A DNA stretch of 64,000 nt from Bacteroidetes bacterium HGW-Bacteroidetes-8 (GTDB lineage Bacteria > Bacteroidota > Bacteroidia > Bacteroidales > UBA932), in the NCBI GenBank assembly GCA_002840895.1, contig PHCZ01000001.1, forward strand, positions 310,001-374,000, in the 5' to 3' direction. This document shows positions 1 to 64,000 of the stretch, in pieces (positions within the stretch are counted from its first letter, which is position 1; each line of letters begins with the position of its first letter). The notes beneath the pieces were generated by a model that was not told the DNA's origin, searched no databases, and saw only the letters and a program-made list of their open reading frames with translations. A program made the translations under genes and the position numbers.

Positions 1-1920
1 AATTTGGCGTGTAGCTTCATAACCATTCATATCAGGCATTTTGATATCCATCAGAATCAGGTCTAAATCCGGATTGTCCCGGCAAGCTTTTACCGCTTTT
101 ATCCCCGTTTGAGCGTGCAAAACAGCAGTACTTACTTTTTTGAGCATTCTTGTCATAAATAGGTCACTGGTCTGGTCATCTTCAACAATCAAAACTCTAA
201 GTTTTTTAATTTGTGTATTTGCTCTAACGGTATCTTGAACAAAAGACTCAATGCCCTTATCAGCTTGTATGTGAAGTTTATATGGTGTGGTAAAAAAGAA
301 GGTAGATCCGGCACCCTCTTTACTTTTTACCCATATTTTCCCACCCATTAACTCTACAAAAGCTTTAGATATAGAAAGACCTAAACCAGTTCCTTGATTA
401 GCCCTTAAGTCTGCAATATCTGCCTGAATAAAACGTTCGAAAATTGCCTCTATTTTCTCTTTTGGAACTCCAATTCCTGTATCTCTGATAAAAAACTCCA
501 GAACTTTAGTTTGATCCTCTTTTTTTAGGTTGTATCCAAATTTTATTGACCCTTCATCGGTAAATTTAATTGCATTTTTAACAAGATTGGTAAGTATTGC
601 ATACATTTTCTCACGATCTGTAGTTATAAATGCATCTTTTTCCGGCAATGGTTTTTTCATAGAAAACTCAATTTTTTTTCTCTCCATCTCCGGTTTGAAA
701 AAAGTGTAGATAAAATCTATCTGCTCATTTATGTTCGACCCCTTAAAACGAACCTCCATCAGACCGGATTCAATTTTAGAGATATCAATTATATCATTAA
801 TGATATTGAGCATCCGAATTCCACTCTGCTCTATAAGTTGTATATACTCCTGCTGCTCTTCTCCGGTAAGATCTGCCTCTTTCAATAGACTGGCAAAACC
901 TAAAACACCATTCATTGGTGTTCTTATTTCGTGTGACATATTTGCTAAAAATGCTGTTTTGAGACGGTCGCTCTGTTCTGCTTGATCTTTTGCAATAATT
1001 AACTCTGCAGCACGTTTCTCCTTTTCATTGTTTTGAAATGCAAGCTCTTTATTTGCAATGACCAGTTCTGCAGCGCGTTTCTCTTTTTCATTGTTTTGAA
1101 AAGCAAGCTCTTTATTTGCAATAACCAGTTCTGCAGCGCGTTTCTCCTTCTCTTTATTCTGAAATAAAAGTTTCTTGTTTGCAATAATCAATTCTGCTGC
1201 ACGCTTCTCTTTCTCTCCGTTTTGAAATAGAAGCTCTTCATTGGCAAGCATTAACTCTGCATCACGCTTCTCCTTTTCATTATTTTGGAATGATAGCTCA
1301 TTATTTGCAATAACGAGTTCTGCTGCACGTTTTTCCTTTTCATTGTTTTGAAATGATAGCTCTTTATTTGCAATCACCAGCTCTGCTGCACGTTTTTCTT
1401 TTTCATTATTTTGAAATGAGAGCTCATTATTTGCAATCACCAGCTCTGCCGCGCGTTTTTCTTTCTCTTTATTTTGAAAGAGAAGCTCTTTATTTGCAAT
1501 CACAAGCTCTGCTGCACGCTTCTCCTTCTCTTTATTTTGAAAGAGCAGCTCTTTATTTGCAACAATTAATTCTGCTGCACGCTTCTCTTTCTCCCTGTTT
1601 TGGTAGAGGAGCTCTTCATTGGCAAGAATCAATTCTGCAGCGCGTTTACCCTTTTCATCATTTTGAAATGCAAGCTCTTTGTTCGCTATGATTAACTCTG
1701 CAGCGCGATTCTCCTTCTCTTCGTTTTGATATGCAAGTTCTTTGTTTGCAATATCAAGTTCTGCAGCACGTTTCTCCTTCTCTTCGTTTTGAAAGAGGAG
1801 CTCTTTATTGGCAATTATTAGCTCTGCCGCGCGTTTCTCCTTCTCCCTGTTCTGAAAAACAAGCTCTTTGTTGGCTATAGTTAACTCCAGCTCTGCTCTT
1901 TTGATCTCTTTTTGTCTCAT
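1..1920 (-). CDS. Hybrid histidine kinase with long repeat coiled coil (C-terminus beyond window)
   Basis: This gene is absent from the ORF track because it runs off the left edge. Reading the minus strand from the ATG at 1920 gives 640 open codons. Residues 7-311 are 14 full and one partial copy of a 21-residue repeat of the type KRAAELIIANKELLFQNEEKE, predicted to form one long coiled coil. Then come a dimerisation/phosphoacceptor box SHEIRTP (His330), an HATPase domain with DTGIG and GTGLGLS motifs, and a receiver domain with its phospho-acceptor Asp625 in LMDIKMP; the window ends just after it. There is no signal peptide or membrane segment, so it should be cytosolic. The ATG overlaps the stop of the upstream PAS gene (ATGA), which fixes the start and implies translational coupling. 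It is probably the output kinase of the Kai-like operon (inference). Confidence 0.93.
   Translation of the reverse strand, partial: MRQKEIKRAELELTIANKELVFQNREKEKRAAELIIANKELLFQNEEKEKRAAELDIANKELAYQNEEKENRAAELIIANKELAFQNDEKGKRAAELILANEELLYQNREKEKRAAELIVANKELLFQNKEKEKRAAELVIANKELLFQNKEKEKRAAELVIANNELSFQNNEKEKRAAELVIANKELSFQNNEKEKRAAELVIANNELSFQNNEKEKRDAELMLANEELLFQNGEKEKRAAELIIANKKLLFQNKEKEKRAAELVIANKELAFQNNEKEKRAAELVIANKELAFQNNEKEKRAAELIIAKDQAEQSDRLKTAFLANMSHEIRTPMNGVLGFASLLKEADLTGEEQQEYIQLIEQSGIRMLNIINDIIDISKIESGLMEVRFKGSNINEQIDFIYTFFKPEMERKKIEFSMKKPLPEKDAFITTDREKMYAILTNLVKNAIKFTDEGSIKFGYNLKKEDQTKVLEFFIRDTGIGVPKEKIEAIFERFIQADIADLRANQGTGLGLSISKAFVELMGGKIWVKSKEGAGSTFFFTTPYKLHIQADKGIESFVQDTVRANTQIKKLRVLIVEDDQTSDLFMTRMLKKVSTAVLHAQTGIKAVKACRDNPDLDLILMDIKMPDMNGYEATRQI
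988..1902 (-). repeat. 63-bp tandem repeat array inside the histidine kinase gene
   Basis: Fourteen full copies and one partial copy of a 63-bp unit encode KRAAEL(I/V)IAN(K/N)EL.FQN.EKE. Several neighbouring copies are nearly identical in DNA, for example those around 1021-1150 and 1320-1450, which suggests recent expansion or gene conversion by slippage or recombination. The array is in frame throughout and has no spacers, so it is coding rather than a CRISPR array. Confidence 0.95.
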
Positions 1921-2615
1921 TTTTTTGCTTGTAATTTCAACTTATCTACTAAACTGTTCAATTTGCATATCTCTTTATAAAGTTTGTCATTAGCAATCTC
2001 CAATAGATTTTTTCTTCCTTCGATATCCAGAGTTTCATTAACATTCTCGATACGCAGTGCCCGCAAAGCATTAACCATATTTTCAAGCTTACCGATTGTC
2101 TCATTTAACTCATACTCTCTCTTTTTTAAATCAGATATATCGGTTGCAATCAGGATGTAATTGTCGCCTTGCAGATATGGTGGTAAAAGGTGGATTGATA
2201 GTCTCAGGTACTGTGTTTTATTTAGAGAGACAATAATAACATCTCGCTTCTTTTTAGTAAGTTGAGAGAGAAAACTCTCTAACTTCGAGTTATCGTTTGG
2301 TGTGATATAACTTTTAATAGATGAACCGATGACCCTTTCATAAGGAGACTGTACAATTTCGGCAAACCTTGGGTTACAATAGAGGATTACCCCCTCTTTT
2401 GTGATAGTGACTGCACCTTCGCTCATCTGCTCAATAAAAGTACGATAAGGTGTTTCGGCAGAGCTTACAGAGTATACCTGCTCTCCATTTTTACCTGTTA
2501 CCATTATTGCATCTACATCTCCGTTTCGAATTGCAGTAATTGCCTCTTCATATTCAGCCAGACGGTCGTGCAATAGCTCATTTTCTGCTATGAGTTGTTC
2601 TCTTGATCTGCTCAT
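1917..2615 (-). CDS. PAS-domain protein between kaiB and the kinase
   Basis: The protein has 232 residues. An N-terminal helix (RSREQLIAENELLHDRLAEYEE) precedes a stretch like the spacer seen in bacteriophytochrome and PAS kinases (AIRNGDVDAIMVTG). A PAS domain follows at roughly residues 55-160 (FIEQMSEGAVTITKEG, CNPRFAEIV), then a C-terminal coiled coil. No kinase or other output domain is present. Its start overlaps the stop of the upstream kaiB gene and its stop overlaps the kinase start, both as ATGA, so the three are almost certainly co-translated. I infer that it is a separate sensory subunit for the downstream kinase, which has no sensor domain of its own. The ligand is unknown. Confidence 0.85.
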   Translation of the reverse strand: MSRSREQLIAENELLHDRLAEYEEAITAIRNGDVDAIMVTGKNGEQVYSVSSAETPYRTFIEQMSEGAVTITKEGVILYCNPRFAEIVQSPYERVIGSSIKSYITPNDNSKLESFLSQLTKKKRDVIIVSLNKTQYLRLSIHLLPPYLQGDNYILIATDISDLKKREYELNETIGKLENMVNALRALRIENVNETLDIEGRKNLLEIANDKLYKEICKLNSLVDKLKLQAKK

Positions 2616-2962
2616 TTTAGTTTGTCTCTAAGATCTAATCCTAAAAGTACCTTCTCTTTATTTGACATATCACCAATAATCCGTCTGAATGGTAGAGGCA
2701 GCTTTTTTATCAATGTCGGGGCTGCAATAATTTGATCACCTTTTGCCAAGCTAGGATTTTGATACAGATCTACCACCTGAAGTTCGTATCTTCCTTCAAG
2801 ATACTCTTCACAAATCTTTTCCAGGTTCATTAGGGCTAGAACTGAGCGACAAGTAGATCCGGTAACATATAAACGTAAAATATACTTATCATTATCGTGA
2901 GATGATAATATTGCGTCAAGTTCTTTTGGCCAATTCTTCACTTTTGTTGCTTTCTCTTTCAT
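2612..2962 (-). CDS. kaiB: KaiB-like protein (second copy)
   Basis: The protein has 116 residues with the KaiB thioredoxin-like fold signature: YILRLYVTGSTCRSVLALMN at the start, ELQVVDLYQNPSLAKGDQI in the middle, then APTLIKKLPLP and IIGDMSNKEKVLLGLDL. In cyanobacteria KaiB switches fold and binds the KaiC CI ring. An N-terminal extension of about 25 residues (MKEKATKVKNWPKELDAILSS) is not in the sister copy. It lies 24 bp after the other kaiB and overlaps the PAS gene by 4 bp. Two diverged KaiB copies beside one KaiC suggest different partners, for example KaiC and a kinase, but that is inference. Confidence 0.9.
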   Translation of the reverse strand: MKEKATKVKNWPKELDAILSSHDNDKYILRLYVTGSTCRSVLALMNLEKICEEYLEGRYELQVVDLYQNPSLAKGDQIIAAPTLIKKLPLPFRRIIGDMSNKEKVLLGLDLRDKLK

Positions 2963-2986
2963 AATTATATATGATAATTATTTAAT

Positions 2987-3304
2987 TTACATATTAGTTA
3001 CCGGCAGTAGATCCAGTCCAACCAGAACGCGTTCTGTGTTTGAGAGATCTCCTATTATTTTACGAACAGGTACCGGTAATTTCCTTACTAATGTTGGTAA
3101 AGCAAAAATTTGGTCATCGGCTCCCAACTGTGGATTTCTCAATAGGTCAATAACTTCAATTGTATATTCACCATTTAATTGCTCTTCACATATCTGTTTC
3201 AAATTATTAAACGCGGTGAGGGCTTTTGGCGTTTGTCCGGCAACATATAAACGAAGCACCCACAAGTCATTTACTGTCTCAACTTTCTCTTTTTTATGTT
3301 TCAT
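2987..3304 (-). CDS. kaiB: KaiB-like protein (first copy)
   Basis: The protein has 105 residues, close to cyanobacterial KaiB. It carries [57 protein letters not shown] and LVGLDLLP. It starts 11 bp after the kaiC stop, in the same operon. It is closer to canonical KaiB in the AGQTPK segment than the second copy, where the same place reads TGSTCR. The likely role is binding the CI ring of the adjacent KaiC; no KaiA gene is visible in the window. Confidence 0.92.
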
Positions 3305-3315
3305 AGGGCATCAAT

Positions 3316-5052
3316 CTATTTATCTTTAATTTTTTTAATGTTTACATTTTCAATTTGGGCGTGTCTGCTCTCTGCCATCTGCAGTTTATCCAATTTTAGC
3401 CGTTTAATCTGATTTTGTTCTATCTCAATCATTTTAATCGCTTCAGACTCTTGCGATTCAAACTCAAAATGTAATGCAGATATTTGAGCCTTGAGCGCAT
3501 TGCGTTTTTGTTCAATCTCTCTTTTTTTACGTTCTACATCCTTTTTTCGAATCAAGAGCTCTGCACTCTCTTTAGCCTCCTGAGCAATACGAGCCGAACC
3601 GGTTAAGACCCCTTTTGATCCAATATATGCTTCACGTAATTCAACACCGTGATCTGTTAAAATGAATTCACGTATTTGGTTGGAGTTTGCCATTCCTCTT
3701 GATTTGAGAACATACATTCCTCTGTTACGCTCTCCGCTTAATTCAATATCGCGCAATAGTATCCAGGTATCTATCAATGATGATATTCCGGCTTCTGAGC
3801 TCTCTAATGGACTCTCATTCGATGTAAGACTTGTAAAGAGAGCTGTAATTTGATTTGCCTTAAGAAAATCAACAATTCGCATCAGCATTGTTTTTATTTC
3901 AATATCCTTATCACTTACTACAAAAGTATTTATTGGATCAAGAATAACAATACTTGGTTTGAAGGCATTTACAGCTTTATGTGTAACAGCTAAATGCATC
4001 TCCAGTCCATAAAGTGTCGGGCGTGTAGCGTGAAATTGCAAAAGCCCTTTTTTTACCCAGGGTTCTAAATCAATACCTATTGAGAGCATATTGCGAATCA
4101 GCTGATTTGGAGACTCTTCAAAACAAAAGAAGAGTACTCTTTCACCTCGTTTACACGCTGCCTCTGCAAAGTGAGCTGCAATACTCGTTTTCCCAACACC
4201 TGCAGTACCTGAGACAAGCACAGTGCTTCCACGGTAATACCCTTTCCCTTCAAGCATTTTGTCAAGGGCAGATATACCACTTGAGACTCTTTCATTTGAT
4301 ACAACGTGTTCTAATCCCAATGAGGTTACAGGCAAAACGGAGAAGCCGGTTTCATCTATTAAAAATGGATACTCATTGGTGCCGTGCATAGATCCGCGAT
4401 ACTTAACAATACGTAACCGCCGTGTAGATGTCTGTTCGTTTACTCTGTGATCAAGCATAATCACACAGTCTGATACATACTCTTCCAGACCCTGCCTGGT
4501 TAATTTATCGTCACCCCTTTCACCTGTTATAATTGCAGTTACACCTTTCTCCTTAAGCCAGCGAAACAGACGCCTTAGTTCTGCACGTAAAATCAATTGA
4601 TTTGGCAAACCTGCAAATAGTGATTCAATTGTATCCAACACAACTCTTTTTGCACCTATTGAATCGATTGCATAGCCCAGTCGTATAAAAAGAGCCTCCA
4701 GGTCGTACTCTCCGGTCTCCTCTATTTCACTGCGTTCGATATGGACGTGGTCAAGTACAAGTTTCTTTCTTCGAATCAGATCTTTAAGATCAAATCCAAG
4801 TGAAGCAACATTTATTGTCAACTCTTCATTTGTCTCTTCAAAAGACATAAACACACCCGGTTCATTGAACTCAGTTGCACCGCGTACCAGAAACTCTATT
4901 GCAAAAAGAGTTTTACCGCAACCAGCGCCTCCGCATACTAGAATTGGCCTACCTTTAGGAACTCCTCCTCCGGTTATTTCATCAAATCCCTTAATTCCGG
5001 TTGGTGACTTAGGAAGTCTCTTCATTGATAATTCGTGATCAAGTTTTTTCAT
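3316..5052 (-). CDS. kaiC: KaiC-like double-RecA ATPase
   Basis: I chose the ATG at 5052 (578 residues). The ORF track extends to 5157, but those 35 extra residues look unlike KaiC and contain a perfect inverted repeat that fits a regulatory region. There are two RecA-like domains. CI has Walker A GGAGCGKT (41-48) and the catalytic pair E72/E73. CII has GTAGVGKT (282-289) and E312/E313. The CII segment SEAGISSLIDT aligns with the Synechococcus phosphosite segment TDSHISTITDT, giving Ser419, Ser424 and Ser425 in place of T426, S431 and T432. Residues from about 480 to 578 form a charged coiled coil instead of the short KaiA-binding tail. It is first in an operon with two kaiB genes, a PAS gene and a kinase. 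It may act as a KaiA-independent timer or as a non-circadian signalling ATPase; which of these is not decidable here. Confidence 0.93.
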   Translation of the reverse strand: MKKLDHELSMKRLPKSPTGIKGFDEITGGGVPKGRPILVCGGAGCGKTLFAIEFLVRGATEFNEPGVFMSFEETNEELTINVASLGFDLKDLIRRKKLVLDHVHIERSEIEETGEYDLEALFIRLGYAIDSIGAKRVVLDTIESLFAGLPNQLILRAELRRLFRWLKEKGVTAIITGERGDDKLTRQGLEEYVSDCVIMLDHRVNEQTSTRRLRIVKYRGSMHGTNEYPFLIDETGFSVLPVTSLGLEHVVSNERVSSGISALDKMLEGKGYYRGSTVLVSGTAGVGKTSIAAHFAEAACKRGERVLFFCFEESPNQLIRNMLSIGIDLEPWVKKGLLQFHATRPTLYGLEMHLAVTHKAVNAFKPSIVILDPINTFVVSDKDIEIKTMLMRIVDFLKANQITALFTSLTSNESPLESSEAGISSLIDTWILLRDIELSGERNRGMYVLKSRGMANSNQIREFILTDHGVELREAYIGSKGVLTGSARIAQEAKESAELLIRKKDVERKKREIEQKRNALKAQISALHFEFESQESEAIKMIEIEQNQIKRLKLDKLQMAESRHAQIENVNIKKIKDK

Positions 5053-5098
5053 TAGGTTTTTTAAATAATAGATAGTTATTTCATTATGGCGAATAAAG

Positions 5099-5130
5099 GT
5101 TGTAAAGAATTGAGAAATTTTCTTTACAAC
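5099..5130. promoter_or_regulatory. Perfect 11-bp inverted repeat upstream of kaiC
   Basis: GTTGTAAAGAA (5099-5109) and TTCTTTACAAC (5120-5130) are exact reverse complements separated by 10 bp. This sits about 47 bp upstream of the chosen kaiC ATG and about 125 bp upstream of the divergent deacetylase gene. The size and spacing suit a dimeric regulator binding one face of the helix. I find no perfect TAnnTTTG box beside it. No regulator gene is identified. Confidence 0.5.
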
Positions 5131-5255
5131 ATTTTTATTAGTAGTTACACAATTCACTCATTTGTTGAAAACGGGGATATGTTATTAAATTTATTTTTCA
5201 TAAATTTATTGAAAAGTATTTGGTTCTGAGGATAGTAATTTAAACACTAACAATC

Positions 5256-6617
5256 ATGAAATCAATAATATTCCAATATAGTAGGCAAAGTTGCTGCTTG
5301 CTTTTATCATTAATTTGTACCGGAAATGCTTATGGGCAATCTGAGGTTTTAAAGTGGAAAGATGGAAAAACAGCTGCAATTTCTATAACATATGACGGTG
5401 GTACAAAGAACCAGTTTCGTGTAGCACTGCCAATAATGAATGAGATGGGGCTGCCCGCCACTTTTTATATTGTTACCGGGGATATCACCGGAGCTCAGTA
5501 TAGGGGGGAGTTTATTGGAAGAGATGTGGCAGAGATTGTTGAGGAGAGTAAAACTGTAAAGACCAATTTGCAGAATCTGTTTGAGCGGGCAGCCGCAGTT
5601 AGGTATCTTCAAAGCTCAGATGCGCGTCTTTACCACACCAGAGCAGGTGATTTGTTTGAGTTGGGAAAGGCAGATGATGCCTGCAGGGAGATTGACAGAG
5701 CTTTTGCGGCATTTTCCAAAGGGGTGTTAAAAATGGACCTACCGGGTAATATTTTTGATAACCCCGATGTAGATATCTCCTGGGATGAGATTAAGCAGAT
5801 TGCAACTGCAGGACACGAATTTGGAAGCCACTCTGTAACACATCCGCAGTTAGGGATCTACGATTTCCCCAATATGAGGTATGAGATTGAGAAAAGCAGA
5901 GAGGAGATTGTAAAACATCTGGGTGAGAGCCACACTTTCTCTGCAGAGATTCCTCACGGAATTGAAAACCCTCGTGTAATGGAGTTTGCCGGAAGATTCC
6001 ACGAAGCCCTTCGCAATAGGATGCCGGCAAGATATCTGGAGGAGATAAACCGCTGGAGCAGAATGACTCCATCGGAATCCGGTATGCAATATATACAGTG
6101 GCAAAGAGGTCCCAAGAGTAGCACTTCGCTAAAAGCAATGAATGCGTGGGTTGACACCTGTCTGGCATACGAAAATGTGTGGCTGGTTCTTACTTTTCAC
6201 GGTGTAGACGGAATCGGCTACGAACCAAAGAGCTCTGCAGAGCTAAGAGAATTTTTCAGCTACATCAAAAGCTTCGAAAACAGAATCTGGATTGCAACCT
6301 TCCGGGATGTTGTTAAATATATCCGGCAGAGAGACGCTTCATCTGTAACCCAGATAATGGAGAGCTCAGAAAGGGAAGATATGAGACCTGGAAAAAAAAT
6401 TGTCGTAGGGCTTAAGCACAATCTTGATAAAGACAAATATAACTATCCGCTTACACTAAAGAGCTATATGCCTCAGGGGTGGAATGAGGTCTCTATCACT
6501 CAGGGAGGTATCACTCTTCCTTACAAAAAATCAAGCGATAAAATCGGAAGCTATGTTATCTACAATGCATTACCAAATAAAGAGCTTATTACAATTGAGC
6601 CTAAGGCAGTTTTATAA
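5256..6617 (+). CDS. Exported NodB-like polysaccharide deacetylase family protein
   Basis: The protein has 453 residues. A signal peptide (CLLLSLICTGNAYG) is followed by a NodB-type domain: AAISITYDGGT at 41-50, PATFYIVTGD, SHSVTH at 191-196 and LTFHGVD near 315. The usual TFDDG motif reads TYDGG, so the second Asp, a metal ligand in this family, is replaced by Gly, while the HxxxH pair is kept. About 70 residues rich in charged helix (90-160) are inserted between motifs 1 and 2. A C-terminal beta-rich stretch of about 80 residues follows the catalytic domain. It is divergent from kaiC and convergent with actP. It may be a de-N-acetylase with altered metal binding or a carbohydrate-binding pseudo-enzyme. 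Confidence 0.8.
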   Translation: MKSIIFQYSRQSCCLLLSLICTGNAYGQSEVLKWKDGKTAAISITYDGGTKNQFRVALPIMNEMGLPATFYIVTGDITGAQYRGEFIGRDVAEIVEESKTVKTNLQNLFERAAAVRYLQSSDARLYHTRAGDLFELGKADDACREIDRAFAAFSKGVLKMDLPGNIFDNPDVDISWDEIKQIATAGHEFGSHSVTHPQLGIYDFPNMRYEIEKSREEIVKHLGESHTFSAEIPHGIENPRVMEFAGRFHEALRNRMPARYLEEINRWSRMTPSESGMQYIQWQRGPKSSTSLKAMNAWVDTCLAYENVWLVLTFHGVDGIGYEPKSSAELREFFSYIKSFENRIWIATFRDVVKYIRQRDASSVTQIMESSEREDMRPGKKIVVGLKHNLDKDKYNYPLTLKSYMPQGWNEVSITQGGITLPYKKSSDKIGSYVIYNALPNKELITIEPKAVL

Positions 6618-6622
6618 AGAGA

Positions 6623-6657
6623 ATACCCGGGCATTTCTTCAGTTCACGCCCGGGTAT
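6623..6657. terminator. Bidirectional intrinsic terminator
   Basis: ATACCCGGGC (6623-6632) pairs perfectly with GCCCGGGTAT (6648-6657). It lies in the 51-bp gap between two convergent stop codons. T tracts are weak on both sides. Confidence 0.75.
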
Positions 6658-6668
6658 GTTTAGCAAGG

Positions 6669-8600
6669 TTACTTCTCTTCGTCGTGGTGATAATTTTCTA
6701 CCTTAGTAGCGTTGTGCTTTTGTGTTAGTAGCGATACTACAACAAGAACGATAACTGCCAGAGGGATAGAGATTATGCCGGGATTGTCAATAGGAAATGG
6801 GGCAGCTGCCTTGGCCAGACCATACTTCTCGTACATAGTAGGGGAGAAGAGTATCAGAATTACAGATGAGAGTATTCCGGTTACAATAGACCAGGCAATT
6901 CCTTTTGCGGTGGTCTTATCCCAGAAGAGCAGGAAGAGAATAGCCGGAAGGTTGGCAGATGCTGCAACTGAGAACGCAAGGCCTACAAGGAAAGATACAT
7001 TCATACCTTTGAAGAGGATTCCAAGCAGAATTGCAAAAAGACCAACTCCAAATGCAGCAAGTTTCCCTGCTTTCACTTTTCTCTTGTCGTCCATTTTCAT
7101 ATTCAAGTACTTATCCATAAAGTCGTGGGCTATTGCACCCGATGACGCCACAATAAGACCGCTCACAGTCCCAAGAACTGTAGCAAAAGCAATGGCAGAA
7201 ATTATTGAGAATATTCCTACCCCAAAATACTTTGCCAGCAGAGGCCCGGACATATTGCTGCTCTCAACATCCAGAACTCCATTTACAGATGCTCCAAGAC
7301 CCATATAAAGTGTTAACACATAGAAGAAACCGATTGCTGCTATAGCAACTATTGTGGATTTTCTTGCAGCTCTCTGGCTGGATACAGTATAGTACCGTAT
7401 AAGAATGTGTGGTAGTGCAGATGTTCCTAAAAAGAGAGCAAGCATCAGTGAGACGAAATTGACACGATCCCAAGGTGTTGCTCCTGTTGACTTAGATATT
7501 TTATAGAGAAGCCCCGGCTTGATCATATCCTTTCCATCGGTCACATTTTGATACCAAACAGTAGTTCCGGCAGCTTTGATCTCCTTTTTAGTAAACCTTA
7601 CGATTTCTGTATTCTCCATTGTCGAGAGAAATTCAAACGGGCCTAAAGGACCGGTTTTGTCTACCTCAACGCCATCCACCACAATCTTTGACAGATGGCC
7701 CACCTGATAGAATTTAGCTGCAGATTTTGGCTCTCCGTTATAGAGTTTAGTGCCATTCTCAAGAGTTGTAATAAAGAGGGCCTCCTCTAGGGATGATGAG
7801 TCTTTTGAGAGTTTAAACCACTGGTCAACTCCCCCCTTCTCGGTTTTAACAAAGGTTAAACTCTTATCGACAGTATAGCTCTCCTTAAAAACATACTCAG
7901 GATCGGTTGTCCCGGTTATTGCTTTATCTTCAACTACAACACCAATATTTGCAAATTTATGGTAGTCTTTACCCGGGTTGAGAGTAAAACCATTGTTTAA
8001 AATGTAGATTGTTAATATTGTAGAGAAAATAATTAGCAGAGCACCCTTTATAAATTGTACGTATGTTGTGGATGTCATACCTGCAGTAGCTACAATGAAG
8101 ATAACAATAGAACCAACTATTACCACTCCAACCCAATGAGGAAGGCCAAGAAGAGGAACAACCAAATCTCCGGCACCAACCATCTGAGGAATAAGATAGA
8201 AAATTGAGACTACTAGAGTACTTATTGCTGCAGTGAGTTTAATAGCCTTGGAGTTAAAACGGGCATCCAGAGCATCTGTAAAGGTGTATTTGCCAAGACG
8301 TTTCATAGGCTCAGCAACAATGAAAAGCGCTACAACCCATCCGGCCAGATATCCGATTGAGTATAAGAACCCGTCGTAACCCGAGTAAGCAATCATACCG
8401 CAGATTCCTAAAAATGAAGCAGCAGAGAGATAATCTCCGGCAAAGGCAATTCCGTTTACACCCCAGTGGATGTTTCCACCGGCAGCATAGTATCCGGCAG
8501 CAGATTTGGTTTTTCTCGCAAAATAAAATGAGAGGCCCAATACGGCGGCAACAAATGTTAAAAATATTATTATTGCCCAAATTGATACATTATAAATCAT
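6669..8600 (-). CDS. actP: ActP-type sodium:solute (acetate/monocarboxylate) symporter
   Basis: This is a sodium:solute symporter of 643 residues with many membrane segments. It has typical text such as GVNGIAFAGDYLSAASFLGICG, GYDGFLYSIGYLAGW, GMTSTTYVQFIKGALL and SGLIVASSGAIAHDF. The subfamily is ActP-like, which moves acetate or related short acids with Na+ or H+. ActP is usually about 550 residues; here roughly 150 residues of soluble sequence (about 205-355) are inserted between two membrane segments, likely facing the periplasm. It starts 10 bp after the DUF485 gene, the usual yjcH-actP pairing. The substrate is inferred from the family and from context. Confidence 0.88.
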   Translation of the reverse strand: MIYNVSIWAIIIFLTFVAAVLGLSFYFARKTKSAAGYYAAGGNIHWGVNGIAFAGDYLSAASFLGICGMIAYSGYDGFLYSIGYLAGWVVALFIVAEPMKRLGKYTFTDALDARFNSKAIKLTAAISTLVVSIFYLIPQMVGAGDLVVPLLGLPHWVGVVIVGSIVIFIVATAGMTSTTYVQFIKGALLIIFSTILTIYILNNGFTLNPGKDYHKFANIGVVVEDKAITGTTDPEYVFKESYTVDKSLTFVKTEKGGVDQWFKLSKDSSSLEEALFITTLENGTKLYNGEPKSAAKFYQVGHLSKIVVDGVEVDKTGPLGPFEFLSTMENTEIVRFTKKEIKAAGTTVWYQNVTDGKDMIKPGLLYKISKSTGATPWDRVNFVSLMLALFLGTSALPHILIRYYTVSSQRAARKSTIVAIAAIGFFYVLTLYMGLGASVNGVLDVESSNMSGPLLAKYFGVGIFSIISAIAFATVLGTVSGLIVASSGAIAHDFMDKYLNMKMDDKRKVKAGKLAAFGVGLFAILLGILFKGMNVSFLVGLAFSVAASANLPAILFLLFWDKTTAKGIAWSIVTGILSSVILILFSPTMYEKYGLAKAAAPFPIDNPGIISIPLAVIVLVVVSLLTQKHNATKVENYHHDEEK

Positions 8601-8610
8601 ACCTCAATTT

Positions 8611-8877
8611 TTATTTGTTTAACCTATTTTCCATTCGGGTACATACGGCATTGTAAATAAAGCCCATAATTATGGCAAGGAGAATCAATCCAAAACCATA
8701 GACTATGGCAAGATTCTGCGCGCCAATAACGTGTAATCCCATAAGTTCGGGGTTTACGAGGCCAATTAATACAAAGCCTCCATACACAAGTGTATAGAAT
8801 AAAAAAAGAATAACGCCCAATCGAGTCTTCTTCGAGGTTGCGTTATCTTTACCAAGTTTTGCTGCTGGTCCGTGCAT
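8611..8877 (-). CDS. DUF485 (YjcH-like) small membrane protein
   Basis: The protein has 88 residues with two hydrophobic segments (LGVILFLFYTLVYGGFVLIG and LAIVYGFGLILLAIIMGFIY) and a short charged tail. This is the DUF485/YjcH layout that accompanies ActP symporters in many bacteria. It lies 10 bp upstream of actP and 29 bp after the sensor gene, within the same minus-strand operon. It is probably an accessory subunit of the symporter, though its molecular role is unknown. Confidence 0.88.
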   Translation of the reverse strand: MHGPAAKLGKDNATSKKTRLGVILFLFYTLVYGGFVLIGLVNPELMGLHVIGAQNLAIVYGFGLILLAIIMGFIYNAVCTRMENRLNK

Positions 8878-8906
8878 TTTGTTTAAATTATTTAGGTTAA
8901 TAAATA

Positions 8907-11447
8907 TTAGGTTTTGTATGAACTCATAAATGTTGCTGTAACTATTTCGTTGTAGTGATTCATTTGTGTAAAGACCTTTTTTAGAATAAAGTTCTCCATC
9001 TCACTAAGACTCTTTGGAGGAATACTGTTATCCGGCAACTCTCCCCGGAAAATCTGTTCGGTCTGGTGTTTTATCCTCAGGTTCATAAGGTAGTTGAAGT
9101 GGTATCTCACCTCATCAGAAGTCTCTTTGCTCAGGATTCCCGCCATCTGGAGAGCAGATATCCTCTCTATGGTTCCCTTTTTGCGGATGTTGTTATGAAG
9201 TGCGTAAATACGGGCAAACATTACAACTGCAGTTAGTGCTCTCTTTATCTCCAGCATCTCGCTGTTTTTTCTGGATGACTCAGTAACAATACTGCCGAAT
9301 ATATTGACGGGTGGCTTAAAGCTGCTAACAGATTGGGCAAGGAAATAGAAAAATGCACTTCTCCCTTCAAGTGCATTAAATATATAATCCTCCAGTTTGA
9401 GATAGAGATCTTTATCTCCAAATATAAACCGTAGATCGAAAAATACAGAGATATTCATAACATTCTCGGGCTCTGCATTGACAATCCACTCCTCGAAATA
9501 GCCCTTCCATATGCTCAGAGGGGAGCACCACTTTGGGTTGCTTGCCATATAACCTCCGGAGCAGAGTTCTAACCCGGACTCGTGCAGATTATTACAGATT
9601 TTTGTTGAGAGTGCTGCAAAGTAGATATCGGTTTTCTCTTTTGGAACAGAAGGATCATCTGCGTATAGAAGTGCGTTATCCTGGTCTGAATTAAATACCA
9701 GCTCTTCTCTCCCCTCACTTCCCAAAGATATAAAAGCGAACGGGACAGGAGGCTCTCCAAGCTCTTTTATTGCATTTGAAATTATCTTGTGAGTAATCGC
9801 ATCGTTTAACCGGGAGACCATCCGGTTTATGTTATGGGCGCTGCTGATCCCGTCAAGAAGAGGCTTTGCGAGAAGTGGTATTTTTTTGCGTATTTGAGCC
9901 AGATCTTTTACGGTATTACTTTGATAGATACTCTCTAATATGTAGTTGGGGCTGTTTGAGAAAATACCGAAGAGATTTCGCTTCTCTACGACTCCTGTTG
10001 TATCGCCTGCGAAGTTTGTTACCGCAAGATGGGAGATGTTTTTACTCTCCATCAGTGAGACAGCCTGCTCTATTGTTGAGTCCTCTCCAACAGTAATCAG
10101 AGGTGATGTCATAATATCGGTTATATACCTCTTTGAGGTTGACTCCCGGGAGATAATATCTGAGTATGTTACAATACCCAAAAAGCACCCGTCAATTGCA
10201 GGGAGTATATAATCGCACGCGTTTTGTTGCATAATCTCTATTGCCTGTAAAATAGAGGAGTCTGCTCTGCAGCTTACTATCGGTGTCTTGAAATCTAAAA
10301 CCGGCAGGCTGTTTAAAACCTCTTTGGAAGCAATTTCAAGAGAGAGCTGAGAGAGCTCCTGTGGAAGTGACATATTTTGTAAAAGACTTTTAACCTCTTT
10401 AAGTTCATTCTGAACAGAGTGGTAATCACTCGTGTCACGCAGAGTAAGCAGTAGCCCCTCCTTATCTGCAAAGCTCACAGGCATAACCATCAAAACAGCT
10501 TCGGTAGGCTTCCCGTCTTTGCGTCTGAGTTTAACCTCAAACCGGGTCTCGTTTGTAATTGCGGAGAAGTCGGGAGAGTCATTCAGGAAAAAGAGCTCCT
10601 TAAGCTCCATCTCCATAAGCTCATTTCCTGTATAGTGAAGCCAGTTTTGAATAAATGAGTTTGTGTAAGAGATCTTTAAGTTCAATAGCAGAACTATACC
10701 CTCAGTTGAGGACTCGATTAGGGAACGGTACTTCTCCCGTGACTCGAGAAGCTGCAACTCTGCCTCCCGGCGCTGATTATCAATTCTAAAACTCTGCAGT
10801 GCAATATATGTAATAATGAGAGAGACAACAATCGTTATCAATAGAAGGATTAAAAGAATCTTTCTGGTAAGTGTCCGAATCTCCTTCTGAACATCATCTA
10901 GATAGATACCGGTACCAATAATCCAGTTCCAGGGTTTGAATGCCTTCACAAAACTCATTTTGGGAACGATTTGAGTAGAGTCGTCATTCATCTGCCATTT
11001 ATAATTTATAAAGCCCTCTCCCGTACTTTCGGCTATCTTTACTGCCTCAATAAAGATCTTAACTCCATCGGGATCTGCATAGTAATGTAAGTCTTTCCCT
11101 GTAAGCTCGTGGACATATGGGTGCATAACCATAAATGGGACCATATCTGTTATCCAGAAATAGTCTTTTTTATCTACCCCGTAACGAAGAGTCTCAATTT
11201 CGGCTTTAGCTTTATTCTGTGCCTCCTCTAATGAGATAATTCCATTTAGTTCATCAGTATGATACTTTTGAAGAATGCTCCAGGTGGTACTGGTGAGTTC
11301 GCTGAGCATTGTCTGCTTTTGAATCAGGGCGTTTCGTTCGAATGTTGGAATAACGAACAAGAAAAGTGAGAGTATAAATAGAAGAAGCGCCAACAGTGCA
11401 GGCAATACTATTTTTAGAAAGAAACCTATTCTGATTGGCTTGTTCAT
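8907..11447 (-). CDS. Cache-PAS-CBS-DUF294 nucleotidyltransferase-like sensor
   Basis: The protein has 846 residues. A first membrane helix (11-34) is followed by a periplasmic single-Cache domain (about 40-195: YFWITDMVPFMVMHPY, PWNWIIGTGIYLDDVQ) and a second membrane helix (about 200-220). Then come a PAS domain (about 235-350), a pair of CBS domains (about 390-505), a DUF294 nucleotidyltransferase core with SLGSEGREELVFNSDQDNAL (G-S and DxD pattern as in GlnD) and the DUF294 C-terminal helical domain. DUF294 proteins with CBS domains often sit beside ActP/DUF485 genes; here the module also has a periplasmic small-molecule sensor. Cache domains of this type often bind short carboxylates, so it may sense the symporter substrate (inference). 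Its ATG overlaps the stop of the upstream phosphoesterase gene by 4 bp. Confidence 0.88.
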   Translation of the reverse strand: MNKPIRIGFFLKIVLPALLALLLFILSLFLFVIPTFERNALIQKQTMLSELTSTTWSILQKYHTDELNGIISLEEAQNKAKAEIETLRYGVDKKDYFWITDMVPFMVMHPYVHELTGKDLHYYADPDGVKIFIEAVKIAESTGEGFINYKWQMNDDSTQIVPKMSFVKAFKPWNWIIGTGIYLDDVQKEIRTLTRKILLILLLITIVVSLIITYIALQSFRIDNQRREAELQLLESREKYRSLIESSTEGIVLLLNLKISYTNSFIQNWLHYTGNELMEMELKELFFLNDSPDFSAITNETRFEVKLRRKDGKPTEAVLMVMPVSFADKEGLLLTLRDTSDYHSVQNELKEVKSLLQNMSLPQELSQLSLEIASKEVLNSLPVLDFKTPIVSCRADSSILQAIEIMQQNACDYILPAIDGCFLGIVTYSDIISRESTSKRYITDIMTSPLITVGEDSTIEQAVSLMESKNISHLAVTNFAGDTTGVVEKRNLFGIFSNSPNYILESIYQSNTVKDLAQIRKKIPLLAKPLLDGISSAHNINRMVSRLNDAITHKIISNAIKELGEPPVPFAFISLGSEGREELVFNSDQDNALLYADDPSVPKEKTDIYFAALSTKICNNLHESGLELCSGGYMASNPKWCSPLSIWKGYFEEWIVNAEPENVMNISVFFDLRFIFGDKDLYLKLEDYIFNALEGRSAFFYFLAQSVSSFKPPVNIFGSIVTESSRKNSEMLEIKRALTAVVMFARIYALHNNIRKKGTIERISALQMAGILSKETSDEVRYHFNYLMNLRIKHQTEQIFRGELPDNSIPPKSLSEMENFILKKVFTQMNHYNEIVTATFMSSYKT

Positions 11448-12259
11448 AAAATATACCGACGATTAGCATTCAAAGATAATGAATTTATGGAATAAACATT
11501 ATTATTATACTCCTTAGAAATATTTAGTATAGCAAACCCATTCTCCTGACCGTTATCTGCAACAGCAGGAATAGTTATGCAAGATAGTTGGTTTCGAATA
11601 ATTCTTTCACCATAGGAGTAGTATACGAAACCGGGGAAGAGTTTTGAGAAGAGACTATTTTGAGGTTCATATGCTACTCCTAACCCCTCCATATGCATAT
11701 GACCACAAATGCTTATCTCTATTCCGGACTCAGCCAAATAGAGAAAGTGCTCCCTGAGCCTTACAGTGTCGTGACGAGATGTACATACATAGGCGGTGAA
11801 GTTGGGATACATAGAGTGAGAAAAGAGGATTTTTTTACTATTTACATCTAGCGTTGAGTGCTCCTGAAGTGATAGCAGATACTCTTTCTCTCCCTCACTT
11901 AGAGTGATGGGGAGATCGTCCGAATAGTTCCAGACTCTATTTTTTGAAATTAGGGTGTGCTCCTCTTGCGATAGATTAAACCATTGAGCCGGGAATTCAA
12001 ATCCTTTGTAAAATTCGGGTAATCTCTTCAGATGAAACAGATCGTGATTCCCAAGTAATACAGTGCTGCAATTTTTCCTTATAATGTTAATACACTCAGA
12101 TAAATCTCTGCTCTTCTCGTACCCTCCTCGCATATAAGGATACCCAAGAGTATCTCCCAGACAGATAATCTCATCGCATCTCTCCCGCTCAATAATTTTT
12201 AGCGCTCTTTTAAGACTGATGATATCTTCGTGAATATCAGATATGAGTGCAATTCTCAT
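11444..12259 (-). CDS. Calcineurin-like metallophosphoesterase
   Basis: The protein has 271 residues with the full metallophosphoesterase motif set: ALISDIHED, ICLGDTLGYP, LLGNHDLF, FSHSMYP and ICGHMHMEG. There is no signal peptide, so it is cytosolic. The length and motifs resemble small YfcE-like or ApaH-like phosphoesterases, but the substrate cannot be read from sequence. It lies between the esterase (11-bp gap) and the Cache-DUF294 sensor (4-bp overlap), so it is in the actP operon. A role in removing a nucleotidyl group added by the neighbouring DUF294 protein is possible but unsupported. Confidence 0.85.
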   Translation of the reverse strand: MRIALISDIHEDIISLKRALKIIERERCDEIICLGDTLGYPYMRGGYEKSRDLSECINIIRKNCSTVLLGNHDLFHLKRLPEFYKGFEFPAQWFNLSQEEHTLISKNRVWNYSDDLPITLSEGEKEYLLSLQEHSTLDVNSKKILFSHSMYPNFTAYVCTSRHDTVRLREHFLYLAESGIEISICGHMHMEGLGVAYEPQNSLFSKLFPGFVYYSYGERIIRNQLSCITIPAVADNGQENGFAILNISKEYNNNVYSINSLSLNANRRYIL

Positions 12260-12270
12260 CTAATAAATCT

Positions 12271-13077
12271 TTAAGTTCCCAGCATCTTAGAGAATAGAAA
12301 CAGATGCAGATCCAGGGCAAAGATCCAGTATGACCAACTGTGTACTCCGGGGCTCATTATAAGGATATTTGGAATTCCCAGCTGGTCACACTTTGCAGAG
12401 AATTCACGACTGCTCTTTGCCAGACCATCTTGTGCCCCGCAACTGATTATCATAGCTTTTTTTGTCCCTTTGATGCTCTCCAACCTGTTTATTGCAGAGT
12501 TCTCGTCGAACAAGGTGTTCTCCTTTGTATACTGGCCAAGCACTTCGGTCATCTGACCCTCCTTTAGCCGGGTGTCGTGCAGATTTAGAACTCCGGACAT
12601 ACTGCCGGCAGAACGAAATCTGGTAGTGTCGTCAAGATAGACATTTATTGCACCGTGCCCCCCCATACTGAGCCCTGTTATGAAGCTCCTCTTAGGGTCT
12701 AGTCTATATTTTTTCATAATTGCCGGGTAGAGTTCACTATCAAAGAATTTTCTCCACTGCATTTTGTTGGGGTCTATGTTATTGACATACCAGCTGTTAT
12801 AAAAACCATCCGGAGTTATTATGATAAAGCCATATTTATCACTAATAGCTTGAATATCTGTTTTATCTCTCCAATTTTTGTAGTTGCCGCTCCATCCGTG
12901 AAGAAGAAACAGAGCCGGTGTAGCTTCGCTCTCAGTTATATTTGCCGGAGTAAAGACCAGAACCGAATCGTTGCACTTTAGGTGTGAAGACTCAAATACG
13001 ATGAGCTCCTGTGCATTTGCTGTGGCGCTTGCTACTAAAATTACTAAAAGCAGCAGCTTTTTTATAATTGTTTTCAT
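12271..13077 (-). CDS. Exported alpha/beta-hydrolase esterase
   Basis: The protein has 268 residues with a signal peptide (KKLLLLVILVASATANA). The fold is of the EstA/esterase-D type, with ALFLLHGWSGNYKNW (oxyanion region), nucleophile elbow GLSMGGHG and a late SPGVHSWSYW that supplies the catalytic His. Related Bacteroidota proteins are annotated as putative tributyrin or feruloyl esterases. As the first gene of the actP operon it might release a short carboxylic acid outside the cytoplasm for ActP to import; that is inference from gene order. Confidence 0.87.
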   Translation of the reverse strand: MKTIIKKLLLLVILVASATANAQELIVFESSHLKCNDSVLVFTPANITESEATPALFLLHGWSGNYKNWRDKTDIQAISDKYGFIIITPDGFYNSWYVNNIDPNKMQWRKFFDSELYPAIMKKYRLDPKRSFITGLSMGGHGAINVYLDDTTRFRSAGSMSGVLNLHDTRLKEGQMTEVLGQYTKENTLFDENSAINRLESIKGTKKAMIISCGAQDGLAKSSREFSAKCDQLGIPNILIMSPGVHSWSYWIFALDLHLFLFSKMLGT

Positions 13078-13120
13078 ACGGATATGTTTAAATCTTTAAA
13101 AAGTTTCACCAAAAATAGAC

Positions 13121-13128
13121 TATTTTTG
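13121..13128 (+). promoter_or_regulatory. -7 box for the PgpH-like gene
   Basis: TATTTTTG matches the Bacteroidota -7 consensus TAnnTTTG. It lies 36 bp upstream of the ATG. A TTTC sequence near 13103 is only a weak -33 candidate. Confidence 0.5.
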
Positions 13129-13164
13129 TTTATATTCCATTGAATAAAGAGTAATCAACAGCAG

Positions 13165-15216
13165 ATGATGAATTATTTAAACTTCATAAAAAAGCAGAGG
13201 ATATACGTCAACATTACGTTTGTAGTTATCCTGCTCGCTTTAGTAATACCCAATAAAGGAAAGTTTCGGTATGAATATCAAAAGGGTCGTCCCTGGCTTT
13301 ACGAATCTCTGGTTGCTCCTATCGATTTTCCGGTTCTTAAAACTGTTGCAGAGCTTAGAAAAGAGAGAGAGGAGCTATCCTCTTCGGTTGTCCCTTACTA
13401 CAATTATAAGGAGGGTGTAGATGAAGAGCAGATAAAACTTATTGCAAGCAATTTAGTTCTGCCCGAAGATGATTCAATAATTACCTCATATCTATATAGT
13501 TCAATAAAGAGTATTTACTCAAAAGGGGTGATGGACGAGATGCCGGATACCTCATACTCAAAGGGCGTTGTGGCTATAGTTAAGTATGGGAAGCCTACCC
13601 TCCATCCTCTTAGAAATCTGTTCACTCCTGGTGAAGCATCTGCACAACTGAAAAAATTGATGTCAGATAAATTTCCGGGTGCAGATGAACTAATCCTTAG
13701 AGCTATCCCGTCGCTAACTATGCCGGCTAATCTGTTCTTTGATAATAATATGACCCAGCTTGTGCTCAAGAACCAGATTGCAGATATCTCACCAACAAAG
13801 GGGGTAATCTACACCGGACAGTTAATTATTAGTAATGGGGAGAGTGTTACTGCGGAAAGTGAACAACTGCTGGACTCTTTCAAGGCAGAATATGAACTCA
13901 GTATGGGCTTCTCGGGGAGTTTCCTCTTACTTAAATTGGGTTACGCTCTTATTATTATGCTCATATTATTGATCTTAGTTGTGGTGATCTACTATTTGGA
14001 CAGAGAGATTCTCAATGAACCAAATAGATTTAATTTTATTCTTCTTCAGTTTATTCTGGTTGTAATTGCAACAGTTGTGGTGATGGATACGGGGCAGGAG
14101 TATCTGATGGTTTTCCCGTTTAGCGTTATTGCTCTATATCTCACATCTTTGTACTATTCAAAAATTGTTATTCCTGTCTATATGATTATTATGTTACCTG
14201 TAGTATTTATTGCAACAGGTGGCTTTGAACTCTATTTCCTGAATATTGTATCCGGTACAGCCGTTTTTTACACCTTTCAATTTCTGGACAGAGGGTGGAG
14301 ACAATTTGTTAACTCACTTTTTGTATTTGTTACCCTTTCACTCACCTATCTAACTCTAAGAATGGTAGAAGATGGCTCACTGGAGAGTGTAACAAGGTTG
14401 ACCTTTATATACTTTGCCTGGAACTCTGTTCTTATTATTGCTGCGTATCCTCTGCTCTATCTGTTTGAGAAGATTTTCGGACTTCTATCCAACTCCAGAC
14501 TCAGAGAGCTCTCAGATACCACAACTGCTCTGCTATCCTCTTTGGCAGAGAGGGCTCCCGGGACTTTTCACCACTCGCTGCAGGTTGCCAACCTTAGCGA
14601 GAGTGCAGCTAGAGAGATTGGTGCTTATGCCCTGCTGGCAAGGGTCGGGGCTCTATATCACGATATAGGCAAGATCTCCAACCCCCCCTTTTTTATTGAA
14701 AATCTTCCTCTGGGAGAGAGTAGCCTTCACTCCGATCTTCCCGGTGAGGAGAGTGCTAAGATTATTATTCAGCACGTAGATGAGGGGGTTTTAATAGCCC
14801 GCAAAGCAAGACTGCCTCAAATGGTAATAGATTTCATTCTCACCCATCACGGAAAAACACAGGTGGGCTATTTCTATAACAAATATGTAAATAGCGGAGG
14901 CGACCCTGCAAATATTGCTCAGTTCACCTACAAGGGAGAGCTGCCAAAAACCAAAGAGCAGGTTATTGTAATGATGGCAGATGCTGTCGAGGCCTCATCG
15001 AGAAGCCTTAAAGATCACTCAAGGGAGAGTATTTGTGCATTGGTAGACAGAATGATAGATGAGAGAATTGCAGAAAAACAGCTTATTGATGCAGATATTT
15101 CAATAAAAGAGATCTACGCTATCAAAGAGGTATTCAAACAAAAGCTTGGCCAGGTTTACCACTCACGACTGAAATATCCCGAACGCAAAAAGGGAGTTAA
15201 AATAAAACCATCTTAA
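13165..15216 (+). CDS. 7TM-HD family phosphodiesterase (PgpH-like)
   Basis: The protein has 683 residues. A cytoplasmic N-terminus and one membrane helix (about 17-30) lead to an extracytoplasmic 7TMR-HDED-like domain (about 40-250). A seven-helix membrane region (about 260-450) and an HD domain follow, with FHHSLQVANLSE, LYHDIGK and ILTHHGKT. This is the PgpH architecture, whose known members hydrolyse c-di-AMP to pApA. All expected HD residues appear present. The two tandem ATGs at 13165 and 13168 leave a three-base doubt about the start. It is followed by chrA after 48 bp. Confidence 0.9.
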   Translation: MMNYLNFIKKQRIYVNITFVVILLALVIPNKGKFRYEYQKGRPWLYESLVAPIDFPVLKTVAELRKEREELSSSVVPYYNYKEGVDEEQIKLIASNLVLPEDDSIITSYLYSSIKSIYSKGVMDEMPDTSYSKGVVAIVKYGKPTLHPLRNLFTPGEASAQLKKLMSDKFPGADELILRAIPSLTMPANLFFDNNMTQLVLKNQIADISPTKGVIYTGQLIISNGESVTAESEQLLDSFKAEYELSMGFSGSFLLLKLGYALIIMLILLILVVVIYYLDREILNEPNRFNFILLQFILVVIATVVVMDTGQEYLMVFPFSVIALYLTSLYYSKIVIPVYMIIMLPVVFIATGGFELYFLNIVSGTAVFYTFQFLDRGWRQFVNSLFVFVTLSLTYLTLRMVEDGSLESVTRLTFIYFAWNSVLIIAAYPLLYLFEKIFGLLSNSRLRELSDTTTALLSSLAERAPGTFHHSLQVANLSESAAREIGAYALLARVGALYHDIGKISNPPFFIENLPLGESSLHSDLPGEESAKIIIQHVDEGVLIARKARLPQMVIDFILTHHGKTQVGYFYNKYVNSGGDPANIAQFTYKGELPKTKEQVIVMMADAVEASSRSLKDHSRESICALVDRMIDERIAEKQLIDADISIKEIYAIKEVFKQKLGQVYHSRLKYPERKKGVKIKPS

Positions 15217-15264
15217 ATTATTGTTTGAGAAAAATCAAAGTAATGTTTGAATTTATTGAATGAA

Positions 15265-16476
15265 ATGTTTATAGGTATGGACGATAAAGCAAAGATAAAC
15301 GTAGAAAACATTGACTCTTCAAACGGAAAGAGTTCAATTAAGGAGATCACTTTACTATTTCTAAAGCTTGGTTCAACTGCATTTGGAGGACCCGCTGCCC
15401 ATATAGCAATGATGGAGAGCGAAGTTGTACGCAAACGAAAATGGATGGACCACCAACATTTCCTGGATCTTATTGGCGCAACAAATCTGATCCCGGGACC
15501 AAATTCGTCGGAGATGGCAATGCATTGTGGTCACGAACGGGGCGGATACAGAGGGCTTCTGGCGGCGGGAGCAGCATTTATTCTGCCGGCTGTGATAATA
15601 ACAATGCTCTTTGCTTGGCTCTACTCAAAATATGGCTCTCTTCCACGTGCAGAGCAGTTTATTTACGGAATAAAGCCGGCCGTGGTAGGGATAATCCTTT
15701 ATGCTCTGTATGGTCTAGGTAAAAAGGCTTTCAAAAACAACCTATTAATTGCCTTGGGAGTTATAACACTTGGGGTGACATTTGTTGGAGTGGGAGAGAT
15801 AACCGCCCTTTTTGCCTGTGGTTTCGCCGGGGTGGCAATCTATATGTTAAAAACAAAAAATATTAAGGGTGATAAACTCTTCCAGTTTGCTCCAATTGCC
15901 TTTACCCCCTCTCTAAAATATCTCTTCCCAATGGTAGTTGGTGGGGCTGCTTCACTTTCTGTAATGAAGATATTTTGGATCTTTCTAAAAGTGGGAGCGC
16001 TTCTCTATGGTAGTGGCTATGTCCTCTTTGCATTTTTGGATAGTGAGCTTGTATCTGCAGGTCTGTTAACAAGAGAGCAGCTGATGGACGCCGTTGCAGT
16101 GGGTCAGTTCACCCCCGGCCCTGTACTATCTGCAGCCACCTTTGTAGGGTGGCAACTATATGGATTCCCCGGAGCTGTTGCGGCAACCCTTGGAATCTTC
16201 CTCCCCTCATTTTTGTTTGTCTCTTTGTTAAACCCTCTGATTCCCAAAATGAGAAAATCAGCCATTGTCTCTGCATTTATGGATGCCATAAATGTAGGAT
16301 CTGTTGCGGTGATAATGGCGGTTGTGATCTCAATGGGTATAGATGCCATCGTAGATTGGCGCTCTATTTTGATTCTACTGATAAGCATATTTGTCGCTTT
16401 TAAATTTAACAAGTTAAACAGTGCATTCATTGTAATAGGAGGCTCCCTGTTGGGGTATCTGCTGTTACTTATATAA
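15265..16476 (+). CDS. chrA: Chromate transporter family protein (ChrA, two-domain)
   Basis: The ORF track begins at a TTG (15247). I prefer the ATG at 15265 (or 15277, MDDKAKI). The protein of about 403 residues is a tandem of two chromate_transp domains. The first has FLKLGSTAFGGPAAHIAMME and LIGATNLIPGPNSSEMAMH. The second has FLKVGALLYGSGYVLFAFL and AVGQFTPGPVLSAATFVG. The paired G-G-P and PGP motifs are family hallmarks. ChrA proteins export chromate or move related oxyanions; in anaerobic Bacteroidota the physiological substrate is uncertain. It lies tightly upstream of the transglycosylase gene. Confidence 0.9.
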   Translation: MFIGMDDKAKINVENIDSSNGKSSIKEITLLFLKLGSTAFGGPAAHIAMMESEVVRKRKWMDHQHFLDLIGATNLIPGPNSSEMAMHCGHERGGYRGLLAAGAAFILPAVIITMLFAWLYSKYGSLPRAEQFIYGIKPAVVGIILYALYGLGKKAFKNNLLIALGVITLGVTFVGVGEITALFACGFAGVAIYMLKTKNIKGDKLFQFAPIAFTPSLKYLFPMVVGGAASLSVMKIFWIFLKVGALLYGSGYVLFAFLDSELVSAGLLTREQLMDAVAVGQFTPGPVLSAATFVGWQLYGFPGAVAATLGIFLPSFLFVSLLNPLIPKMRKSAIVSAFMDAINVGSVAVIMAVVISMGIDAIVDWRSILILLISIFVAFKFNKLNSAFIVIGGSLLGYLLLLI

Positions 16477-16490
16477 TTTTTTCTTTGTAT

Positions 16491-18362
16491 ATGCTCTCAA
16501 AAAGATGGTTCAAAATAGCTCTGATATCGGTTCTCTCTCTGCTGATTGCAACATTTCTGCTAAGAGGGGCAATCCTGCGTTTAGGTTTCTCCAAAATTTC
16601 AGATAAGATCTACAGCAAATATTCGCTAAGAGGTGACTACTCTTCGCTTAAAGCCGATGGGTTTAACGGGCTGATTATAAGCAATCTTAGCTTTAGCAGT
16701 GAAGGGTATGATACACTTTTTACTTGTGAAAGACTCAATATGAGAGTCAACCTCTTCAAGCTACTTATCTTTAAAACAGATATCACCTATTTGAATATGA
16801 GTGGTGCAGATGCCTCTTTTGTCAAAGGTGATTCAACCTCAAATTTTGATTTTCTCTTCAGACCCTCATCTACAAGCGCGGCTCCAAAACAGGTAGCTAA
16901 AACTACGGCGTACTCTGCAACTCTTGATAGAGCACTATCTCTTTTTCTTCGAATTTTACCATCTCAAGCAGAGATAAATGATTTTGTGATAAGTTATAGA
17001 AAAGGGGATTACAATCTGGAAATATCAATACCGTCTCTAACACTTAAAGATGATTCTTACACTACAGAGATACGAACTTGCGAAAACGGATATCGGGAGA
17101 TGTTAAAGGTAAAGGGAACTCTAAACGACTCCCAGAGGAGAATTGGTGCTCAAATAAAAGGGTTAGATAGTTTGGGTAATTCAAGGGGGAGGTTCTCGGT
17201 ACCATTTTTGGATTTCAGGTGGGGAGCCAGAGTGATGTTTGATTCTTTAGCCTTTGATTTCACTGCTACCCAAAGGAGGAGCGGAGTGATTACCCTTAAG
17301 GGGAGCTCTCTCTTTTCCGGAATCTCCATCTTTCATAAAAGAGTCTCTGCCGACACAGTACATCTAAAGAGAGCACAGTTTGAGTACAAAACATTGGTAG
17401 GCAACAACTATATTGAGCTCGATTCATCATCGGTAGCAACTGTAAACGAGTTCACAATTAGCCCATATCTGAAAGCCCAAAAATTGGATAGGTGGGTTTT
17501 AACAGCCTCTGTAGACAAAGAGAGTTTCGATTCTCATCTCCTTTTTGCATCATTACCAAATGGATTGTTTTCCAATCTTGCCGGAATTAAAACCACCGGG
17601 AAGCTGAGTTACCGCTTCTTTACCAATATAGATTTGAACAATCCCGACTCGCTCAAGCTCTACTCCTCCCTTGAAAGAGATAATTTCAGAATTTCGGAGT
17701 TTGGGGCAACAGATTTCAGATATGTGAATTCAGATTTCGAGTATGTTGCCTTTGAGAATGGCTATCCGGTAAAAACTATTCAGGTGGGAGAGTCAAATCC
17801 CAACTACAAAAGGTTGGATCAAATTTCGGAATATCTAAAGATGTGTGTGCTACAATCCGAAGATGGTGGGTTTTTCTACCATAACGGATTTCTACCGGAG
17901 AGTATCAGAGAGGCTCTGATTGTTAATATTAAAGACAAAAAATTCCGAAGAGGAGGGAGCACTATAAGTATGCAGCTGGTAAAAAATCTCTTCCTAAGCC
18001 GTAGTAAGACCCTCTCCCGCAAATTGGAAGAGATGCTTATAGTTTGGCTCATAGAGAGTAACCGCCTCATCTCAAAAGAGAGGATGTTTGAATTATACCT
18101 TAACGTAATTGAGTGGGGACCAGGAGTCTACGGCATTACAGAGGCCTCTCGTTTCTACTTTCATAAGGAGCCGATAAACCTCACAATCAATGAATCCATC
18201 TTCCTCGCATCAATCATCCCCTCGCCCAAACGCGCCCTCAGGGACTTAGAGAGCTACAACCTCCCCGAAATCCTCAACAACGGCCAAATCTTCACCCTCA
18301 AACCCGGCTACGAAGAGTACCACAAACTCCTTATGAGCAGACTCGAAGCAAAAGGTTTCTAA
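16491..18362 (+). CDS. AsmA-like/GT51 peptidoglycan transglycosylase
   Basis: The ORF track start is a TTG; the ATG at 16491 is preferred (623 residues). After an N-terminal membrane helix, residues 30-430 are beta-rich and resemble AsmA-type domains (DGFNGLIISNLSF, FTCERLNMRVNLFKLL). The C-terminus is a GT51 transglycosylase: LQSEDGGFFYHNGF, RRGGSTISMQLVKNLFLS, LEEMLIVWLIE and ELYLNVIEWGPGVYG. No transpeptidase domain follows, so this is a monofunctional enzyme polymerising lipid II on the periplasmic face. The last 50 or so residues are encoded with a sharply C-rich codon set unlike the rest of the gene, which suggests a recombination joint. Confidence 0.86.
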   Translation: MLSKRWFKIALISVLSLLIATFLLRGAILRLGFSKISDKIYSKYSLRGDYSSLKADGFNGLIISNLSFSSEGYDTLFTCERLNMRVNLFKLLIFKTDITYLNMSGADASFVKGDSTSNFDFLFRPSSTSAAPKQVAKTTAYSATLDRALSLFLRILPSQAEINDFVISYRKGDYNLEISIPSLTLKDDSYTTEIRTCENGYREMLKVKGTLNDSQRRIGAQIKGLDSLGNSRGRFSVPFLDFRWGARVMFDSLAFDFTATQRRSGVITLKGSSLFSGISIFHKRVSADTVHLKRAQFEYKTLVGNNYIELDSSSVATVNEFTISPYLKAQKLDRWVLTASVDKESFDSHLLFASLPNGLFSNLAGIKTTGKLSYRFFTNIDLNNPDSLKLYSSLERDNFRISEFGATDFRYVNSDFEYVAFENGYPVKTIQVGESNPNYKRLDQISEYLKMCVLQSEDGGFFYHNGFLPESIREALIVNIKDKKFRRGGSTISMQLVKNLFLSRSKTLSRKLEEMLIVWLIESNRLISKERMFELYLNVIEWGPGVYGITEASRFYFHKEPINLTINESIFLASIIPSPKRALRDLESYNLPEILNNGQIFTLKPGYEEYHKLLMSRLEAKGF

Positions 18363-18370
18363 CCCATAAC

Positions 18371-18589
18371 TATATTTACGCATCTTATTCAGGGTTAGCT
18401 GCTAAAGACTTTAGAAAATTAAAATCTTTAGAATATATAACTGTCTTCGACTGGAAGGGAAAATTAAAAAGAGTATATAAAGTTGAAGGAGGAATAACAG
18501 CCCTTGCCGCCGACGAAGCCGAAGGCAAAATCTATGTAGTCACAAAAGACAGCGAAGGGGTCGATGCAGTAGGGGTGATTAAGATGTAA
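18371..18589 (+). pseudogene. 3' remnant of a six-bladed beta-propeller (BF3164-like) gene
   Basis: An open frame with no start codon reads HNYIYASYSGLAAKD, then FDWKGKLKRVYKVEGGITAL and IYVVTKDSEGVDAVGVIKM, ending with TAA at 18587-18589. The F-D-W-x-G-K and A-x-D-E-x-x-x-K-I-Y pattern resembles the last blade of Bacteroidota 6-bladed beta-propeller lipoproteins (BF3164/TolB-like). About 70 codons remain; the 5' part is absent. It begins just after the transglycosylase stop and shares its C-rich codon use. It is likely what is left after a deletion or recombination event. Confidence 0.6.
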
Positions 18590-18602
18590 TCCAGGACTTA
18601 TC

Positions 18603-19442
18603 CTAATTTACCTCCTTATAAACTATTCTCAACAGCATTGGCGTTGTTGTGACAATATCTTTCCATTTAACCTCAATTGTCGCAGGTAGCCCGTATTCGT
18701 TATATGTATACGACCACGAACTTCCATCGATTAATCTGATCATATTATTTGCAGATAATTGTCTTTGCAGATCGGCCTCTTCAAAAAACGGAAGGGGCTC
18801 ATAAATAAATAGATAGTCAAGATTAAAGTTAGGTCTTGAATGATTGTCGTAAACGAATTCCTTAACAGATACTCTTTTTGTTTGAGGTATGGGCTGCCCA
18901 ACCATATTTAAATCAGGAGTCTCATATATGTACTTGATTACATTTCCTTCATTGTTATAGACAATTGAATCCTTATATACCGTTGACCCTAAGCTATACT
19001 TTACAGTTCCGGTAAGAAATCCATTCTCGTATCTATAATCAGACCTGGCAGATGTTTGCTGATTATTTATATATACCTCTGTTTTAGCTATTTTACCAAG
19101 AGAGTTGTAAAAAATGTGCGTCTCATAATTAAACTGATTGTAAGATACATCCTTGTGGATAATCTTTGACACAAGGCCATCCTTATACTCAAATTCATCG
19201 GAATAAGCAGCCCATTCTGATTGATATTGCTGTCCCAAATGTTCAGTCACAGATTTCTTTATCAGTCTATTCTCTTTATCATAAGAATAGACCGCCACAA
19301 GATTTTTATTGTAATCAAGTATCTTATCTACAACGAATTGCTTATTGGGTATAACTATTACCCCATCATTTTTCTGGCAGCCAGATAGAACCAACAAACC
19401 AGCCAAAGCTAGTATAAGGTTAAAAAATACTTGTTGTCTCAT
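18603..19442 (-). CDS. Putative lipoprotein with YD-like repeats
   Basis: The ORF track starts at 19487, but the ATG at 19442 gives a clean lipoprotein signal, MRQQVFFNLILALAGLLVLSGC, with lipobox LSGC. About 279 residues. The mature part has a run of short Y-D/Y-x-x-x-G-x units (AVYSYDKENRLIKKS, EFEYKDGLVSKI, DYRYENGFLTGTV), as in Bacteroidota surface lipoproteins related to RHS/YD-type repeats. The function is unknown. It is probably anchored in a membrane facing the periplasm or the surface. Its stop is 13 bp from the propeller remnant's stop, in convergent orientation. Confidence 0.75.
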   Translation of the reverse strand: MRQQVFFNLILALAGLLVLSGCQKNDGVIVIPNKQFVVDKILDYNKNLVAVYSYDKENRLIKKSVTEHLGQQYQSEWAAYSDEFEYKDGLVSKIIHKDVSYNQFNYETHIFYNSLGKIAKTEVYINNQQTSARSDYRYENGFLTGTVKYSLGSTVYKDSIVYNNEGNVIKYIYETPDLNMVGQPIPQTKRVSVKEFVYDNHSRPNFNLDYLFIYEPLPFFEEADLQRQLSANNMIRLIDGSSWSYTYNEYGLPATIEVKWKDIVTTTPMLLRIVYKEVN

Positions 19443-19652
19443 ATTTCTGATTTTATTTTCCGGACAAAGTAAAAATGGCTTAAACATTATTATCCTTCAA
19501 ATATAATAAAAGTGTATAAATTAACACTTGATAATTAGTTATTTCTTTAGAAGAGACTAGTTGTTCTTAAAGACTAATAAAGTAACGAATTTGGGGAGGA
19601 TTTTCCGTGCTGATACTCCCCCCGTCCCAAATCATACAAGAATTTAAAAAAG

Positions 19653-19681
19653 AAAAAGAGGCTGCCGATTCGGGCAACCTC
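19653..19681 (-). terminator. Intrinsic terminator of tmRNA
   Basis: On the minus strand GAGGTTGCC and GGCAGCCTC pair (one G-U) around a six-base loop, followed by TTTTT. It lies directly after the tmRNA 3' end. Confidence 0.85.
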
Positions 19682-19688
19682 GTTTTTG

Positions 19689-20087
19689 TGGAGATGGGCG
19701 GATTCGAACCGCCGTCCAAACAAACCATCCAAAGACTTTCTACACGCTTATCCTCTCTACGGTTTTGGTCCTTAAGCTGCCGAAAGGCAGGCCACTTAAG
19801 GCTTATCCTCTTAATACTTAGGAGACTTTAGAGGCATAGATCTCCGCATCCGTACTTTAATGATACCCCATATACCGAAACATAGACGGCGCAAAGATCG
19901 GCGGGATACTCGTCGCGACCGGACCTAGCCGGCGGCAATTAAGGAATTAAGCAGAGCCTAATTACGCAGCGAGTGCATAGTTGTTGTTGCCTGTTATGGC
20001 TTGTACTCCGGGATTTACGAGCCGGGGATACAACGCTCGACGTGCTTACCTTCCGATTGTGAATGCTGTCAAAACCAAAACATCCCC
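19689..20087 (-). ncRNA. ssrA: tmRNA
   Basis: On the minus strand the 5' end GGGGATG pairs with CATCTCC at the 3' end (one G-U), forming the tRNA-like acceptor stem. The T-arm reads GGCGGTTCGAATCCGCC. The tag frame reads GGC AAC AAC AAC TAT GCA CTC GCT GCG TAA, giving GNNNYALAA and a stop; after trans-translation the tag would be (A)GNNNYALAA. The terminal CCA does not appear to be encoded; the bases after the discriminator read CAAAA, so CCA would be added afterwards. The length is about 399 nt, as expected. tmRNA with SmpB rescues stalled ribosomes and marks the product for proteolysis. Confidence 0.97.
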
Positions 20088-20101
20088 ATTTGAAAGTGGT
20101 G

Positions 20102-20109
20102 CAAAGATA
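20102..20109 (-). promoter_or_regulatory. -7 box for tmRNA
   Basis: On the minus strand TATCTTTG matches TAnnTTTG, 14 bp upstream of the mature 5' end, leaving a short leader to be processed. A TTTG lies about 15 bp further upstream, a shorter spacing than usual. Confidence 0.55.
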
Positions 20110-20143
20110 TGTAAAAAAGAGATACAAAAATTGTGCTAAAGAG

Positions 20144-20791
20144 CTACGCGAAATATGACATTAAGAAACGCCAGCTCCCCTCCGCAACGGAGAAGAGACC
20201 CAATACCATAATTATGACTCCTGCAACCCGGTTAATCATAAGGAGTTGTTTAAGACGAAATTTATTTCGGAAGATATTTATGGATGTGCTAAGGATTATC
20301 CACCAGGTGTTAGCGCCGAGAAATACCCCTAAAAGTGCAGCGAAGATAATATCTCCGGAGGAGCTACCGTCCACATCAAGACCGACAAATGCAAAAAGAC
20401 CTAGAATCAGAAATACTGCCCCAGGGTTAGTGATTGTCATTATTACAGATGAGAGAAAATCTTCAAAGAGCTTCTTTCCTCCTCTGTTGCGGCGTATCTG
20501 CTTAACAGGGTTTGTGAGAAAGATCTTAAGGCCTATAACAACAACCGCCAAACCTCCGTAAAAGAGTACCGATACCTCATTATCTCTTACGAACTCCTGA
20601 ATAAGAGCGAGACTGACAATGGCAAAAGTGGCAAAGATTGTGTCGGTAACAGAGGCTCCCAATCCTGTAATAATACCGGAAATCCTGCCTTTGCTCAGGG
20701 TCTTTTGAACACACATCACCCCGAGCGGGCCAAGTGGAATGGAGGCGCCAATACCAACTATAAACCCTTTTACTATGCTCTCTATTATCAT
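20144..20791 (-). CDS. LysE-family exporter
   Basis: The protein has 215 residues and six predicted membrane segments. The N-terminus IVKGFIVGIGASIPLGPLGVMCVQ carries the family G-x-x-x-x-x-x-P-G-P-type motif, and MTITNPGAVFLILGLFAFVG supplies the second half signature (TNP). LysE/RhtB proteins export amino acids or other small metabolites from the cytoplasm; the substrate is not evident here. It ends 56 bp from the tmRNA 5' end and follows ubiD by 79 bp on the same strand. Confidence 0.88.
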   Translation of the reverse strand: MIIESIVKGFIVGIGASIPLGPLGVMCVQKTLSKGRISGIITGLGASVTDTIFATFAIVSLALIQEFVRDNEVSVLFYGGLAVVVIGLKIFLTNPVKQIRRNRGGKKLFEDFLSSVIMTITNPGAVFLILGLFAFVGLDVDGSSSGDIIFAALLGVFLGANTWWIILSTSINIFRNKFRLKQLLMINRVAGVIIMVLGLFSVAEGSWRFLMSYFA

Positions 20792-20870
20792 TTAATGAGC
20801 TCTTAAATTTGCTTAAATACTCCCTAAGGGTCAAAAATATAAAAATTATAACAAATCCTTTAATAAAATA

Positions 20871-22598
20871 TTATTTTCTCTCTCTATTGAATTTTAAAGA
20901 TGGGGATTGTATGAATTCTCCTATTCCAAGGGATGACCATTTTTTATCTACAGCTTCTATTGTCTCAGGCGATGAGAGTGCAAATTCGGGCCAGTCGCGG
21001 GTAAATCCATCTCTGCCTTTAACTTTGGTTTTGCTGTCCATAACAAGTAGCTCTCCTTCGAAGTAGGAGTCTCTGATTGGGTCGCAGTTACTGCCCCAAA
21101 TCCATAAAAGGGTGTATTGCTCTTCGAGTGAAATTTCGGGATCTACCAAAATATTAATCAACCCCTTCAACTCTTTATTTGAGTGTGCAAAGCTAATGGC
21201 AACCATTCCTTTAGGGTTTGATAAAGTATAGGAGCCGCGCTCTTCTGGAAGTTTAAGAGTTGCATCAAACATCACTTTACCTCCGAAACCGCATTGTGGA
21301 GCAGTGTGGTCAAGAACATCCAGAGGACCCCGGCTAAAGTGTGTGTCTCGCTTCGGAACATAGTTCTCACCAATTACTCTCCAAACTTGCTCTTTGTCGC
21401 GAATATCAATATCCCTGTCGGTGACAATCATTATTTTGTTGAACATCATCTGACCTGCCCCCCAAAGTGCGTGTGCCACTTTTATTGCCTGCCCAGGATA
21501 GCTCTTCTCTATCTTTACAATTGCGATGTTGTGACCAACCCCCTCTTCGGGTAAGTGAAGGTCCAATATTTCCGGAACCATTGTCAGCTGAATAGGGGTG
21601 AGGAATATCTTTTCGGTTGCAATTGCGATGTATTTGTCCTCCTGAGGGGGGATCCCCACCAGTGTTGCAGGATAAATCGCATCTTTTTTGTGAGAGATAC
21701 AGGTGATATGGAGCTTTGGATAGAGATCTTCTAGTGAGTAGAACCCTGTGTGGTCTCCAAAAGGACCTTCGGTCACAAGTAGTTCGCTTTTGTCTATATA
21801 ACCCTCAATAACAAAATCACAATCTGCAGGAACCTGAAGCGGTTGTGTGAGGCAATCTGTAAGTTGGATTGCTTTGTTTCGAAGAAAGCCGGCAAAGAGA
21901 TATTCATCTATACCCTCCGGGAGAGGAGCTGTTGCAGCATATGTGTAAACAGGGTCTCCTCCAAGGGTGATGGCTACCGGGAACTGTCCGCTTTTACATT
22001 TCGAAAAATGTCTCGCTCCGGTTTTGTGTCTGTGCCAGTGCATACCTGTCGTCTCTTCACTAAAGACCTGCATACGATACATACCAAGATTTTTGATTCC
22101 CGTCTCGGGATCTTTGGTGTGAACCATCGGTAAGGTGATGAAACGACCGCCATCTCCCGGCCAGCACTTTAAAATAGGGAGCCTGCTAAGCTCCGGTTTG
22201 AATAGGACCGACTCCTGGCAAGGGGGGTGCCCTCTGAATTTTTTAGGGAGCCACCCTGCAGCTTCGCGAAGTTGTGGCAAAAGTTTCAGCTTATCGAGCA
22301 GTGACCCTCTCTCCTGCATCAGCTCCTTCATAAGATTATCCATATAATCTGTAATCTCACCGAAGCTGTTTATTCCCAAAGCCAGGGCAACTCTGCTTTC
22401 GGACCCCATCATATTGGTAAGGACAGGAAACTGGGTTCCGGTATTCTCAAATAGCAGCGCTTTACCGCCACCCGGTTGTTTGCTAACCCTGTCTGTGATC
22501 TCTGCAATCTCCAGAATCGGGTCTGTAAACTCCTTTATTCTTATAAGCTCTCCTTTTGACTCTAGGAGATCTGTAAACTCTTTCAGACTTTTAAACAT
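20871..22598 (-). CDS. UbiD-family decarboxylase, probably menaquinone (futalosine) pathway
   Basis: The protein has 575 residues and is UbiD-like along its full length: FENTGTQFPVLTNMMGSESR at the start, LKCWPGDGGRFITLPMVHT, GMHWHRHKTGARHF, and TEGPFGDHTGFY in the prFMN-binding core. UbiD enzymes need prenylated FMN. With the mqnC-type gene at 60-61 kb, the best guess is decarboxylation of a naphthoate intermediate in futalosine-route menaquinone synthesis. A UbiX partner is not in the window. It lies 90 bp downstream of the FAD/Fe-S oxidoreductase gene. Confidence 0.85.
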   Translation of the reverse strand: MFKSLKEFTDLLESKGELIRIKEFTDPILEIAEITDRVSKQPGGGKALLFENTGTQFPVLTNMMGSESRVALALGINSFGEITDYMDNLMKELMQERGSLLDKLKLLPQLREAAGWLPKKFRGHPPCQESVLFKPELSRLPILKCWPGDGGRFITLPMVHTKDPETGIKNLGMYRMQVFSEETTGMHWHRHKTGARHFSKCKSGQFPVAITLGGDPVYTYAATAPLPEGIDEYLFAGFLRNKAIQLTDCLTQPLQVPADCDFVIEGYIDKSELLVTEGPFGDHTGFYSLEDLYPKLHITCISHKKDAIYPATLVGIPPQEDKYIAIATEKIFLTPIQLTMVPEILDLHLPEEGVGHNIAIVKIEKSYPGQAIKVAHALWGAGQMMFNKIMIVTDRDIDIRDKEQVWRVIGENYVPKRDTHFSRGPLDVLDHTAPQCGFGGKVMFDATLKLPEERGSYTLSNPKGMVAISFAHSNKELKGLINILVDPEISLEEQYTLLWIWGSNCDPIRDSYFEGELLVMDSKTKVKGRDGFTRDWPEFALSSPETIEAVDKKWSSLGIGEFIQSPSLKFNRERK

Positions 22599-22688
22599 AT
22601 TTATTATGTCAAATCGTATTTATAATTCAACTCTCATTGTTACCCTTGAGCTCTCTAATTTTAATAATCCCTGCCTGTAGTAAGATTA

Positions 22689-25559
22689 TTATAAAACTAC
22701 ATAGCTGCTGGCCTCCTCTACAAGATATACAATTGATGAGAAGGTTATTCCGCTATGATTTGAGAGCCCTATTTCACAAGTTCGGCTGGTTGCGTATCCC
22801 TGTGAACACCCCTCGCTTTGGCGGCGAAGATCTCTCAGCCCGTGTCTGTTAAGCTCCGGCAGCAAAAACCCTCTGTCTCCTGCAAACCCACAACAGTTAC
22901 TGTCAATTATAACAACTTCCCTGGCACATCGTTTAGCAATGTCGTACAGATATTGCTCTACCTCCATCTTTTTGGCGCTGCAAACTGCAAATACAGAGAT
23001 CTTTCTATCCAGTTTTTTTAAATCAAGTTTATCCAAAATAAATTTGGAGATAAATTCGGCCGGTTCATATAGCTTAAGTCTCTCGCCAAAATTGCTCTGC
23101 ATAGTGTACAGGCAAGGACTCATATCACAGAGGATTGGTATTTTTCCCCCTATTGATGCATCAAAAAGTGCCTTTTCAAGTTTGTCTGATGCCTCTTTAC
23201 CGGCCTCAACAAATCCCTTACTTGAGAATGCCATTCCGCAACAGAGAGAATTAAGGTCTGTAGGGTAGATAACTGTGTATCCGGCTCTTTTTAATAGCTT
23301 CTCTGTGATTTTTGTAACCTCTGCCTCGCCGGACATCTCCCTTGACAACCCCATACTGCGTGTAATGCAGGATGGGAAATAGACCACTCTTCTCTCTTGA
23401 TCTTCTCCATTTTGTGGTGCTGAACTCTCTTTTATAGCCATTTGAGAAGCAGCAATCTCTCTGTTTGAGATCTTTTTTGATCCCTTAGGGAAGTATTGGT
23501 TCCAGAGAGGAACAACACCTCCTGAGATTTTGTGAACACCTGTTGCAATAGACCCAAAAACTTTTTTGCCGGTAAGCAACCTCAAATAGTAGAAAGTATC
23601 CAGTCCCAACCTCATTCCCGATGTGACTCCTCCCATACTATTTGCAACAGATAGTGCAATCTTCTCTGCTCGTTTGCTGTGCCCCTCGTGGCGGAGCTCT
23701 TTAACCAGTTTGCCGGTATCTATATCGAGCGGACATTTTATATAGCAGAGGCTATCTGTGGCACAGGTGTCGAGGCCGCTATACTCATATAGTTTATGAA
23801 GTTCGGCACAGCGGTGCGGCTCCTCTCCGGAAGCTTTAAGACGCTCCATCTCTTTGTAGACAACAATCCTCATTCTCGGAGAGAGGGTAAACCCTTCTGA
23901 AACACAAGTGCCTTCACAAAAACCACACTCCATACATCTGTCTACCGTCTCTCTGGTAGATGGAATCGGCTTGAGATTTTTCAGATGAATCTCCTTATCA
24001 CTGTTTAGAATAACACCAGGGTTGAGAATCCCTTTCGGGTCAAACAGCATCTTAATCTGTTTCATCAATTTATAAGCCTGCTCCCCCCACTCCTTCTCTA
24101 CAAAAGGAGCCATATTTCTGCCGGTTCCGTGCTCTGCCTTAAGTGAGCCGTCGTAGTTATCTACAACCATAGTTACTATATCGTTCATAAAGTCGCTATA
24201 GCGCTTAACCTCGCTCTCGTTTTGAAAGTCCTGGTTAAATACAAAATGCAGATTCCCCTCAAGAGCGTGACCGAAGATTACCGCCTCTTCGTAGTGGTGT
24301 TTTTCAAAAAGAGATAGTAGCTCAAGTGTCCCCTGTGCAAGTTTGTGAATAGGGAAGCAGATATCCTCTATGATAGGGGTGGTGCCGGACTTTCTCATCC
24401 CGGCAACTGTAGCGAAGATCTCTTTGCGAATCTTCCATAGCTTTGCCTGTTTATCACTATCTTTTGTGAATTCAACCGGAAGTTCGGTCTTGATATGCTC
24501 AACACTGGCAAGTATATGTTTGATGTTCTCATCCAGAATCTGCCCACTCTCACCTTTTGTCTCAACCAGAATTGCACACGCCTTGTCGTGCAGACTCTTT
24601 ATGTAATCCGGAACACCTTTGGCAGAGTCAACAGATTTTAATGCGGCTCTGTCCATAATCTCAACGGCTGTTACGCTCTCTCTCTTAAGAATAATAACCG
24701 CATTGCAGGCGCTTTCGATATCCGGATATACCATCAATGCGAGAGCCTTATTGGGATGTTCTGTAACTGTATTGTATGTTACATCACTGATGAACCCAAG
24801 AGTACCTTCGGACCCAATCATAAGGTGTTTAAGTATATCTATCCCGTCTGAGTAGTCGGTAAGGGCATTAAGGCTGTATCCTGTGGTGTTTTTAATCTTG
24901 AATTTCTTAATAATTCTCTCTTTAAGTGCCTGATTGGAGGCAACCTCTTCTGATAGTTTCTCCAGTGCAGATACTATCTTTGAGTTCTTCTCTCTAAAGC
25001 TCCTTGTACTATCTGCAGATGCTGTGTCTAATATAGTTCCGTCGGCCAATACCACCCGGATATCTGCAATGGTCTTATAGGAGTTTTCACTGGTTCCGCA
25101 ACACATTCCGCTTGCATTATTGGCTGCAATCCCCCCAATCATCGCGTAGTCGATGGACGCAGGATCCGGCCCGATCTTCTTCCCGTATTTTACCAGATAG
25201 CTGTTTGCATTTGTTCCGCGAATACCCGCCTGAAGTCGTATTTTATTACCCCCATCCAAAATTTCGTGCCCTTTCCATCCGTGGGTTGCCACCACAAGAA
25301 CAGAGTCTGTTACAGCCTGTCCCGAAAGAGATGTCCCGGCCGCCCTAAAGGTAAGCGGGATGTTGTGTTCATCTGCCTTCTTAATTAAAAAGCAGAGTTC
25401 ATTCTCATTGTGTACTTTAACTATAAGCTTTGGGATGAGTCTGTAAAAAGAGGCATCTGTCCCAAAAGCCAATGTGCTGAGCGAGTCGTGAAGCAGACTC
25501 CCCTCAGGAATCTCTTTGGATAACTCTTTGTAAAACTGGAGGTATTTTCCTGTTATCAT
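22689..25559 (-). CDS. FAD/Fe-S oxidoreductase (D-lactate/glycolate dehydrogenase-like)
   Basis: The protein has 956 residues. The N-terminal half is an FAD-binding PCMH domain (FRAAGTSLSGQAVTD, IGGIAANNASGMCCGTSENSY, GSEGTLGFISDVTY) followed by the FAD-oxidase C-terminal domain (GHALEGNLHFVF, EHGTGRNMAPFVEKEWG). It is fused to a ferredoxin-like segment (CMECGFCEGTCVSEG and CATDSLCYIKCP) and two CCG domains (LCCGMAF, NCCGFAGDRG), the GlpC/GlcF-like part. This single-chain layout fits the Dld-II or YdiJ-type D-2-hydroxyacid dehydrogenases that pass electrons to quinone. It overlaps the upstream thioredoxin gene by 4 bp (ATGA) and ends a six-gene operon starting at surE. Confidence 0.9.
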   Translation of the reverse strand: MITGKYLQFYKELSKEIPEGSLLHDSLSTLAFGTDASFYRLIPKLIVKVHNENELCFLIKKADEHNIPLTFRAAGTSLSGQAVTDSVLVVATHGWKGHEILDGGNKIRLQAGIRGTNANSYLVKYGKKIGPDPASIDYAMIGGIAANNASGMCCGTSENSYKTIADIRVVLADGTILDTASADSTRSFREKNSKIVSALEKLSEEVASNQALKERIIKKFKIKNTTGYSLNALTDYSDGIDILKHLMIGSEGTLGFISDVTYNTVTEHPNKALALMVYPDIESACNAVIILKRESVTAVEIMDRAALKSVDSAKGVPDYIKSLHDKACAILVETKGESGQILDENIKHILASVEHIKTELPVEFTKDSDKQAKLWKIRKEIFATVAGMRKSGTTPIIEDICFPIHKLAQGTLELLSLFEKHHYEEAVIFGHALEGNLHFVFNQDFQNESEVKRYSDFMNDIVTMVVDNYDGSLKAEHGTGRNMAPFVEKEWGEQAYKLMKQIKMLFDPKGILNPGVILNSDKEIHLKNLKPIPSTRETVDRCMECGFCEGTCVSEGFTLSPRMRIVVYKEMERLKASGEEPHRCAELHKLYEYSGLDTCATDSLCYIKCPLDIDTGKLVKELRHEGHSKRAEKIALSVANSMGGVTSGMRLGLDTFYYLRLLTGKKVFGSIATGVHKISGGVVPLWNQYFPKGSKKISNREIAASQMAIKESSAPQNGEDQERRVVYFPSCITRSMGLSREMSGEAEVTKITEKLLKRAGYTVIYPTDLNSLCCGMAFSSKGFVEAGKEASDKLEKALFDASIGGKIPILCDMSPCLYTMQSNFGERLKLYEPAEFISKFILDKLDLKKLDRKISVFAVCSAKKMEVEQYLYDIAKRCAREVVIIDSNCCGFAGDRGFLLPELNRHGLRDLRRQSEGCSQGYATSRTCEIGLSNHSGITFSSIVYLVEEASSYVVL

Positions 25560-27127
25560 AGTAAAGTATCTTTTATTTCCGGTGGATATGCCCCTTTTGA
25601 GACTATTTTTCTCTCTTTGTCCAGAATATATGTTTGTGGTATGTTGGTAATTTCAAATTTATCGAACAGCTCTATTCGGTTATTATCCAGGGAGTAAAAA
25701 ACCTCCCAGGGAATTTTTTCTGCTTTGATATACTCCTTTAGTTCATCTTTTTGATCCCCTGTGTATATTGCCACTACCCTTACCCGTTTTTTCTTAAGTT
25801 GAGGATAGATCTGCTTTAGTTCAAATGTAAATGGTTTGCAGATGGCGCAACCTGTATTAAAAAAATAGAGTAGAGTGTGTGGAGATCTTCTACCGGTCAA
25901 ATTGACGAGCCTCCCTTTAGAGTTATATAGTTTAATTGTGGGAGCCTCTGAGCCAACTCTGTTACTCTCTATCCTGGTAATAACTGCAGGGACTCTTTCG
26001 TTTAGAAATTTTTTATCATACCAAAGAGAGGGGTAGGGGAGTATATAATTTTTAGCAGCATAGATTGCAGCATCTTTTGTCTTCTGGTCATCCTGCACCC
26101 ACAGATGCTCGAAAATATTGTAAAAGACAGCGTTGTACATCTCCCTGCTCTCTTTTGTAAGCCTTTCAAAAAGAGGCGTAAATGCATCTTTAAGATCTGC
26201 ACTGTCTCCTAAATTGAAAATTTCCAGATATTTAGGCACAAAAGCCTCAGCCTGACTGTAGTAGTAGGCGATCTTCTCTGCCTCGGCATCTAAAAGTGTT
26301 TTGAGAGCTTTGTTATCCAACTCTCTCCCAATAATCTTTTTCTCGGAGTCAACTAAAAACATCTGTGGAGTCTTAAGAACATTGTATAGCTTGTGAAAGT
26401 CACTCGTTGAACCCGGATCGAAAACAAACCTCCAACCTGACTCAACGGCACCCCCGGCAGAACCGAAATTGTCTGTTATGAATTTTGATAGTGCGGCAGA
26501 GTCGCTTCTGGTAAAAACGGCGTAGATGGTCAGATTCAGATATCTGTATTGCTCTGCAATCTCTTTGAGGCCGCCAAACCTCTCCTTACACAACGGGCAT
26601 TCGTCGTCAAAGAAGTAGATAATGGTGTACCGCTCAGTAAGCCCCCTAAGAGAGAGTGGTCTTAAATCTGCCCCTGAAAGTTGCAGTTCAGGTGCACTCA
26701 TTCCTATTAGCGAATTCTCATTAAATTCGGCATAGAGTCTTAGAAGAGCCAATCCTCCCTCTCCATTCCACTTTAATCTTGAGTTAAGAAAATAGTTTTT
26801 TGCTATAAATATTGCCACGCTCTCATACCCCATTACCCCCGAAGTGCTGAATTGGTTGAAAAGATATCCGGCAATCATAGATTTGGTAGTTGTGTCACTA
26901 CTTTGTCCAATCAGGTAGTCACACGCCTTAATCAAAGAGTCTATCTCTGCAGGAACACTAAGCAGATAATTGTCTATTGCACGGTAGAGCTTTTCCGGGG
27001 TACTCTTAATCTCTTGTTGGGAAGATTGGTCAGCCCGGATGATGTCAAATCTCTCTTTAGCAGGTAAACAGTGAGGAGAGGTTATCATTAAAATTATACC
27101 CAGGAAGATCACTACTGTCCTGTTCAT
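25556..27127 (-). CDS. Exported protein with two thioredoxin-like domains
   Basis: The protein has 523 residues with a signal peptide (VVIFLGIILMITSPHCLPA). An N-terminal helical part (25-130) resembles DUF5106. A first thioredoxin-like domain (about 140-275) carries CPLC, helices fill about 280-380, and a second (about 395-523) carries CAIC and TNIPQTYILDKE with the cis-Pro. Tandem TlpA-like domains suggest periplasmic thiol-disulfide exchange. The start is 2 bp from the coaD stop and its stop overlaps the next start. The lipid-A/cofactor operon context says little about its partner. Confidence 0.82.
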   Translation of the reverse strand: MNRTVVIFLGIILMITSPHCLPAKERFDIIRADQSSQQEIKSTPEKLYRAIDNYLLSVPAEIDSLIKACDYLIGQSSDTTTKSMIAGYLFNQFSTSGVMGYESVAIFIAKNYFLNSRLKWNGEGGLALLRLYAEFNENSLIGMSAPELQLSGADLRPLSLRGLTERYTIIYFFDDECPLCKERFGGLKEIAEQYRYLNLTIYAVFTRSDSAALSKFITDNFGSAGGAVESGWRFVFDPGSTSDFHKLYNVLKTPQMFLVDSEKKIIGRELDNKALKTLLDAEAEKIAYYYSQAEAFVPKYLEIFNLGDSADLKDAFTPLFERLTKESREMYNAVFYNIFEHLWVQDDQKTKDAAIYAAKNYILPYPSLWYDKKFLNERVPAVITRIESNRVGSEAPTIKLYNSKGRLVNLTGRRSPHTLLYFFNTGCAICKPFTFELKQIYPQLKKKRVRVVAIYTGDQKDELKEYIKAEKIPWEVFYSLDNNRIELFDKFEITNIPQTYILDKERKIVSKGAYPPEIKDTLL

Positions 27128-27129
27128 CT

Positions 27130-27603
27130 TTATAATTCGTGTTTAGATGTTAAACAGACTCCCTCTGCCATAAATGCACTTACATCACCTCCGTTAATTA
27201 GAACATCACGTACAACAGTTGAAGTTATAAATGAGTATTCGTGACCGGAGGGAATAAATACCGTGGTAATATTTGGTGACATCTTTTTATTTGCCTGAGC
27301 AATAACTCTTTCCAGTTCAAAATCTGTAGTTGTTCTCAGCCCGCGCACTATAAAAGTGGCGTTCACCCTTTTACAGAAATCTATTGTCAACCCCTGATAA
27401 CTCTCAATCTGCACACCCTCCATACCTTTCACGGAGCTGCGAATTATCTCTACCCTCTCCTCAACGGTAAAGAGACCGCTCTTTTGGAGATTGTATCCAA
27501 CAGCTACTATAACTTTGTCAAAAAGCCTCATAGCCGATTGTAATACATCCAGATGTCCAAGAGTGAAAGGGTCAAAAGATCCCGGAAAAACTGCTGTTTT
27601 CAT
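27130..27603 (-). CDS. coaD: Phosphopantetheine adenylyltransferase
   Basis: I chose the ATG at 27603 (157 residues); the track extends 15 residues upstream into the dapF 3' end. The start AVFPGSFDPFTLGHLDVL holds the nucleotidyltransferase GxFDPxTxGH motif, followed by VGYNLQKSGLFTVEERVEII, FIVRGLRTTTDFE and EYSFITSTVVRD. The enzyme joins ATP and 4'-phosphopantetheine to dephospho-CoA in CoA synthesis. The length matches the family. It starts 7 bp after dapF. Confidence 0.95.
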   Translation of the reverse strand: MKTAVFPGSFDPFTLGHLDVLQSAMRLFDKVIVAVGYNLQKSGLFTVEERVEIIRSSVKGMEGVQIESYQGLTIDFCKRVNATFIVRGLRTTTDFELERVIAQANKKMSPNITTVFIPSGHEYSFITSTVVRDVLINGGDVSAFMAEGVCLTSKHEL

Positions 27604-27610
27604 AATTGTT

Positions 27611-28483
27611 TCAGATTTCAAAATCACATTTAAAGACAAAAGAGGCATTTCCTTTCAAAATTATGTTGGTGTACCTCTCACCACCCATATACCTGAAGGT
27701 GACCTCAAGATCGCCCCCGACAGCCTTTACCTTTGTGCAGATATTTGCAGGGTATGACTCGTTATTGAATGGCCTGTTACGTAAGCTCTTGCTAAGCAGA
27801 TGGTGGTATGCAACTGCAGATGCAGTAACACCGGTTCCGCAGGCCAAAGTCTCATCTTCTACTCCTCTTTCGAATGTCCTTACAGATAGTTCAAGGTAGT
27901 CTCCCTTTTCGAATATCGAGCTCCACCCGGAGGAGTCCTTACCCCAGTTTCCCTGTACAAAGTTAACATTGGTCCCTTCCGGAAACATTGTGTGGTGTCT
28001 CCAAAGGCGCCCTTGACCAATAACATCATACTCTTTTAGGTTATCTACAAAATTAACCATATGTGGTGAACCTGTGTTTAGGATAAAGCTCTTGGGAGAG
28101 TGCTCCTTAATAGAGGTTACATCTATCATCCCAAGTTCCACAAAACAGGTGACCGGAGAGTAGCTGATAACTTTTGCAATATGTTCACCATCAATAGCCT
28201 CGAACCTATAACTCTTTAACCCCCTGTGGGCTGCAAAAGCTACAAGACAGCGACCGCCGTTGCCGCACATTGTCCCCTCATTTCCATCAGAGTTAAAGTA
28301 TGTCATTGAGAAATCATATTTCTCACTTTTGCCGAGATACATCAACCCATCTGACCCAATTCCGAATCTTCTGTCACACAGTAGCCTTATCTGTTCTGTA
28401 GTAAGCGAAACATCTCCCTTTCTGTTGTCTAAGATAACAAAATCGTTTCCGGCTCCCTGGTACTTATAGGCTTTAACTATCAT
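27611..28483 (-). CDS. dapF: Diaminopimelate epimerase
   Basis: The protein has 290 residues. It has YQGAGNDFVILD at the N-terminus, the first catalytic cysteine in TMCGNGGRC and the second in LACGTGVTASA. It interconverts LL- and meso-diaminopimelate for lysine and peptidoglycan synthesis. It overlaps the 3' end of the lpxB-ogt fusion by 11 bp and is followed by coaD. Length and motifs are normal. Confidence 0.96.
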   Translation of the reverse strand: MIVKAYKYQGAGNDFVILDNRKGDVSLTTEQIRLLCDRRFGIGSDGLMYLGKSEKYDFSMTYFNSDGNEGTMCGNGGRCLVAFAAHRGLKSYRFEAIDGEHIAKVISYSPVTCFVELGMIDVTSIKEHSPKSFILNTGSPHMVNFVDNLKEYDVIGQGRLWRHHTMFPEGTNVNFVQGNWGKDSSGWSSIFEKGDYLELSVRTFERGVEDETLACGTGVTASAVAYHHLLSKSLRNRPFNNESYPANICTKVKAVGGDLEVTFRYMGGERYTNIILKGNASFVFKCDFEI

Positions 28484-30155
28484 TACTGCTGTTTTTTATG
28501 TTTGTAAAGAGAGAGTTGTCTCCTTTTTCATATGCCTTTTCGTGGTTAAGAAGAAAGCTCTTCTTATCTACTCCTATTGCAAAACCTGTTAATTTGTTAT
28601 TGACACCAAGAACCCTGTGGCAAGGAACAACTATTAGTAGTGGGTTCATTTTACAGGCAAGTCCCACTGCTCTGCTTGCATCCGAAGAGCCTATTATTTT
28701 TGCAATTTCTCCGTAAGACTTTACCTCTCCGTATGGGATTTTCCTAAGTTCACTCCAAACTTTTTGCTGAAATTCGGTACCTTCCGGTTTGATTGGAATG
28801 TCAAAAAAATCTCTTTTGCCGGTGAAATACTCCTCAAACTGCCTTTTTGCATCCATAATTATCTGAGGTAATTCATATTGAAGTTCATTCGGTTCATCTA
28901 TCTTCTCGCTCTTTTTAGAGACTCTCTTTTTTGTATCTTCAACATAATTTACCTCCAGAAGGTAGTCATTATCTGTTGTTAATTTGAGCGTTCCAAGTGG
29001 GGTATCTATATTCAGATAAAATCTTTGTGCTTCTCTCATTTTATTATACTCTTCTATCATAGATGCTGCAACCTTAACTGAGGCACCCTCTCCTCCAAGC
29101 ATCTCTCTCACTTTGGCATATTTTTTTAATATCTTCTCACGATGCTTCTCGTTAAGAAGATATTTAATCTCATCTGCAATTTTTTCGGTTGTACAGTCGT
29201 GTTGAAGCAGCTCTTTAACCAAAGGCATATCCAGAATAAGATTCACAAGACTTGCATATTTCACCTTTACCAATCTTTTAGCTATCTGGTAAGAGATCTC
29301 GTTCCCTCCGTAACACACCACCTGCGGTGCGTCCAGCAGTGCAGCCTCCAGACTTGCAGTACCTGATGCCAGAACGGTAACCTTTGCGTGGCGTAAAATT
29401 GAGTAGGTCTCTCCAAAAAGAGGTTTGATATTGGTGTTTTTCAGATACTTTGAATAGCTGGAGATATCCATCGAAGGGGCCCCGGCAAGAAGAAAGTTGA
29501 ATTGTGGAAATAACTTCTCAAGTTTAACAAACCTGGGCATCAGATAATTTATCTCCATTGAGCGGCTTCCAGCCAATAGCCCAATTATTGGTTTATCGTC
29601 TAACCCTGCTCTTTTTGTGAACTCCTGTGTGCTCTCTTTCATACAGGGGTGTCCCGAGACAGAATCCAGAAGAGGATTCCCATTGTAAATTGCCTCAACC
29701 CCGTGTTTTTTGAAATAGTCTATCTCAAAAGGGAAGATAATAAATAGCCGGTCTACATCCCTTTTAAGATACTCTATTCTGCTCTCTTTCCAGGCCCATA
29801 CTTTTGGAGAGATGTAGTAAAAAACCTTAACTCCTTTGAGCTTTGCAAATTTTGCAATACGAAAGTTAAACCCGGGATAGTCTATTAGAATAAGAACATC
29901 GGGATTGTACTCTAAAAGATCTCTTTTGCACAAGATGAGGTTCTCTCTGATTTTTCCAATAGATTTTAAAACCTCTACAAAACCCATTACTGCAGTATCT
30001 TTATAGTGCTTTACCAGCTCACCACCCTCGTTTGCCATAAGATCGCCCCCCCACACGCGAAAACTTGCCTGTGGATCTGCAATCTTTAGCCCTTTCATCA
30101 GATTGGAACCGTGGAGATCTCCCGATGCTTCGCCTGCAATAATATAGTATTTCAT
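28473..30155 (-). CDS. lpxB: Fusion of lipid-A-disaccharide synthase and O6-methylguanine methyltransferase
   Basis: One uninterrupted frame of 560 codons. Residues 1 to about 375 are LpxB: YYIIAGEASGDLHGSNL, WGGDLMANEG, FYYISPKVWAWKESR, GLLAGSRSMEI and ASGTASLEAALLDAPQVVCY. This glycosyltransferase joins UDP-diacylglucosamine and lipid X. Residues from about 380 to 545 are a methylated-DNA-protein cysteine methyltransferase: FQQKVWSELRKIPYGEVKSYGEIA, then active site VPCHRVLG. The linker EEYNKMREAQRFYLNI joins the two without a stop. The halves belong to unrelated processes (outer-membrane lipid and DNA repair), so the fusion is unexpected. It starts 12 bp after surE. Confidence 0.93.
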   Translation of the reverse strand: MKYYIIAGEASGDLHGSNLMKGLKIADPQASFRVWGGDLMANEGGELVKHYKDTAVMGFVEVLKSIGKIRENLILCKRDLLEYNPDVLILIDYPGFNFRIAKFAKLKGVKVFYYISPKVWAWKESRIEYLKRDVDRLFIIFPFEIDYFKKHGVEAIYNGNPLLDSVSGHPCMKESTQEFTKRAGLDDKPIIGLLAGSRSMEINYLMPRFVKLEKLFPQFNFLLAGAPSMDISSYSKYLKNTNIKPLFGETYSILRHAKVTVLASGTASLEAALLDAPQVVCYGGNEISYQIAKRLVKVKYASLVNLILDMPLVKELLQHDCTTEKIADEIKYLLNEKHREKILKKYAKVREMLGGEGASVKVAASMIEEYNKMREAQRFYLNIDTPLGTLKLTTDNDYLLEVNYVEDTKKRVSKKSEKIDEPNELQYELPQIIMDAKRQFEEYFTGKRDFFDIPIKPEGTEFQQKVWSELRKIPYGEVKSYGEIAKIIGSSDASRAVGLACKMNPLLIVVPCHRVLGVNNKLTGFAIGVDKKSFLLNHEKAYEKGDNSLFTNIKNSSNDS

Positions 30156-30167
30156 AAGCTCTCCGAT

Positions 30168-30941
30168 TTAGATTTTAAATTGCCAGAGATTTTCAAGTCT
30201 CTTTAACTCATTATAGTCTGTAGTGTCAATTTTATGGGGCACTATACTTATATAGTTTTTTGAAACCAGATTATGATCTGCAAGGGTGTCATCCCCTTCC
30301 AGGCTATAAAACTCACCTGTCATCCAATAGTAGTTGAAGCCGTAGGGATCTCTCCTCTCTTCAAACTCTTTTATCCACTGCCCCTTCCCCTGATGTGAAA
30401 AGCGGATTCCCTTTATCTGCTCCAGCGGAACTGCCGGGAAGTTGACATTAAGGTATATATCTGCACCTGCGGGAGATTCCATATATTTATCAACAATCAT
30501 CTTTCCATAGTGAATGGAGGCAGAGAAATCTGCATTTGGGTCGTGAGATGTAAGCGAAAAACCAATTGAAGGAATACCGTAAACAGTCCCCTCCGCTGCC
30601 GCACCCAGCGTACCTGAGTAGAGTGAGGCTATAGATGCATTGGAGCCGTGGTTGATACCGGAAAGGAGTAAATCCGGGGCCTTTTCGTGAAATATCTGGT
30701 TCATCGCCATCTTAACACAGTCTGCAGGTGTGCCTGAGCAGGCATAAATTTTAAGACCGTCTTCCGATTTGAGTTCTGTGAGCCTGAGAGGCTTTCCTAT
30801 TGTTAATGCTGCAGACATTCCACTCTGTGCCTCAAAAGGGGCAACAACGGTAATATCTGCGTATGGTCTCATCATCTCAATCAAAGCACCTATCCCTTTG
30901 GATTTTACTCCATCGTCATTAGTTATTAGAACTCTTCTCAT
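30168..30941 (-). CDS. surE: 5'/3'-nucleotidase SurE
   Basis: The protein has 257 residues. It opens with RRVLITNDDGVKSKGI, with the metal-binding ND-D motif, then VAPFEAQSGMSAALT, LLSGINHGSNASI and SGTLGAAAEGTVYG. SurE is a cytosolic divalent-metal phosphatase acting on nucleoside monophosphates. It is the first gene of the minus-strand operon surE, lpxB-ogt, dapF, coaD, thioredoxin protein, FAD/Fe-S protein, and is divergent from gapA. Confidence 0.95.
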   Translation of the reverse strand: MRRVLITNDDGVKSKGIGALIEMMRPYADITVVAPFEAQSGMSAALTIGKPLRLTELKSEDGLKIYACSGTPADCVKMAMNQIFHEKAPDLLLSGINHGSNASIASLYSGTLGAAAEGTVYGIPSIGFSLTSHDPNADFSASIHYGKMIVDKYMESPAGADIYLNVNFPAVPLEQIKGIRFSHQGKGQWIKEFEERRDPYGFNYYWMTGEFYSLEGDDTLADHNLVSKNYISIVPHKIDTTDYNELKRLENLWQFKI

Positions 30942-31045
30942 CGGCTGATAGTTGTTGGGGTAATTTAATTCACGAAGGTAGCAAAATTTGGCCGGATTTT
31001 TGATTATAAAATGGCAAATTAATGGTGCGATTTTTTAATTTTTAT

Positions 31046-31053
31046 TAACTTTG
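31046..31053 (+). promoter_or_regulatory. -7 box for gapA
   Basis: TAACTTTG matches TAnnTTTG, 56 bp upstream of the gapA ATG. No clear -33 TTTG is visible. Confidence 0.5.
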
Positions 31054-31097
31054 CGCCTCCTTATTTAGGATAACCTTTTTGTTAGAATTCAAATTAA

Positions 31098-32114
<1,017 letters not shown>

Positions 32115-32135
32115 CTCTCAATTAATTTTTCGGGG

Positions 32136-32170
32136 GGGTGTCAAAATCTTAGATTTTTGACACCCTCTTA
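32136..32170 (+). terminator. Intrinsic terminator of gapA
   Basis: GGGTGTCAAAATCT pairs with the AGATTTTTGACACCC side, with one extra T, followed by a T-rich tail (TCTTAATTTT). The hairpin overlaps the -33 element of the next gene's promoter. Confidence 0.85.
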
Positions 32171-32188
32171 ATTTTATATATATATTTG
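32156..32188 (+). promoter_or_regulatory. Promoter of the HAMP-trkH pair
   Basis: TTTG at 32156-32159 and TATATTTG at 32181-32188 match the Bacteroidota -33/-7 consensus with a 21-bp spacer. The ATG at 32210 lies about 20 bp downstream. The -33 sits in the right arm of the gapA terminator. Confidence 0.7.
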
Positions 32189-32209
32189 CAGTCTAAAATT
32201 TATCTGGCT

Positions 32210-32980
32210 ATGGGAATCCGAAAAAAAATTTCTTTGGGATTTGTAGTTATCGGCTTCATACTATTCTTTTCAAGTGTAATAGCGGTGTTTGAGTTTAATA
32301 GAATGAAAAATTCTGTTACCGTCTTGATGAAATCCAACATTAACAGTATCAATACCTCAAGGATGCTTATGGAGCTTACAGATGAGTATAACTTCATTCT
32401 GTTAAGCAGGGTTATTGTAGATTCAACATTTGGCTCTGCAGATGTTTTATATGATGATAGGTTTGATAGTTATATATATAACATAAAGAACAATTTCTCA
32501 TCTCAGACCGAGATTGAGACCGCAGACTCCCTTGCGCTCTACTACTCCCAGTATCTCTCTGTAATCAGCAAGGCCAGAAACATAATGGCAGAAGATACAG
32601 AGACTCGAAAGGAGTGGTATAAAAACGAACTGGAACCTGTCTATAACAAATTAAGAAAATACAAAAAAGAGCTGGGAGTGCTCACGCAGAGTGCCCTTTC
32701 GGACAACACAAGTGAACTTCAGGAGGGATATTACAGAAGCATTATGCCAGGAATTATTGCTGTTAGTGCGGGTATTGTGCTCGTACTTCTGTTTAACTAT
32801 TTTATTAATATATACTTTATATCTCCGATTTTATTAGTCTCTAAAGGTATAAAGAGCTATAAGGAGTTTCGTAAAAGTTACAGTGTTCAATTTGAAAATG
32901 ATGATGAAATTCAGGAGTTGAATCTTGAGGTAAAGAGTATCATAGAGGAGAATAAAAAGCTAAAAAGCAAAGCAGAATGA
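32210..32980 (+). CDS. 4HB/HAMP-type membrane sensor fragment upstream of trkH
   Basis: The track start is a TTG inside the promoter; the ATG at 32210 gives 256 residues. A membrane helix (about 7-28) leads to a periplasmic helical domain like the four-helix-bundle sensors of chemoreceptors (EFNRMKNSVTVLMKSNI). A second membrane helix lies at about 181-203, then a short HAMP-like linker (LLVSKGIKSYKEF, DDEIQELNLEVKSIIEENKKL). It ends there, with no kinase, methyl-accepting or cyclase domain. Its stop overlaps the trkH ATG (ATGA), so the two are co-translated. It may modulate the K+ transporter (inference) or be a shortened sensor kinase. Confidence 0.75.
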   Translation: MGIRKKISLGFVVIGFILFFSSVIAVFEFNRMKNSVTVLMKSNINSINTSRMLMELTDEYNFILLSRVIVDSTFGSADVLYDDRFDSYIYNIKNNFSSQTEIETADSLALYYSQYLSVISKARNIMAEDTETRKEWYKNELEPVYNKLRKYKKELGVLTQSALSDNTSELQEGYYRSIMPGIIAVSAGIVLVLLFNYFINIYFISPILLVSKGIKSYKEFRKSYSVQFENDDEIQELNLEVKSIIEENKKLKSKAE

Positions 32981-34422
32981 ATCTGAAGGTAGTAACCAGA
33001 AATGTAGGATTTGCCCTTTTGCTGAACGCCCTGTTTATGTTTATTTCAGCGATAGTCTCGGCAATCTATGGGTTTGATGATTCGTTCTCCCCTCTACTTT
33101 TGAGTGCTATAATAACTACTGTAGCCGGTTCATTTCCATTAATTTTTGTAACAAAATTCTATGATATTTCAATCAAGGAGGGATTCACTATTGTAGTCTC
33201 TTCCTGGGTTTTATCTTGCCTTTTCGGGATGTTGCCATATGTACTCTACGGCGGAGAGTTTTCAATTGTAAATGCTTGGTTTGAAAGTGTTTCGGGTTAT
33301 ACTACCACAGGGAGTACCATATTGTCAGATGTTGAGTCTCTTCCTAAAGGTTTGCTTTTCTGGAGATCATCTACGCATTGGCTCGGAGGTATTGGTGTTG
33401 TCCTGTTTATGTTACTTGTACTGCCATCGATGAGCGCTTTCAGGATGAGGTTATCCAAAATGGAGATTTCCGATCTTTCAAAAAACAACTTCAGATTCAA
33501 GGCTCATCAGACTATAAGAGTTATTACAACAGTCTATCTCACACTTACATTTACAGAGACTCTTTTTTTGATGATTGCAGGAATGGATTTATTCGATGCT
33601 GTAAACCACTCCTTCAGTACCATTGCAACCGGAGGCTTCAGTACTAAGAACCTATCTTTAAAATTTTATGATTCAGTTGCTATAGACATTATTATAATGG
33701 TATTTATGCTATTGTCCGGTATGCATTTCGGGCTCCTTTACGGGGCAATGACAGGAAAATCATCAAACATTTTCAGGTCACCGATCATAAAATACTATCT
33801 GCTCTCTATACTTGCCGGCTCTGTATTGGTAACTCTGAATATAAAATTTGCAGGAGTATATAAAGATTGGGGAACAGCAATCAGAGAGGGCTTTTTTCAA
33901 GTTATTTCTGTAGGGACAACTACAGGATTTGCTAACGGAGACTCTTCTGTTTGGCCGGGATTATCAATTTTGCTTATTATGTTTTTTACAATCCAGTGTG
34001 CCTGCTCGGGTTCAACCTCCGGGGGAATGAAGGCAGACAGAGTGTGGATTTTCTTCTCCTCAATAAAATCTCAGATTATAAAAAATATTCATCCGAACGC
34101 AGTTGTTAATGTAAAAATTGGCAGCCAAACGCTTGATAAAGAGATAGTATACAATGTTAATCAATTTATTGTTCTTTATCTTCTTATCGTCTTTATTGTG
34201 GGTATGTTGCTTGTAGGATTTGGAACTCCTATGCTTGAATCTTTTTCGGCATCAATTGCCTGTATGGGTAATGTAGGACCGGGATTCGGATTGGTTGGTT
34301 CTCTGGGTAACTACACCTCAATTTCTGTTATTGGAAAGATAATCTTATCAATTGAGATGCTTCTTGGCCGAATGGAGATCTTCTCACTTTTAATGATTTT
34401 TGTATTATTCAGAAGGAGGTAG
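32977..34422 (+). CDS. trkH: Trk-type potassium uptake protein TrkH
   Basis: This membrane protein has 481 residues with the four pore-loop signatures of the Trk/Ktr family: SVSGYTTTGSTIL, FSTIATGGFSTKN, VISVGTTTGFANGD and ACMGNVGPGFG. The selectivity glycines are present in all four. TrkH forms the K+ channel subunit and usually works with the cytosolic gating protein TrkA; no trkA is in the window. It overlaps the preceding HAMP-type gene by 4 bp. Confidence 0.93.
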   Translation: MNLKVVTRNVGFALLLNALFMFISAIVSAIYGFDDSFSPLLLSAIITTVAGSFPLIFVTKFYDISIKEGFTIVVSSWVLSCLFGMLPYVLYGGEFSIVNAWFESVSGYTTTGSTILSDVESLPKGLLFWRSSTHWLGGIGVVLFMLLVLPSMSAFRMRLSKMEISDLSKNNFRFKAHQTIRVITTVYLTLTFTETLFLMIAGMDLFDAVNHSFSTIATGGFSTKNLSLKFYDSVAIDIIIMVFMLLSGMHFGLLYGAMTGKSSNIFRSPIIKYYLLSILAGSVLVTLNIKFAGVYKDWGTAIREGFFQVISVGTTTGFANGDSSVWPGLSILLIMFFTIQCACSGSTSGGMKADRVWIFFSSIKSQIIKNIHPNAVVNVKIGSQTLDKEIVYNVNQFIVLYLLIVFIVGMLLVGFGTPMLESFSASIACMGNVGPGFGLVGSLGNYTSISVIGKIILSIEMLLGRMEIFSLLMIFVLFRRR

Positions 34423-34431
34423 AGCTCTATT

Positions 34432-35853
34432 ATGACAATTCATTCCTATCTGTTTGATAATTTGGTTAAAGGTCTTGGTTTCGACCCGACATCTTGTCAA
34501 TTGTCTCTATTTGATTCTTTATCGTCATTTATTTCGGATAGTGATTTTGAAAACAGAATTATGCTTGTAAATGGCTATGCAGGCACCGGAAAAACATCTG
34601 CAATTTCATCGCTTGTACAGTTACTTAAGCAATTCGACAAGAATTTTATTCTGATGGCTCCTACAGGAAGGGCTGCAAAAGTGCTTTCCGGTTATTCAGG
34701 TTGTAGGACATATACTATTCATAAGCAAATCTACAGACAAAAATCTCTCAAAGATGGAATTGGCCATTTTACTCTGGATATAAATAAAAATAAAGATACT
34801 TTATTCATTGTAGATGAGGCATCTCTTATATCATCAGGTATAAATGATTCAGCTCTTTTCGGTAGCGGAAATCTGCTTGACGATCTCGTAAGTTATGTGA
34901 GGATGAACAGTGGTAACAGACTTATTTTAGTTGGAGACTCTGCTCAGCTACCACCAGTAGGCGAAGAGATTTCAAATGCTTTGAATGTGGACTTTCTGAA
35001 AAAATATGGTGAAATCAACTATGTAGTTCTAAAAAGCGTTGTTAGACAAGCAGGTGATTCCGGCATTCTCCACAATGCCACTCTTATAAGAAATATTATT
35101 GAAAGTCAGTCCGAGGCAAAGTTTCCAAAGCTGGAGTTAAAAAAGTTCACAGATATAGAAAGGATTACCGGAGGGGATTTGATTGAAAAACTACAAACTT
35201 CTTATGATAAATCTTCCTCCGATGAGACACTGGTTTTGTGCCGTTCCAATAAAAAAGCAAACAGATACAACCAGGGAATAAGGTCTAAGATTATGTACCG
35301 TGATGAGAGAATAACTCGCGGAGATAAGCTTATGATTGTAAAGAATTGCTATCAATTTCTTGAAAATATAGATGAGATTGATTTTATTGCAAACGGAGAT
35401 GTTGCAGAGTTGGTGAAAATTTCCGGTTACGAAGAGCGCTACGGATTAAACTTTGCCAGAGCTACCCTTAGATTTCCCGATTATAATAATGTGGAGATTG
35501 AAGCAAGGGTTATTCTTGACACTCTTGAAAGTGAAAGTGCAAGTCTAAACTCAGAACAACAGAGAGCTCTTTTTAACTCTGTAATGGAGGATTATTCTCA
35601 CATAAAGCTCAAAAGAAAGCGCATAGCTGCAGTGAGAGAGGATATCTATTACAATGCTTTACAGATAAAACACGCAAACGCAATCACCTGCCACAAATCG
35701 CAGGGAGGGCAGTGGAAAAATGTTTTTATAGATAACCCTTTCTGGAAAGACGAAATCTCAAAAGACGATCTTAAATGGTTATATACTGCTATAACTCGTG
35801 CAACAGATAAAGTTTATTTTGTTAATTTTGACGACAGATTTTTTGTCAAATAG
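34432..35853 (+). CDS. RecD/Pif1-like SF1 helicase
   Basis: The protein has 473 residues. Walker A NGYAGTGKTSAI lies near residue 47, then LMAPTGRAAKVLSGYSG (motif Ia), LFIVDEASLI (motif II), LILVGDSAQLPPVG (motif III) and a C-terminal UvrD_C_2-like part with ANAITCHKSQGGQW and LYTAITRATDKVYFV (motifs V-VI). This is the RecD2/Dda-like 5'-3' helicase core without the N-terminal RecD2 extension. It probably unwinds DNA in repair. It follows trkH by 9 bp and precedes DPP IV by 16 bp. Confidence 0.88.
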   Translation: MTIHSYLFDNLVKGLGFDPTSCQLSLFDSLSSFISDSDFENRIMLVNGYAGTGKTSAISSLVQLLKQFDKNFILMAPTGRAAKVLSGYSGCRTYTIHKQIYRQKSLKDGIGHFTLDINKNKDTLFIVDEASLISSGINDSALFGSGNLLDDLVSYVRMNSGNRLILVGDSAQLPPVGEEISNALNVDFLKKYGEINYVVLKSVVRQAGDSGILHNATLIRNIIESQSEAKFPKLELKKFTDIERITGGDLIEKLQTSYDKSSSDETLVLCRSNKKANRYNQGIRSKIMYRDERITRGDKLMIVKNCYQFLENIDEIDFIANGDVAELVKISGYEERYGLNFARATLRFPDYNNVEIEARVILDTLESESASLNSEQQRALFNSVMEDYSHIKLKRKRIAAVREDIYYNALQIKHANAITCHKSQGGQWKNVFIDNPFWKDEISKDDLKWLYTAITRATDKVYFVNFDDRFFVK

Positions 35854-35869
35854 TTAACAAATAATAGAT

Positions 35870-37984
35870 ATGTATTTCAAATCTCTTGCTAAAAAAACTC
35901 TTACACCTTTTTTGTGCCTGTTTTTTCTCTCTCAGCCTTCGTTTGCACAAATGGCTGTACAGTCAATCCCTTCGCCAATCACCTGGAAAGACAATGATAA
36001 CATAATCCTTTTGCATACAAAAGGGATGAAGCGTATATACTACGAGTACAATATCAAGAAAGGAACTATGGTTGAAATAGATTCTCCCATACCTCCAAAA
36101 GCAGTTCCAACTGTAGTTTTAAAGAGCGGAGATATCTTTTACAAAGAGTTGACAGGGCTTGAAAAACAGGTAACGTTTACAAAAGATACCGAGCAAAACC
36201 CAACTCTATCTCCGGATTTTAATCACGTTGCATTTACTAGAAACAATGATCTATACTCAATTGAGATAGCGACCGGCAAAGAGAACAGATACACTAATGA
36301 CGGCTCTGAGTTGATTCTCAATGGCTGGGCATCGTGGGTCTATTTTGAAGAGATATTCGGAAGGGGAGGGCAGTACAGAGCCTTCTGGTGGTCGCCCGAC
36401 AGCAGAAGACTTGCTTTTTATCGTTTTGACGATACAAACGTGCCAATGTTTCCTATCTATGACGCTGCAGGAAAACACGGGACAGTAGTGAGAACAAGAT
36501 ACCCCAAAGCTGGTGACCCCAATCCGGAGGCAAAACTGGGGTTTGTTGCAGTTGAAGGAGGAGATATTGTCTGGGCAAATTTTGATCCCAAGGACGATCA
36601 GTACTTTGGAACTCCATACTGGAGCAATAATAGTGCAACCGTTATGGTTCAGTGGATGGATAGAGACCAGAGCAACCTTGTACTGTACGGTGTAAGCTCT
36701 TTTGACGGAACAAAGAGAGAGATCTACAAAGAGTATCAGAAAACCTGGATTAACTGGATTTCAGATATGAAGTTTGGTAAGCTGGGATTCTATTTTGTAA
36801 GAGATTTTGAGCTTTGGGAGCATATCTACTATCAATCATACGACGGTTCGGTTTTAGAGAGACTTACTGATGGAATGAACTGGGGAATAAAAATTATCAA
36901 TATTGACGAAGAGAGCTCAACAATCAACTTTACTGCCAGAAGGGATGCATCTGTCCGTAACGATATTTACAGAATTACTCGTGACAAAGAGGGGAGAAGA
37001 GTTACAAAACTATCTTCGGGCGAATTTAACTTTGCCTCTCCATTAATCTCTCCCGACGGGAAATATGTTGTCGCAATGTGCTCAAATATCTCAACTCCCT
37101 CACGCCTGGTGTTGCTCTCTACTGCAAAAAGAGGTGTTGTAAAGGAGGGTGAAATTAGAGTTATTGCAGATAGTAAATCTGAAGATTTTGATAAACAGGG
37201 GCTCCCTGTTACTGAGATGATGTATATCACAACACCGGAGGGATTCAAGTTACCGGGCTCAATTACATATCCACAAAATTTTGACAAAACCAAAAAGTAC
37301 CCGGTTATAGTAAATATCTACGGAGGCCCCAACTCTACCAATGTTATGGATAGCTGGCGAAATCCTTCCAAAAATACAATTATGTGGGCACAGGAGGGAG
37401 TAATTCAGGTTTCCCTGGACAACCGGGCATCCGGGCACTGTGGCAAGGAGGGTATCAACTACATCCATAAAAATTTAGGTCACTACGAGCTTAAAGACTA
37501 TATCTACTGGGCAAAGTACCTCTCCACACTTCCATTTGTCAATTCAGAAAAGATAGGCATAACGGGATTCAGTTATGGAGGAACAATGACCGCCCTGGCT
37601 CTTACAGAGGGTGCAGATTATTTTAAGTACGGTATTGCAGGCGCAGGAGTATACCATTGGCACCTTTATGACAGCCACTACACAGAGAGATATATGGACC
37701 ACCCGGATGATAACCAGGAGGGTTATAGCTCCAGTGCTGCAATTTTAAAGGCAGATAAATACAGAAGCGACAAAGGCTCTCTGCTCTATATTACACACGG
37801 AACCGGCGACGATAATGTCCATTTCCAGAACACAATCCAGCTTGTAGACGCTTTGCAAAAAGCGGGAAAGCAATTTGAACTGATGATATATCCCGGCGGG
37901 ATGCACGGCTACAGAGGGTATCAGGGCGCTCACTCAGATGAGGCGATTAACGCCTTCTGGCGAAAAACACTTTTAGGAAAATAG
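35870..37984 (+). CDS. Exported dipeptidyl peptidase IV (S9 family)
   Basis: The protein has 704 residues with a signal peptide (LTPFLCLFFLSQPSFA). The N-terminal beta-propeller carries the DPP IV glutamate loop NGWASWVYFEEIFGRG, which binds the substrate amino terminus. The C-terminal hydrolase has GITGFSYGGTMTALAL (Ser nucleophile), GTGDDNVHFQN (Asp) and GGMHGYRG (His). It removes X-Pro dipeptides in the periplasm and so supports peptide use. Length and catalytic residues are normal. Confidence 0.93.
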   Translation: MYFKSLAKKTLTPFLCLFFLSQPSFAQMAVQSIPSPITWKDNDNIILLHTKGMKRIYYEYNIKKGTMVEIDSPIPPKAVPTVVLKSGDIFYKELTGLEKQVTFTKDTEQNPTLSPDFNHVAFTRNNDLYSIEIATGKENRYTNDGSELILNGWASWVYFEEIFGRGGQYRAFWWSPDSRRLAFYRFDDTNVPMFPIYDAAGKHGTVVRTRYPKAGDPNPEAKLGFVAVEGGDIVWANFDPKDDQYFGTPYWSNNSATVMVQWMDRDQSNLVLYGVSSFDGTKREIYKEYQKTWINWISDMKFGKLGFYFVRDFELWEHIYYQSYDGSVLERLTDGMNWGIKIINIDEESSTINFTARRDASVRNDIYRITRDKEGRRVTKLSSGEFNFASPLISPDGKYVVAMCSNISTPSRLVLLSTAKRGVVKEGEIRVIADSKSEDFDKQGLPVTEMMYITTPEGFKLPGSITYPQNFDKTKKYPVIVNIYGGPNSTNVMDSWRNPSKNTIMWAQEGVIQVSLDNRASGHCGKEGINYIHKNLGHYELKDYIYWAKYLSTLPFVNSEKIGITGFSYGGTMTALALTEGADYFKYGIAGAGVYHWHLYDSHYTERYMDHPDDNQEGYSSSAAILKADKYRSDKGSLLYITHGTGDDNVHFQNTIQLVDALQKAGKQFELMIYPGGMHGYRGYQGAHSDEAINAFWRKTLLGK

Positions 37985-38005
37985 CTCTGGCAAAGCGTTA
38001 AACAT

Positions 38006-38036
38006 AGAGGCTGCCTACATTTAGACAGCCTCTTTA
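38006..38036. terminator. Intrinsic terminator between convergent genes
   Basis: AGAGGCTG (38006-38013) pairs with CAGCCTCT (38026-38033), followed on the plus strand by TTTACTT. It can serve the plus-strand DPP IV gene and also ends the minus-strand TlpA-like gene. Confidence 0.7.
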
Positions 38037-38095
38037 CTTACCAGCATACTAATTAACTAACCTAACATAACACAACCACAATTTTGCTGGTAAGA
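38037..38095 (-). repeat. Recurrent 3'-UTR element, copy 1
   Basis: On the minus strand, just after the stop of the 926-residue protein: TTACCAGCAAAATTGTGG, then GTTAGGTTAGTTAATTAGTA and TGCTGGTAAG, leading into the terminator hairpin. TTACCAGCA and TGCTGGTAA form a 9-bp inverted repeat. The element resembles the sequence at 48311-48385. Confidence 0.5.
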
Positions 38096-38102
38096 ATTAG
38101 TA

Positions 38103-40883
38103 TTAAAATAATTGTATTGAAAAATCTATTGTTGTCGTTGGGAGGCACTTCTCCCCGGAACATAAACCATACTCAACATTACCGATTAGGTTGACTGGCA
38201 AACTCCCTTTTGTTTTTACTTTTTGGATAAAAACCACCTCGTTTTCATAGTATTTTATTGTTTCCTCCAAAAGCTCTTCATATTTAGAGATTAACTTACC
38301 TGACTCTGTTGTTGTTCCTAAAGGTTTAATCTGTTTGTGGTTATTAATATTGATTATTGTTGGGGATGATATTTCCTTAGAACTTAACTGACTGTAGATA
38401 TGCCACATTGGATCCAATTTAGCAGTACAATGAATTTCATAAATATTTGATTCTATTTTAACCGCCTTAAAACTCCATTTAATGTGGTTCCCCTTCTTTT
38501 CAATTTGGTTAGATGGTTCTTTTTCAATTAAATACTTTATTATTAGAGGTTCAAGATCTTCACCGTGAGCATTTTTGTTCACTATTTTACCATTTTTGCC
38601 AAGTATCCAAATTGTTGGTAGAGAATTAATTGCATACAACTTTGCTAATGGATCATTCATACCCTTGCCTTCAAAACGTTGTGGCCAAAGTAGACCCTGA
38701 GTTGCTGTCATTTTTCTAACCTGATTCTCCGCCCCCTTATTGTCAAGAGAGACACCAATCACCTCCAAACCTTTATCATAGTACCTATCATATAAAGACT
38801 TAACATAGGGCAAAGCAACAATGCAAGGCTTGCACCAGGTTGCCCAAAAATCAATTAATACAACTTTACCACGTAAAGAGGTTAGGTCAACTTGACGCCC
38901 GTCTAAAGCTGTAAATGGCTCAAGTGTAATGGCTTTTTCGCCAGAAACTGTTTTATCTGCCTCCATCTGCATTTGCGCTTGCTTTAAGAGTGCTTTAATA
39001 CCCGCTTTCCCGGCAAGATTATGCTTTGGGTTGCCGTATATATCAATTATCTGTTGCCAGTAATTTTTAACCACCTCTTCTGTAAGGTGGGCTCTTACAG
39101 CTGCACCAAGAAAATCAAGTGCTCTGTTGGCAATAACGGGAAGACCGGAATATTGATTAATATGCTCAATAAATCGAACCCATAAAGCTTCCCAATATAT
39201 GGTGGCAAAAAGCTTCCAGTAGTCATCCTCAACCCCCATAATTGCAGCATCTGGTCTTTCATCGCTATGTGGAAGTTCGTTCCATCCCGAATGAGCCTGC
39301 CCCCAATCACTGGCAAAGAGCTCCCAGGATATCTTCTCTTTATAATCGGCAGATAAAGCCCATTTCAGCTCATATTCGGACATTTCGTCCCTTTTAAGCT
39401 TCCAATCATTTTTAGCTTTCAAATCACGCGGGAACATACGAAACAGTGGAGATCCGGTGGCAATTTTAATTCCTTGGGCTTGCCCCTGTTTGTAATATTC
39501 TTGCCCCTGATGGTACTTCAAGTTCACTTTAAGCGCAAAATCTTCTTTCAACCTATTGGTATCAACCCAAAGTATAGGGTTGTACATATGTACCTGAGAA
39601 AAAATTTTAAAAGCTGTTAACCTTCGCGGATCGCCATTATATTTGTATTTATCCCAAAAATTTGAAGCAGCGGACAGTATTTTTCTTGAAAACCTCTCTT
39701 TTTTAAGTATATAGTTTCCATAACCTCCGGGTTCTTCTTTATTCAGGGCTACTTGGTTATTTTCATTGATAAGACTTTCCAGGTTAGCCCAATCTTTATT
39801 AGCCAGCTTATGTTGTTTATTATGAGCTTCAATCTCCTCTTTTCCTCTCCTAAATAACCCTTGTTGCTCAGGATCTTCAATCTCTGCTGTAAGTAAAATA
39901 TTTAGGGCTGCATCTCTATTATTATCTGGATTACACAAATACATTATTTTGGCTTGATGATACCTGGCAATAAATTTGAATGCTCCCTTGGAGTCAGTTG
40001 CAGCAGAGTCACATATTTCCAAAAAAAGTTGAAAATTGAATGGTAACAAACGTTTTGTCATATTTATGGGAACGTAATCATTAAACTTAGAGGTTAGATT
40101 GTACCAAGATCCCTTTGGAGTATTTGCCATCTGTTCTTTTAGACAAATGTCTGCAGCAATAGAATCGTTTAAATGCAGCAATGTCTCGTATTTTAACATC
40201 ATTAATCCAAAACCTGGCAAATTGTATTTTATATCATCTGTTACAGTTGGGATAAGACTGTCGATTAATTGTAATCTACCCAAATACCCCTCATTCATAA
40301 ATTTTTCATTCAACAGGTTTATATATCCAATAATTTTATTTTGCCGGGATTCATTAGATACATCTGCTTCGTTATTAACCTCCTCTGATATATACCCTTG
40401 GTTTAAAACAGATTCCAACTCTTGCTCACTATGGCCGAATGAAGCAATCCTCCCATCCTGATCTATTATAAATGTTGATGGGTATGCGGTTACTCCCCAC
40501 TGGTCATTAGTTGAGTTATCGGCTTTATCCATCGCAACAGAGTAGTTAAGGCTCATCCTCTCCACAAACTTCTCAAGAAATTCAGGTTTTGTCTCTCCTG
40601 CGACATAAACAGCTACAACCTCAACTTTCCCACGATACTTATCAGCTACCATCTTCAGGTGTGGAATTACTTTCACGCATCCAGGACAAGCAATCAGAGT
40701 AATATCTACCAGATAAACTTGACCCTTTTTAAATTCAGGGATGGGATCCCCTTTTATCCACCTTTGGATACTTGTCAAATTTGGAGCTTTATCTCCTATT
40801 TTAATCTTTGCATTTTGGTTATCAGCATATAATGTTAAATATCCAAATATTAACAGTGTGATAATGATCCCAATTTTTTTCAT
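38103..40883 (-). CDS. Large exported protein with two thioredoxin domains and a DsbD-alpha-like tail
   Basis: The protein has 926 residues with a signal peptide (KKIGIIITLLIFGYLTLYA). Thioredoxin domain 1 (about 28-165) has CPGC in IACPGCVKVIPHL. A long alpha-helical region follows (about 170-640). Thioredoxin domain 2 (about 650-790) has ATWCKPC and the cis-Pro loop SLPTIWILG. The last 120 residues (DPMWHIYSQLSS, EYGLCSGEKCLP) resemble the N-terminal alpha domain of DsbD with its paired cysteines. The combination suggests a self-contained periplasmic electron relay. It lies 127 bp downstream of susD on the same strand. Confidence 0.82.
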   Translation of the reverse strand: MKKIGIIITLLIFGYLTLYADNQNAKIKIGDKAPNLTSIQRWIKGDPIPEFKKGQVYLVDITLIACPGCVKVIPHLKMVADKYRGKVEVVAVYVAGETKPEFLEKFVERMSLNYSVAMDKADNSTNDQWGVTAYPSTFIIDQDGRIASFGHSEQELESVLNQGYISEEVNNEADVSNESRQNKIIGYINLLNEKFMNEGYLGRLQLIDSLIPTVTDDIKYNLPGFGLMMLKYETLLHLNDSIAADICLKEQMANTPKGSWYNLTSKFNDYVPINMTKRLLPFNFQLFLEICDSAATDSKGAFKFIARYHQAKIMYLCNPDNNRDAALNILLTAEIEDPEQQGLFRRGKEEIEAHNKQHKLANKDWANLESLINENNQVALNKEEPGGYGNYILKKERFSRKILSAASNFWDKYKYNGDPRRLTAFKIFSQVHMYNPILWVDTNRLKEDFALKVNLKYHQGQEYYKQGQAQGIKIATGSPLFRMFPRDLKAKNDWKLKRDEMSEYELKWALSADYKEKISWELFASDWGQAHSGWNELPHSDERPDAAIMGVEDDYWKLFATIYWEALWVRFIEHINQYSGLPVIANRALDFLGAAVRAHLTEEVVKNYWQQIIDIYGNPKHNLAGKAGIKALLKQAQMQMEADKTVSGEKAITLEPFTALDGRQVDLTSLRGKVVLIDFWATWCKPCIVALPYVKSLYDRYYDKGLEVIGVSLDNKGAENQVRKMTATQGLLWPQRFEGKGMNDPLAKLYAINSLPTIWILGKNGKIVNKNAHGEDLEPLIIKYLIEKEPSNQIEKKGNHIKWSFKAVKIESNIYEIHCTAKLDPMWHIYSQLSSKEISSPTIININNHKQIKPLGTTTESGKLISKYEELLEETIKYYENEVVFIQKVKTKGSLPVNLIGNVEYGLCSGEKCLPTTTIDFSIQLF

Positions 40884-40943
40884 CTGTTATTATATTTATT
40901 AGGTTGAAAATTTTTAAGTTCGTTTTGATAATTCATAAGCCTA

Positions 40944-40975
40944 TCAGGTACAGCATTGATTTATACTGTACCTGA
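40944..40975 (-). promoter_or_regulatory. Hairpin between susD and the thioredoxin gene
   Basis: TCAGGTACAG (40944-40953) and CTGTACCTGA (40966-40975) are perfect reverse complements around a 12-base loop. There is no T tract on the minus strand, so it may be an mRNA-stabilising or processing hairpin rather than a terminator. Confidence 0.5.
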
Positions 40976-41010
40976 ATGATCAAATCATCATTAAGCTCAA
41001 GATAGTTTAC

Positions 41011-42462
41011 TTAATAACCGGGGTTTTGCTCCAGAAATGGATTTTTCTTTAATTCACTCTCCGGTATAGGGTAAAGTAAATCGTTTGTATTAAAACCTGT
41101 CTTTATAACTTCCAAGGTTGATACCGCCCTACCGGTTCGTTTAAGGTCAAACCAGCGGTGACCCCATTCGGTAAAGAGCTCTACTCTTCTTTCTTGCATT
41201 ACAGCATCCAAAAGATCTGATTTACTGATAGAGGGATTTGTGTTTGCTAATAATGGAAGCCCTGCTCTTGCTCTAATAGCATCTAAATCTGCAATTGCTA
41301 GATCTAGCTTATTGAGCTGTGCTCTTGCTTCTGACCTTATAAGATATTGCTCAGCCAGTCGGAATATAGTTGAGTTTTCCTTGCGTGAATCATCTGGATT
41401 TGTTGTTGCAGATGAAGTATAAGAGCGGTATTTATATGACATTATGTAGCTTTTTCTATTTAACTTGACCCAGGTAGTTTTCCGTAAATCCCCCGCTTCA
41501 AAAGCATCAGACAGAGATTCGTTCCCAACAAAATCATCACGAAGGGCAAAAAAGGATAAGAGTGTAGCCATAGTACTTGATCCTCCATAAAAATGCTGAC
41601 CTTCAGATGTAAAGAAATTATTATTAAAATTTGGGAACTGCCAGATTGCCTCTTTATTGCCTAAGAGAGTGATATCAGATAAAGCTACCATACTATAGTC
41701 AGAAGTATTATTAATAATAGTAGTCGCAATTGACTCCGCTTCACTCCACTTTCCCATATATAAAAAGACTCTGGATAGCAAAGAAGATGCTACTGCTTTA
41801 TTTACCCTAAAACGCCCGGATGTAGGATAATTTGCAGTCAACAGTACTATAGATTCCTGAAGGTCGGCTTCTAATTGATTGTACACAGCATCTACTGATG
41901 TGCGTGTCATTTTTGAATTAATAGTGTAATCGGTTGAGGTCACCAAAGGTATATCTCCAAAAAGATTTACAAGATAGAAATGTAGGAAGGAGCGTAAGAA
42001 AAGTGCCTCCCCAATGAATTGCGATTTTGCTGTTTCAGTTAACTCTGTTGCGGCTTTCAAACTCTCTATTACATCATTCGCCCTAAAAATTGTAGTATAT
42101 GCATATGTCCAAAAGTCGCTGATATAACTATTATCAGCTATCAGATTGTTCTCTTTAAACGAAAGAATTGATGGATCTGTGAAATTGAAGGTTAACTCAT
42201 CTGCAGACAAGCCAGTACGCCATGCAATCTGAAACCCGGTACAATAATATGGGTTCAAAAAAGTACTGTAAATGCCTCTTAATGCGGCCTCTGCTGTGGC
42301 ATTATCTATAAAGACCTGTGTTTTTAGTAGGGATGCAGGGGGTGTATCCACCTCAAGTAATTTTTCGCAAGAAATTGTCGCTATTAACAAAGGGAGTAAT
42401 AATAGTGTTTTTATGCAGCCCCTTAACCTATTTGTATATATATATTTAATCAAATTTTTCAT
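41011..42462 (-). CDS. SusD/RagB-family outer-membrane lipoprotein
   Basis: The protein has 483 residues. It has a lipoprotein signal with lipobox IATISC, then CEKLLEVDTPPA, typical of SusD starts. TPR-like text follows (AEAALRGIYSTF, FIGEALFLRSFLHFYLVNLFGDIPLV, VYNQLEADLQESI), and the family ending RRVELFTEWGHRWFDLKRTGRA. It should cap the adjacent SusC barrel at the cell surface and bind ligand. It lies 18 bp after susC. No glycoside hydrolase is nearby, so the ligand may not be a glycan. Confidence 0.94.
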   Translation of the reverse strand: MKNLIKYIYTNRLRGCIKTLLLLPLLIATISCEKLLEVDTPPASLLKTQVFIDNATAEAALRGIYSTFLNPYYCTGFQIAWRTGLSADELTFNFTDPSILSFKENNLIADNSYISDFWTYAYTTIFRANDVIESLKAATELTETAKSQFIGEALFLRSFLHFYLVNLFGDIPLVTSTDYTINSKMTRTSVDAVYNQLEADLQESIVLLTANYPTSGRFRVNKAVASSLLSRVFLYMGKWSEAESIATTIINNTSDYSMVALSDITLLGNKEAIWQFPNFNNNFFTSEGQHFYGGSSTMATLLSFFALRDDFVGNESLSDAFEAGDLRKTTWVKLNRKSYIMSYKYRSYTSSATTNPDDSRKENSTIFRLAEQYLIRSEARAQLNKLDLAIADLDAIRARAGLPLLANTNPSISKSDLLDAVMQERRVELFTEWGHRWFDLKRTGRAVSTLEVIKTGFNTNDLLYPIPESELKKNPFLEQNPGY

Positions 42463-42480
42463 TGTTTTCCATTTTTAAAT

Positions 42481-45400
42481 TTAAAACTTAAGCTGAAGGC
42501 CGGCTGTAATAATTTGCAGCTGAGGGTAATTGCTTCCGCTTTCTACATCCAATACATAGCGGTTATATTTGGAAATAGTAAAGAGATTCTGACCCTGCAA
42601 AAAGATTTTAGCAATTTTTGCCCCTGCCTTGTGAGCAAGTGTTTGTGGAAGAGTGTATGAGAGAGAAAGCGTTTGTAGACGGATAAAAGAGGCGTCCGTA
42701 ATAGCATCAGATGAGTTGTAATTGCTTGACATAGACGTTCCCGGGCTTGTTTGCGTAAAGCGCTGTACATCTGTGACATCTCCCGGGTTTTGCCAACGTT
42801 CATTCCACACCCAAAGTGGTATGTTTTGTTGAGTTCCGGCATTATAAACCGGGTTTAGCAATGCTTTCTGCTCTTTAAAACGGAGTAAAAAAGATAGTTC
42901 AAGTCCTTTATAAACTACACTATTTATTAGACCCCCATAATACTTACTATCTTGCGAGTAAGTAAACTGCTGATCATTACTATTGATAACCCCATTTTTA
43001 TCTACATCTAAAAAGGTATGTAGTCCTGTTTGTGGATCAACACCTGTCCAAACATAAGTTCTCTTAATTGACAAGGGCTCTCCTACCTTGTAAATCGTAG
43101 CGTAAGGGGAGTCCTCAATGCCCGGGAAAGCTAATAGTTTGTTGCGCGGAATTGATAAATTGGCAGAAACACTCCATTTAAGATTATCTCTCCGGATTAC
43201 ATCTGCTCTTAGCAACATCTCCCATCCGGAATTTTCTATAGTGGCTTCAAAATTCTTTAGGATAGAAGAGAAGCCGGTAATAGCAGGAAGTGTATAGTTA
43301 ACCAACTGATTAGAAGATTGGTTACGGTACCAGCTAACCTCAAGACCTACTCTGTTATTAAAAAAATTAGATTCAATCGCCACCTCTAGCTTCCTTGTCT
43401 GCTCCCATTTAAAATCAGGATTAAAAAGCGAGTTAGCGTAAAGACTCAAAGAACCTTCATAAGCAACTGTAGAAGGTAACATCATATAAAGATTGAAATA
43501 CTGGTAATCACCAATCAGATCATTGCCCGTTATACCGTAACTTGCCCTTAGTTTACTAAAATTAAGAATAGAATGAGTATTCTTCATCCAAGGTTCTTCG
43601 GAAAAGATCCAAGCTGCCCCTATGGCACCAAAATTCCCAAAGCGATTATCCGGTCCAAAACGAGATGAACCTTCTCGACGTCCTGTTAGGTTCAATAGGT
43701 AGCGCTCCTTATAATTATAACCAACTCTTGCAAAGACTGAAATGTACTTATAATTGGAATATGAAGAACTAATTGCTACATTTCCAGCTGCATTAATAGA
43801 ATTTAATAATGCATCTGAGGTGTAGTTACTCCCTTGCAAAAGTTGGTACTCATTTAAATTTCCCTGGTATGATAAGCCGGTTACCATATCAAGTGTATGC
43901 TCACCAGCTTTTTTTAAATAGCTAATTTGTGGTTCAATTATTATAGATTGTCGGTGGTTACTCCCAAAATCAGCACTCGGTTTTATATATTGTCTGGTAA
44001 TAGGAGGATAAACAGTGGATGGGTTTTTATATTTTGTCTCTCCACTCATATCTGTATATCCCAGATTTGTTTTAATCCTAAATCCCTCAAATAGAAGGTA
44101 AGATAGACTAACGCTTGCGGTCAGGTTACGATTTTCTGATATGGCCGGGTTTATAAAACTAGACATAGGGTTAGTCCAGGTAGCAGATCCGGCACTGTTA
44201 AGCGCCCAGTTTAGCTCCCCGTTATCCAAAAAAAGAGGCGGTGCATTTGGCGAAAGACTAAGAGCTCTGAAGATCCTACCGTTTCCTGATTGATTTTTAT
44301 CAATCCCATAGTTTATGGTAACACCGGCTGAAAATTTACCATTGGGCGATGTGTGATTTAGGTTTAGATTCCCTCCTAGTCGATGATAACCCAGTCCTTC
44401 ATATATTAACTCTTCATTATGATAATTACCCCCAAGTCGAAAACTTGTCTGTGCATTACCACCCGAAACATTCAACTGAAGATCAGTAATATTAGCAGTT
44501 CCGCTTAAAAGTTCTTTTTGCCAATTGGTATATCGGGTCGTATCCCACATTCCATTTATATCAGCATGTGATATTGATGTTGGGCTTACTGCAACTCCAT
44601 CATTTTTAAGAGCTTCACGACGCATAGCCAGATATTGTTGAGTATTGAGCAATTCCAATCTGCTATTAACACTACCTGCTCCCTGATAGAAATTAAGATC
44701 AAAATCTGTTTTACCAGAAACTCCTTTTTTAGTAGTGATTAAAATAACGCCATTCGCACCTCTTGATCCGTAAATTGCAGTTGCATCAGCATCTTTAAGA
44801 ATCTCAATACTCTGTATATTTTCTAGGTTGATAGTGCTTAGCGGATCCAATTTACCTCCAAAACGCTGCTGGCTGTTACCCGATAGAGAGAGAGATTCAG
44901 AACTGACCGGTATTCCGTCAATAATATAAAGAGGGAGATTCCCATCAATTCCGGTACTACCAGGAATAGATTTCCCCAAGTCTGTCGTACGAAGACTATT
45001 GTGTCCTCTAATACGGATAGTTGGAGCTATACCAGGCCCGCTTGCCGGAGTAATATCTAACCCTGCAACTCTTCCCTGCAAAGCCATCAAGGGACTTATT
45101 ACCGGCTGGTTAGTAATCTCTTTTGCTGTTACTTTTGCAATATTGCCTGTCTTTGTTTTATCAGTTACTGTATAATACCCGGCATTAACGGTTGCAGCTT
45201 GAAGTTCTGTAATATCCTCTTCCAGAATAACATCAATTACACTTCTGTTGCCTATTACAATCTCCTGGGAGGTGTAGCCTAAAAATGAAAAAGTCAAAAT
45301 ATTATTATCACCAGCAGTGATTGTGTATTTACCTTCAATATCTGTCCCGGTACCTTTCTTTGTCCCTTTTACTAAAATATTCACACCTGGAATAGACAAT

Positions 45401-45915
45401 CCTTTTGAATCTTTAACGATTCCCGTTATTTTTCTATCAACTTTATCTTGCCCATTTAAGTCAAAGATAATATTCTCCAACCTCCCTTTTTCACGCTCTT
45501 TATATTGAGTTAGTATTATGTAATCTTCCTCTTCTATGTAATAAATCTTTCTAGGTTTTAACACCTCATCCAAAACTTTTCCTAACTCTTTATTCTTGAC
45601 TTCTATAGATATTTTGTCTTCGGTATTAACAAAGCTTCCGCTATATGCAAACTTCACCTGAGTCTGATATTCGATTTCAGTCAAAACCTCTTTTAGTGAA
45701 ATATTTTTACAATTAAGAGTAACTTCTCGATTTAATACACCCTGTCCATAAGAATCATTTGCAGATACCGCACTGCAGAATATCAGTCCTATAGCCATCT
45801 GTATCAGGGAGACTCGCATAATTGTGATAATTAAATAAGAACTTTTACATAGCCTTCGGATACGTTTTGTTAAATCCAGTGTATCCCGGAGACCTTTTTT
45901 AAGAAATTTTTGCAT
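42481..45915 (-). CDS. SusC/RagA-family TonB-dependent transporter with STN domain
   Basis: The protein has 1144 residues. A long positively charged N-terminus precedes the signal helix (LIQMAIGLIFCSAVSA). An STN domain follows (about 60-125), which talks to FecR-type anti-sigma factors. Next come a CarboxypepD_reg-like domain (ITGIVKDSKGLSIPGVNILVKG), the plug with the SusC signature PLMALQGRVAGLDIT and DADATAIYGSRGANGVILITTKKG, and a C-terminal barrel ending LQIITAGLQLKF. It imports a SusD-bound ligand across the outer membrane. The STN domain and the FecR/sigma genes upstream indicate trans-envelope regulation. Confidence 0.95.
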   Translation of the reverse strand: MQKFLKKGLRDTLDLTKRIRRLCKSSYLIITIMRVSLIQMAIGLIFCSAVSANDSYGQGVLNREVTLNCKNISLKEVLTEIEYQTQVKFAYSGSFVNTEDKISIEVKNKELGKVLDEVLKPRKIYYIEEEDYIILTQYKEREKGRLENIIFDLNGQDKVDRKITGIVKDSKGLSIPGVNILVKGTKKGTGTDIEGKYTITAGDNNILTFSFLGYTSQEIVIGNRSVIDVILEEDITELQAATVNAGYYTVTDKTKTGNIAKVTAKEITNQPVISPLMALQGRVAGLDITPASGPGIAPTIRIRGHNSLRTTDLGKSIPGSTGIDGNLPLYIIDGIPVSSESLSLSGNSQQRFGGKLDPLSTINLENIQSIEILKDADATAIYGSRGANGVILITTKKGVSGKTDFDLNFYQGAGSVNSRLELLNTQQYLAMRREALKNDGVAVSPTSISHADINGMWDTTRYTNWQKELLSGTANITDLQLNVSGGNAQTSFRLGGNYHNEELIYEGLGYHRLGGNLNLNHTSPNGKFSAGVTINYGIDKNQSGNGRIFRALSLSPNAPPLFLDNGELNWALNSAGSATWTNPMSSFINPAISENRNLTASVSLSYLLFEGFRIKTNLGYTDMSGETKYKNPSTVYPPITRQYIKPSADFGSNHRQSIIIEPQISYLKKAGEHTLDMVTGLSYQGNLNEYQLLQGSNYTSDALLNSINAAGNVAISSSYSNYKYISVFARVGYNYKERYLLNLTGRREGSSRFGPDNRFGNFGAIGAAWIFSEEPWMKNTHSILNFSKLRASYGITGNDLIGDYQYFNLYMMLPSTVAYEGSLSLYANSLFNPDFKWEQTRKLEVAIESNFFNNRVGLEVSWYRNQSSNQLVNYTLPAITGFSSILKNFEATIENSGWEMLLRADVIRRDNLKWSVSANLSIPRNKLLAFPGIEDSPYATIYKVGEPLSIKRTYVWTGVDPQTGLHTFLDVDKNGVINSNDQQFTYSQDSKYYGGLINSVVYKGLELSFLLRFKEQKALLNPVYNAGTQQNIPLWVWNERWQNPGDVTDVQRFTQTSPGTSMSSNYNSSDAITDASFIRLQTLSLSYTLPQTLAHKAGAKIAKIFLQGQNLFTISKYNRYVLDVESGSNYPQLQIITAGLQLKF

Positions 45916-45925
45916 AATTTTGTAA

Positions 45926-46013
45926 TGTTTAATTGTTAGAATTATTATTAGAGTGATGAAACAATTAGACCTGGCGGGGGTGTTGGTAGCACCCCTGCTT
46001 TTTTGTCTTTTTT
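45926..46013 (+). ncRNA. Candidate antisense small RNA over the susC leader
   Basis: The plus strand has a perfect -7 box TAATTTTG at 45915-45922, with no clear -33. About 50 bp downstream is a strong intrinsic terminator: GCGGGGGTG (45974-45982) pairs with CACCCCTGC (45990-45998, one G-U) around a 7-base loop, followed by TTTTTTGTCTTTTTTT. A second stem, TAATTGTT/AACAATTA (45930-45937 with 45960-45967), lies between. No plus-strand gene precedes the terminator, so its natural client is a short RNA of about 75-88 nt antisense to the susC 5' leader. DonS-type antisense RNAs next to susC homologues are known in Bacteroides. Transcription is not shown by sequence alone. Confidence 0.55.
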
Positions 46014-46093
46014 AATGCTTAATTATCAGGGCTTCTAATCATATTTTTTTGTTTTTAGTATTTGATAAGGTTGTTCAATTGTTTAGGATTTTT

Positions 46094-47068
46094 TTAATTT
46101 CTTGGTTTAAATACAATTTTTTTGTTTTCGATTTCATATTCGATAGAAAGAACTTTAGAGATAATATTCAGAGTCTTAACTAATGATTGACCCGTAAAAT
46201 TTGCTGTTACAACAGAACCTGATAGTGTTTCATCTTCAAGTTCTATATCAATATCAAACTTATCTTCTATCCTGCTTATTATAATATCCAATCTGGTATC
46301 ATTGAACTTCATATCATATTCAGTCCCTTTAATAATATCTGTTCTAATAGGTTCTAAAACAGGGGTGCTCTCTCTGGCTAACTCTTTGCTTGAGATATTA
46401 AAGTGTGCTTTCTCTTCAGGCATCAGCACCACAACCTTTTGGTTGCTAAGAGATGTTACGGAAACCTTGCCTGTAAGGACCACCACCTCAATAATATCAC
46501 TTGTTGCGTTAATATTAAAACTTGTTCCTAATACTGTTGTAGTTAGTTCCCCGGAATGTACAAGAAATGGTCTTGTAGAATCTTTCTCTATTTCGAATAG
46601 AGCCTCTCCTGTGAGACTCACAATACGCTCAGCTCTTTTTTTAAATTTTTTAGGATACTTAAGACTACTATTAGGTTTTAACCAGATAATACTCCCATCG
46701 GACAGGAGTACCTTTTTAATTCTTTCTGATGAGATAAGTTCTACAACTTCAAACAACTTGATCTGTTTATATTCATAATACTTAAATCCTCCGAAGCCTA
46801 AAGCCACTACAAGTAAAATCGAAGCTGCAACTTTTATTGCACTTGTTAAATAGTATCTTCTATAAGTTGATCTATTTTTAATACCTGCTTTGCGATTGAC
46901 AGATTCTTTCAGATGTTTTTTGATTATGAATTTTTCTGATTCATCTTTAAATGGGTGAACATCCGTATAATGAGTATCAAGCCAATTATCAATTACCACC
47001 ATCTCTTCGGGAGTACACTCTCCCTTTTCGTACCGTGCGAGTATGTCCTTAAATTCTGATTCAGTCAT
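46094..47068 (-). CDS. FecR-type anti-sigma factor
   Basis: The protein has 324 residues. The N-terminal cytoplasmic part (MTESEFKDILARYEKGECTPEE) binds sigma. One membrane helix lies at about 78-97 (AIKVAASILLVVALGFGGF), then the FecR domain (KVLLSDGSIIWLKPNSSLKYP, RIVSLTGEALFEI) and a C-terminal DUF4974-like domain (DTRLDIIISRIEDKFDIDIEL). It should receive the signal from the SusC STN domain and hold the divergent ECF sigma factor. It lies 178 bp upstream of susC, with the candidate antisense RNA between them. Confidence 0.93.
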   Translation of the reverse strand: MTESEFKDILARYEKGECTPEEMVVIDNWLDTHYTDVHPFKDESEKFIIKKHLKESVNRKAGIKNRSTYRRYYLTSAIKVAASILLVVALGFGGFKYYEYKQIKLFEVVELISSERIKKVLLSDGSIIWLKPNSSLKYPKKFKKRAERIVSLTGEALFEIEKDSTRPFLVHSGELTTTVLGTSFNINATSDIIEVVVLTGKVSVTSLSNQKVVVLMPEEKAHFNISSKELARESTPVLEPIRTDIIKGTEYDMKFNDTRLDIIISRIEDKFDIDIELEDETLSGSVVTANFTGQSLVKTLNIISKVLSIEYEIENKKIVFKPRN

Positions 47069-47207
47069 TTTATGATTTTTTTAGGTGCTTTTGTATATGT
47101 AGTATCACGAAGCGGTAAATACACCCAAAAAGTATTTGATATTTTATAAAAAGAGCATTTTTTTATTTTTTTAATTCCTAATCTTTCTGTTTAAAGACTA
47201 TTTTATC

Positions 47208-47215
47208 TATTTTTG
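47208..47215 (+). promoter_or_regulatory. -7 box for the ECF sigma gene
   Basis: TATTTTTG matches TAnnTTTG. A start near 47220 leaves about 13 nt to the ATA codon at 47233 and about 55 nt to the TTG at 47275. Confidence 0.5.
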
Positions 47216-47274
47216 ATCAAACCTATTTTACTATAAAACAGATTAAAAACCATACAGATAATGAGTTAGCTCTT

Positions 47275-47820
47275 TTGCTTGAAAAGGGAAGAGACGATGC
47301 CTTTAGCGAAATCTATGAACGCTATTGGGAGAGGCTATTTATTTATGTTTACAGCCGGACATCCTCTTCTGATGTAGCATTTGAAATAACTCAGGATATT
47401 TTTGTGTCACTTTGGCAAAGAAGAGGTGAGGTGGTTTTTCATACATCACTATCGGGATATCTTTATACATCTGTCCGTTATAGAATTATCCGTCATATAA
47501 ACAGCTGTAAATTAAGAGAGAATTACTTCAGAGATTTTTTAGCATTTAATCAACTCAGCAGTGACAATTCAAATGAGGAAGAAATTAATCTGAATCAGCT
47601 TAATGAGGCAATCGAAAAGAGTGTACGGGAATTACCAAAGAAATGTCAGGAGATCTTCCGAATGAGCAGATATCAGAATTTGTCTATAAAAGAGATCTCA
47701 GTGAAATTGAATATTTCTCATAAAACTGTAGAAAATCAGCTAACGATTGCGCTGAAACACCTTCGAAAATCTTTAGGTGAGTTTATGCTTACACCATTAT
47801 TTTTTCATCTTTTTTTTTAA
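47275..47820 (+). CDS. ECF sigma-70 factor lacking an ATG start
   Basis: The listed frame (181 residues) begins at TTG 47275. It has sigma region 2 (AFSEIYERYWERLFIYVYSRTSSSDVAFEITQDIFVSLWQ) and region 4 (CQEIFRMSRYQNLSIKEISVKLNISHKTVENQLTIALKHLRK), typical of Bacteroidota ECF factors that partner FecR. Family-like sequence continues upstream (HTDNELALLLEKG), and the frame is open to 47182 without any ATG. An ATA at 47233 sits where MKQIKNHTDNEL would be expected. The true start may be ATA, ATT (47242) or this TTG. The gene is divergent from fecR, whereas sigma and fecR usually run together. Confidence 0.88.
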   Translation: MLEKGRDDAFSEIYERYWERLFIYVYSRTSSSDVAFEITQDIFVSLWQRRGEVVFHTSLSGYLYTSVRYRIIRHINSCKLRENYFRDFLAFNQLSSDNSNEEEINLNQLNEAIEKSVRELPKKCQEIFRMSRYQNLSIKEISVKLNISHKTVENQLTIALKHLRKSLGEFMLTPLFFHLFF

Positions 47821-47827
47821 AATAAAA

Positions 47828-47866
47828 AAAAGGAAGACTAATAAGTGATCTGGCCGTCCTTTTATT
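47828..47866 (+). terminator. Terminator of the sigma gene
   Basis: AAAGGAAGAC pairs with GTCCTTT, with a bulged A, followed by TTATTATTA. It lies a few bases after the sigma stop codon. Confidence 0.5.
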
Positions 47867-47890
47867 ATTAACGGCTAAATCTATCAGTTA

Positions 47891-48250
47891 AGGAAAACCT
47901 ATTTGCAATTCTCCCCTGCGAGACCGAAATAGCGAAAACCTCCGCAACAATTAGGGCATATTCAGCCACAAACCTTTTTTTACAAAAGAACTCTCACATC
48001 AGGAAAGCTAATCTCCCGCGGGCTGTTAAATAACCCTCTCCGCAGCAATAGGGCACACTCAGCCGGAAGGAGCGAACTTGTGAGCGGATGAGGATGGACG
48101 TGCCCGATGTGCGGAGGGGGGTATAAGACCGCAACGTGTAAAATATGCTTTCCTGCTGTGAGAATTTCAACAACGATGAAGATGGATTTGTTCGGTGTGC
48201 GAAGGTTTTCGCAGGCCTGTAAAGTTACATAGCAGCAAATAGGTTCCGGA
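47891..48250. repeat. Long imperfect inverted repeat (two facing ~165-bp elements)
   Basis: This fills most of the 570-bp gene-free stretch 47821-48394. Blocks on the left recur on the right as reverse complements in mirrored order and similar spacing: AACCTATTTGC (47896), GCGAAAACCTCCGCA (47932), CTCTCACATCAGGAAAGC (47991) and CTCCGCAGCAATAGGGCAC (48038), against 48235-48245, 48198-48212, 48148-48164 and 48100-48117. Within the left arm the CTCCGCA-GGGCA block itself occurs twice. The stretch is richer in G and C than its AT-rich flanks. No convincing gene is present. It may be a diverged non-autonomous element or a structured RNA. Confidence 0.75.
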
Positions 48251-48270
48251 CGGACAGAGTTAACAGCTAT

Positions 48271-48310
48271 AAAAAAAAAGAGGATGACTAATTGCTTATT
48301 AGTCATCCTC
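48271..48310 (-). terminator. Strong intrinsic terminator
   Basis: GAGGATGACTAAT (48280-48292) and ATTAGTCATCCTC (48298-48310) form a perfect 13-bp stem with a 5-base loop; the minus strand continues into nine T. It ends transcription of the minus-strand gene at 48395. Confidence 0.92.
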
Positions 48311-48385
48311 GTTGCCTACCAACCATTACTTAAATTAAACTAACCAAAATTTATTTATTGTTTTTTTGCTGGTAAGGACTTTTTC
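48311..48385 (-). repeat. Recurrent 3'-UTR element, copy 2
   Basis: The minus strand after the stop of the exported protein reads TTACCAGCAAAAAAACAA, then TTTTGGTTAGTTTAATTTAA and GTAATGGTTGGTAGGCAACG before the terminator. It shares TTACCAGCAAAA, GGTTAGTTWATT and TGGTWGG-type blocks with copy 1 at 38037-38095. Confidence 0.5.
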
Positions 48386-48394
48386 CTGAAGTTA

Positions 48395-49345
48395 TTAGTA
48401 GTTAATTGCAAGAAGCATTATCAGGTTGTATACATCCCACTCAGAGGCAATCTTGTAATCTCCAATCTTATCTGCAAGGATATCTGTAGATTTTAGCAGA
48501 TCTTTCTTGTCAATTGTGAATCCCTCAGCTACAAGATTGGTAACCGCAAGCTGAGAATTGATGTTGTAAACATCGTATGTACTCTCAAGTTTATTTAGGA
48601 TATTGAAAGTTACATTTGATGTAGAGTAGTCAAAGTACCATTTGTTGTCATACTCTCTGTAGTTAACAACGTAGTCTGCAGAGACCATCTTTACATCTGA
48701 ATGTTTAGGCCTGCTCTTGAAAAATCTTGTATAGGCCCAGCCCCTCTTTTCCACATTCATAGAGTACTCTACCTTGGCAATTGCAAGAGATTGTGATTCA
48801 ATGTACAGTTTGCCTCTAAAGAGCATCTCTCCATCCGCATACTTCTGGTTGAAATTAACCACATAGAACTTCTTGCCGGCTATTTCGGTTGGTTTTGAGT
48901 ACTCAAAGTCGTAGTTGTCAGCAATGTTGTAGATATCACTTCCAAGAAACGGGTACTTAATAACATCTAACTGAAGCGATGTAACCGGACCACCCTGAAG
49001 TTTAATCATTAGCGGGTTCATAAGTTTAGCGTCACAATTACCACGTGCATCCCTAACGGCAACCTGATCTGTTTTAGGAGTTAAGTAAGATGCCTTATTT
49101 ATATCAAGGATTGCCTCATTTACAGAGAGACAATCACTATTTTTGGATAGACGCTCTTTATAAAAAGCGTTCATCTGATTGTCAGACTTAGGGTAGTTTA
49201 CGGAGATTTGTTTCAAAGCACGCTGCACCAAAGTGGTGGCGCCTATTTTTGGATTGCTCAGGTCCGATGAGGCAGCGTTTTTTGCCTCGGCATTAATAGA
49301 GATTGTTAAAATGGCTACAAGCAGGAAAAAGATTTTTGTTTTCAT
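48395..49345 (-). CDS. Exported protein of unknown function
   Basis: The protein has 316 residues with a signal peptide (KTKIFFLLVAILTISINAEA). The body (LVQRALKQISVNYPKSDNQMNAFYKERL, EAILDINKASY, YVVNFNQKYADGEMLFRGKLYIESQSLAIAKVEYSMN) resembles the C-terminal half of Bacteroidota proteins that normally carry an N-terminal carboxypeptidase-like regulatory domain, which is absent here. Probably periplasmic or associated with the outer membrane. It is a single gene with its own terminator. The upstream gap 49346-49541 is very AT-rich, and I see no clear promoter box in it. Confidence 0.75.
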   Translation of the reverse strand: MKTKIFFLLVAILTISINAEAKNAASSDLSNPKIGATTLVQRALKQISVNYPKSDNQMNAFYKERLSKNSDCLSVNEAILDINKASYLTPKTDQVAVRDARGNCDAKLMNPLMIKLQGGPVTSLQLDVIKYPFLGSDIYNIADNYDFEYSKPTEIAGKKFYVVNFNQKYADGEMLFRGKLYIESQSLAIAKVEYSMNVEKRGWAYTRFFKSRPKHSDVKMVSADYVVNYREYDNKWYFDYSTSNVTFNILNKLESTYDVYNINSQLAVTNLVAEGFTIDKKDLLKSTDILADKIGDYKIASEWDVYNLIMLLAINY

Positions 49346-49541
49346 AACGATATTGTAATTTTAAAAGGTTTTTCTGCCTAATAGACGAGGTCACCCTTTA
49401 AAAAGTTGCAATTTTTTTGAGTTTTTTTAAAAAATATTTCAATTTGTTAAATATCTATATTAAAAAAAACTGAAAAATAAGGCATTTTAAAAAATTACAA
49501 ATATCTGTAAAACAATTAATTTAATAGCTTACGGTACTATG

Positions 49542-50426
49542 TTAAACAAGGTTCAAGGTCTGCTCTTTTATTTTTTCAAGTTCATCTTTCATCTGCACCA
49601 CCAGCATCTGAATTTGGGAGTGATTTGCTTTCGATCCCAGGGTATTTATCTCCCGACCCATCTCCTGTGAGATAAATCCAAGTTTTTTCCCGGGGTACTC
49701 CTCTGTACCTATTGTGTCAAGAAAATATTTACAGTGCTGCCTCAACCTCACCTTCTCCTCTGTAATATCGAGCTTCTCCAGATAATAGATGAGCTCCTGT
49801 TCAAAACGGTTATTGTCACTGGCGGGAATAAACTCCTCTATCTTAGATTTAAGTCTCTCTTTAACACTCTCTATCCTCTCAGATTCATATATCTCTGCCC
49901 CTTTCAGATGATCCAGTATATAATCTACCCTTGAACGTATCTCCTCCTCAAGCTTTCTTCCCTCCTCTGTGCGAAACATTTTTAGCTGCTTTACAGCTTC
50001 ACAGATGGCATCTTTTATTCTCTCCCAACTCTCTGCCTGAAGAGTCTCATCTACCTCTTTTTTGTTACTGTCAATAATGTCCGGGAGTTTGAGTATTGCA
50101 GATGCTATTTGCGAGGGGTCTCCCTTTTGGCCGCGGGCGGCAATGAGAGTCTCAACCTGGTCATAGTAGGAGTTGAAGAGATCTCCGTTAACAGACCTGG
50201 TGTTGTTTCCTGGTGCGCTCTCTATGGAGGCGAAGAGATCTATGTTGCCTCTGGAGAGCTCCTTTGTTATCATCTGCCTGATCTCGATCTCTTTATCTCT
50301 GGGGATTATCTGAGTCTTGAGAGAGATATCTGCCCCCTTCCCATTTACGGACCTAATCTCTATAATAATTTTATCCTGGCCGCAGATACACTCTGCTTTT
50401 CCATATCCGGTCATTGATTGCACCAT
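49542..50426 (-). CDS. yicC: YicC-family endoribonuclease
   Basis: The protein has 294 residues and is full length for the family. It starts VQSMTGYGKAECICGQDKIIIEIRSVNGKG and ends with the DUF1732 signature KKLGFISQEMGREINTLGSKANHSQIQ and VQMKDELEKIKEQTLNLV. YicC proteins are reported to be endoribonucleases. It is monocistronic, divergent from glnS. Confidence 0.92.
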   Translation of the reverse strand: MVQSMTGYGKAECICGQDKIIIEIRSVNGKGADISLKTQIIPRDKEIEIRQMITKELSRGNIDLFASIESAPGNNTRSVNGDLFNSYYDQVETLIAARGQKGDPSQIASAILKLPDIIDSNKKEVDETLQAESWERIKDAICEAVKQLKMFRTEEGRKLEEEIRSRVDYILDHLKGAEIYESERIESVKERLKSKIEEFIPASDNNRFEQELIYYLEKLDITEEKVRLRQHCKYFLDTIGTEEYPGKKLGFISQEMGREINTLGSKANHSQIQMLVVQMKDELEKIKEQTLNLV

Positions 50427-50495
50427 TGTGTGAGTTGCTGGTTTTTAATTATTGGCAATATTGGGCAAAGTTATAAAAATGAACTCAAGAAATAT

Positions 50496-50503
50496 TATAT
50501 TTG
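50496..50503 (+). promoter_or_regulatory. -7 box for glnS
   Basis: TATATTTG matches TAnnTTTG, 20 bp upstream of the glnS ATG. A -33 TTTG at the expected distance is not evident. Confidence 0.5.
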
Positions 50504-50523
50504 CCGGTTAAATAAAAAGAAGA

Positions 50524-52188
50524 ATGGAAGAGACACTAAAAGAGAGTGCACCCGAGAGGAGCCTCAATTTTCTTGAAGAGATAGTAGAGGCAGATCTTGC
50601 ATCGGGTAGACATAAAACTATACTTACAAGATTCCCACCGGAACCTAACGGTTATCTACATATAGGGCACGCAAAGAGCATCTGCCTCAACTTTGGACTT
50701 GCCCAAAAATACGGAGGCAAGACAAACCTGAGGTTTGATGATACAAATCCAACCAAAGAGGATGTTGAGTATGTAGATTCTATAAAAGAGGATGTTAAGT
50801 GGCTCGGATTTGATTGGGCTAAAGAACTTTACGCTTCGGATTACTTTGAACAGTTATATGTTTGGGCTCAGGAGCTGATTCGCAAAGGACTTGCATATGT
50901 AGATAATCAGACTCAGGAAGAGATTCGTCTAAACAGGGGTACCGTAAACAGAGCAGGTATTAATAGCCCTTACCGGGATCGCTCTCCACAGGAGAATCTG
51001 GATCTTTTTAGTGAGATGAGGATGGGTAAATTCCCTGACGGAGAGATGGTATTAAGAGCCAAGATAGATATGGCACACCCAAATATGTTGATGAGGGACC
51101 CGATTCTATACAGAATAATTCACGCACACCACCACAGGACAGCAGATAAATGGTGCATATACCCTATGTATGACTATGCTCACGGGCAGAGTGATTCACT
51201 TGAGGGGATTACCCACTCAATATGCACTCTGGAGTTTGATGTGCACAGAACTCTTTACGACTGGTTTATCGAAAAACTTGAGATCTTCCCTTCAAAACAG
51301 TTTGAGTTTGCACGACTCAATCTCACCTATACAGTAATGAGTAAACGTAAGTTATTGGAGCTTGTAAAGAACGGTTATGTTACGGGTTGGGATGACCCTC
51401 GTATGCCTACAATCTGCGGGCTAAGAAGACGCGGTTACACTCCGGAGAGTATAAGGATGTTTGCAGATAAGGTGGGTGTTGCAAAGAGAGATAACATCAT
51501 TGATCTCTCGCTTTTGGAGTGGTGCGTAAGAGAGGATCTCAACAGACGTTCCAACAGATATATGGTAGTTCTGGATCCTGTAAAACTTGTAATTACAAAC
51601 TATCCTCAGGGAGAGTCGGAATTGTTCTCTCCGGCACTAAACCCGGAGGATATAAATGCAGGGAGCAGGTCTGTCCCATTTTCAAATGAGCTCTACATTG
51701 AAAGGGATGACTTTATGGAGGATCCTCCAAAGAAATATTTTCGCCTTCGACCCGGTGGAGAGGTACGCCTGAAATACTCCTATATTATCAAATGCGAAGA
51801 GGTAATTAAGAACAGTGAGGGTGAGATTACAGAGATTCGCTGCACCTACGATCCATCCAGCAGACCGGGTACAGGCGAGTGGCGTTCGGTTAAGGGAACC
51901 ATACACTGGGTGAGCGCAGCACACGCAACAGAGATAGATGTAAATCTTTTTGACAGGCTCTTTACCAATCCGGAGATGGACAATCTGGAGGAGGGCAAGG
52001 AGTATATAGATTACCTCAACCCGGATTCGCTAAAGGTGGTTAAAGGGTATGCAGAGTTGGCATTAGCATCCGACAACTCGGGAATTGCTGTTCAATTCGA
52101 AAGATTGGGCTATTTTATCAAGGATAGAGACTCTTTAAACTCAAAAACTGTTTACAACAGAACCGTAGGACTTAAATCTACCTGGTAA
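50524..52188 (+). CDS. glnS: Glutaminyl-tRNA synthetase
   Basis: The protein has 554 residues. It has the class I HIGH motif in [22 protein letters not shown], the KMSKS-like VMSKRK, and the GlnRS features [31 protein letters not shown] and [16 protein letters not shown]. It charges tRNA-Gln directly, so this organism does not depend solely on the GatCAB route. It ends one base from the stop of the convergent MATE gene, leaving almost no room for terminators. Confidence 0.97.
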
Positions 52189-52189
52189 G

Positions 52190-53560
52190 TTAGTTTAGAG
52201 CTGTTTTTACCCTGTGTTTTTTCCATAAGCCTGAGTTGTAATACAATACCGCACCTATGCAACCGGCTGTCCAGCCTATCGGGATTGACCACCAGATACC
52301 TGCGGTGCCAAAGTAGTGGGATAACAGATATGCCAAAGGGACCCGGATTGCCCATAAAGAGAGTGTGGTTATAAGCATAGGAACTATTGTAGCCCCTGCA
52401 CCTCTTGTAACTCCATTGTATACAAACATAGTTGAGAATACTATATAGAACGATGTTACTATAACAAGATACTCTTTTCCTATAGTTATAATTTCATTAT
52501 AGTCCGGTGAGTTGATGTCGGTAAAGAGTCTCATAATCTCCCCTCCAAAGAAAACCACAACAAGACTTAAAACAATACATATTACTGTTGAGTATAAAAG
52601 TGTTGAGTGGAGACCCTTTTTAATTCTATCATACCTCTCTGCTCCAAGGTTTTGGCCAACGAATGAGGAGAGTGCCGCAGCCAGGTTCATTGCCGGCATT
52701 GAGACAAACATATCTACCCTTCCTGCAGCTGTGTAGGCTGCAAGAGCTGCCACTCCAAAGGGGGATACTATACTTAGCAGAGCCATTGACCCGAGACCTA
52801 CAAGGGTTTGCTGAACACCGGAAGGGAGTCCTATTCTTAAGGAGAGCCGAAAGTTTGTCCAGTCAAACTCCCACTTTTTATAATTCAGATTGAATCTTAT
52901 CACAGTATTCTCTTTACTGTTGAGGTGGTACCATAGCGCCAGCCAAGCTGCAATAGTAGCAATTGCAGTGGCCCAGGCTACCCCATCTATTCCCCATCCA
53001 AATACCAAGACAAAGAGCAGGTCTAATATTATGTTTATTATAATTGATATTACTACAAACACTACCGGAGTTTTGGAGTTTCCTACACCTCTTAATATGG
53101 CAGACATACCAAAGAGTGAAAACATAGGGATGGTTGTTGTGAGTATAACTATGTCAAAATATCTTACTGCATCCGGTAACACCTCAGGGGGAATTGATAG
53201 AAATTGAAAAAGAGGGCGGCTTATGGCGAAAAAAAGAATTGAAAGAGCTGCAGAGCTTACAAGCAAAAAAATCTGCAGAGTATCTGAAGTTACCTTGATT
53301 TTTTTAAAGTTTTTTGCACCAAAATATTGTGAAATTAGTACCGAACCACCTATTGTGATTCCTCCAACCAGAGCGGAGAGTGTGAACAATATAGGGAAAC
53401 TGGCTCCCACAGCAGCCAGAGCAACAGAGCCGATATATTTTCCCACAACAATGCTGTCTACAATGTTATACAGTTGCTGAAACACATTTCCGATAAGCAT
53501 CGGAATTGCAAACATCATAATCTGTCTTCCCTCTCTCCCCTGGGTTAGATCATTCATCAA
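52190..53560 (-). CDS. MATE-family efflux transporter
   Basis: The protein has 456 residues with twelve predicted membrane segments. Typical MATE text includes IMMFAIPMLIGNVFQQLYNIVDSIVVGKYIG, ALAAVGASFPI and a second-half repeat LPSGVQQTLVGLGSMALL with AALAAYTAAGRVD. These export drugs or metabolites in exchange for Na+ or H+. The substrate is unknown. The start MMNDLTQGREGRQ is normal for Bacteroidota MATE proteins. Confidence 0.93.
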   Translation of the reverse strand: MMNDLTQGREGRQIMMFAIPMLIGNVFQQLYNIVDSIVVGKYIGSVALAAVGASFPILFTLSALVGGITIGGSVLISQYFGAKNFKKIKVTSDTLQIFLLVSSAALSILFFAISRPLFQFLSIPPEVLPDAVRYFDIVILTTTIPMFSLFGMSAILRGVGNSKTPVVFVVISIIINIILDLLFVLVFGWGIDGVAWATAIATIAAWLALWYHLNSKENTVIRFNLNYKKWEFDWTNFRLSLRIGLPSGVQQTLVGLGSMALLSIVSPFGVAALAAYTAAGRVDMFVSMPAMNLAAALSSFVGQNLGAERYDRIKKGLHSTLLYSTVICIVLSLVVVFFGGEIMRLFTDINSPDYNEIITIGKEYLVIVTSFYIVFSTMFVYNGVTRGAGATIVPMLITTLSLWAIRVPLAYLLSHYFGTAGIWWSIPIGWTAGCIGAVLYYNSGLWKKHRVKTALN

Positions 53561-53616
53561 AAACTATTTTTGCCTGCAAAAATAGAAATTTAAAAGGGAA
53601 AGAGCGGGTATTGAGG

Positions 53617-54519
53617 TTAAAATCTTTTTACGTAAGAGTGGCAATATGGCTGAGAACCCTTCTTTACATAGTAGTCCTGGTGATAACTCTCGGCTATATA
53701 AAACTCTTGAGCCTTAGTAACTCGTGTAGCAACATCGAACCCTTTTTGGGTCAATCTTTTTATAAGGTCCAGAGCAACTTTTTTTTGCTCTTCATCAATA
53801 TAAAAAATCTCCGACCTGTACTGATTGCCAATATCCGGGCCCTGTCTCTCAATTTGTGTAGGGTCGTGTATCTCCATAAAGAATTGTGCAAGTGCCTTGT
53901 AACTTATTTGGCTTGCATCATAGATAACCTCTACTGCCTCTGCGTGGCCGGATAAACCTGAGCAGACCTGTTCATAAGTTGGGTTTTTAAGTCTCCCTCC
54001 TGTATAGCCGCTAACTGCAGATATAACACCCCACTTTTGCGCTATAAGATGCTCTACACCCCAAAAACATCCACCTGCAAATATTGCTCGCTCTCTTTTC
54101 TGTGGAATAAACTCCAGTGAAATAGAGTTAACACAGTGGCGAGTATTCTTTTTAGTAAACTGCTCTCCCAGAAAAACATGACCTAGATGACCATCACAAT
54201 TGGAGCAGATTATCTCTACTCTCTGCCCGTCGGCATCTCTCTTTCTGGTTACAGCACCTTTTATCTCATCATCAAAACTTGGCCAGCCGCATCCCGAATC
54301 AAATTTGTCACTTGATTTGTAAAGTGGGGCGTTACACTGTTTGCAGTGGTAAGTGCCTGCCTCCTTGTTATTGTTGTACTTTCCGGTAAAAGGAGCCTCT
54401 GTCCCTTTATCAATAATCACTCTCCTCTCTGCCGGGGTGAGCTCTCGTCTGTTTTGTGCCTGCAATGTCATAATTACTAAAAATAGTGTGCCGATTATTA
54501 GAATATACTTTTTTCTCAT
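53617..54519 (-). CDS. msrBA: Exported MsrB-MsrA fusion methionine sulfoxide reductase
   Basis: The protein has 300 residues with a signal peptide (KKYILIIGTLFLVIMTLQA). MsrB comes first (about 25-145): zinc cysteines CKQCN and CSNCDGHLGH, catalytic RHCVNSISLEF. MsrA follows (about 150-300): FAGGCFWGVEHL, VSGYTGGRLKNPTYE, EVIYDASQISY and FYIAESYHQDYY. It repairs both R- and S-methionine sulfoxides in exported proteins. The order B-A is the usual one in Bacteroidota fusions. The periplasmic reductant is not identified; the exported thioredoxin-domain proteins elsewhere in the window are candidates. Confidence 0.94.
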   Translation of the reverse strand: MRKKYILIIGTLFLVIMTLQAQNRRELTPAERRVIIDKGTEAPFTGKYNNNKEAGTYHCKQCNAPLYKSSDKFDSGCGWPSFDDEIKGAVTRKRDADGQRVEIICSNCDGHLGHVFLGEQFTKKNTRHCVNSISLEFIPQKRERAIFAGGCFWGVEHLIAQKWGVISAVSGYTGGRLKNPTYEQVCSGLSGHAEAVEVIYDASQISYKALAQFFMEIHDPTQIERQGPDIGNQYRSEIFYIDEEQKKVALDLIKRLTQKGFDVATRVTKAQEFYIAESYHQDYYVKKGSQPYCHSYVKRF

Positions 54520-54638
54520 ATTGGATCTCTTTTATTACTAATAACACAATTTTATGGTTATAGTTGAATAACACTATAAAGAGTGAATTATATAAACTCT
54601 TGCACGAATTTTGTAAATATTGTAAAAGTGTAGAGAGT

Positions 54639-54646
54639 TAACTTTG
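54639..54646 (+). promoter_or_regulatory. -7 box for the Arg-rich protein gene
   Basis: TAACTTTG matches TAnnTTTG; TTTG at 54610-54613 is a possible -33 with a long spacer. It overlaps the TTG taken as start by the ORF track, which supports the ATG at 54668. Confidence 0.55.
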
Positions 54647-54667
54647 ATAACATTAAAAATAGAAGAA

Positions 54668-55240
54668 ATGAAAAAATTATTTTTATTTATAGTTTTAGTA
54701 ACCATAGGATTAACTAGTCAGATAGAGTCAGCTTCTGCACAAATCAGCTTAAGGATAAACATAGGTAGTCAACCGTTGTGGGGTCCTGCGGGACACGATT
54801 ATGTAGAGTACTACTATTTGCCGGAGATTGAGGCATACTATTATGTTCCAAATCGTCAATATATTTTTATAGAGAACGGCAGATGGGTTACAAGACGCTA
54901 TTTGCCTATGCGTTACAGAGGTTTTGATCTATATGACGCGCTTAAGTATGTTATAAATGAGTCGAAACCCTATTACAGGCACGAATATTATAAATCTAAA
55001 TACTCTTCTAACAAGAATCACAAAAGAGAGATAGCAATAAGAGATAGCCGTGATTCAAGATACTACAACAACAGAAACCATCCTCAGCACCAAAATTGGA
55101 AAAAAGAGGAGCAGAAGAGAAAAGAGTATGAGAGGAATAGATATGAGAGAAATAGAGATGAAAGGAGTAGAGATAATAGGAGTAAAAAAGAGAACGAAAA
55201 CAACAGAAGCAAAAAAAGCAGAGAGAGTAGAACCAGGTAA
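54668..55240 (+). CDS. Exported protein with Tyr-rich core and Arg/Lys/Glu-rich tail
   Basis: From the ATG at 54668 there are 190 residues. A signal peptide (KKLFLFIVLVTIGLTSQIESASA) is followed by a core rich in Tyr (VEYYYLPEIEAYYYVPNRQY, GRWVTRRYLPMRYRGFDLYDALKY). The last 75 residues are low-complexity and highly charged (KKEEQKRKEYERNRYERNRDERSRDN). I do not recognise the family. The core resembles small periplasmic stress-type proteins of Bacteroidota with one WxT/RR-type motif, but no function can be assigned. The tail may bind anionic polymers. It is a single gene with its own promoter and terminator. Confidence 0.75.
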   Translation: MKKLFLFIVLVTIGLTSQIESASAQISLRINIGSQPLWGPAGHDYVEYYYLPEIEAYYYVPNRQYIFIENGRWVTRRYLPMRYRGFDLYDALKYVINESKPYYRHEYYKSKYSSNKNHKREIAIRDSRDSRYYNNRNHPQHQNWKKEEQKRKEYERNRYERNRDERSRDNRSKKENENNRSKKSRESRTR

Positions 55241-55364
55241 CAAAAATCAAACACTTGAAATCAGTAACACAACAGAGAATAAAAAATTTTGGGTCCGGTT
55301 AATTTAAAATCATTAAGCGTATGAGATGTTAGGTTCCAGTTTAAGTTTTAGTTAGGTTAAGGAG
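55241..55364 (+). other. 3' UTR of the Arg-rich gene, possible third copy of the recurrent element
   Basis: It reads AATAAAAAATTTTGGG, GGTTAATTTAAAATCATTAA and GTTAGTTAGGTTAA-like blocks before the terminator, in the same position and order as the elements at 38037 and 48311 but more diverged. Confidence 0.35.
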
Positions 55365-55400
55365 AAACGGCAGCCCCAGCAATTGGCTGCCGTTTTGTTT
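55365..55400. terminator. Bidirectional intrinsic terminator
   Basis: AAACGGCAGCC (55365-55375) pairs perfectly with GGCTGCCGTTT (55385-55395), with T's on the plus side. It lies between the convergent Arg-rich gene and nfo. Confidence 0.88.
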
Positions 55401-55410
55401 ATATCTGATT

Positions 55411-56253
55411 CTATTTTTCCCACTCTCTGAGTTGAATAATCTCATCTCTCCATATCTCTTCATTTGGGGTCTCAAGTATAAGGGGCATATTGTCGAATCT
55501 GTTGTCTTTCATAAGGATTTTGAATGTTTGGTCACCCAATAGACCGGCTCCGATTGAGTCGTGGCGATCTACTCTTGAGTTAAGCCCTTTCTTTGCATCA
55601 TTCAGGTGCATCCCACGCAGATATTTAAACCCTACAATGTTTTCAAAATGGTCAAATGCTTTTCTGAAGCCCTCCGCGTTTGATAGGTCGTAACCCGCTG
55701 CAAACGAATGACAGGTATCTACACATACACCAACCCTGCTCTTATCCTCTACGTAGTGAATAATTTGAGCAATCTGCTCAAAGGTGTGCCCCAGGTTGCT
55801 ACCCTGACCGGCTGTGTTCTCTATAACCGCTGTGACCCCCTTTGTTTTCTCCAAAGCAATATTTATTGAGTCGGAAATTTTTCTTAGACAGCTATCTATA
55901 TCAATCTTGTTAAGATGGCTTCCGGGGTGAAAATTGAGACGATCCAGCCCAAGTTGTTCACATCTCTGCATCTCGTCCAGAAAGGCCTCTCTGGATTTGT
56001 TGAGTCCATCCTCCTCCGGGTGGCCCAGGTTTATAAGATAACTGTCGTGGGGAAGAATCTGCAAAGGGGAGAAGCCATACCTCTGGCAGTTCTCCCGGAA
56101 TTTTTCTATGCTACTTTTTGTGAGTGGTGCTGCAATCCACTGTCTCTGATTCTTTGTAAAAAGGGCAAAAGCATTAGCTCCAATATTGTGCGCATTGACA
56201 GGTGCATTCTCTACACCGCCGGATGCACTTATGTGTGCTCCTATATATTTCAT
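55411..56253 (-). CDS. nfo: Endonuclease IV
   Basis: The track start is a TTG overlapping recG; the ATG at 56253 ([17 protein letters not shown]) gives 280 residues, the usual length. Family motifs: [76 protein letters not shown] and LILETPNE. These supply the three-zinc site residues. It cuts DNA 5' to abasic sites in base excision repair. It lies 32 bp downstream of recG, so repair functions are paired. Confidence 0.95.
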
Positions 56254-56285
56254 ATCAAGTATATTATTTATTTTATTATCTATAT

Positions 56286-58391
56286 TCAACTTATCTGAGA
56301 ATAGTCTCTCTGCTCTCTTTTTAACTGGGATAGAGAAACTCTTAGCTGTGCATTTTTTTGGGTTTCAAGCTGAGGATCCTCCTGTAGTATATCTGCTGCA
56401 ACTCTTCTCGCCTCTTCGAGAATCTGAGAGTCTTTTGCAAGGTTGGATAGTCTGAGGTCTACAGGAAGTCCACTCTGCATTGTCCCCTCCATATCTCCCG
56501 GACCTCTCATTCTTAAATCTGCCTCTGCCAGTTCAAACCCATCATTTGTAGAGCACATTAGTTCAATTCTGTGACGTGACTCTTTTGAGAGTTTATGGCC
56601 TGTCATAAGTATACACCAAGACTCATCTGAACCTCTTCCCACTCTTCCTCTAAGTTGATGGAGCTGTGACAGACCGAACCTCTCTGCACTCTCAATCATC
56701 ATTACTGAGGCATTTGGGACATCAACACCAACCTCAATAACGGATGTAGATACCAGAATGTTCGCGTTTCCTGTTACAAATAGATTCATATCGTGAGCTT
56801 TGTCTTCATTTTTTTGCTGCCCGTGTACAACAGCAGTGACATATTCAGGAGCTTTGAACTCTTCAATAATATGCATATACCCTTGTTGAAGATTTTTGTA
56901 ATCCATTGTTTCGCTCTCCTTTATAAGTGGGTAGACAATGAAAATCTGACGACCACTCTTTATCTTCTCCTTCATAAAGGAGTAGATGCGCCCTCTCTGT
57001 GTGTCATTTGAGTGTATTGTTTTAACAGGCTTTCTTCCCGGAGGTAACTCATCGATAACTGATACATCCAGATCTCCATAAAGAGTCATTGCCAGAGTTC
57101 TTGGAATCGGGGTGGCAGTCATTACCAATATATGGGGCATCTTCTCTCCCTTGCTCCACAATTTTGCCCGCTGATCTACCCCGAACCTATGCTGCTCATC
57201 AATCACTGCAAATCCCAGGTTGAGGAACTGAACACTCTCTTCGATAAGTGCGTGGGTACCGAAAAGTATATCTATTTCGCCATTAAGCAGCCCCTCTGAT
57301 ATCACTTTACGCTCTTTTTTCTTAGTGCTGCCGGTGAGCAGTGCAACCTTTACCCCTAAGTTGCCAAGAAGCTTCTCTGCCCCACGAAAGTGCTGTCCTG
57401 CAAGAACTTCGGTTGGAGCCATTACGCAGGATTGATAGCCATTGTCCTTTGCCAGCAGAGCTGTCAAAATTGCCACCATTGTCTTTCCGCTCCCCACATC
57501 TCCCTGGAGTAACCGATTCATCTGCCGGCCACTTACAATATCTGACCGAATCTCCTTTATTACCCTCTTTTGTGCATTGGTGAGTTCAAACGGCAGATTT
57601 TTGTAGCAATCGTTAAAGCTATCTCCAACTTTAGGCATAAATATTCCGTTGTTCACCCTCTCCCTAAAACTTTTTTGTTTGAGAAGAGATAGTTGCAGAT
57701 AGAACAGCTCTTCAAACTTAAGCCTGTAAAGTGCAGATGAGAGAGCTCTTAAATCTTTTGGAAAGTGGATATTGTTAACTGCATCGTGAAACGAAAACAG
57801 ATTTTTTTGTTGAACCAAATAGAACGGCAGAGTCTCGTTAAGCGAACCTTCACTCTGTTTAAGCAGAGTTGCTATAACCCTACCAATCTGTTTATTACCA
57901 AATCCTGAGTTGCGCAGTCTCTCGGTAGAGGGGTATACTCCAATCATATTCCCCACATAGATAGGATTCTCTTCGGTTGCAGCCTCCACCTCCGGATGCA
58001 CCATATTCAAAACCTGATTAAAAATGGTGGGTTTCCCGAAAATAATATACTCATTATGAGGTTTAAGCCACTCCTTAATCCACTTGATACCCTGAAAAAA
58101 TATCAGCTCAATGGAGCCAGTGGCATCCGTAAATGTTGCTGTTAATCTTTTTGAGCGCCCTTTATCTCCCAGTTGATTTATTTTTGTAATCTTTCCCCTC
58201 AGCTGAATATAGCTCATACCCGGCTCCACCTCAGAGACTGAGTAGATTTTTGTCCTGTCTATATACCTGAACGGAAAAAATAGCAACAGATCCCTGAAGG
58301 TTTTGATATTGAGCTCGCTGGCTAAAAGCTCTGCCCTTTTGGGTCCAACTCCGGGGAGGTATTTTATATCGCTGTCCAGTATAGATGACAT
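56286..58391 (-). CDS. recG: ATP-dependent DNA helicase RecG
   Basis: The protein has 701 residues. An N-terminal wedge/OB domain ([34 protein letters not shown]) precedes the SF2 helicase: Walker [27 protein letters not shown], the RecG-type DEQH box [50 protein letters not shown], and [17 protein letters not shown]. The C-terminal TRG-like element follows. It remodels stalled replication forks. It is divergent from pdxA. Confidence 0.96.
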
Positions 58392-58456
58392 AATACAAAT
58401 ATACGAATCTTATCTAAAATTTGTATCTTGCATAAATTTACGGAGATTAACTGTTT

Positions 58457-59521
58457 ATGAAAAATAAGATAGTAGTTGGAATAACTCAGGGCGACAGTAA
58501 TGGCATAGGCTATGAGGTTATAATTAAGGCTTTAACAGACGCGAGAATTTTTGATATCTGCACCCCGGTAATATACGGCTCCTCTAAAATGTTCGGGTTT
58601 TATAAAAAATGTGTGTCAGAGGCAGAGAGCCTCACTACAAATGTTATATCAAAACCTGGTGAGGCACACGCAAAGAGAATAAATCTTATTAACTGTATTC
58701 CTGAGAGCTATAATTTAGAGCCGGGAAGAGAGAGTGAAGACGGGGCCAAAGCCGCCCTTACTGCGCTTGAGGCAGCCGTTAAAGATCTTAAAAATGGATT
58801 TATAGATGTTTTGGTTACAGCTCCTTTCAATAAATCCGGAGTTTCAAAAGAGGGGTTCTCCTTCCCGGGTCACACCGAGTATCTTACCAAGATGTTTAAT
58901 GCAGATGAGTCGCTTATGTTTATGGTCTCACACTCCCTTAAAGTAGGTTTGGTAACCAACCATCTCTCAATTGCAATGGTCTCGGGAGCAATTAACTCTG
59001 CACTTATAATAAAGAAAATAAAGCTTATGTCAGATTCACTCAAACGTGATTTTGCAGTTGACAGACCTAAGATTGCAGTTTTATCCCTTAACCCTCACAG
59101 TGGAGATCACGGGCTTATGGGAAAAGAGGAGGAGGAGATAATAAAACCTGCAATACAGGAGCTTTTTGAAAAGGGGGAGCTTGTCTTTGGCCCTTTCCCA
59201 TCTGATGGCTTCTTTGCATCTGATTATACAGGTAGATTTGATGCCGTTCTTGCAATGTATCACGACCAGGGAATGATCCCATTTAAATCACTCTCTCACG
59301 ATGCAGGAGTAAACTTTACCGCAGGTCTCTCAGTTGTGAGATGCTCTCCGGATCACGGAACTGCATATGATTTGGCAGGGAAAGGCAAAGCAAACCACCT
59401 CTCGATGCTTGCATCAATCTACACCGCTTGCGATATCTACAGGAACAGAGAGAATTACGATCTGTTAAGGGCAAATCCGTTAAGAGTGGAGATGCCTGTT
59501 GGCAACAGAGAGAATGATTAA
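58457..59521 (+). CDS. pdxA: 4-hydroxythreonine-4-phosphate dehydrogenase
   Basis: The protein has 354 residues. It has GITQGDSNGIGYEVI at the N-terminus, VTAPFNKSGVSKEGFSFPGHTEYL in the centre, LSLNPHSGDHGLMGKEE, and the metal-binding MYHDQGMIPFKSL with RCSPDHGTAYDLAGKG. It oxidises 4-phosphohydroxy-L-threonine in the DXP-dependent pyridoxal phosphate route. It overlaps the rnhA start by 8 bp. Confidence 0.95.
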   Translation: MKNKIVVGITQGDSNGIGYEVIIKALTDARIFDICTPVIYGSSKMFGFYKKCVSEAESLTTNVISKPGEAHAKRINLINCIPESYNLEPGRESEDGAKAALTALEAAVKDLKNGFIDVLVTAPFNKSGVSKEGFSFPGHTEYLTKMFNADESLMFMVSHSLKVGLVTNHLSIAMVSGAINSALIIKKIKLMSDSLKRDFAVDRPKIAVLSLNPHSGDHGLMGKEEEEIIKPAIQELFEKGELVFGPFPSDGFFASDYTGRFDAVLAMYHDQGMIPFKSLSHDAGVNFTAGLSVVRCSPDHGTAYDLAGKGKANHLSMLASIYTACDIYRNRENYDLLRANPLRVEMPVGNREND

Positions 59522-60014
59522 CATCTATACAGATGGTGCAGCAAGAGGCAACCCCGGTCCCGGAGGGTGGGGAGCACTTTTGCGTTCCGGATCTCACTCC
59601 AAAGAGCTATCAGGTGGTTTTTTGTGCACAACTAATAATAGGATGGAGTTATATGCGGTAATAGTTGCTCTTGAGGCAATTAAGAAAAAAAATGCCGAGG
59701 TCACAGTATATTCAGACTCCAGTTATGTTTGCGACGCAGTGAATAAGAGCTGGCTCTTTGGGTGGGAGAAAAAGGGTTTTGCAAAGAAGAAAAATCCGGA
59801 TTTGTGGATCCGTTTTCTTGAAGTATACCGGAGACACAATGTAAAACTTGTATGGATAAAGGGCCATAACGGCCATTTGGAAAACGAGAGATGCGATCGA
59901 CTTGCCGTAAATGCTTCTATGGCAGATAATTTACCTGAAGATATCGGATACCTTAAACAGTGCGTGGAGCGTAGTCCTGATTCCTCAGCCACGGCAGGAA
60001 CCCTGCCTCTATAA
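59514..60014 (+). CDS. rnhA: Ribonuclease HI
   Basis: The track begins at a TTG; the ATG at 59514 (MINIYTDGAARGNPGPGGWG) gives 166 residues and overlaps the pdxA stop. Catalytic acids are seen in YTDGAARGNPG, NNRMELYAVI, VYSDSSYV and ENERCDRLA; the loop WIKGHNGHLENE is typical. It degrades RNA in RNA-DNA hybrids. Its last 62 bp overlap the 3' end of the convergent mqnC gene, so the two transcripts are complementary there. Confidence 0.95.
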   Translation: MINIYTDGAARGNPGPGGWGALLRSGSHSKELSGGFLCTTNNRMELYAVIVALEAIKKKNAEVTVYSDSSYVCDAVNKSWLFGWEKKGFAKKKNPDLWIRFLEVYRRHNVKLVWIKGHNGHLENERCDRLAVNASMADNLPEDIGYLKQCVERSPDSSATAGTLPL

Positions 60015-61044
60015 TTGCTCGCTCTATCATCTTTGCATCAGCTCTATTTGAAGCACCTGCAGATGAGACAACATTCTCCTCAATCATTATTGATCCCATA
60101 TCATCTGCACCACAGTGTAGTGCCAACTTTGCACACTCTATCCCTATTGTGAGCCACGAGGCTTGAATATGGGGAATATTGTTGAGTAATATACGACTGA
60201 TTGCCACCATTTTTAAATGGTCTACAGCTGTAGGTTTGAGAACAATATCACTCATAGTAAGCTTGGTTCCTTTGATCTGCATAGGCCAGCAGATAAATGC
60301 ACGAAACCCGGGTGAATCAGTCGGTTTTTTTGACTGGATATCTCTTAAAAGAATAAGATGCTCCATCCTTTCGGCAAGAGTTTCAATGTGGCCGTATACC
60401 ATTGTGGCTGTTGTACTAATATTCATTTTATGAGCACACTCCATAACATCTCTCCAGGCATCTACCCCCGGCTTTCCCGGTGAGAGTATCTTACGGACTC
60501 TGTCAGAGAGAATCTCCGCCCCTGCCCCCGGAAGTGAATCCAGCCCTACAGCCTTAAGCCTTGTGAGGGTCTGCTCAATTGTGAGTTTACTTAGCCTAGC
60601 AATATGCCACACCTCAGGTGGCCCCAGTGCGTTTAGTTTAATAGTTGGATATATCTCTTTTATCTTTGTGAAGAGATCTTCATAGAATGTAATATCGTAA
60701 TGTGGATGAAGCCCCCCTTGCAACAAGAGCTGATCTCCGCCGTAACTTATAAGTTCATCTATCTTTTGCCTGTACTCCTCAATTGTGGTAGTATATGATT
60801 GCTCTCTTTGTGAGAGGGTGCAGTGGAAGTTGCAGAATTTGCACCCCGAGATGCATACATTTGTATAGTTTACATTTCTGTCTATCTGCCAGCTAACTCT
60901 CCTTTGTGGTATTTTTTGGAAACGTATCTTGTTTGCAACTGAGAGTAAATCCGGGACAGAGCTGTTTTCATAAATATATATTGCCTCTTCCAAAGATATC
61001 TCATCACCCTGCAGAGCTCTGCTAAAAACATCCTCAATCTTCAT
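59953..61044 (-). CDS. mqnC: Cyclic dehypoxanthinyl futalosine synthase (radical SAM)
   Basis: The protein has 363 residues. The radical-SAM cluster motif is CISGCKFC in VNYTNVCISGCKFCNFHC. Further MqnC-like features are LLLQGGLHPHYDITFYEDLF, LNALGPPEVWH, LDSLPGAGAEILSDRVRKILSPGK, TTATMVYGHIET and WPMQIKGT. CofH and MqnE are related, but the PGAGAEI and length fit MqnC best. It forms cyclic DHFL in the futalosine menaquinone pathway and so links functionally to the UbiD gene at 21-22.6 kb. It is convergent and overlapping with rnhA. Confidence 0.9.
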   Translation of the reverse strand: MKIEDVFSRALQGDEISLEEAIYIYENSSVPDLLSVANKIRFQKIPQRRVSWQIDRNVNYTNVCISGCKFCNFHCTLSQREQSYTTTIEEYRQKIDELISYGGDQLLLQGGLHPHYDITFYEDLFTKIKEIYPTIKLNALGPPEVWHIARLSKLTIEQTLTRLKAVGLDSLPGAGAEILSDRVRKILSPGKPGVDAWRDVMECAHKMNISTTATMVYGHIETLAERMEHLILLRDIQSKKPTDSPGFRAFICWPMQIKGTKLTMSDIVLKPTAVDHLKMVAISRILLNNIPHIQASWLTIGIECAKLALHCGADDMGSIMIEENVVSSAGASNRADAKMIERAIIEAGFLPWLRNQDYAPRTV

Positions 61045-61110
61045 CTGATTTCTGTTAATGTGTACAGGGGCAAAAGTAAAAGTTTTATTTAGATAATGTT
61101 ACAAATTGGG

Positions 61111-61118
61111 TATATTTG
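61111..61118 (+). promoter_or_regulatory. -7 box for gpsA
   Basis: TATATTTG matches TAnnTTTG and lies 32 bp upstream of the ATG. Confidence 0.55.
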
Positions 61119-61150
61119 TGAGATAAATCATATCCATAAGTCTTATTTAG

Positions 61151-62164
61151 ATGAATAATTTCTTTGATGGTGATAATCTGCGCTATGCAATGATTGGCAG
61201 CGGAAGCTGGGCAACTGCTCTGGCAAAACTTATCCTTAATAATCAGGAGAGTATATCCTGGTATGTTCGTGATGACGAGATGATTGATCAAATCAACAGA
61301 ACACAGCATAACCCCTACTATTTACCGGCAGTAAAGTTTGATCCCAAAAGAGTCCGGATGAGTTCAGATATTAATGAGATCATATCTGAATCGGATGTTT
61401 TGGTCTTTTGTGTACCGAGTGCCTACTTCCTTAAAGAGGCCGAAAGCATCAATCTCTCTTTGGAAGATAAGTTTATAATAAGTGCAATAAAGGGTATAAT
61501 TCCCGGAGACAATATTACAATCGCAGAGTATTTTAATCAGAAATTCGAAATCCCTTTCAGTAGGATTGGTGTTGTAAGCGGCCCTTGTCACGCAGAGGAG
61601 GTTGCTATGGAGAAGCTATCCTATTTGACACTCTCCAGTAAACATATTGAGGTTGCAAGATCTATCTGCGATATCTTCTCCTGCGAGTATATAAAAACTG
61701 TTCCCGGAACAGATATCTACGGAGTTGAGTATGCTGCTGTGTTAAAAAATATATATGCAGTTGCTGCCGGAGTGTGTCACTCTCTCTCTTATGGAGATAA
61801 CTTTATGGCAGTGCTCATTACCAGCTCTTTTCACGAGATGAGAGATTTTCTTCACGCCTCACATCCGGACCCTAAACGTAAGACATCCACATCTGCATAC
61901 CTGGGAGATCTTCTTGTTACCTGCTACTCTCAGTTCAGTCGAAACAGAACCTTTGGAAGTATGATTGGTAAGGGTTACTCGGTACAATCTGCACAGGTGG
62001 AGATGAATATGGTTGCAGAGGGCTATTATGGTACTAAATGCATTTTTGAGATAAATAAGAAGTATGGGGTTCATATGCCAATTGCAGAGGCTATGTACAG
62101 AATATTGTACGAGGATAAATACCCTGCCTATATAATCAAACAACTCTCAGAAAACTTGCAGTAA
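61151..62164 (+). CDS. gpsA: Glycerol-3-phosphate dehydrogenase [NAD(P)+]
   Basis: The protein has 337 residues. The Rossmann motif AMIGSGSWATALAKLI is near the N-terminus, then ISAIKGIIP, VVSGPCHAEEV, GVEYAAVLKNIYAVAAGVCHSL with the catalytic Lys, and GDLLVTCYSQFSRNRTFG. It makes sn-glycerol-3-phosphate for phospholipid synthesis. It is followed by pgi after 5 bp. Confidence 0.95.
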   Translation: MNNFFDGDNLRYAMIGSGSWATALAKLILNNQESISWYVRDDEMIDQINRTQHNPYYLPAVKFDPKRVRMSSDINEIISESDVLVFCVPSAYFLKEAESINLSLEDKFIISAIKGIIPGDNITIAEYFNQKFEIPFSRIGVVSGPCHAEEVAMEKLSYLTLSSKHIEVARSICDIFSCEYIKTVPGTDIYGVEYAAVLKNIYAVAAGVCHSLSYGDNFMAVLITSSFHEMRDFLHASHPDPKRKTSTSAYLGDLLVTCYSQFSRNRTFGSMIGKGYSVQSAQVEMNMVAEGYYGTKCIFEINKKYGVHMPIAEAMYRILYEDKYPAYIIKQLSENLQ

Positions 62165-62169
62165 AGGTT

Positions 62170-63516
62170 ATGAAAGAGATAGTAAACAGAGTAAATGTAG
62201 ACATCAAGGGTGTTGCGCCCTTTATTGATGAGAGCGAACTAAACAGTTTTAGCAAAGAGGCTCAGGGTGCTTTTAAAACTCTAGTTGAGGGTAGCGGCAG
62301 AGGAAACGACTTTCTGGGGTGGGTTAATCTCCCTTCCAAAATTTTATCCTCCCACATTGAAATTTTTAATGAGATAGCACAGGAGTGGAGAGGGGTGGAA
62401 GTTGTGGTGGTAATTGGAATCGGAGGCTCGTATCTGGGCTCAAAAGCTGCACTTGAGGCTCTTTCACACCACTTTAGTCTACATTTGGGCAAGAGTGAGT
62501 GGCCAAAAATTGTCTTTGCAGGGCAAAACCTTAGCGAAGAGTATATGTCGGAGCTTATGGACCTTCTTAAGGAGAGTGACTTTGCTACAATTGTTATCTC
62601 AAAATCCGGCACCACAACAGAGCCGGCTGTGGCGTTTCGCATAATTAAGAATCTTTTGGAGCAGAAGTATGGAAAAGAGCGGGCTGCCGGCAGAATTGTT
62701 GCAGTTACAGACAGCTCTATAGGTGCTTTAAAAAAACTTGCAGATGAACAGGGTTATAGAACTTTCATAATTCCGGACGATATTGGCGGCAGATACTCAG
62801 TTTTAACTCCGGTTGGGCTCCTTCCAATTGCTGTGGCCGGGTTTGATATTGATAAGATGGTTTTGGGAGCTGCAGATATGGAGAAGGTATGTATGGAGCC
62901 GGGAGAAGATAACCCCGCTATAAAATATGCTGCTGTGAGGAACCTTCTCTACTCAAAAGGCAAGAAGATAGAGATACTTGTGAACTTTAATCCTAAACTT
63001 CAATATTTTTCGGAGTGGTGGAAGCAGCTTTTTGGAGAGAGTGAAGGTAAAGAGGGTAAGGGTATATTTCCGGCTTCGGTAAATTTCACATCTGACCTCC
63101 ACTCAATGGGGCAGTATGTACAGGACGGAGAGAGAACCCTTTTTGAAACCGTAATTACAGTTAGTAGCTCTAACAGATCCCTCTCAATTATAAACGACCC
63201 CGATAACCTTGATGGTCTCAATTTTCTCTCGGGTAAGTCCATCGACGAGTGTAATAAGATGGCAGAGCTGGGAACAATGCTGGCTCATATAGATGGAGGA
63301 GTTCCAAATATCAGAATTGAGATACCGGCAATTAATGAGTACTACATTGGTGCGCTATTCTACTTTTTTGAATTTGCGTGCGGTGTAAGCGCCTATATAT
63401 TGGGGATAAACCCTTTTGACCAACCTGGTGTTGAGGACTATAAGAGAAATATGTTTGCCCTGTTGGGTAAACCCGGTTTTGAAGAGCTCTCCAAAAGATT
63501 AAGAGATAGACTATAG
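62170..63516 (+). CDS. pgi: Glucose-6-phosphate isomerase
   Basis: The protein has 448 residues, the short bacterial type. Family signatures include VVIGIGGSYLGSKAALEAL, VISKSGTTTEPAVAFRI, DDIGGRYSVLTPVGLLPIAVAG, SDLHSMGQYVQDG and NPFDQPGVEDYKRNMFALLG. It interconverts glucose-6-phosphate and fructose-6-phosphate. It is in one operon with gpsA and perhaps the next gene (22 bp gap). Confidence 0.96.
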   Translation: MKEIVNRVNVDIKGVAPFIDESELNSFSKEAQGAFKTLVEGSGRGNDFLGWVNLPSKILSSHIEIFNEIAQEWRGVEVVVVIGIGGSYLGSKAALEALSHHFSLHLGKSEWPKIVFAGQNLSEEYMSELMDLLKESDFATIVISKSGTTTEPAVAFRIIKNLLEQKYGKERAAGRIVAVTDSSIGALKKLADEQGYRTFIIPDDIGGRYSVLTPVGLLPIAVAGFDIDKMVLGAADMEKVCMEPGEDNPAIKYAAVRNLLYSKGKKIEILVNFNPKLQYFSEWWKQLFGESEGKEGKGIFPASVNFTSDLHSMGQYVQDGERTLFETVITVSSSNRSLSIINDPDNLDGLNFLSGKSIDECNKMAELGTMLAHIDGGVPNIRIEIPAINEYYIGALFYFFEFACGVSAYILGINPFDQPGVEDYKRNMFALLGKPGFEELSKRLRDRL

Positions 63517-63538
63517 AGACCCTCTAAATAGAATAACT

Positions 63539-64000
63539 ATGAAATTTCTAAGGGAGGTTGCCCGCCGTTTCTATGAAAGAGATGGGGATAAAATTGGCGA
63601 ACTATGTTTTGTCTTCCCTAACAGGCGGTCCGGACTCTTTTTTCAGAATTACCTTGGTGAGATGGTTGAAAAACCTCTCTTCTCTCCTGCAATTTTTACT
63701 ATAAACGATCTTATTCTCTCTCTCTCCAAAATGAGGGAGGCAGATTCAACCGAGTCTCTTTTTCTGCTATATTCTCTCTATCTGGAGATATCGGGTTCTC
63801 AGGAGAGTTTCGATGAGTTTGTATATTGGGGCGAGATAATCCTGAGTGACTTTAACGATACCGATAAATTCCTTGCAGACCCTAAAAGACTCTTTGCAAA
63901 CATCAAAGATCTTAAAGAGATTGAGAGTGACTACTCCTTTCTCACAGAAGATCAATTATCGGCTGTCAAGAGCTTCTGGGAGGGATTTCTTCCGGAGGGA
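63539..64000 (+). CDS. AddB-like PD-(D/E)XK nuclease/helicase subunit (partial)
   Basis: It is open from the ATG at 63539 to the window end (154 codons) and absent from the track because no stop is reached. The start MKFLREVARRFYERDGDK, then ELCFVFPNRRSGLFFQNYLGEM, is typical of the Bacteroidota AddB-like protein that pairs with a UvrD-type subunit in double-strand break processing. EIILSDFNDTDKFLADPKRLFANIKDL also fits. The helicase-like core and the C-terminal nuclease lie outside the window. Confidence 0.85.
   Translation, partial: MKFLREVARRFYERDGDKIGELCFVFPNRRSGLFFQNYLGEMVEKPLFSPAIFTINDLILSLSKMREADSTESLFLLYSLYLEISGSQESFDEFVYWGEIILSDFNDTDKFLADPKRLFANIKDLKEIESDYSFLTEDQLSAVKSFWEGFLPEG

Follow-up and report, generated by a model that had tools for sequence, protein, structure and literature searches.

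A nested hairpin in a Bacteroidales genome as a probable composite of non-autonomous palindromic mobile repeats

The window analyzed here, a stretch of 64,000 nucleotides from the genome of Bacteroidetes bacterium HGW-Bacteroidetes-8 (contig PHCZ01000001.1, positions 310,001 to 374,000), contains an inverted repeat at 47866-48270 that is most probably a composite of palindromic non-autonomous mobile repeats, belonging to a genus-restricted family of which the copies would spread as folded single-stranded DNA and nest at the tip. The family is previously undescribed and has at least 16 scattered copies, including the one in the window. Its members are long, imperfect hairpins with subfamily-specific arms and a conserved core of approximately 40 nt at the tip.

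A preliminary description of the window had placed a palindrome at 47891-48250, and its inverted blocks as well as shuffle tests established that this structure is real and far beyond chance. The outermost paired blocks are AACCTATTTGC (47896-47906) and GCAAATAGGTT (48235-48245), followed by GCGAAAACCTCCGCA (47932-47946) with TGCGAAGGTTTTCGC (48198-48212) and by AACTCTCACATCAGGAAAGC (47989-48008) with GCTTTCCTGCTGTGAGAATT (48147-48166); GGGCA and TGCCC flank the core at 48058-48098. The suspected long hairpin was borne out by folding, which was far better than that of dinucleotide shuffles for both RNA strands (z of -6.1 and -7.4) and for DNA (z of -5.4), with none of 100 shuffles folding as well. 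The G+C content of the palindrome is 46%, as compared to 35% in the flanks, in agreement with what had been noticed before, and 40% in the window. The surrounding gene-free gap (47821-48394, 574 bp) is indeed the largest, if the tmRNA gene (19688-20087) and two kaiB-like genes are taken into account, and it is bordered by genes for an ECF-type sigma factor on the left (47275-47820, forward strand) and a secreted protein of unknown function on the right (48395-49345, reverse strand). The kaiB-like genes (2987-3304 and 2612-2962) adjoin a KaiC-like gene (3316-5157), and together with a gene for a PAS-domain protein (1917-2615) they form a kai-type cluster in a Bacteroidales genome (1917-5157, all on the reverse strand; named from the protein sequences by eye). 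No credible open reading frame belongs to the palindrome, which, as first thought, is not an insertion sequence.

The idea that the palindrome consists of two facing copies of one 165-bp element had to be abandoned, as alignment to the copies in relatives revealed stacked layers of different palindromes instead. Weak outer D-type arms enclose a C-type palindrome (AACCTATTTGC...GCAAATAGGTT), in which a 207-bp insert with an A-type palindrome has taken the place of the 22-nt tip. From left to right, a degenerate D-type arm (47866-47895) is followed by the left C-type arm (47896-47967, forward), which ends in one half of the C core, GGGCATATTCAGCC (47954-47967), and aligns with single-layer C copies in genomes G016, G008 and G009; both arms together align without a break to L158, a copy in G016 with a C-type element inside D-type arms (D[C]). 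The left junction, ACAAACCTTTTTTTACAAAAGAA (47968-47990), begins exactly after the CAGCC of the C core. Next are the left A-type arm, CTCTCACATCAGGAAAGC...GGGCACA (47991-48057, forward), with a close match in L026 of G016 and related copies at many sites, the core, CTCAGCCGGAAGGAGCGAACTTGTGAGCGGATGAGGATGGA (48058-48098, forward), which is kept across the genus while arms differ, and the right A-type arm, ending in GCTTTCCTGCTGTGAGA (48099-48163, forward). The right junction, ATTTCAACAAC (48164-48174), recurs in the same or similar form in other nested copies. It leads into the right C-type arm (48175-48245, forward), which starts with the other core half, GATGAAGATGGA, ends in GCAAATAGGTT, and aligns with C copy L158. 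The right D-type arm (48246-48270) is strongly degenerate; it was delimited by comparison with an empty site in G016, and its similarity to D arms is weak and was judged by eye. Family D (GGTCAATAACAACGGCTTCCGGTGTTAGC...) is a separate palindrome family with a different interior, of which the arms elsewhere enclose C-type elements, and which stands alone downstream of a tRNA gene in L212 (approximately 1090-1400, G016) and in L191 (G008).

The precision of the nesting is apparent from the points where alignment is lost. Alignment with single-layer C-type copies of G016, such as L158, covers 47866-47967 and 48175-48245, and stops exactly after CAGCC and before GATGAAGATGG. Other nested copies, in G000 and G009, have the same two breaks behind CAGCC and ahead of GAGGATGGA, those of G009 with differing junction sequences. 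The tip of an existing hairpin may thus be a preferred landing or exchange site, at which stacks would be built up. Tip-targeted insertion is deduced from end states, and some of the stacks could also have arisen by tandem duplication or by exchange at the core; moreover, the junctions of one species may share a single origin.

The arms also vary in ways that suggest rearrangement after insertion. Arms of different subtypes are combined in L027 and L036, which indicates that arms were exchanged, and one-sided tandem expansion of arms is seen at L015, L031, and L075. Arms would lengthen or shorten by tandem duplication after insertion, and may be swapped between copies by recombination. The one-sided expansions would also fit an origin of the long palindromes by local inverted duplication and enlargement by slippage, without transposition. 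However, the same sequences occur at unrelated places throughout the genome as well as in further species, orthologous sites being empty, and a purely local origin, being contradicted by these dispersed copies and explaining only size changes after insertion, is very improbable.

Comparison with relatives supports the mobile repeat interpretation. The window site is empty in the close relative G016, which reads ...GACCGCCCTTAGATTATTAAAAAAAGAGAGGATGAC... without the insert; its sequence runs from ...GATTATTAA straight into AAAAAGAGAGGATG, by which the left limit of the insert falls within the TTATTAA at 47865-47871 and the right limit in the A-run following 48246-48270. The insert therefore covers approximately 47872-48270, so that the extent first assigned to the palindrome was correct in place and slightly too narrow. 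Presence differs at six of the 11 loci compared (the window and ten further loci): at L005, L006, L012, L013, and L022 the flank compared in G016 carries no core element, which for L006 and L022 is also the case in G008. At L003, L007, L008, L009, and L010 some element is present in G016, sometimes of another type, for example D[C] at L010 versus A layers in G000. A clean target-site duplication of the window copy was not found, TATTAA and TATAAA being the best candidates. With respect to DDE-type miniature elements (MITEs) in the strict sense, which combine terminal inverted repeats shared with an autonomous element and a target-site duplication, inverted ends are present, without a clean duplication at the window site and without an autonomous partner among the candidates searched. 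In the broad sense the family is MITE-like, as dispersed copies without a protein gene are combined with empty sites in relatives, and the preliminary suggestion of a non-autonomous element family is thereby supported. A larger MITE was observed at L006 (approximately 1330-1660), with CTCTAAAGTTCCCCAC and GTGGGGAACTTTAG as its ends and, apparently, a target duplication of 8 bp (GCAGAGAC); it encloses a Y1-type unit and a core palindrome, and its site is empty in G016 and G008. The alternative suggestion of a chromosome-organising site gains no support from the copies, whose number and place vary between close relatives and whose orientation is mixed; no orientation bias was apparent in the complete genome G010, as judged by eye with the origin not mapped.

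Within its own 2.9-Mb genome, the palindrome (blastn, query 47860-48265) has 25 matches at approximately 16 to 17 sites, several of which sit at contig ends, where assemblies break. The arms, whose absence elsewhere had been named in advance as speaking against an element family, were found in this genome as well as in relatives. A covariance model (R1) of the apical core, built from alignment A1, was used to search the genus, family and phylum. It matched in 13 genomes of the genus, with one weak match among the remaining genomes of a set of 200 from the family and another weak one among 395 other genomes of the phylum. When R1 and blastn matches are taken together, the core is present in approximately 16 of the 25 species of the genus that were covered, with 13 core copies in G010, 8 in G016, and 20 in G009, and the family is essentially restricted to one Bacteroidales genus. 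Carriage by phages or plasmids was not detected in IMG/VR (two core patterns) or in plasmid records. Exact 19-mer matches in a Verrucomicrobia metagenome-assembled genome and in Pseudomonas (L054 and L056) lack the core and were attributed to chance. The copies are intergenic, and rarely lie between divergent genes (3 of 27 scored copies, the others being between convergent (11) or co-directional (13) genes). Core palindromes lie just downstream of the same gene, encoding a protein with a LepA-like C-terminus, in G000, G008, and G010 (L013, L050, and L091); this site, which has no palindrome in G016, is a possible insertion hot spot.

What unites the copies is the core of approximately 40 nt (CTCAGCCGGA...GAGGATGGA), which is kept throughout the genus while arm sequences differ completely. 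Its form common to all subfamilies is approximately (C)TCAGCCGGAGGGAGCGAAGCGACTGAGGATGGA, with a short GC stem that reads GGGCA/TGCCC in most, and it can also be given as CTCAGCCG...GAGGATGGA on the short GGGCA/TGCCC stem at the hairpin tip. The arms outside the core are unrelated between species, yet complementary. In the A subfamily (17 copies, alignment A2) 96% of cells pair, and the covariation score of 0.139 exceeds the 0.073 obtained in shuffles (0 of 500 as high) and the values of at most 0.045 obtained when the arms are slid. Two covariation measures do not exceed shuffles, and the seven pairs changed on both sides are no more than in shuffles, which points to linkage of the arms and not to many independent events.

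These features bear on the earlier guess of a structured RNA, in which the hairpin would be transcribed and the conserved core would bind a protein. Such a family would fit the complexity of the hairpin, its conserved internal loops, the pairs of which both sides have changed, and the strongly conserved, non-palindromic core. A hairpin kept as RNA in the core orientation would need more G:U than A:C opposites, whereas 39 G:U-type versus 61 A:C opposites were counted in 38 well-paired copies, 37 versus 58 in distinct contexts (p approximately 0.04), and 108 versus 141 in a wider copy set, which leans against an RNA read in this direction. The same counts favour a transcript of the opposite strand, but only weakly. 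Furthermore, no Rfam family matches the palindrome, close relatives differ in the number and sites of their copies, and some copies have mismatched arms or a single arm only. A transcribed functional RNA is less likely than a mobile repeat family, and a structured non-coding RNA family is unlikely altogether.

If the family is mobile, its copies would be moved in trans, as folded single-stranded DNA, by a still hypothetical nuclease or transposase that reads the core. Neither an autonomous copy nor a dedicated enzyme was found among approximately 50 Y1 transposase loci, at close core pairs, or in a search for reverse transcriptases in three genomes. The copy-rich genomes G000, G010, and G016 have no PF00078 match, and a retron or reverse-transcriptase origin was rejected on that basis. 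An autonomous copy with its gene between two cores was likewise rejected, as the close pairs examined enclose other genes (L177, L178, and L180), including an HTH-type regulator region (L178) and ordinary genes (L180). At L177 (656-2343; G000:C1, approximately 27.4-29.1 kb) an AbiEii/AbiEi-like toxin-antitoxin pair, recognized by eye, lies between two palindrome half-copies that share a direct repeat of approximately 50 bp, and the orthologous site in G016 (L038) is a palindrome without the toxin-antitoxin pair.

The copies might alternatively be REPINs that belong to a Y1 (REP-associated tyrosine) transposase of the genus itself. Y1 genes are present in 22 of 25 genus genomes, and mobilization of palindromes in trans by such RAYT-type enzymes has been proposed for classical REPINs (PMC3116915). 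Many of these genes are flanked on both sides by a unit of approximately 100 bp, consisting of two inverted motifs of approximately 22 nt (L132, L133, L137, L138, L139, L140, L152, L153, L154, L156, and others); the motif differs per transposase type, representing a rich RAYT/REPIN-like radiation. At 5 of approximately 20 sites (flanks of L005, L006, L012, L003, and L015), a unit of this type and a core palindrome are no more than approximately 200 bp apart, which by a rough estimate exceeds expectation even if only intergenic DNA is counted. However, each flanked Y1 gene has its own motif, these motifs are distinct from the core and from the A, C, and D arms, and no cognate enzyme could be assigned. 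Moreover, the core was absent within approximately 1.5 kb of all of approximately 50 Y1 loci, A, C, and D arms were equally absent beside them, and the core alignment has no GTAG tag, which makes an origin as REPINs of these transposases rather unlikely.

The family works like REPIN-, ERIC- and MITE-type repeats. By the features tested it is neither a GTAG nor a CGTC REP, and it is set apart from ERIC by description. GTAG REPs and REPINs with their RAYT (PMC3116915, PMC3733652) are likewise short palindromic, protein-free, intergenic, present in many copies, and probably moved in trans, but their REP units measure 20-40 bp with a GTAG foot, whereas the present elements are single hairpins of 120-400 bp, each with one core at its apex. 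CGTC-tagged REPs, for which the literature holds no dedicated transposase, are also dispersed palindromes, and some REP dimers have been reported inside larger palindromes (PMC3733652). In those REPs CGTC is followed by a fixed stem of 8-9 bp and a loop of 4-5 nt, whereas in the core alignment CGTC occurs in some subtypes only and the stem does not directly follow. BrickBuilt, a MITE of Porphyromonas gingivalis, shares membership in the Bacteroidota, intergenic location, approximately 19 copies, and a modular build with tandem units, but has 23-nt direct repeats between leader and tail, small inverted ends, and no long hairpin (PMC4596501). ERIC sequences resemble the family as imperfect intergenic palindromes of 100-250 bp in a group of related species, often with an unknown enzyme (reviewed in PMC10969869). 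By description, the whole-element sequence is the family mark of ERIC, whereas here the core alone is common across species. Apex nesting is not known from ERIC. YPAL, Correia, and RPE are long palindromic MITE-like repeats of the same kind.

Dispersed palindromes without a known enzyme, such as CGTC-REPs and ERIC, are an old open question. In this genus the core is kept while arms are rewritten, and the same loci are empty, single-layer or nested in relatives. The window palindrome, as a hairpin nested in a hairpin tip, is a testable case of repeats that would insert into each other. Assembly breaks at such sites in the genus genomes may be due to the palindromes as well. As a tentative and rather speculative proposal, the core could be recognized by a genus-encoded enzyme, with cleavage at the foot of the tip hairpin (directly behind CAGCC and in front of GAGGATGGA) and insertion of new palindromes at precisely this position; the tip of one element would serve another as a safe place to insert, by which hairpins of several layers would arise, and any change in the arms would be tolerated provided that complementarity is preserved. 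Both a specific recognition site and two break points are predicted and can be tested in vitro; if the core-cutting enzyme reading is true, the family would represent a new class of self-nesting hairpin mobile element.
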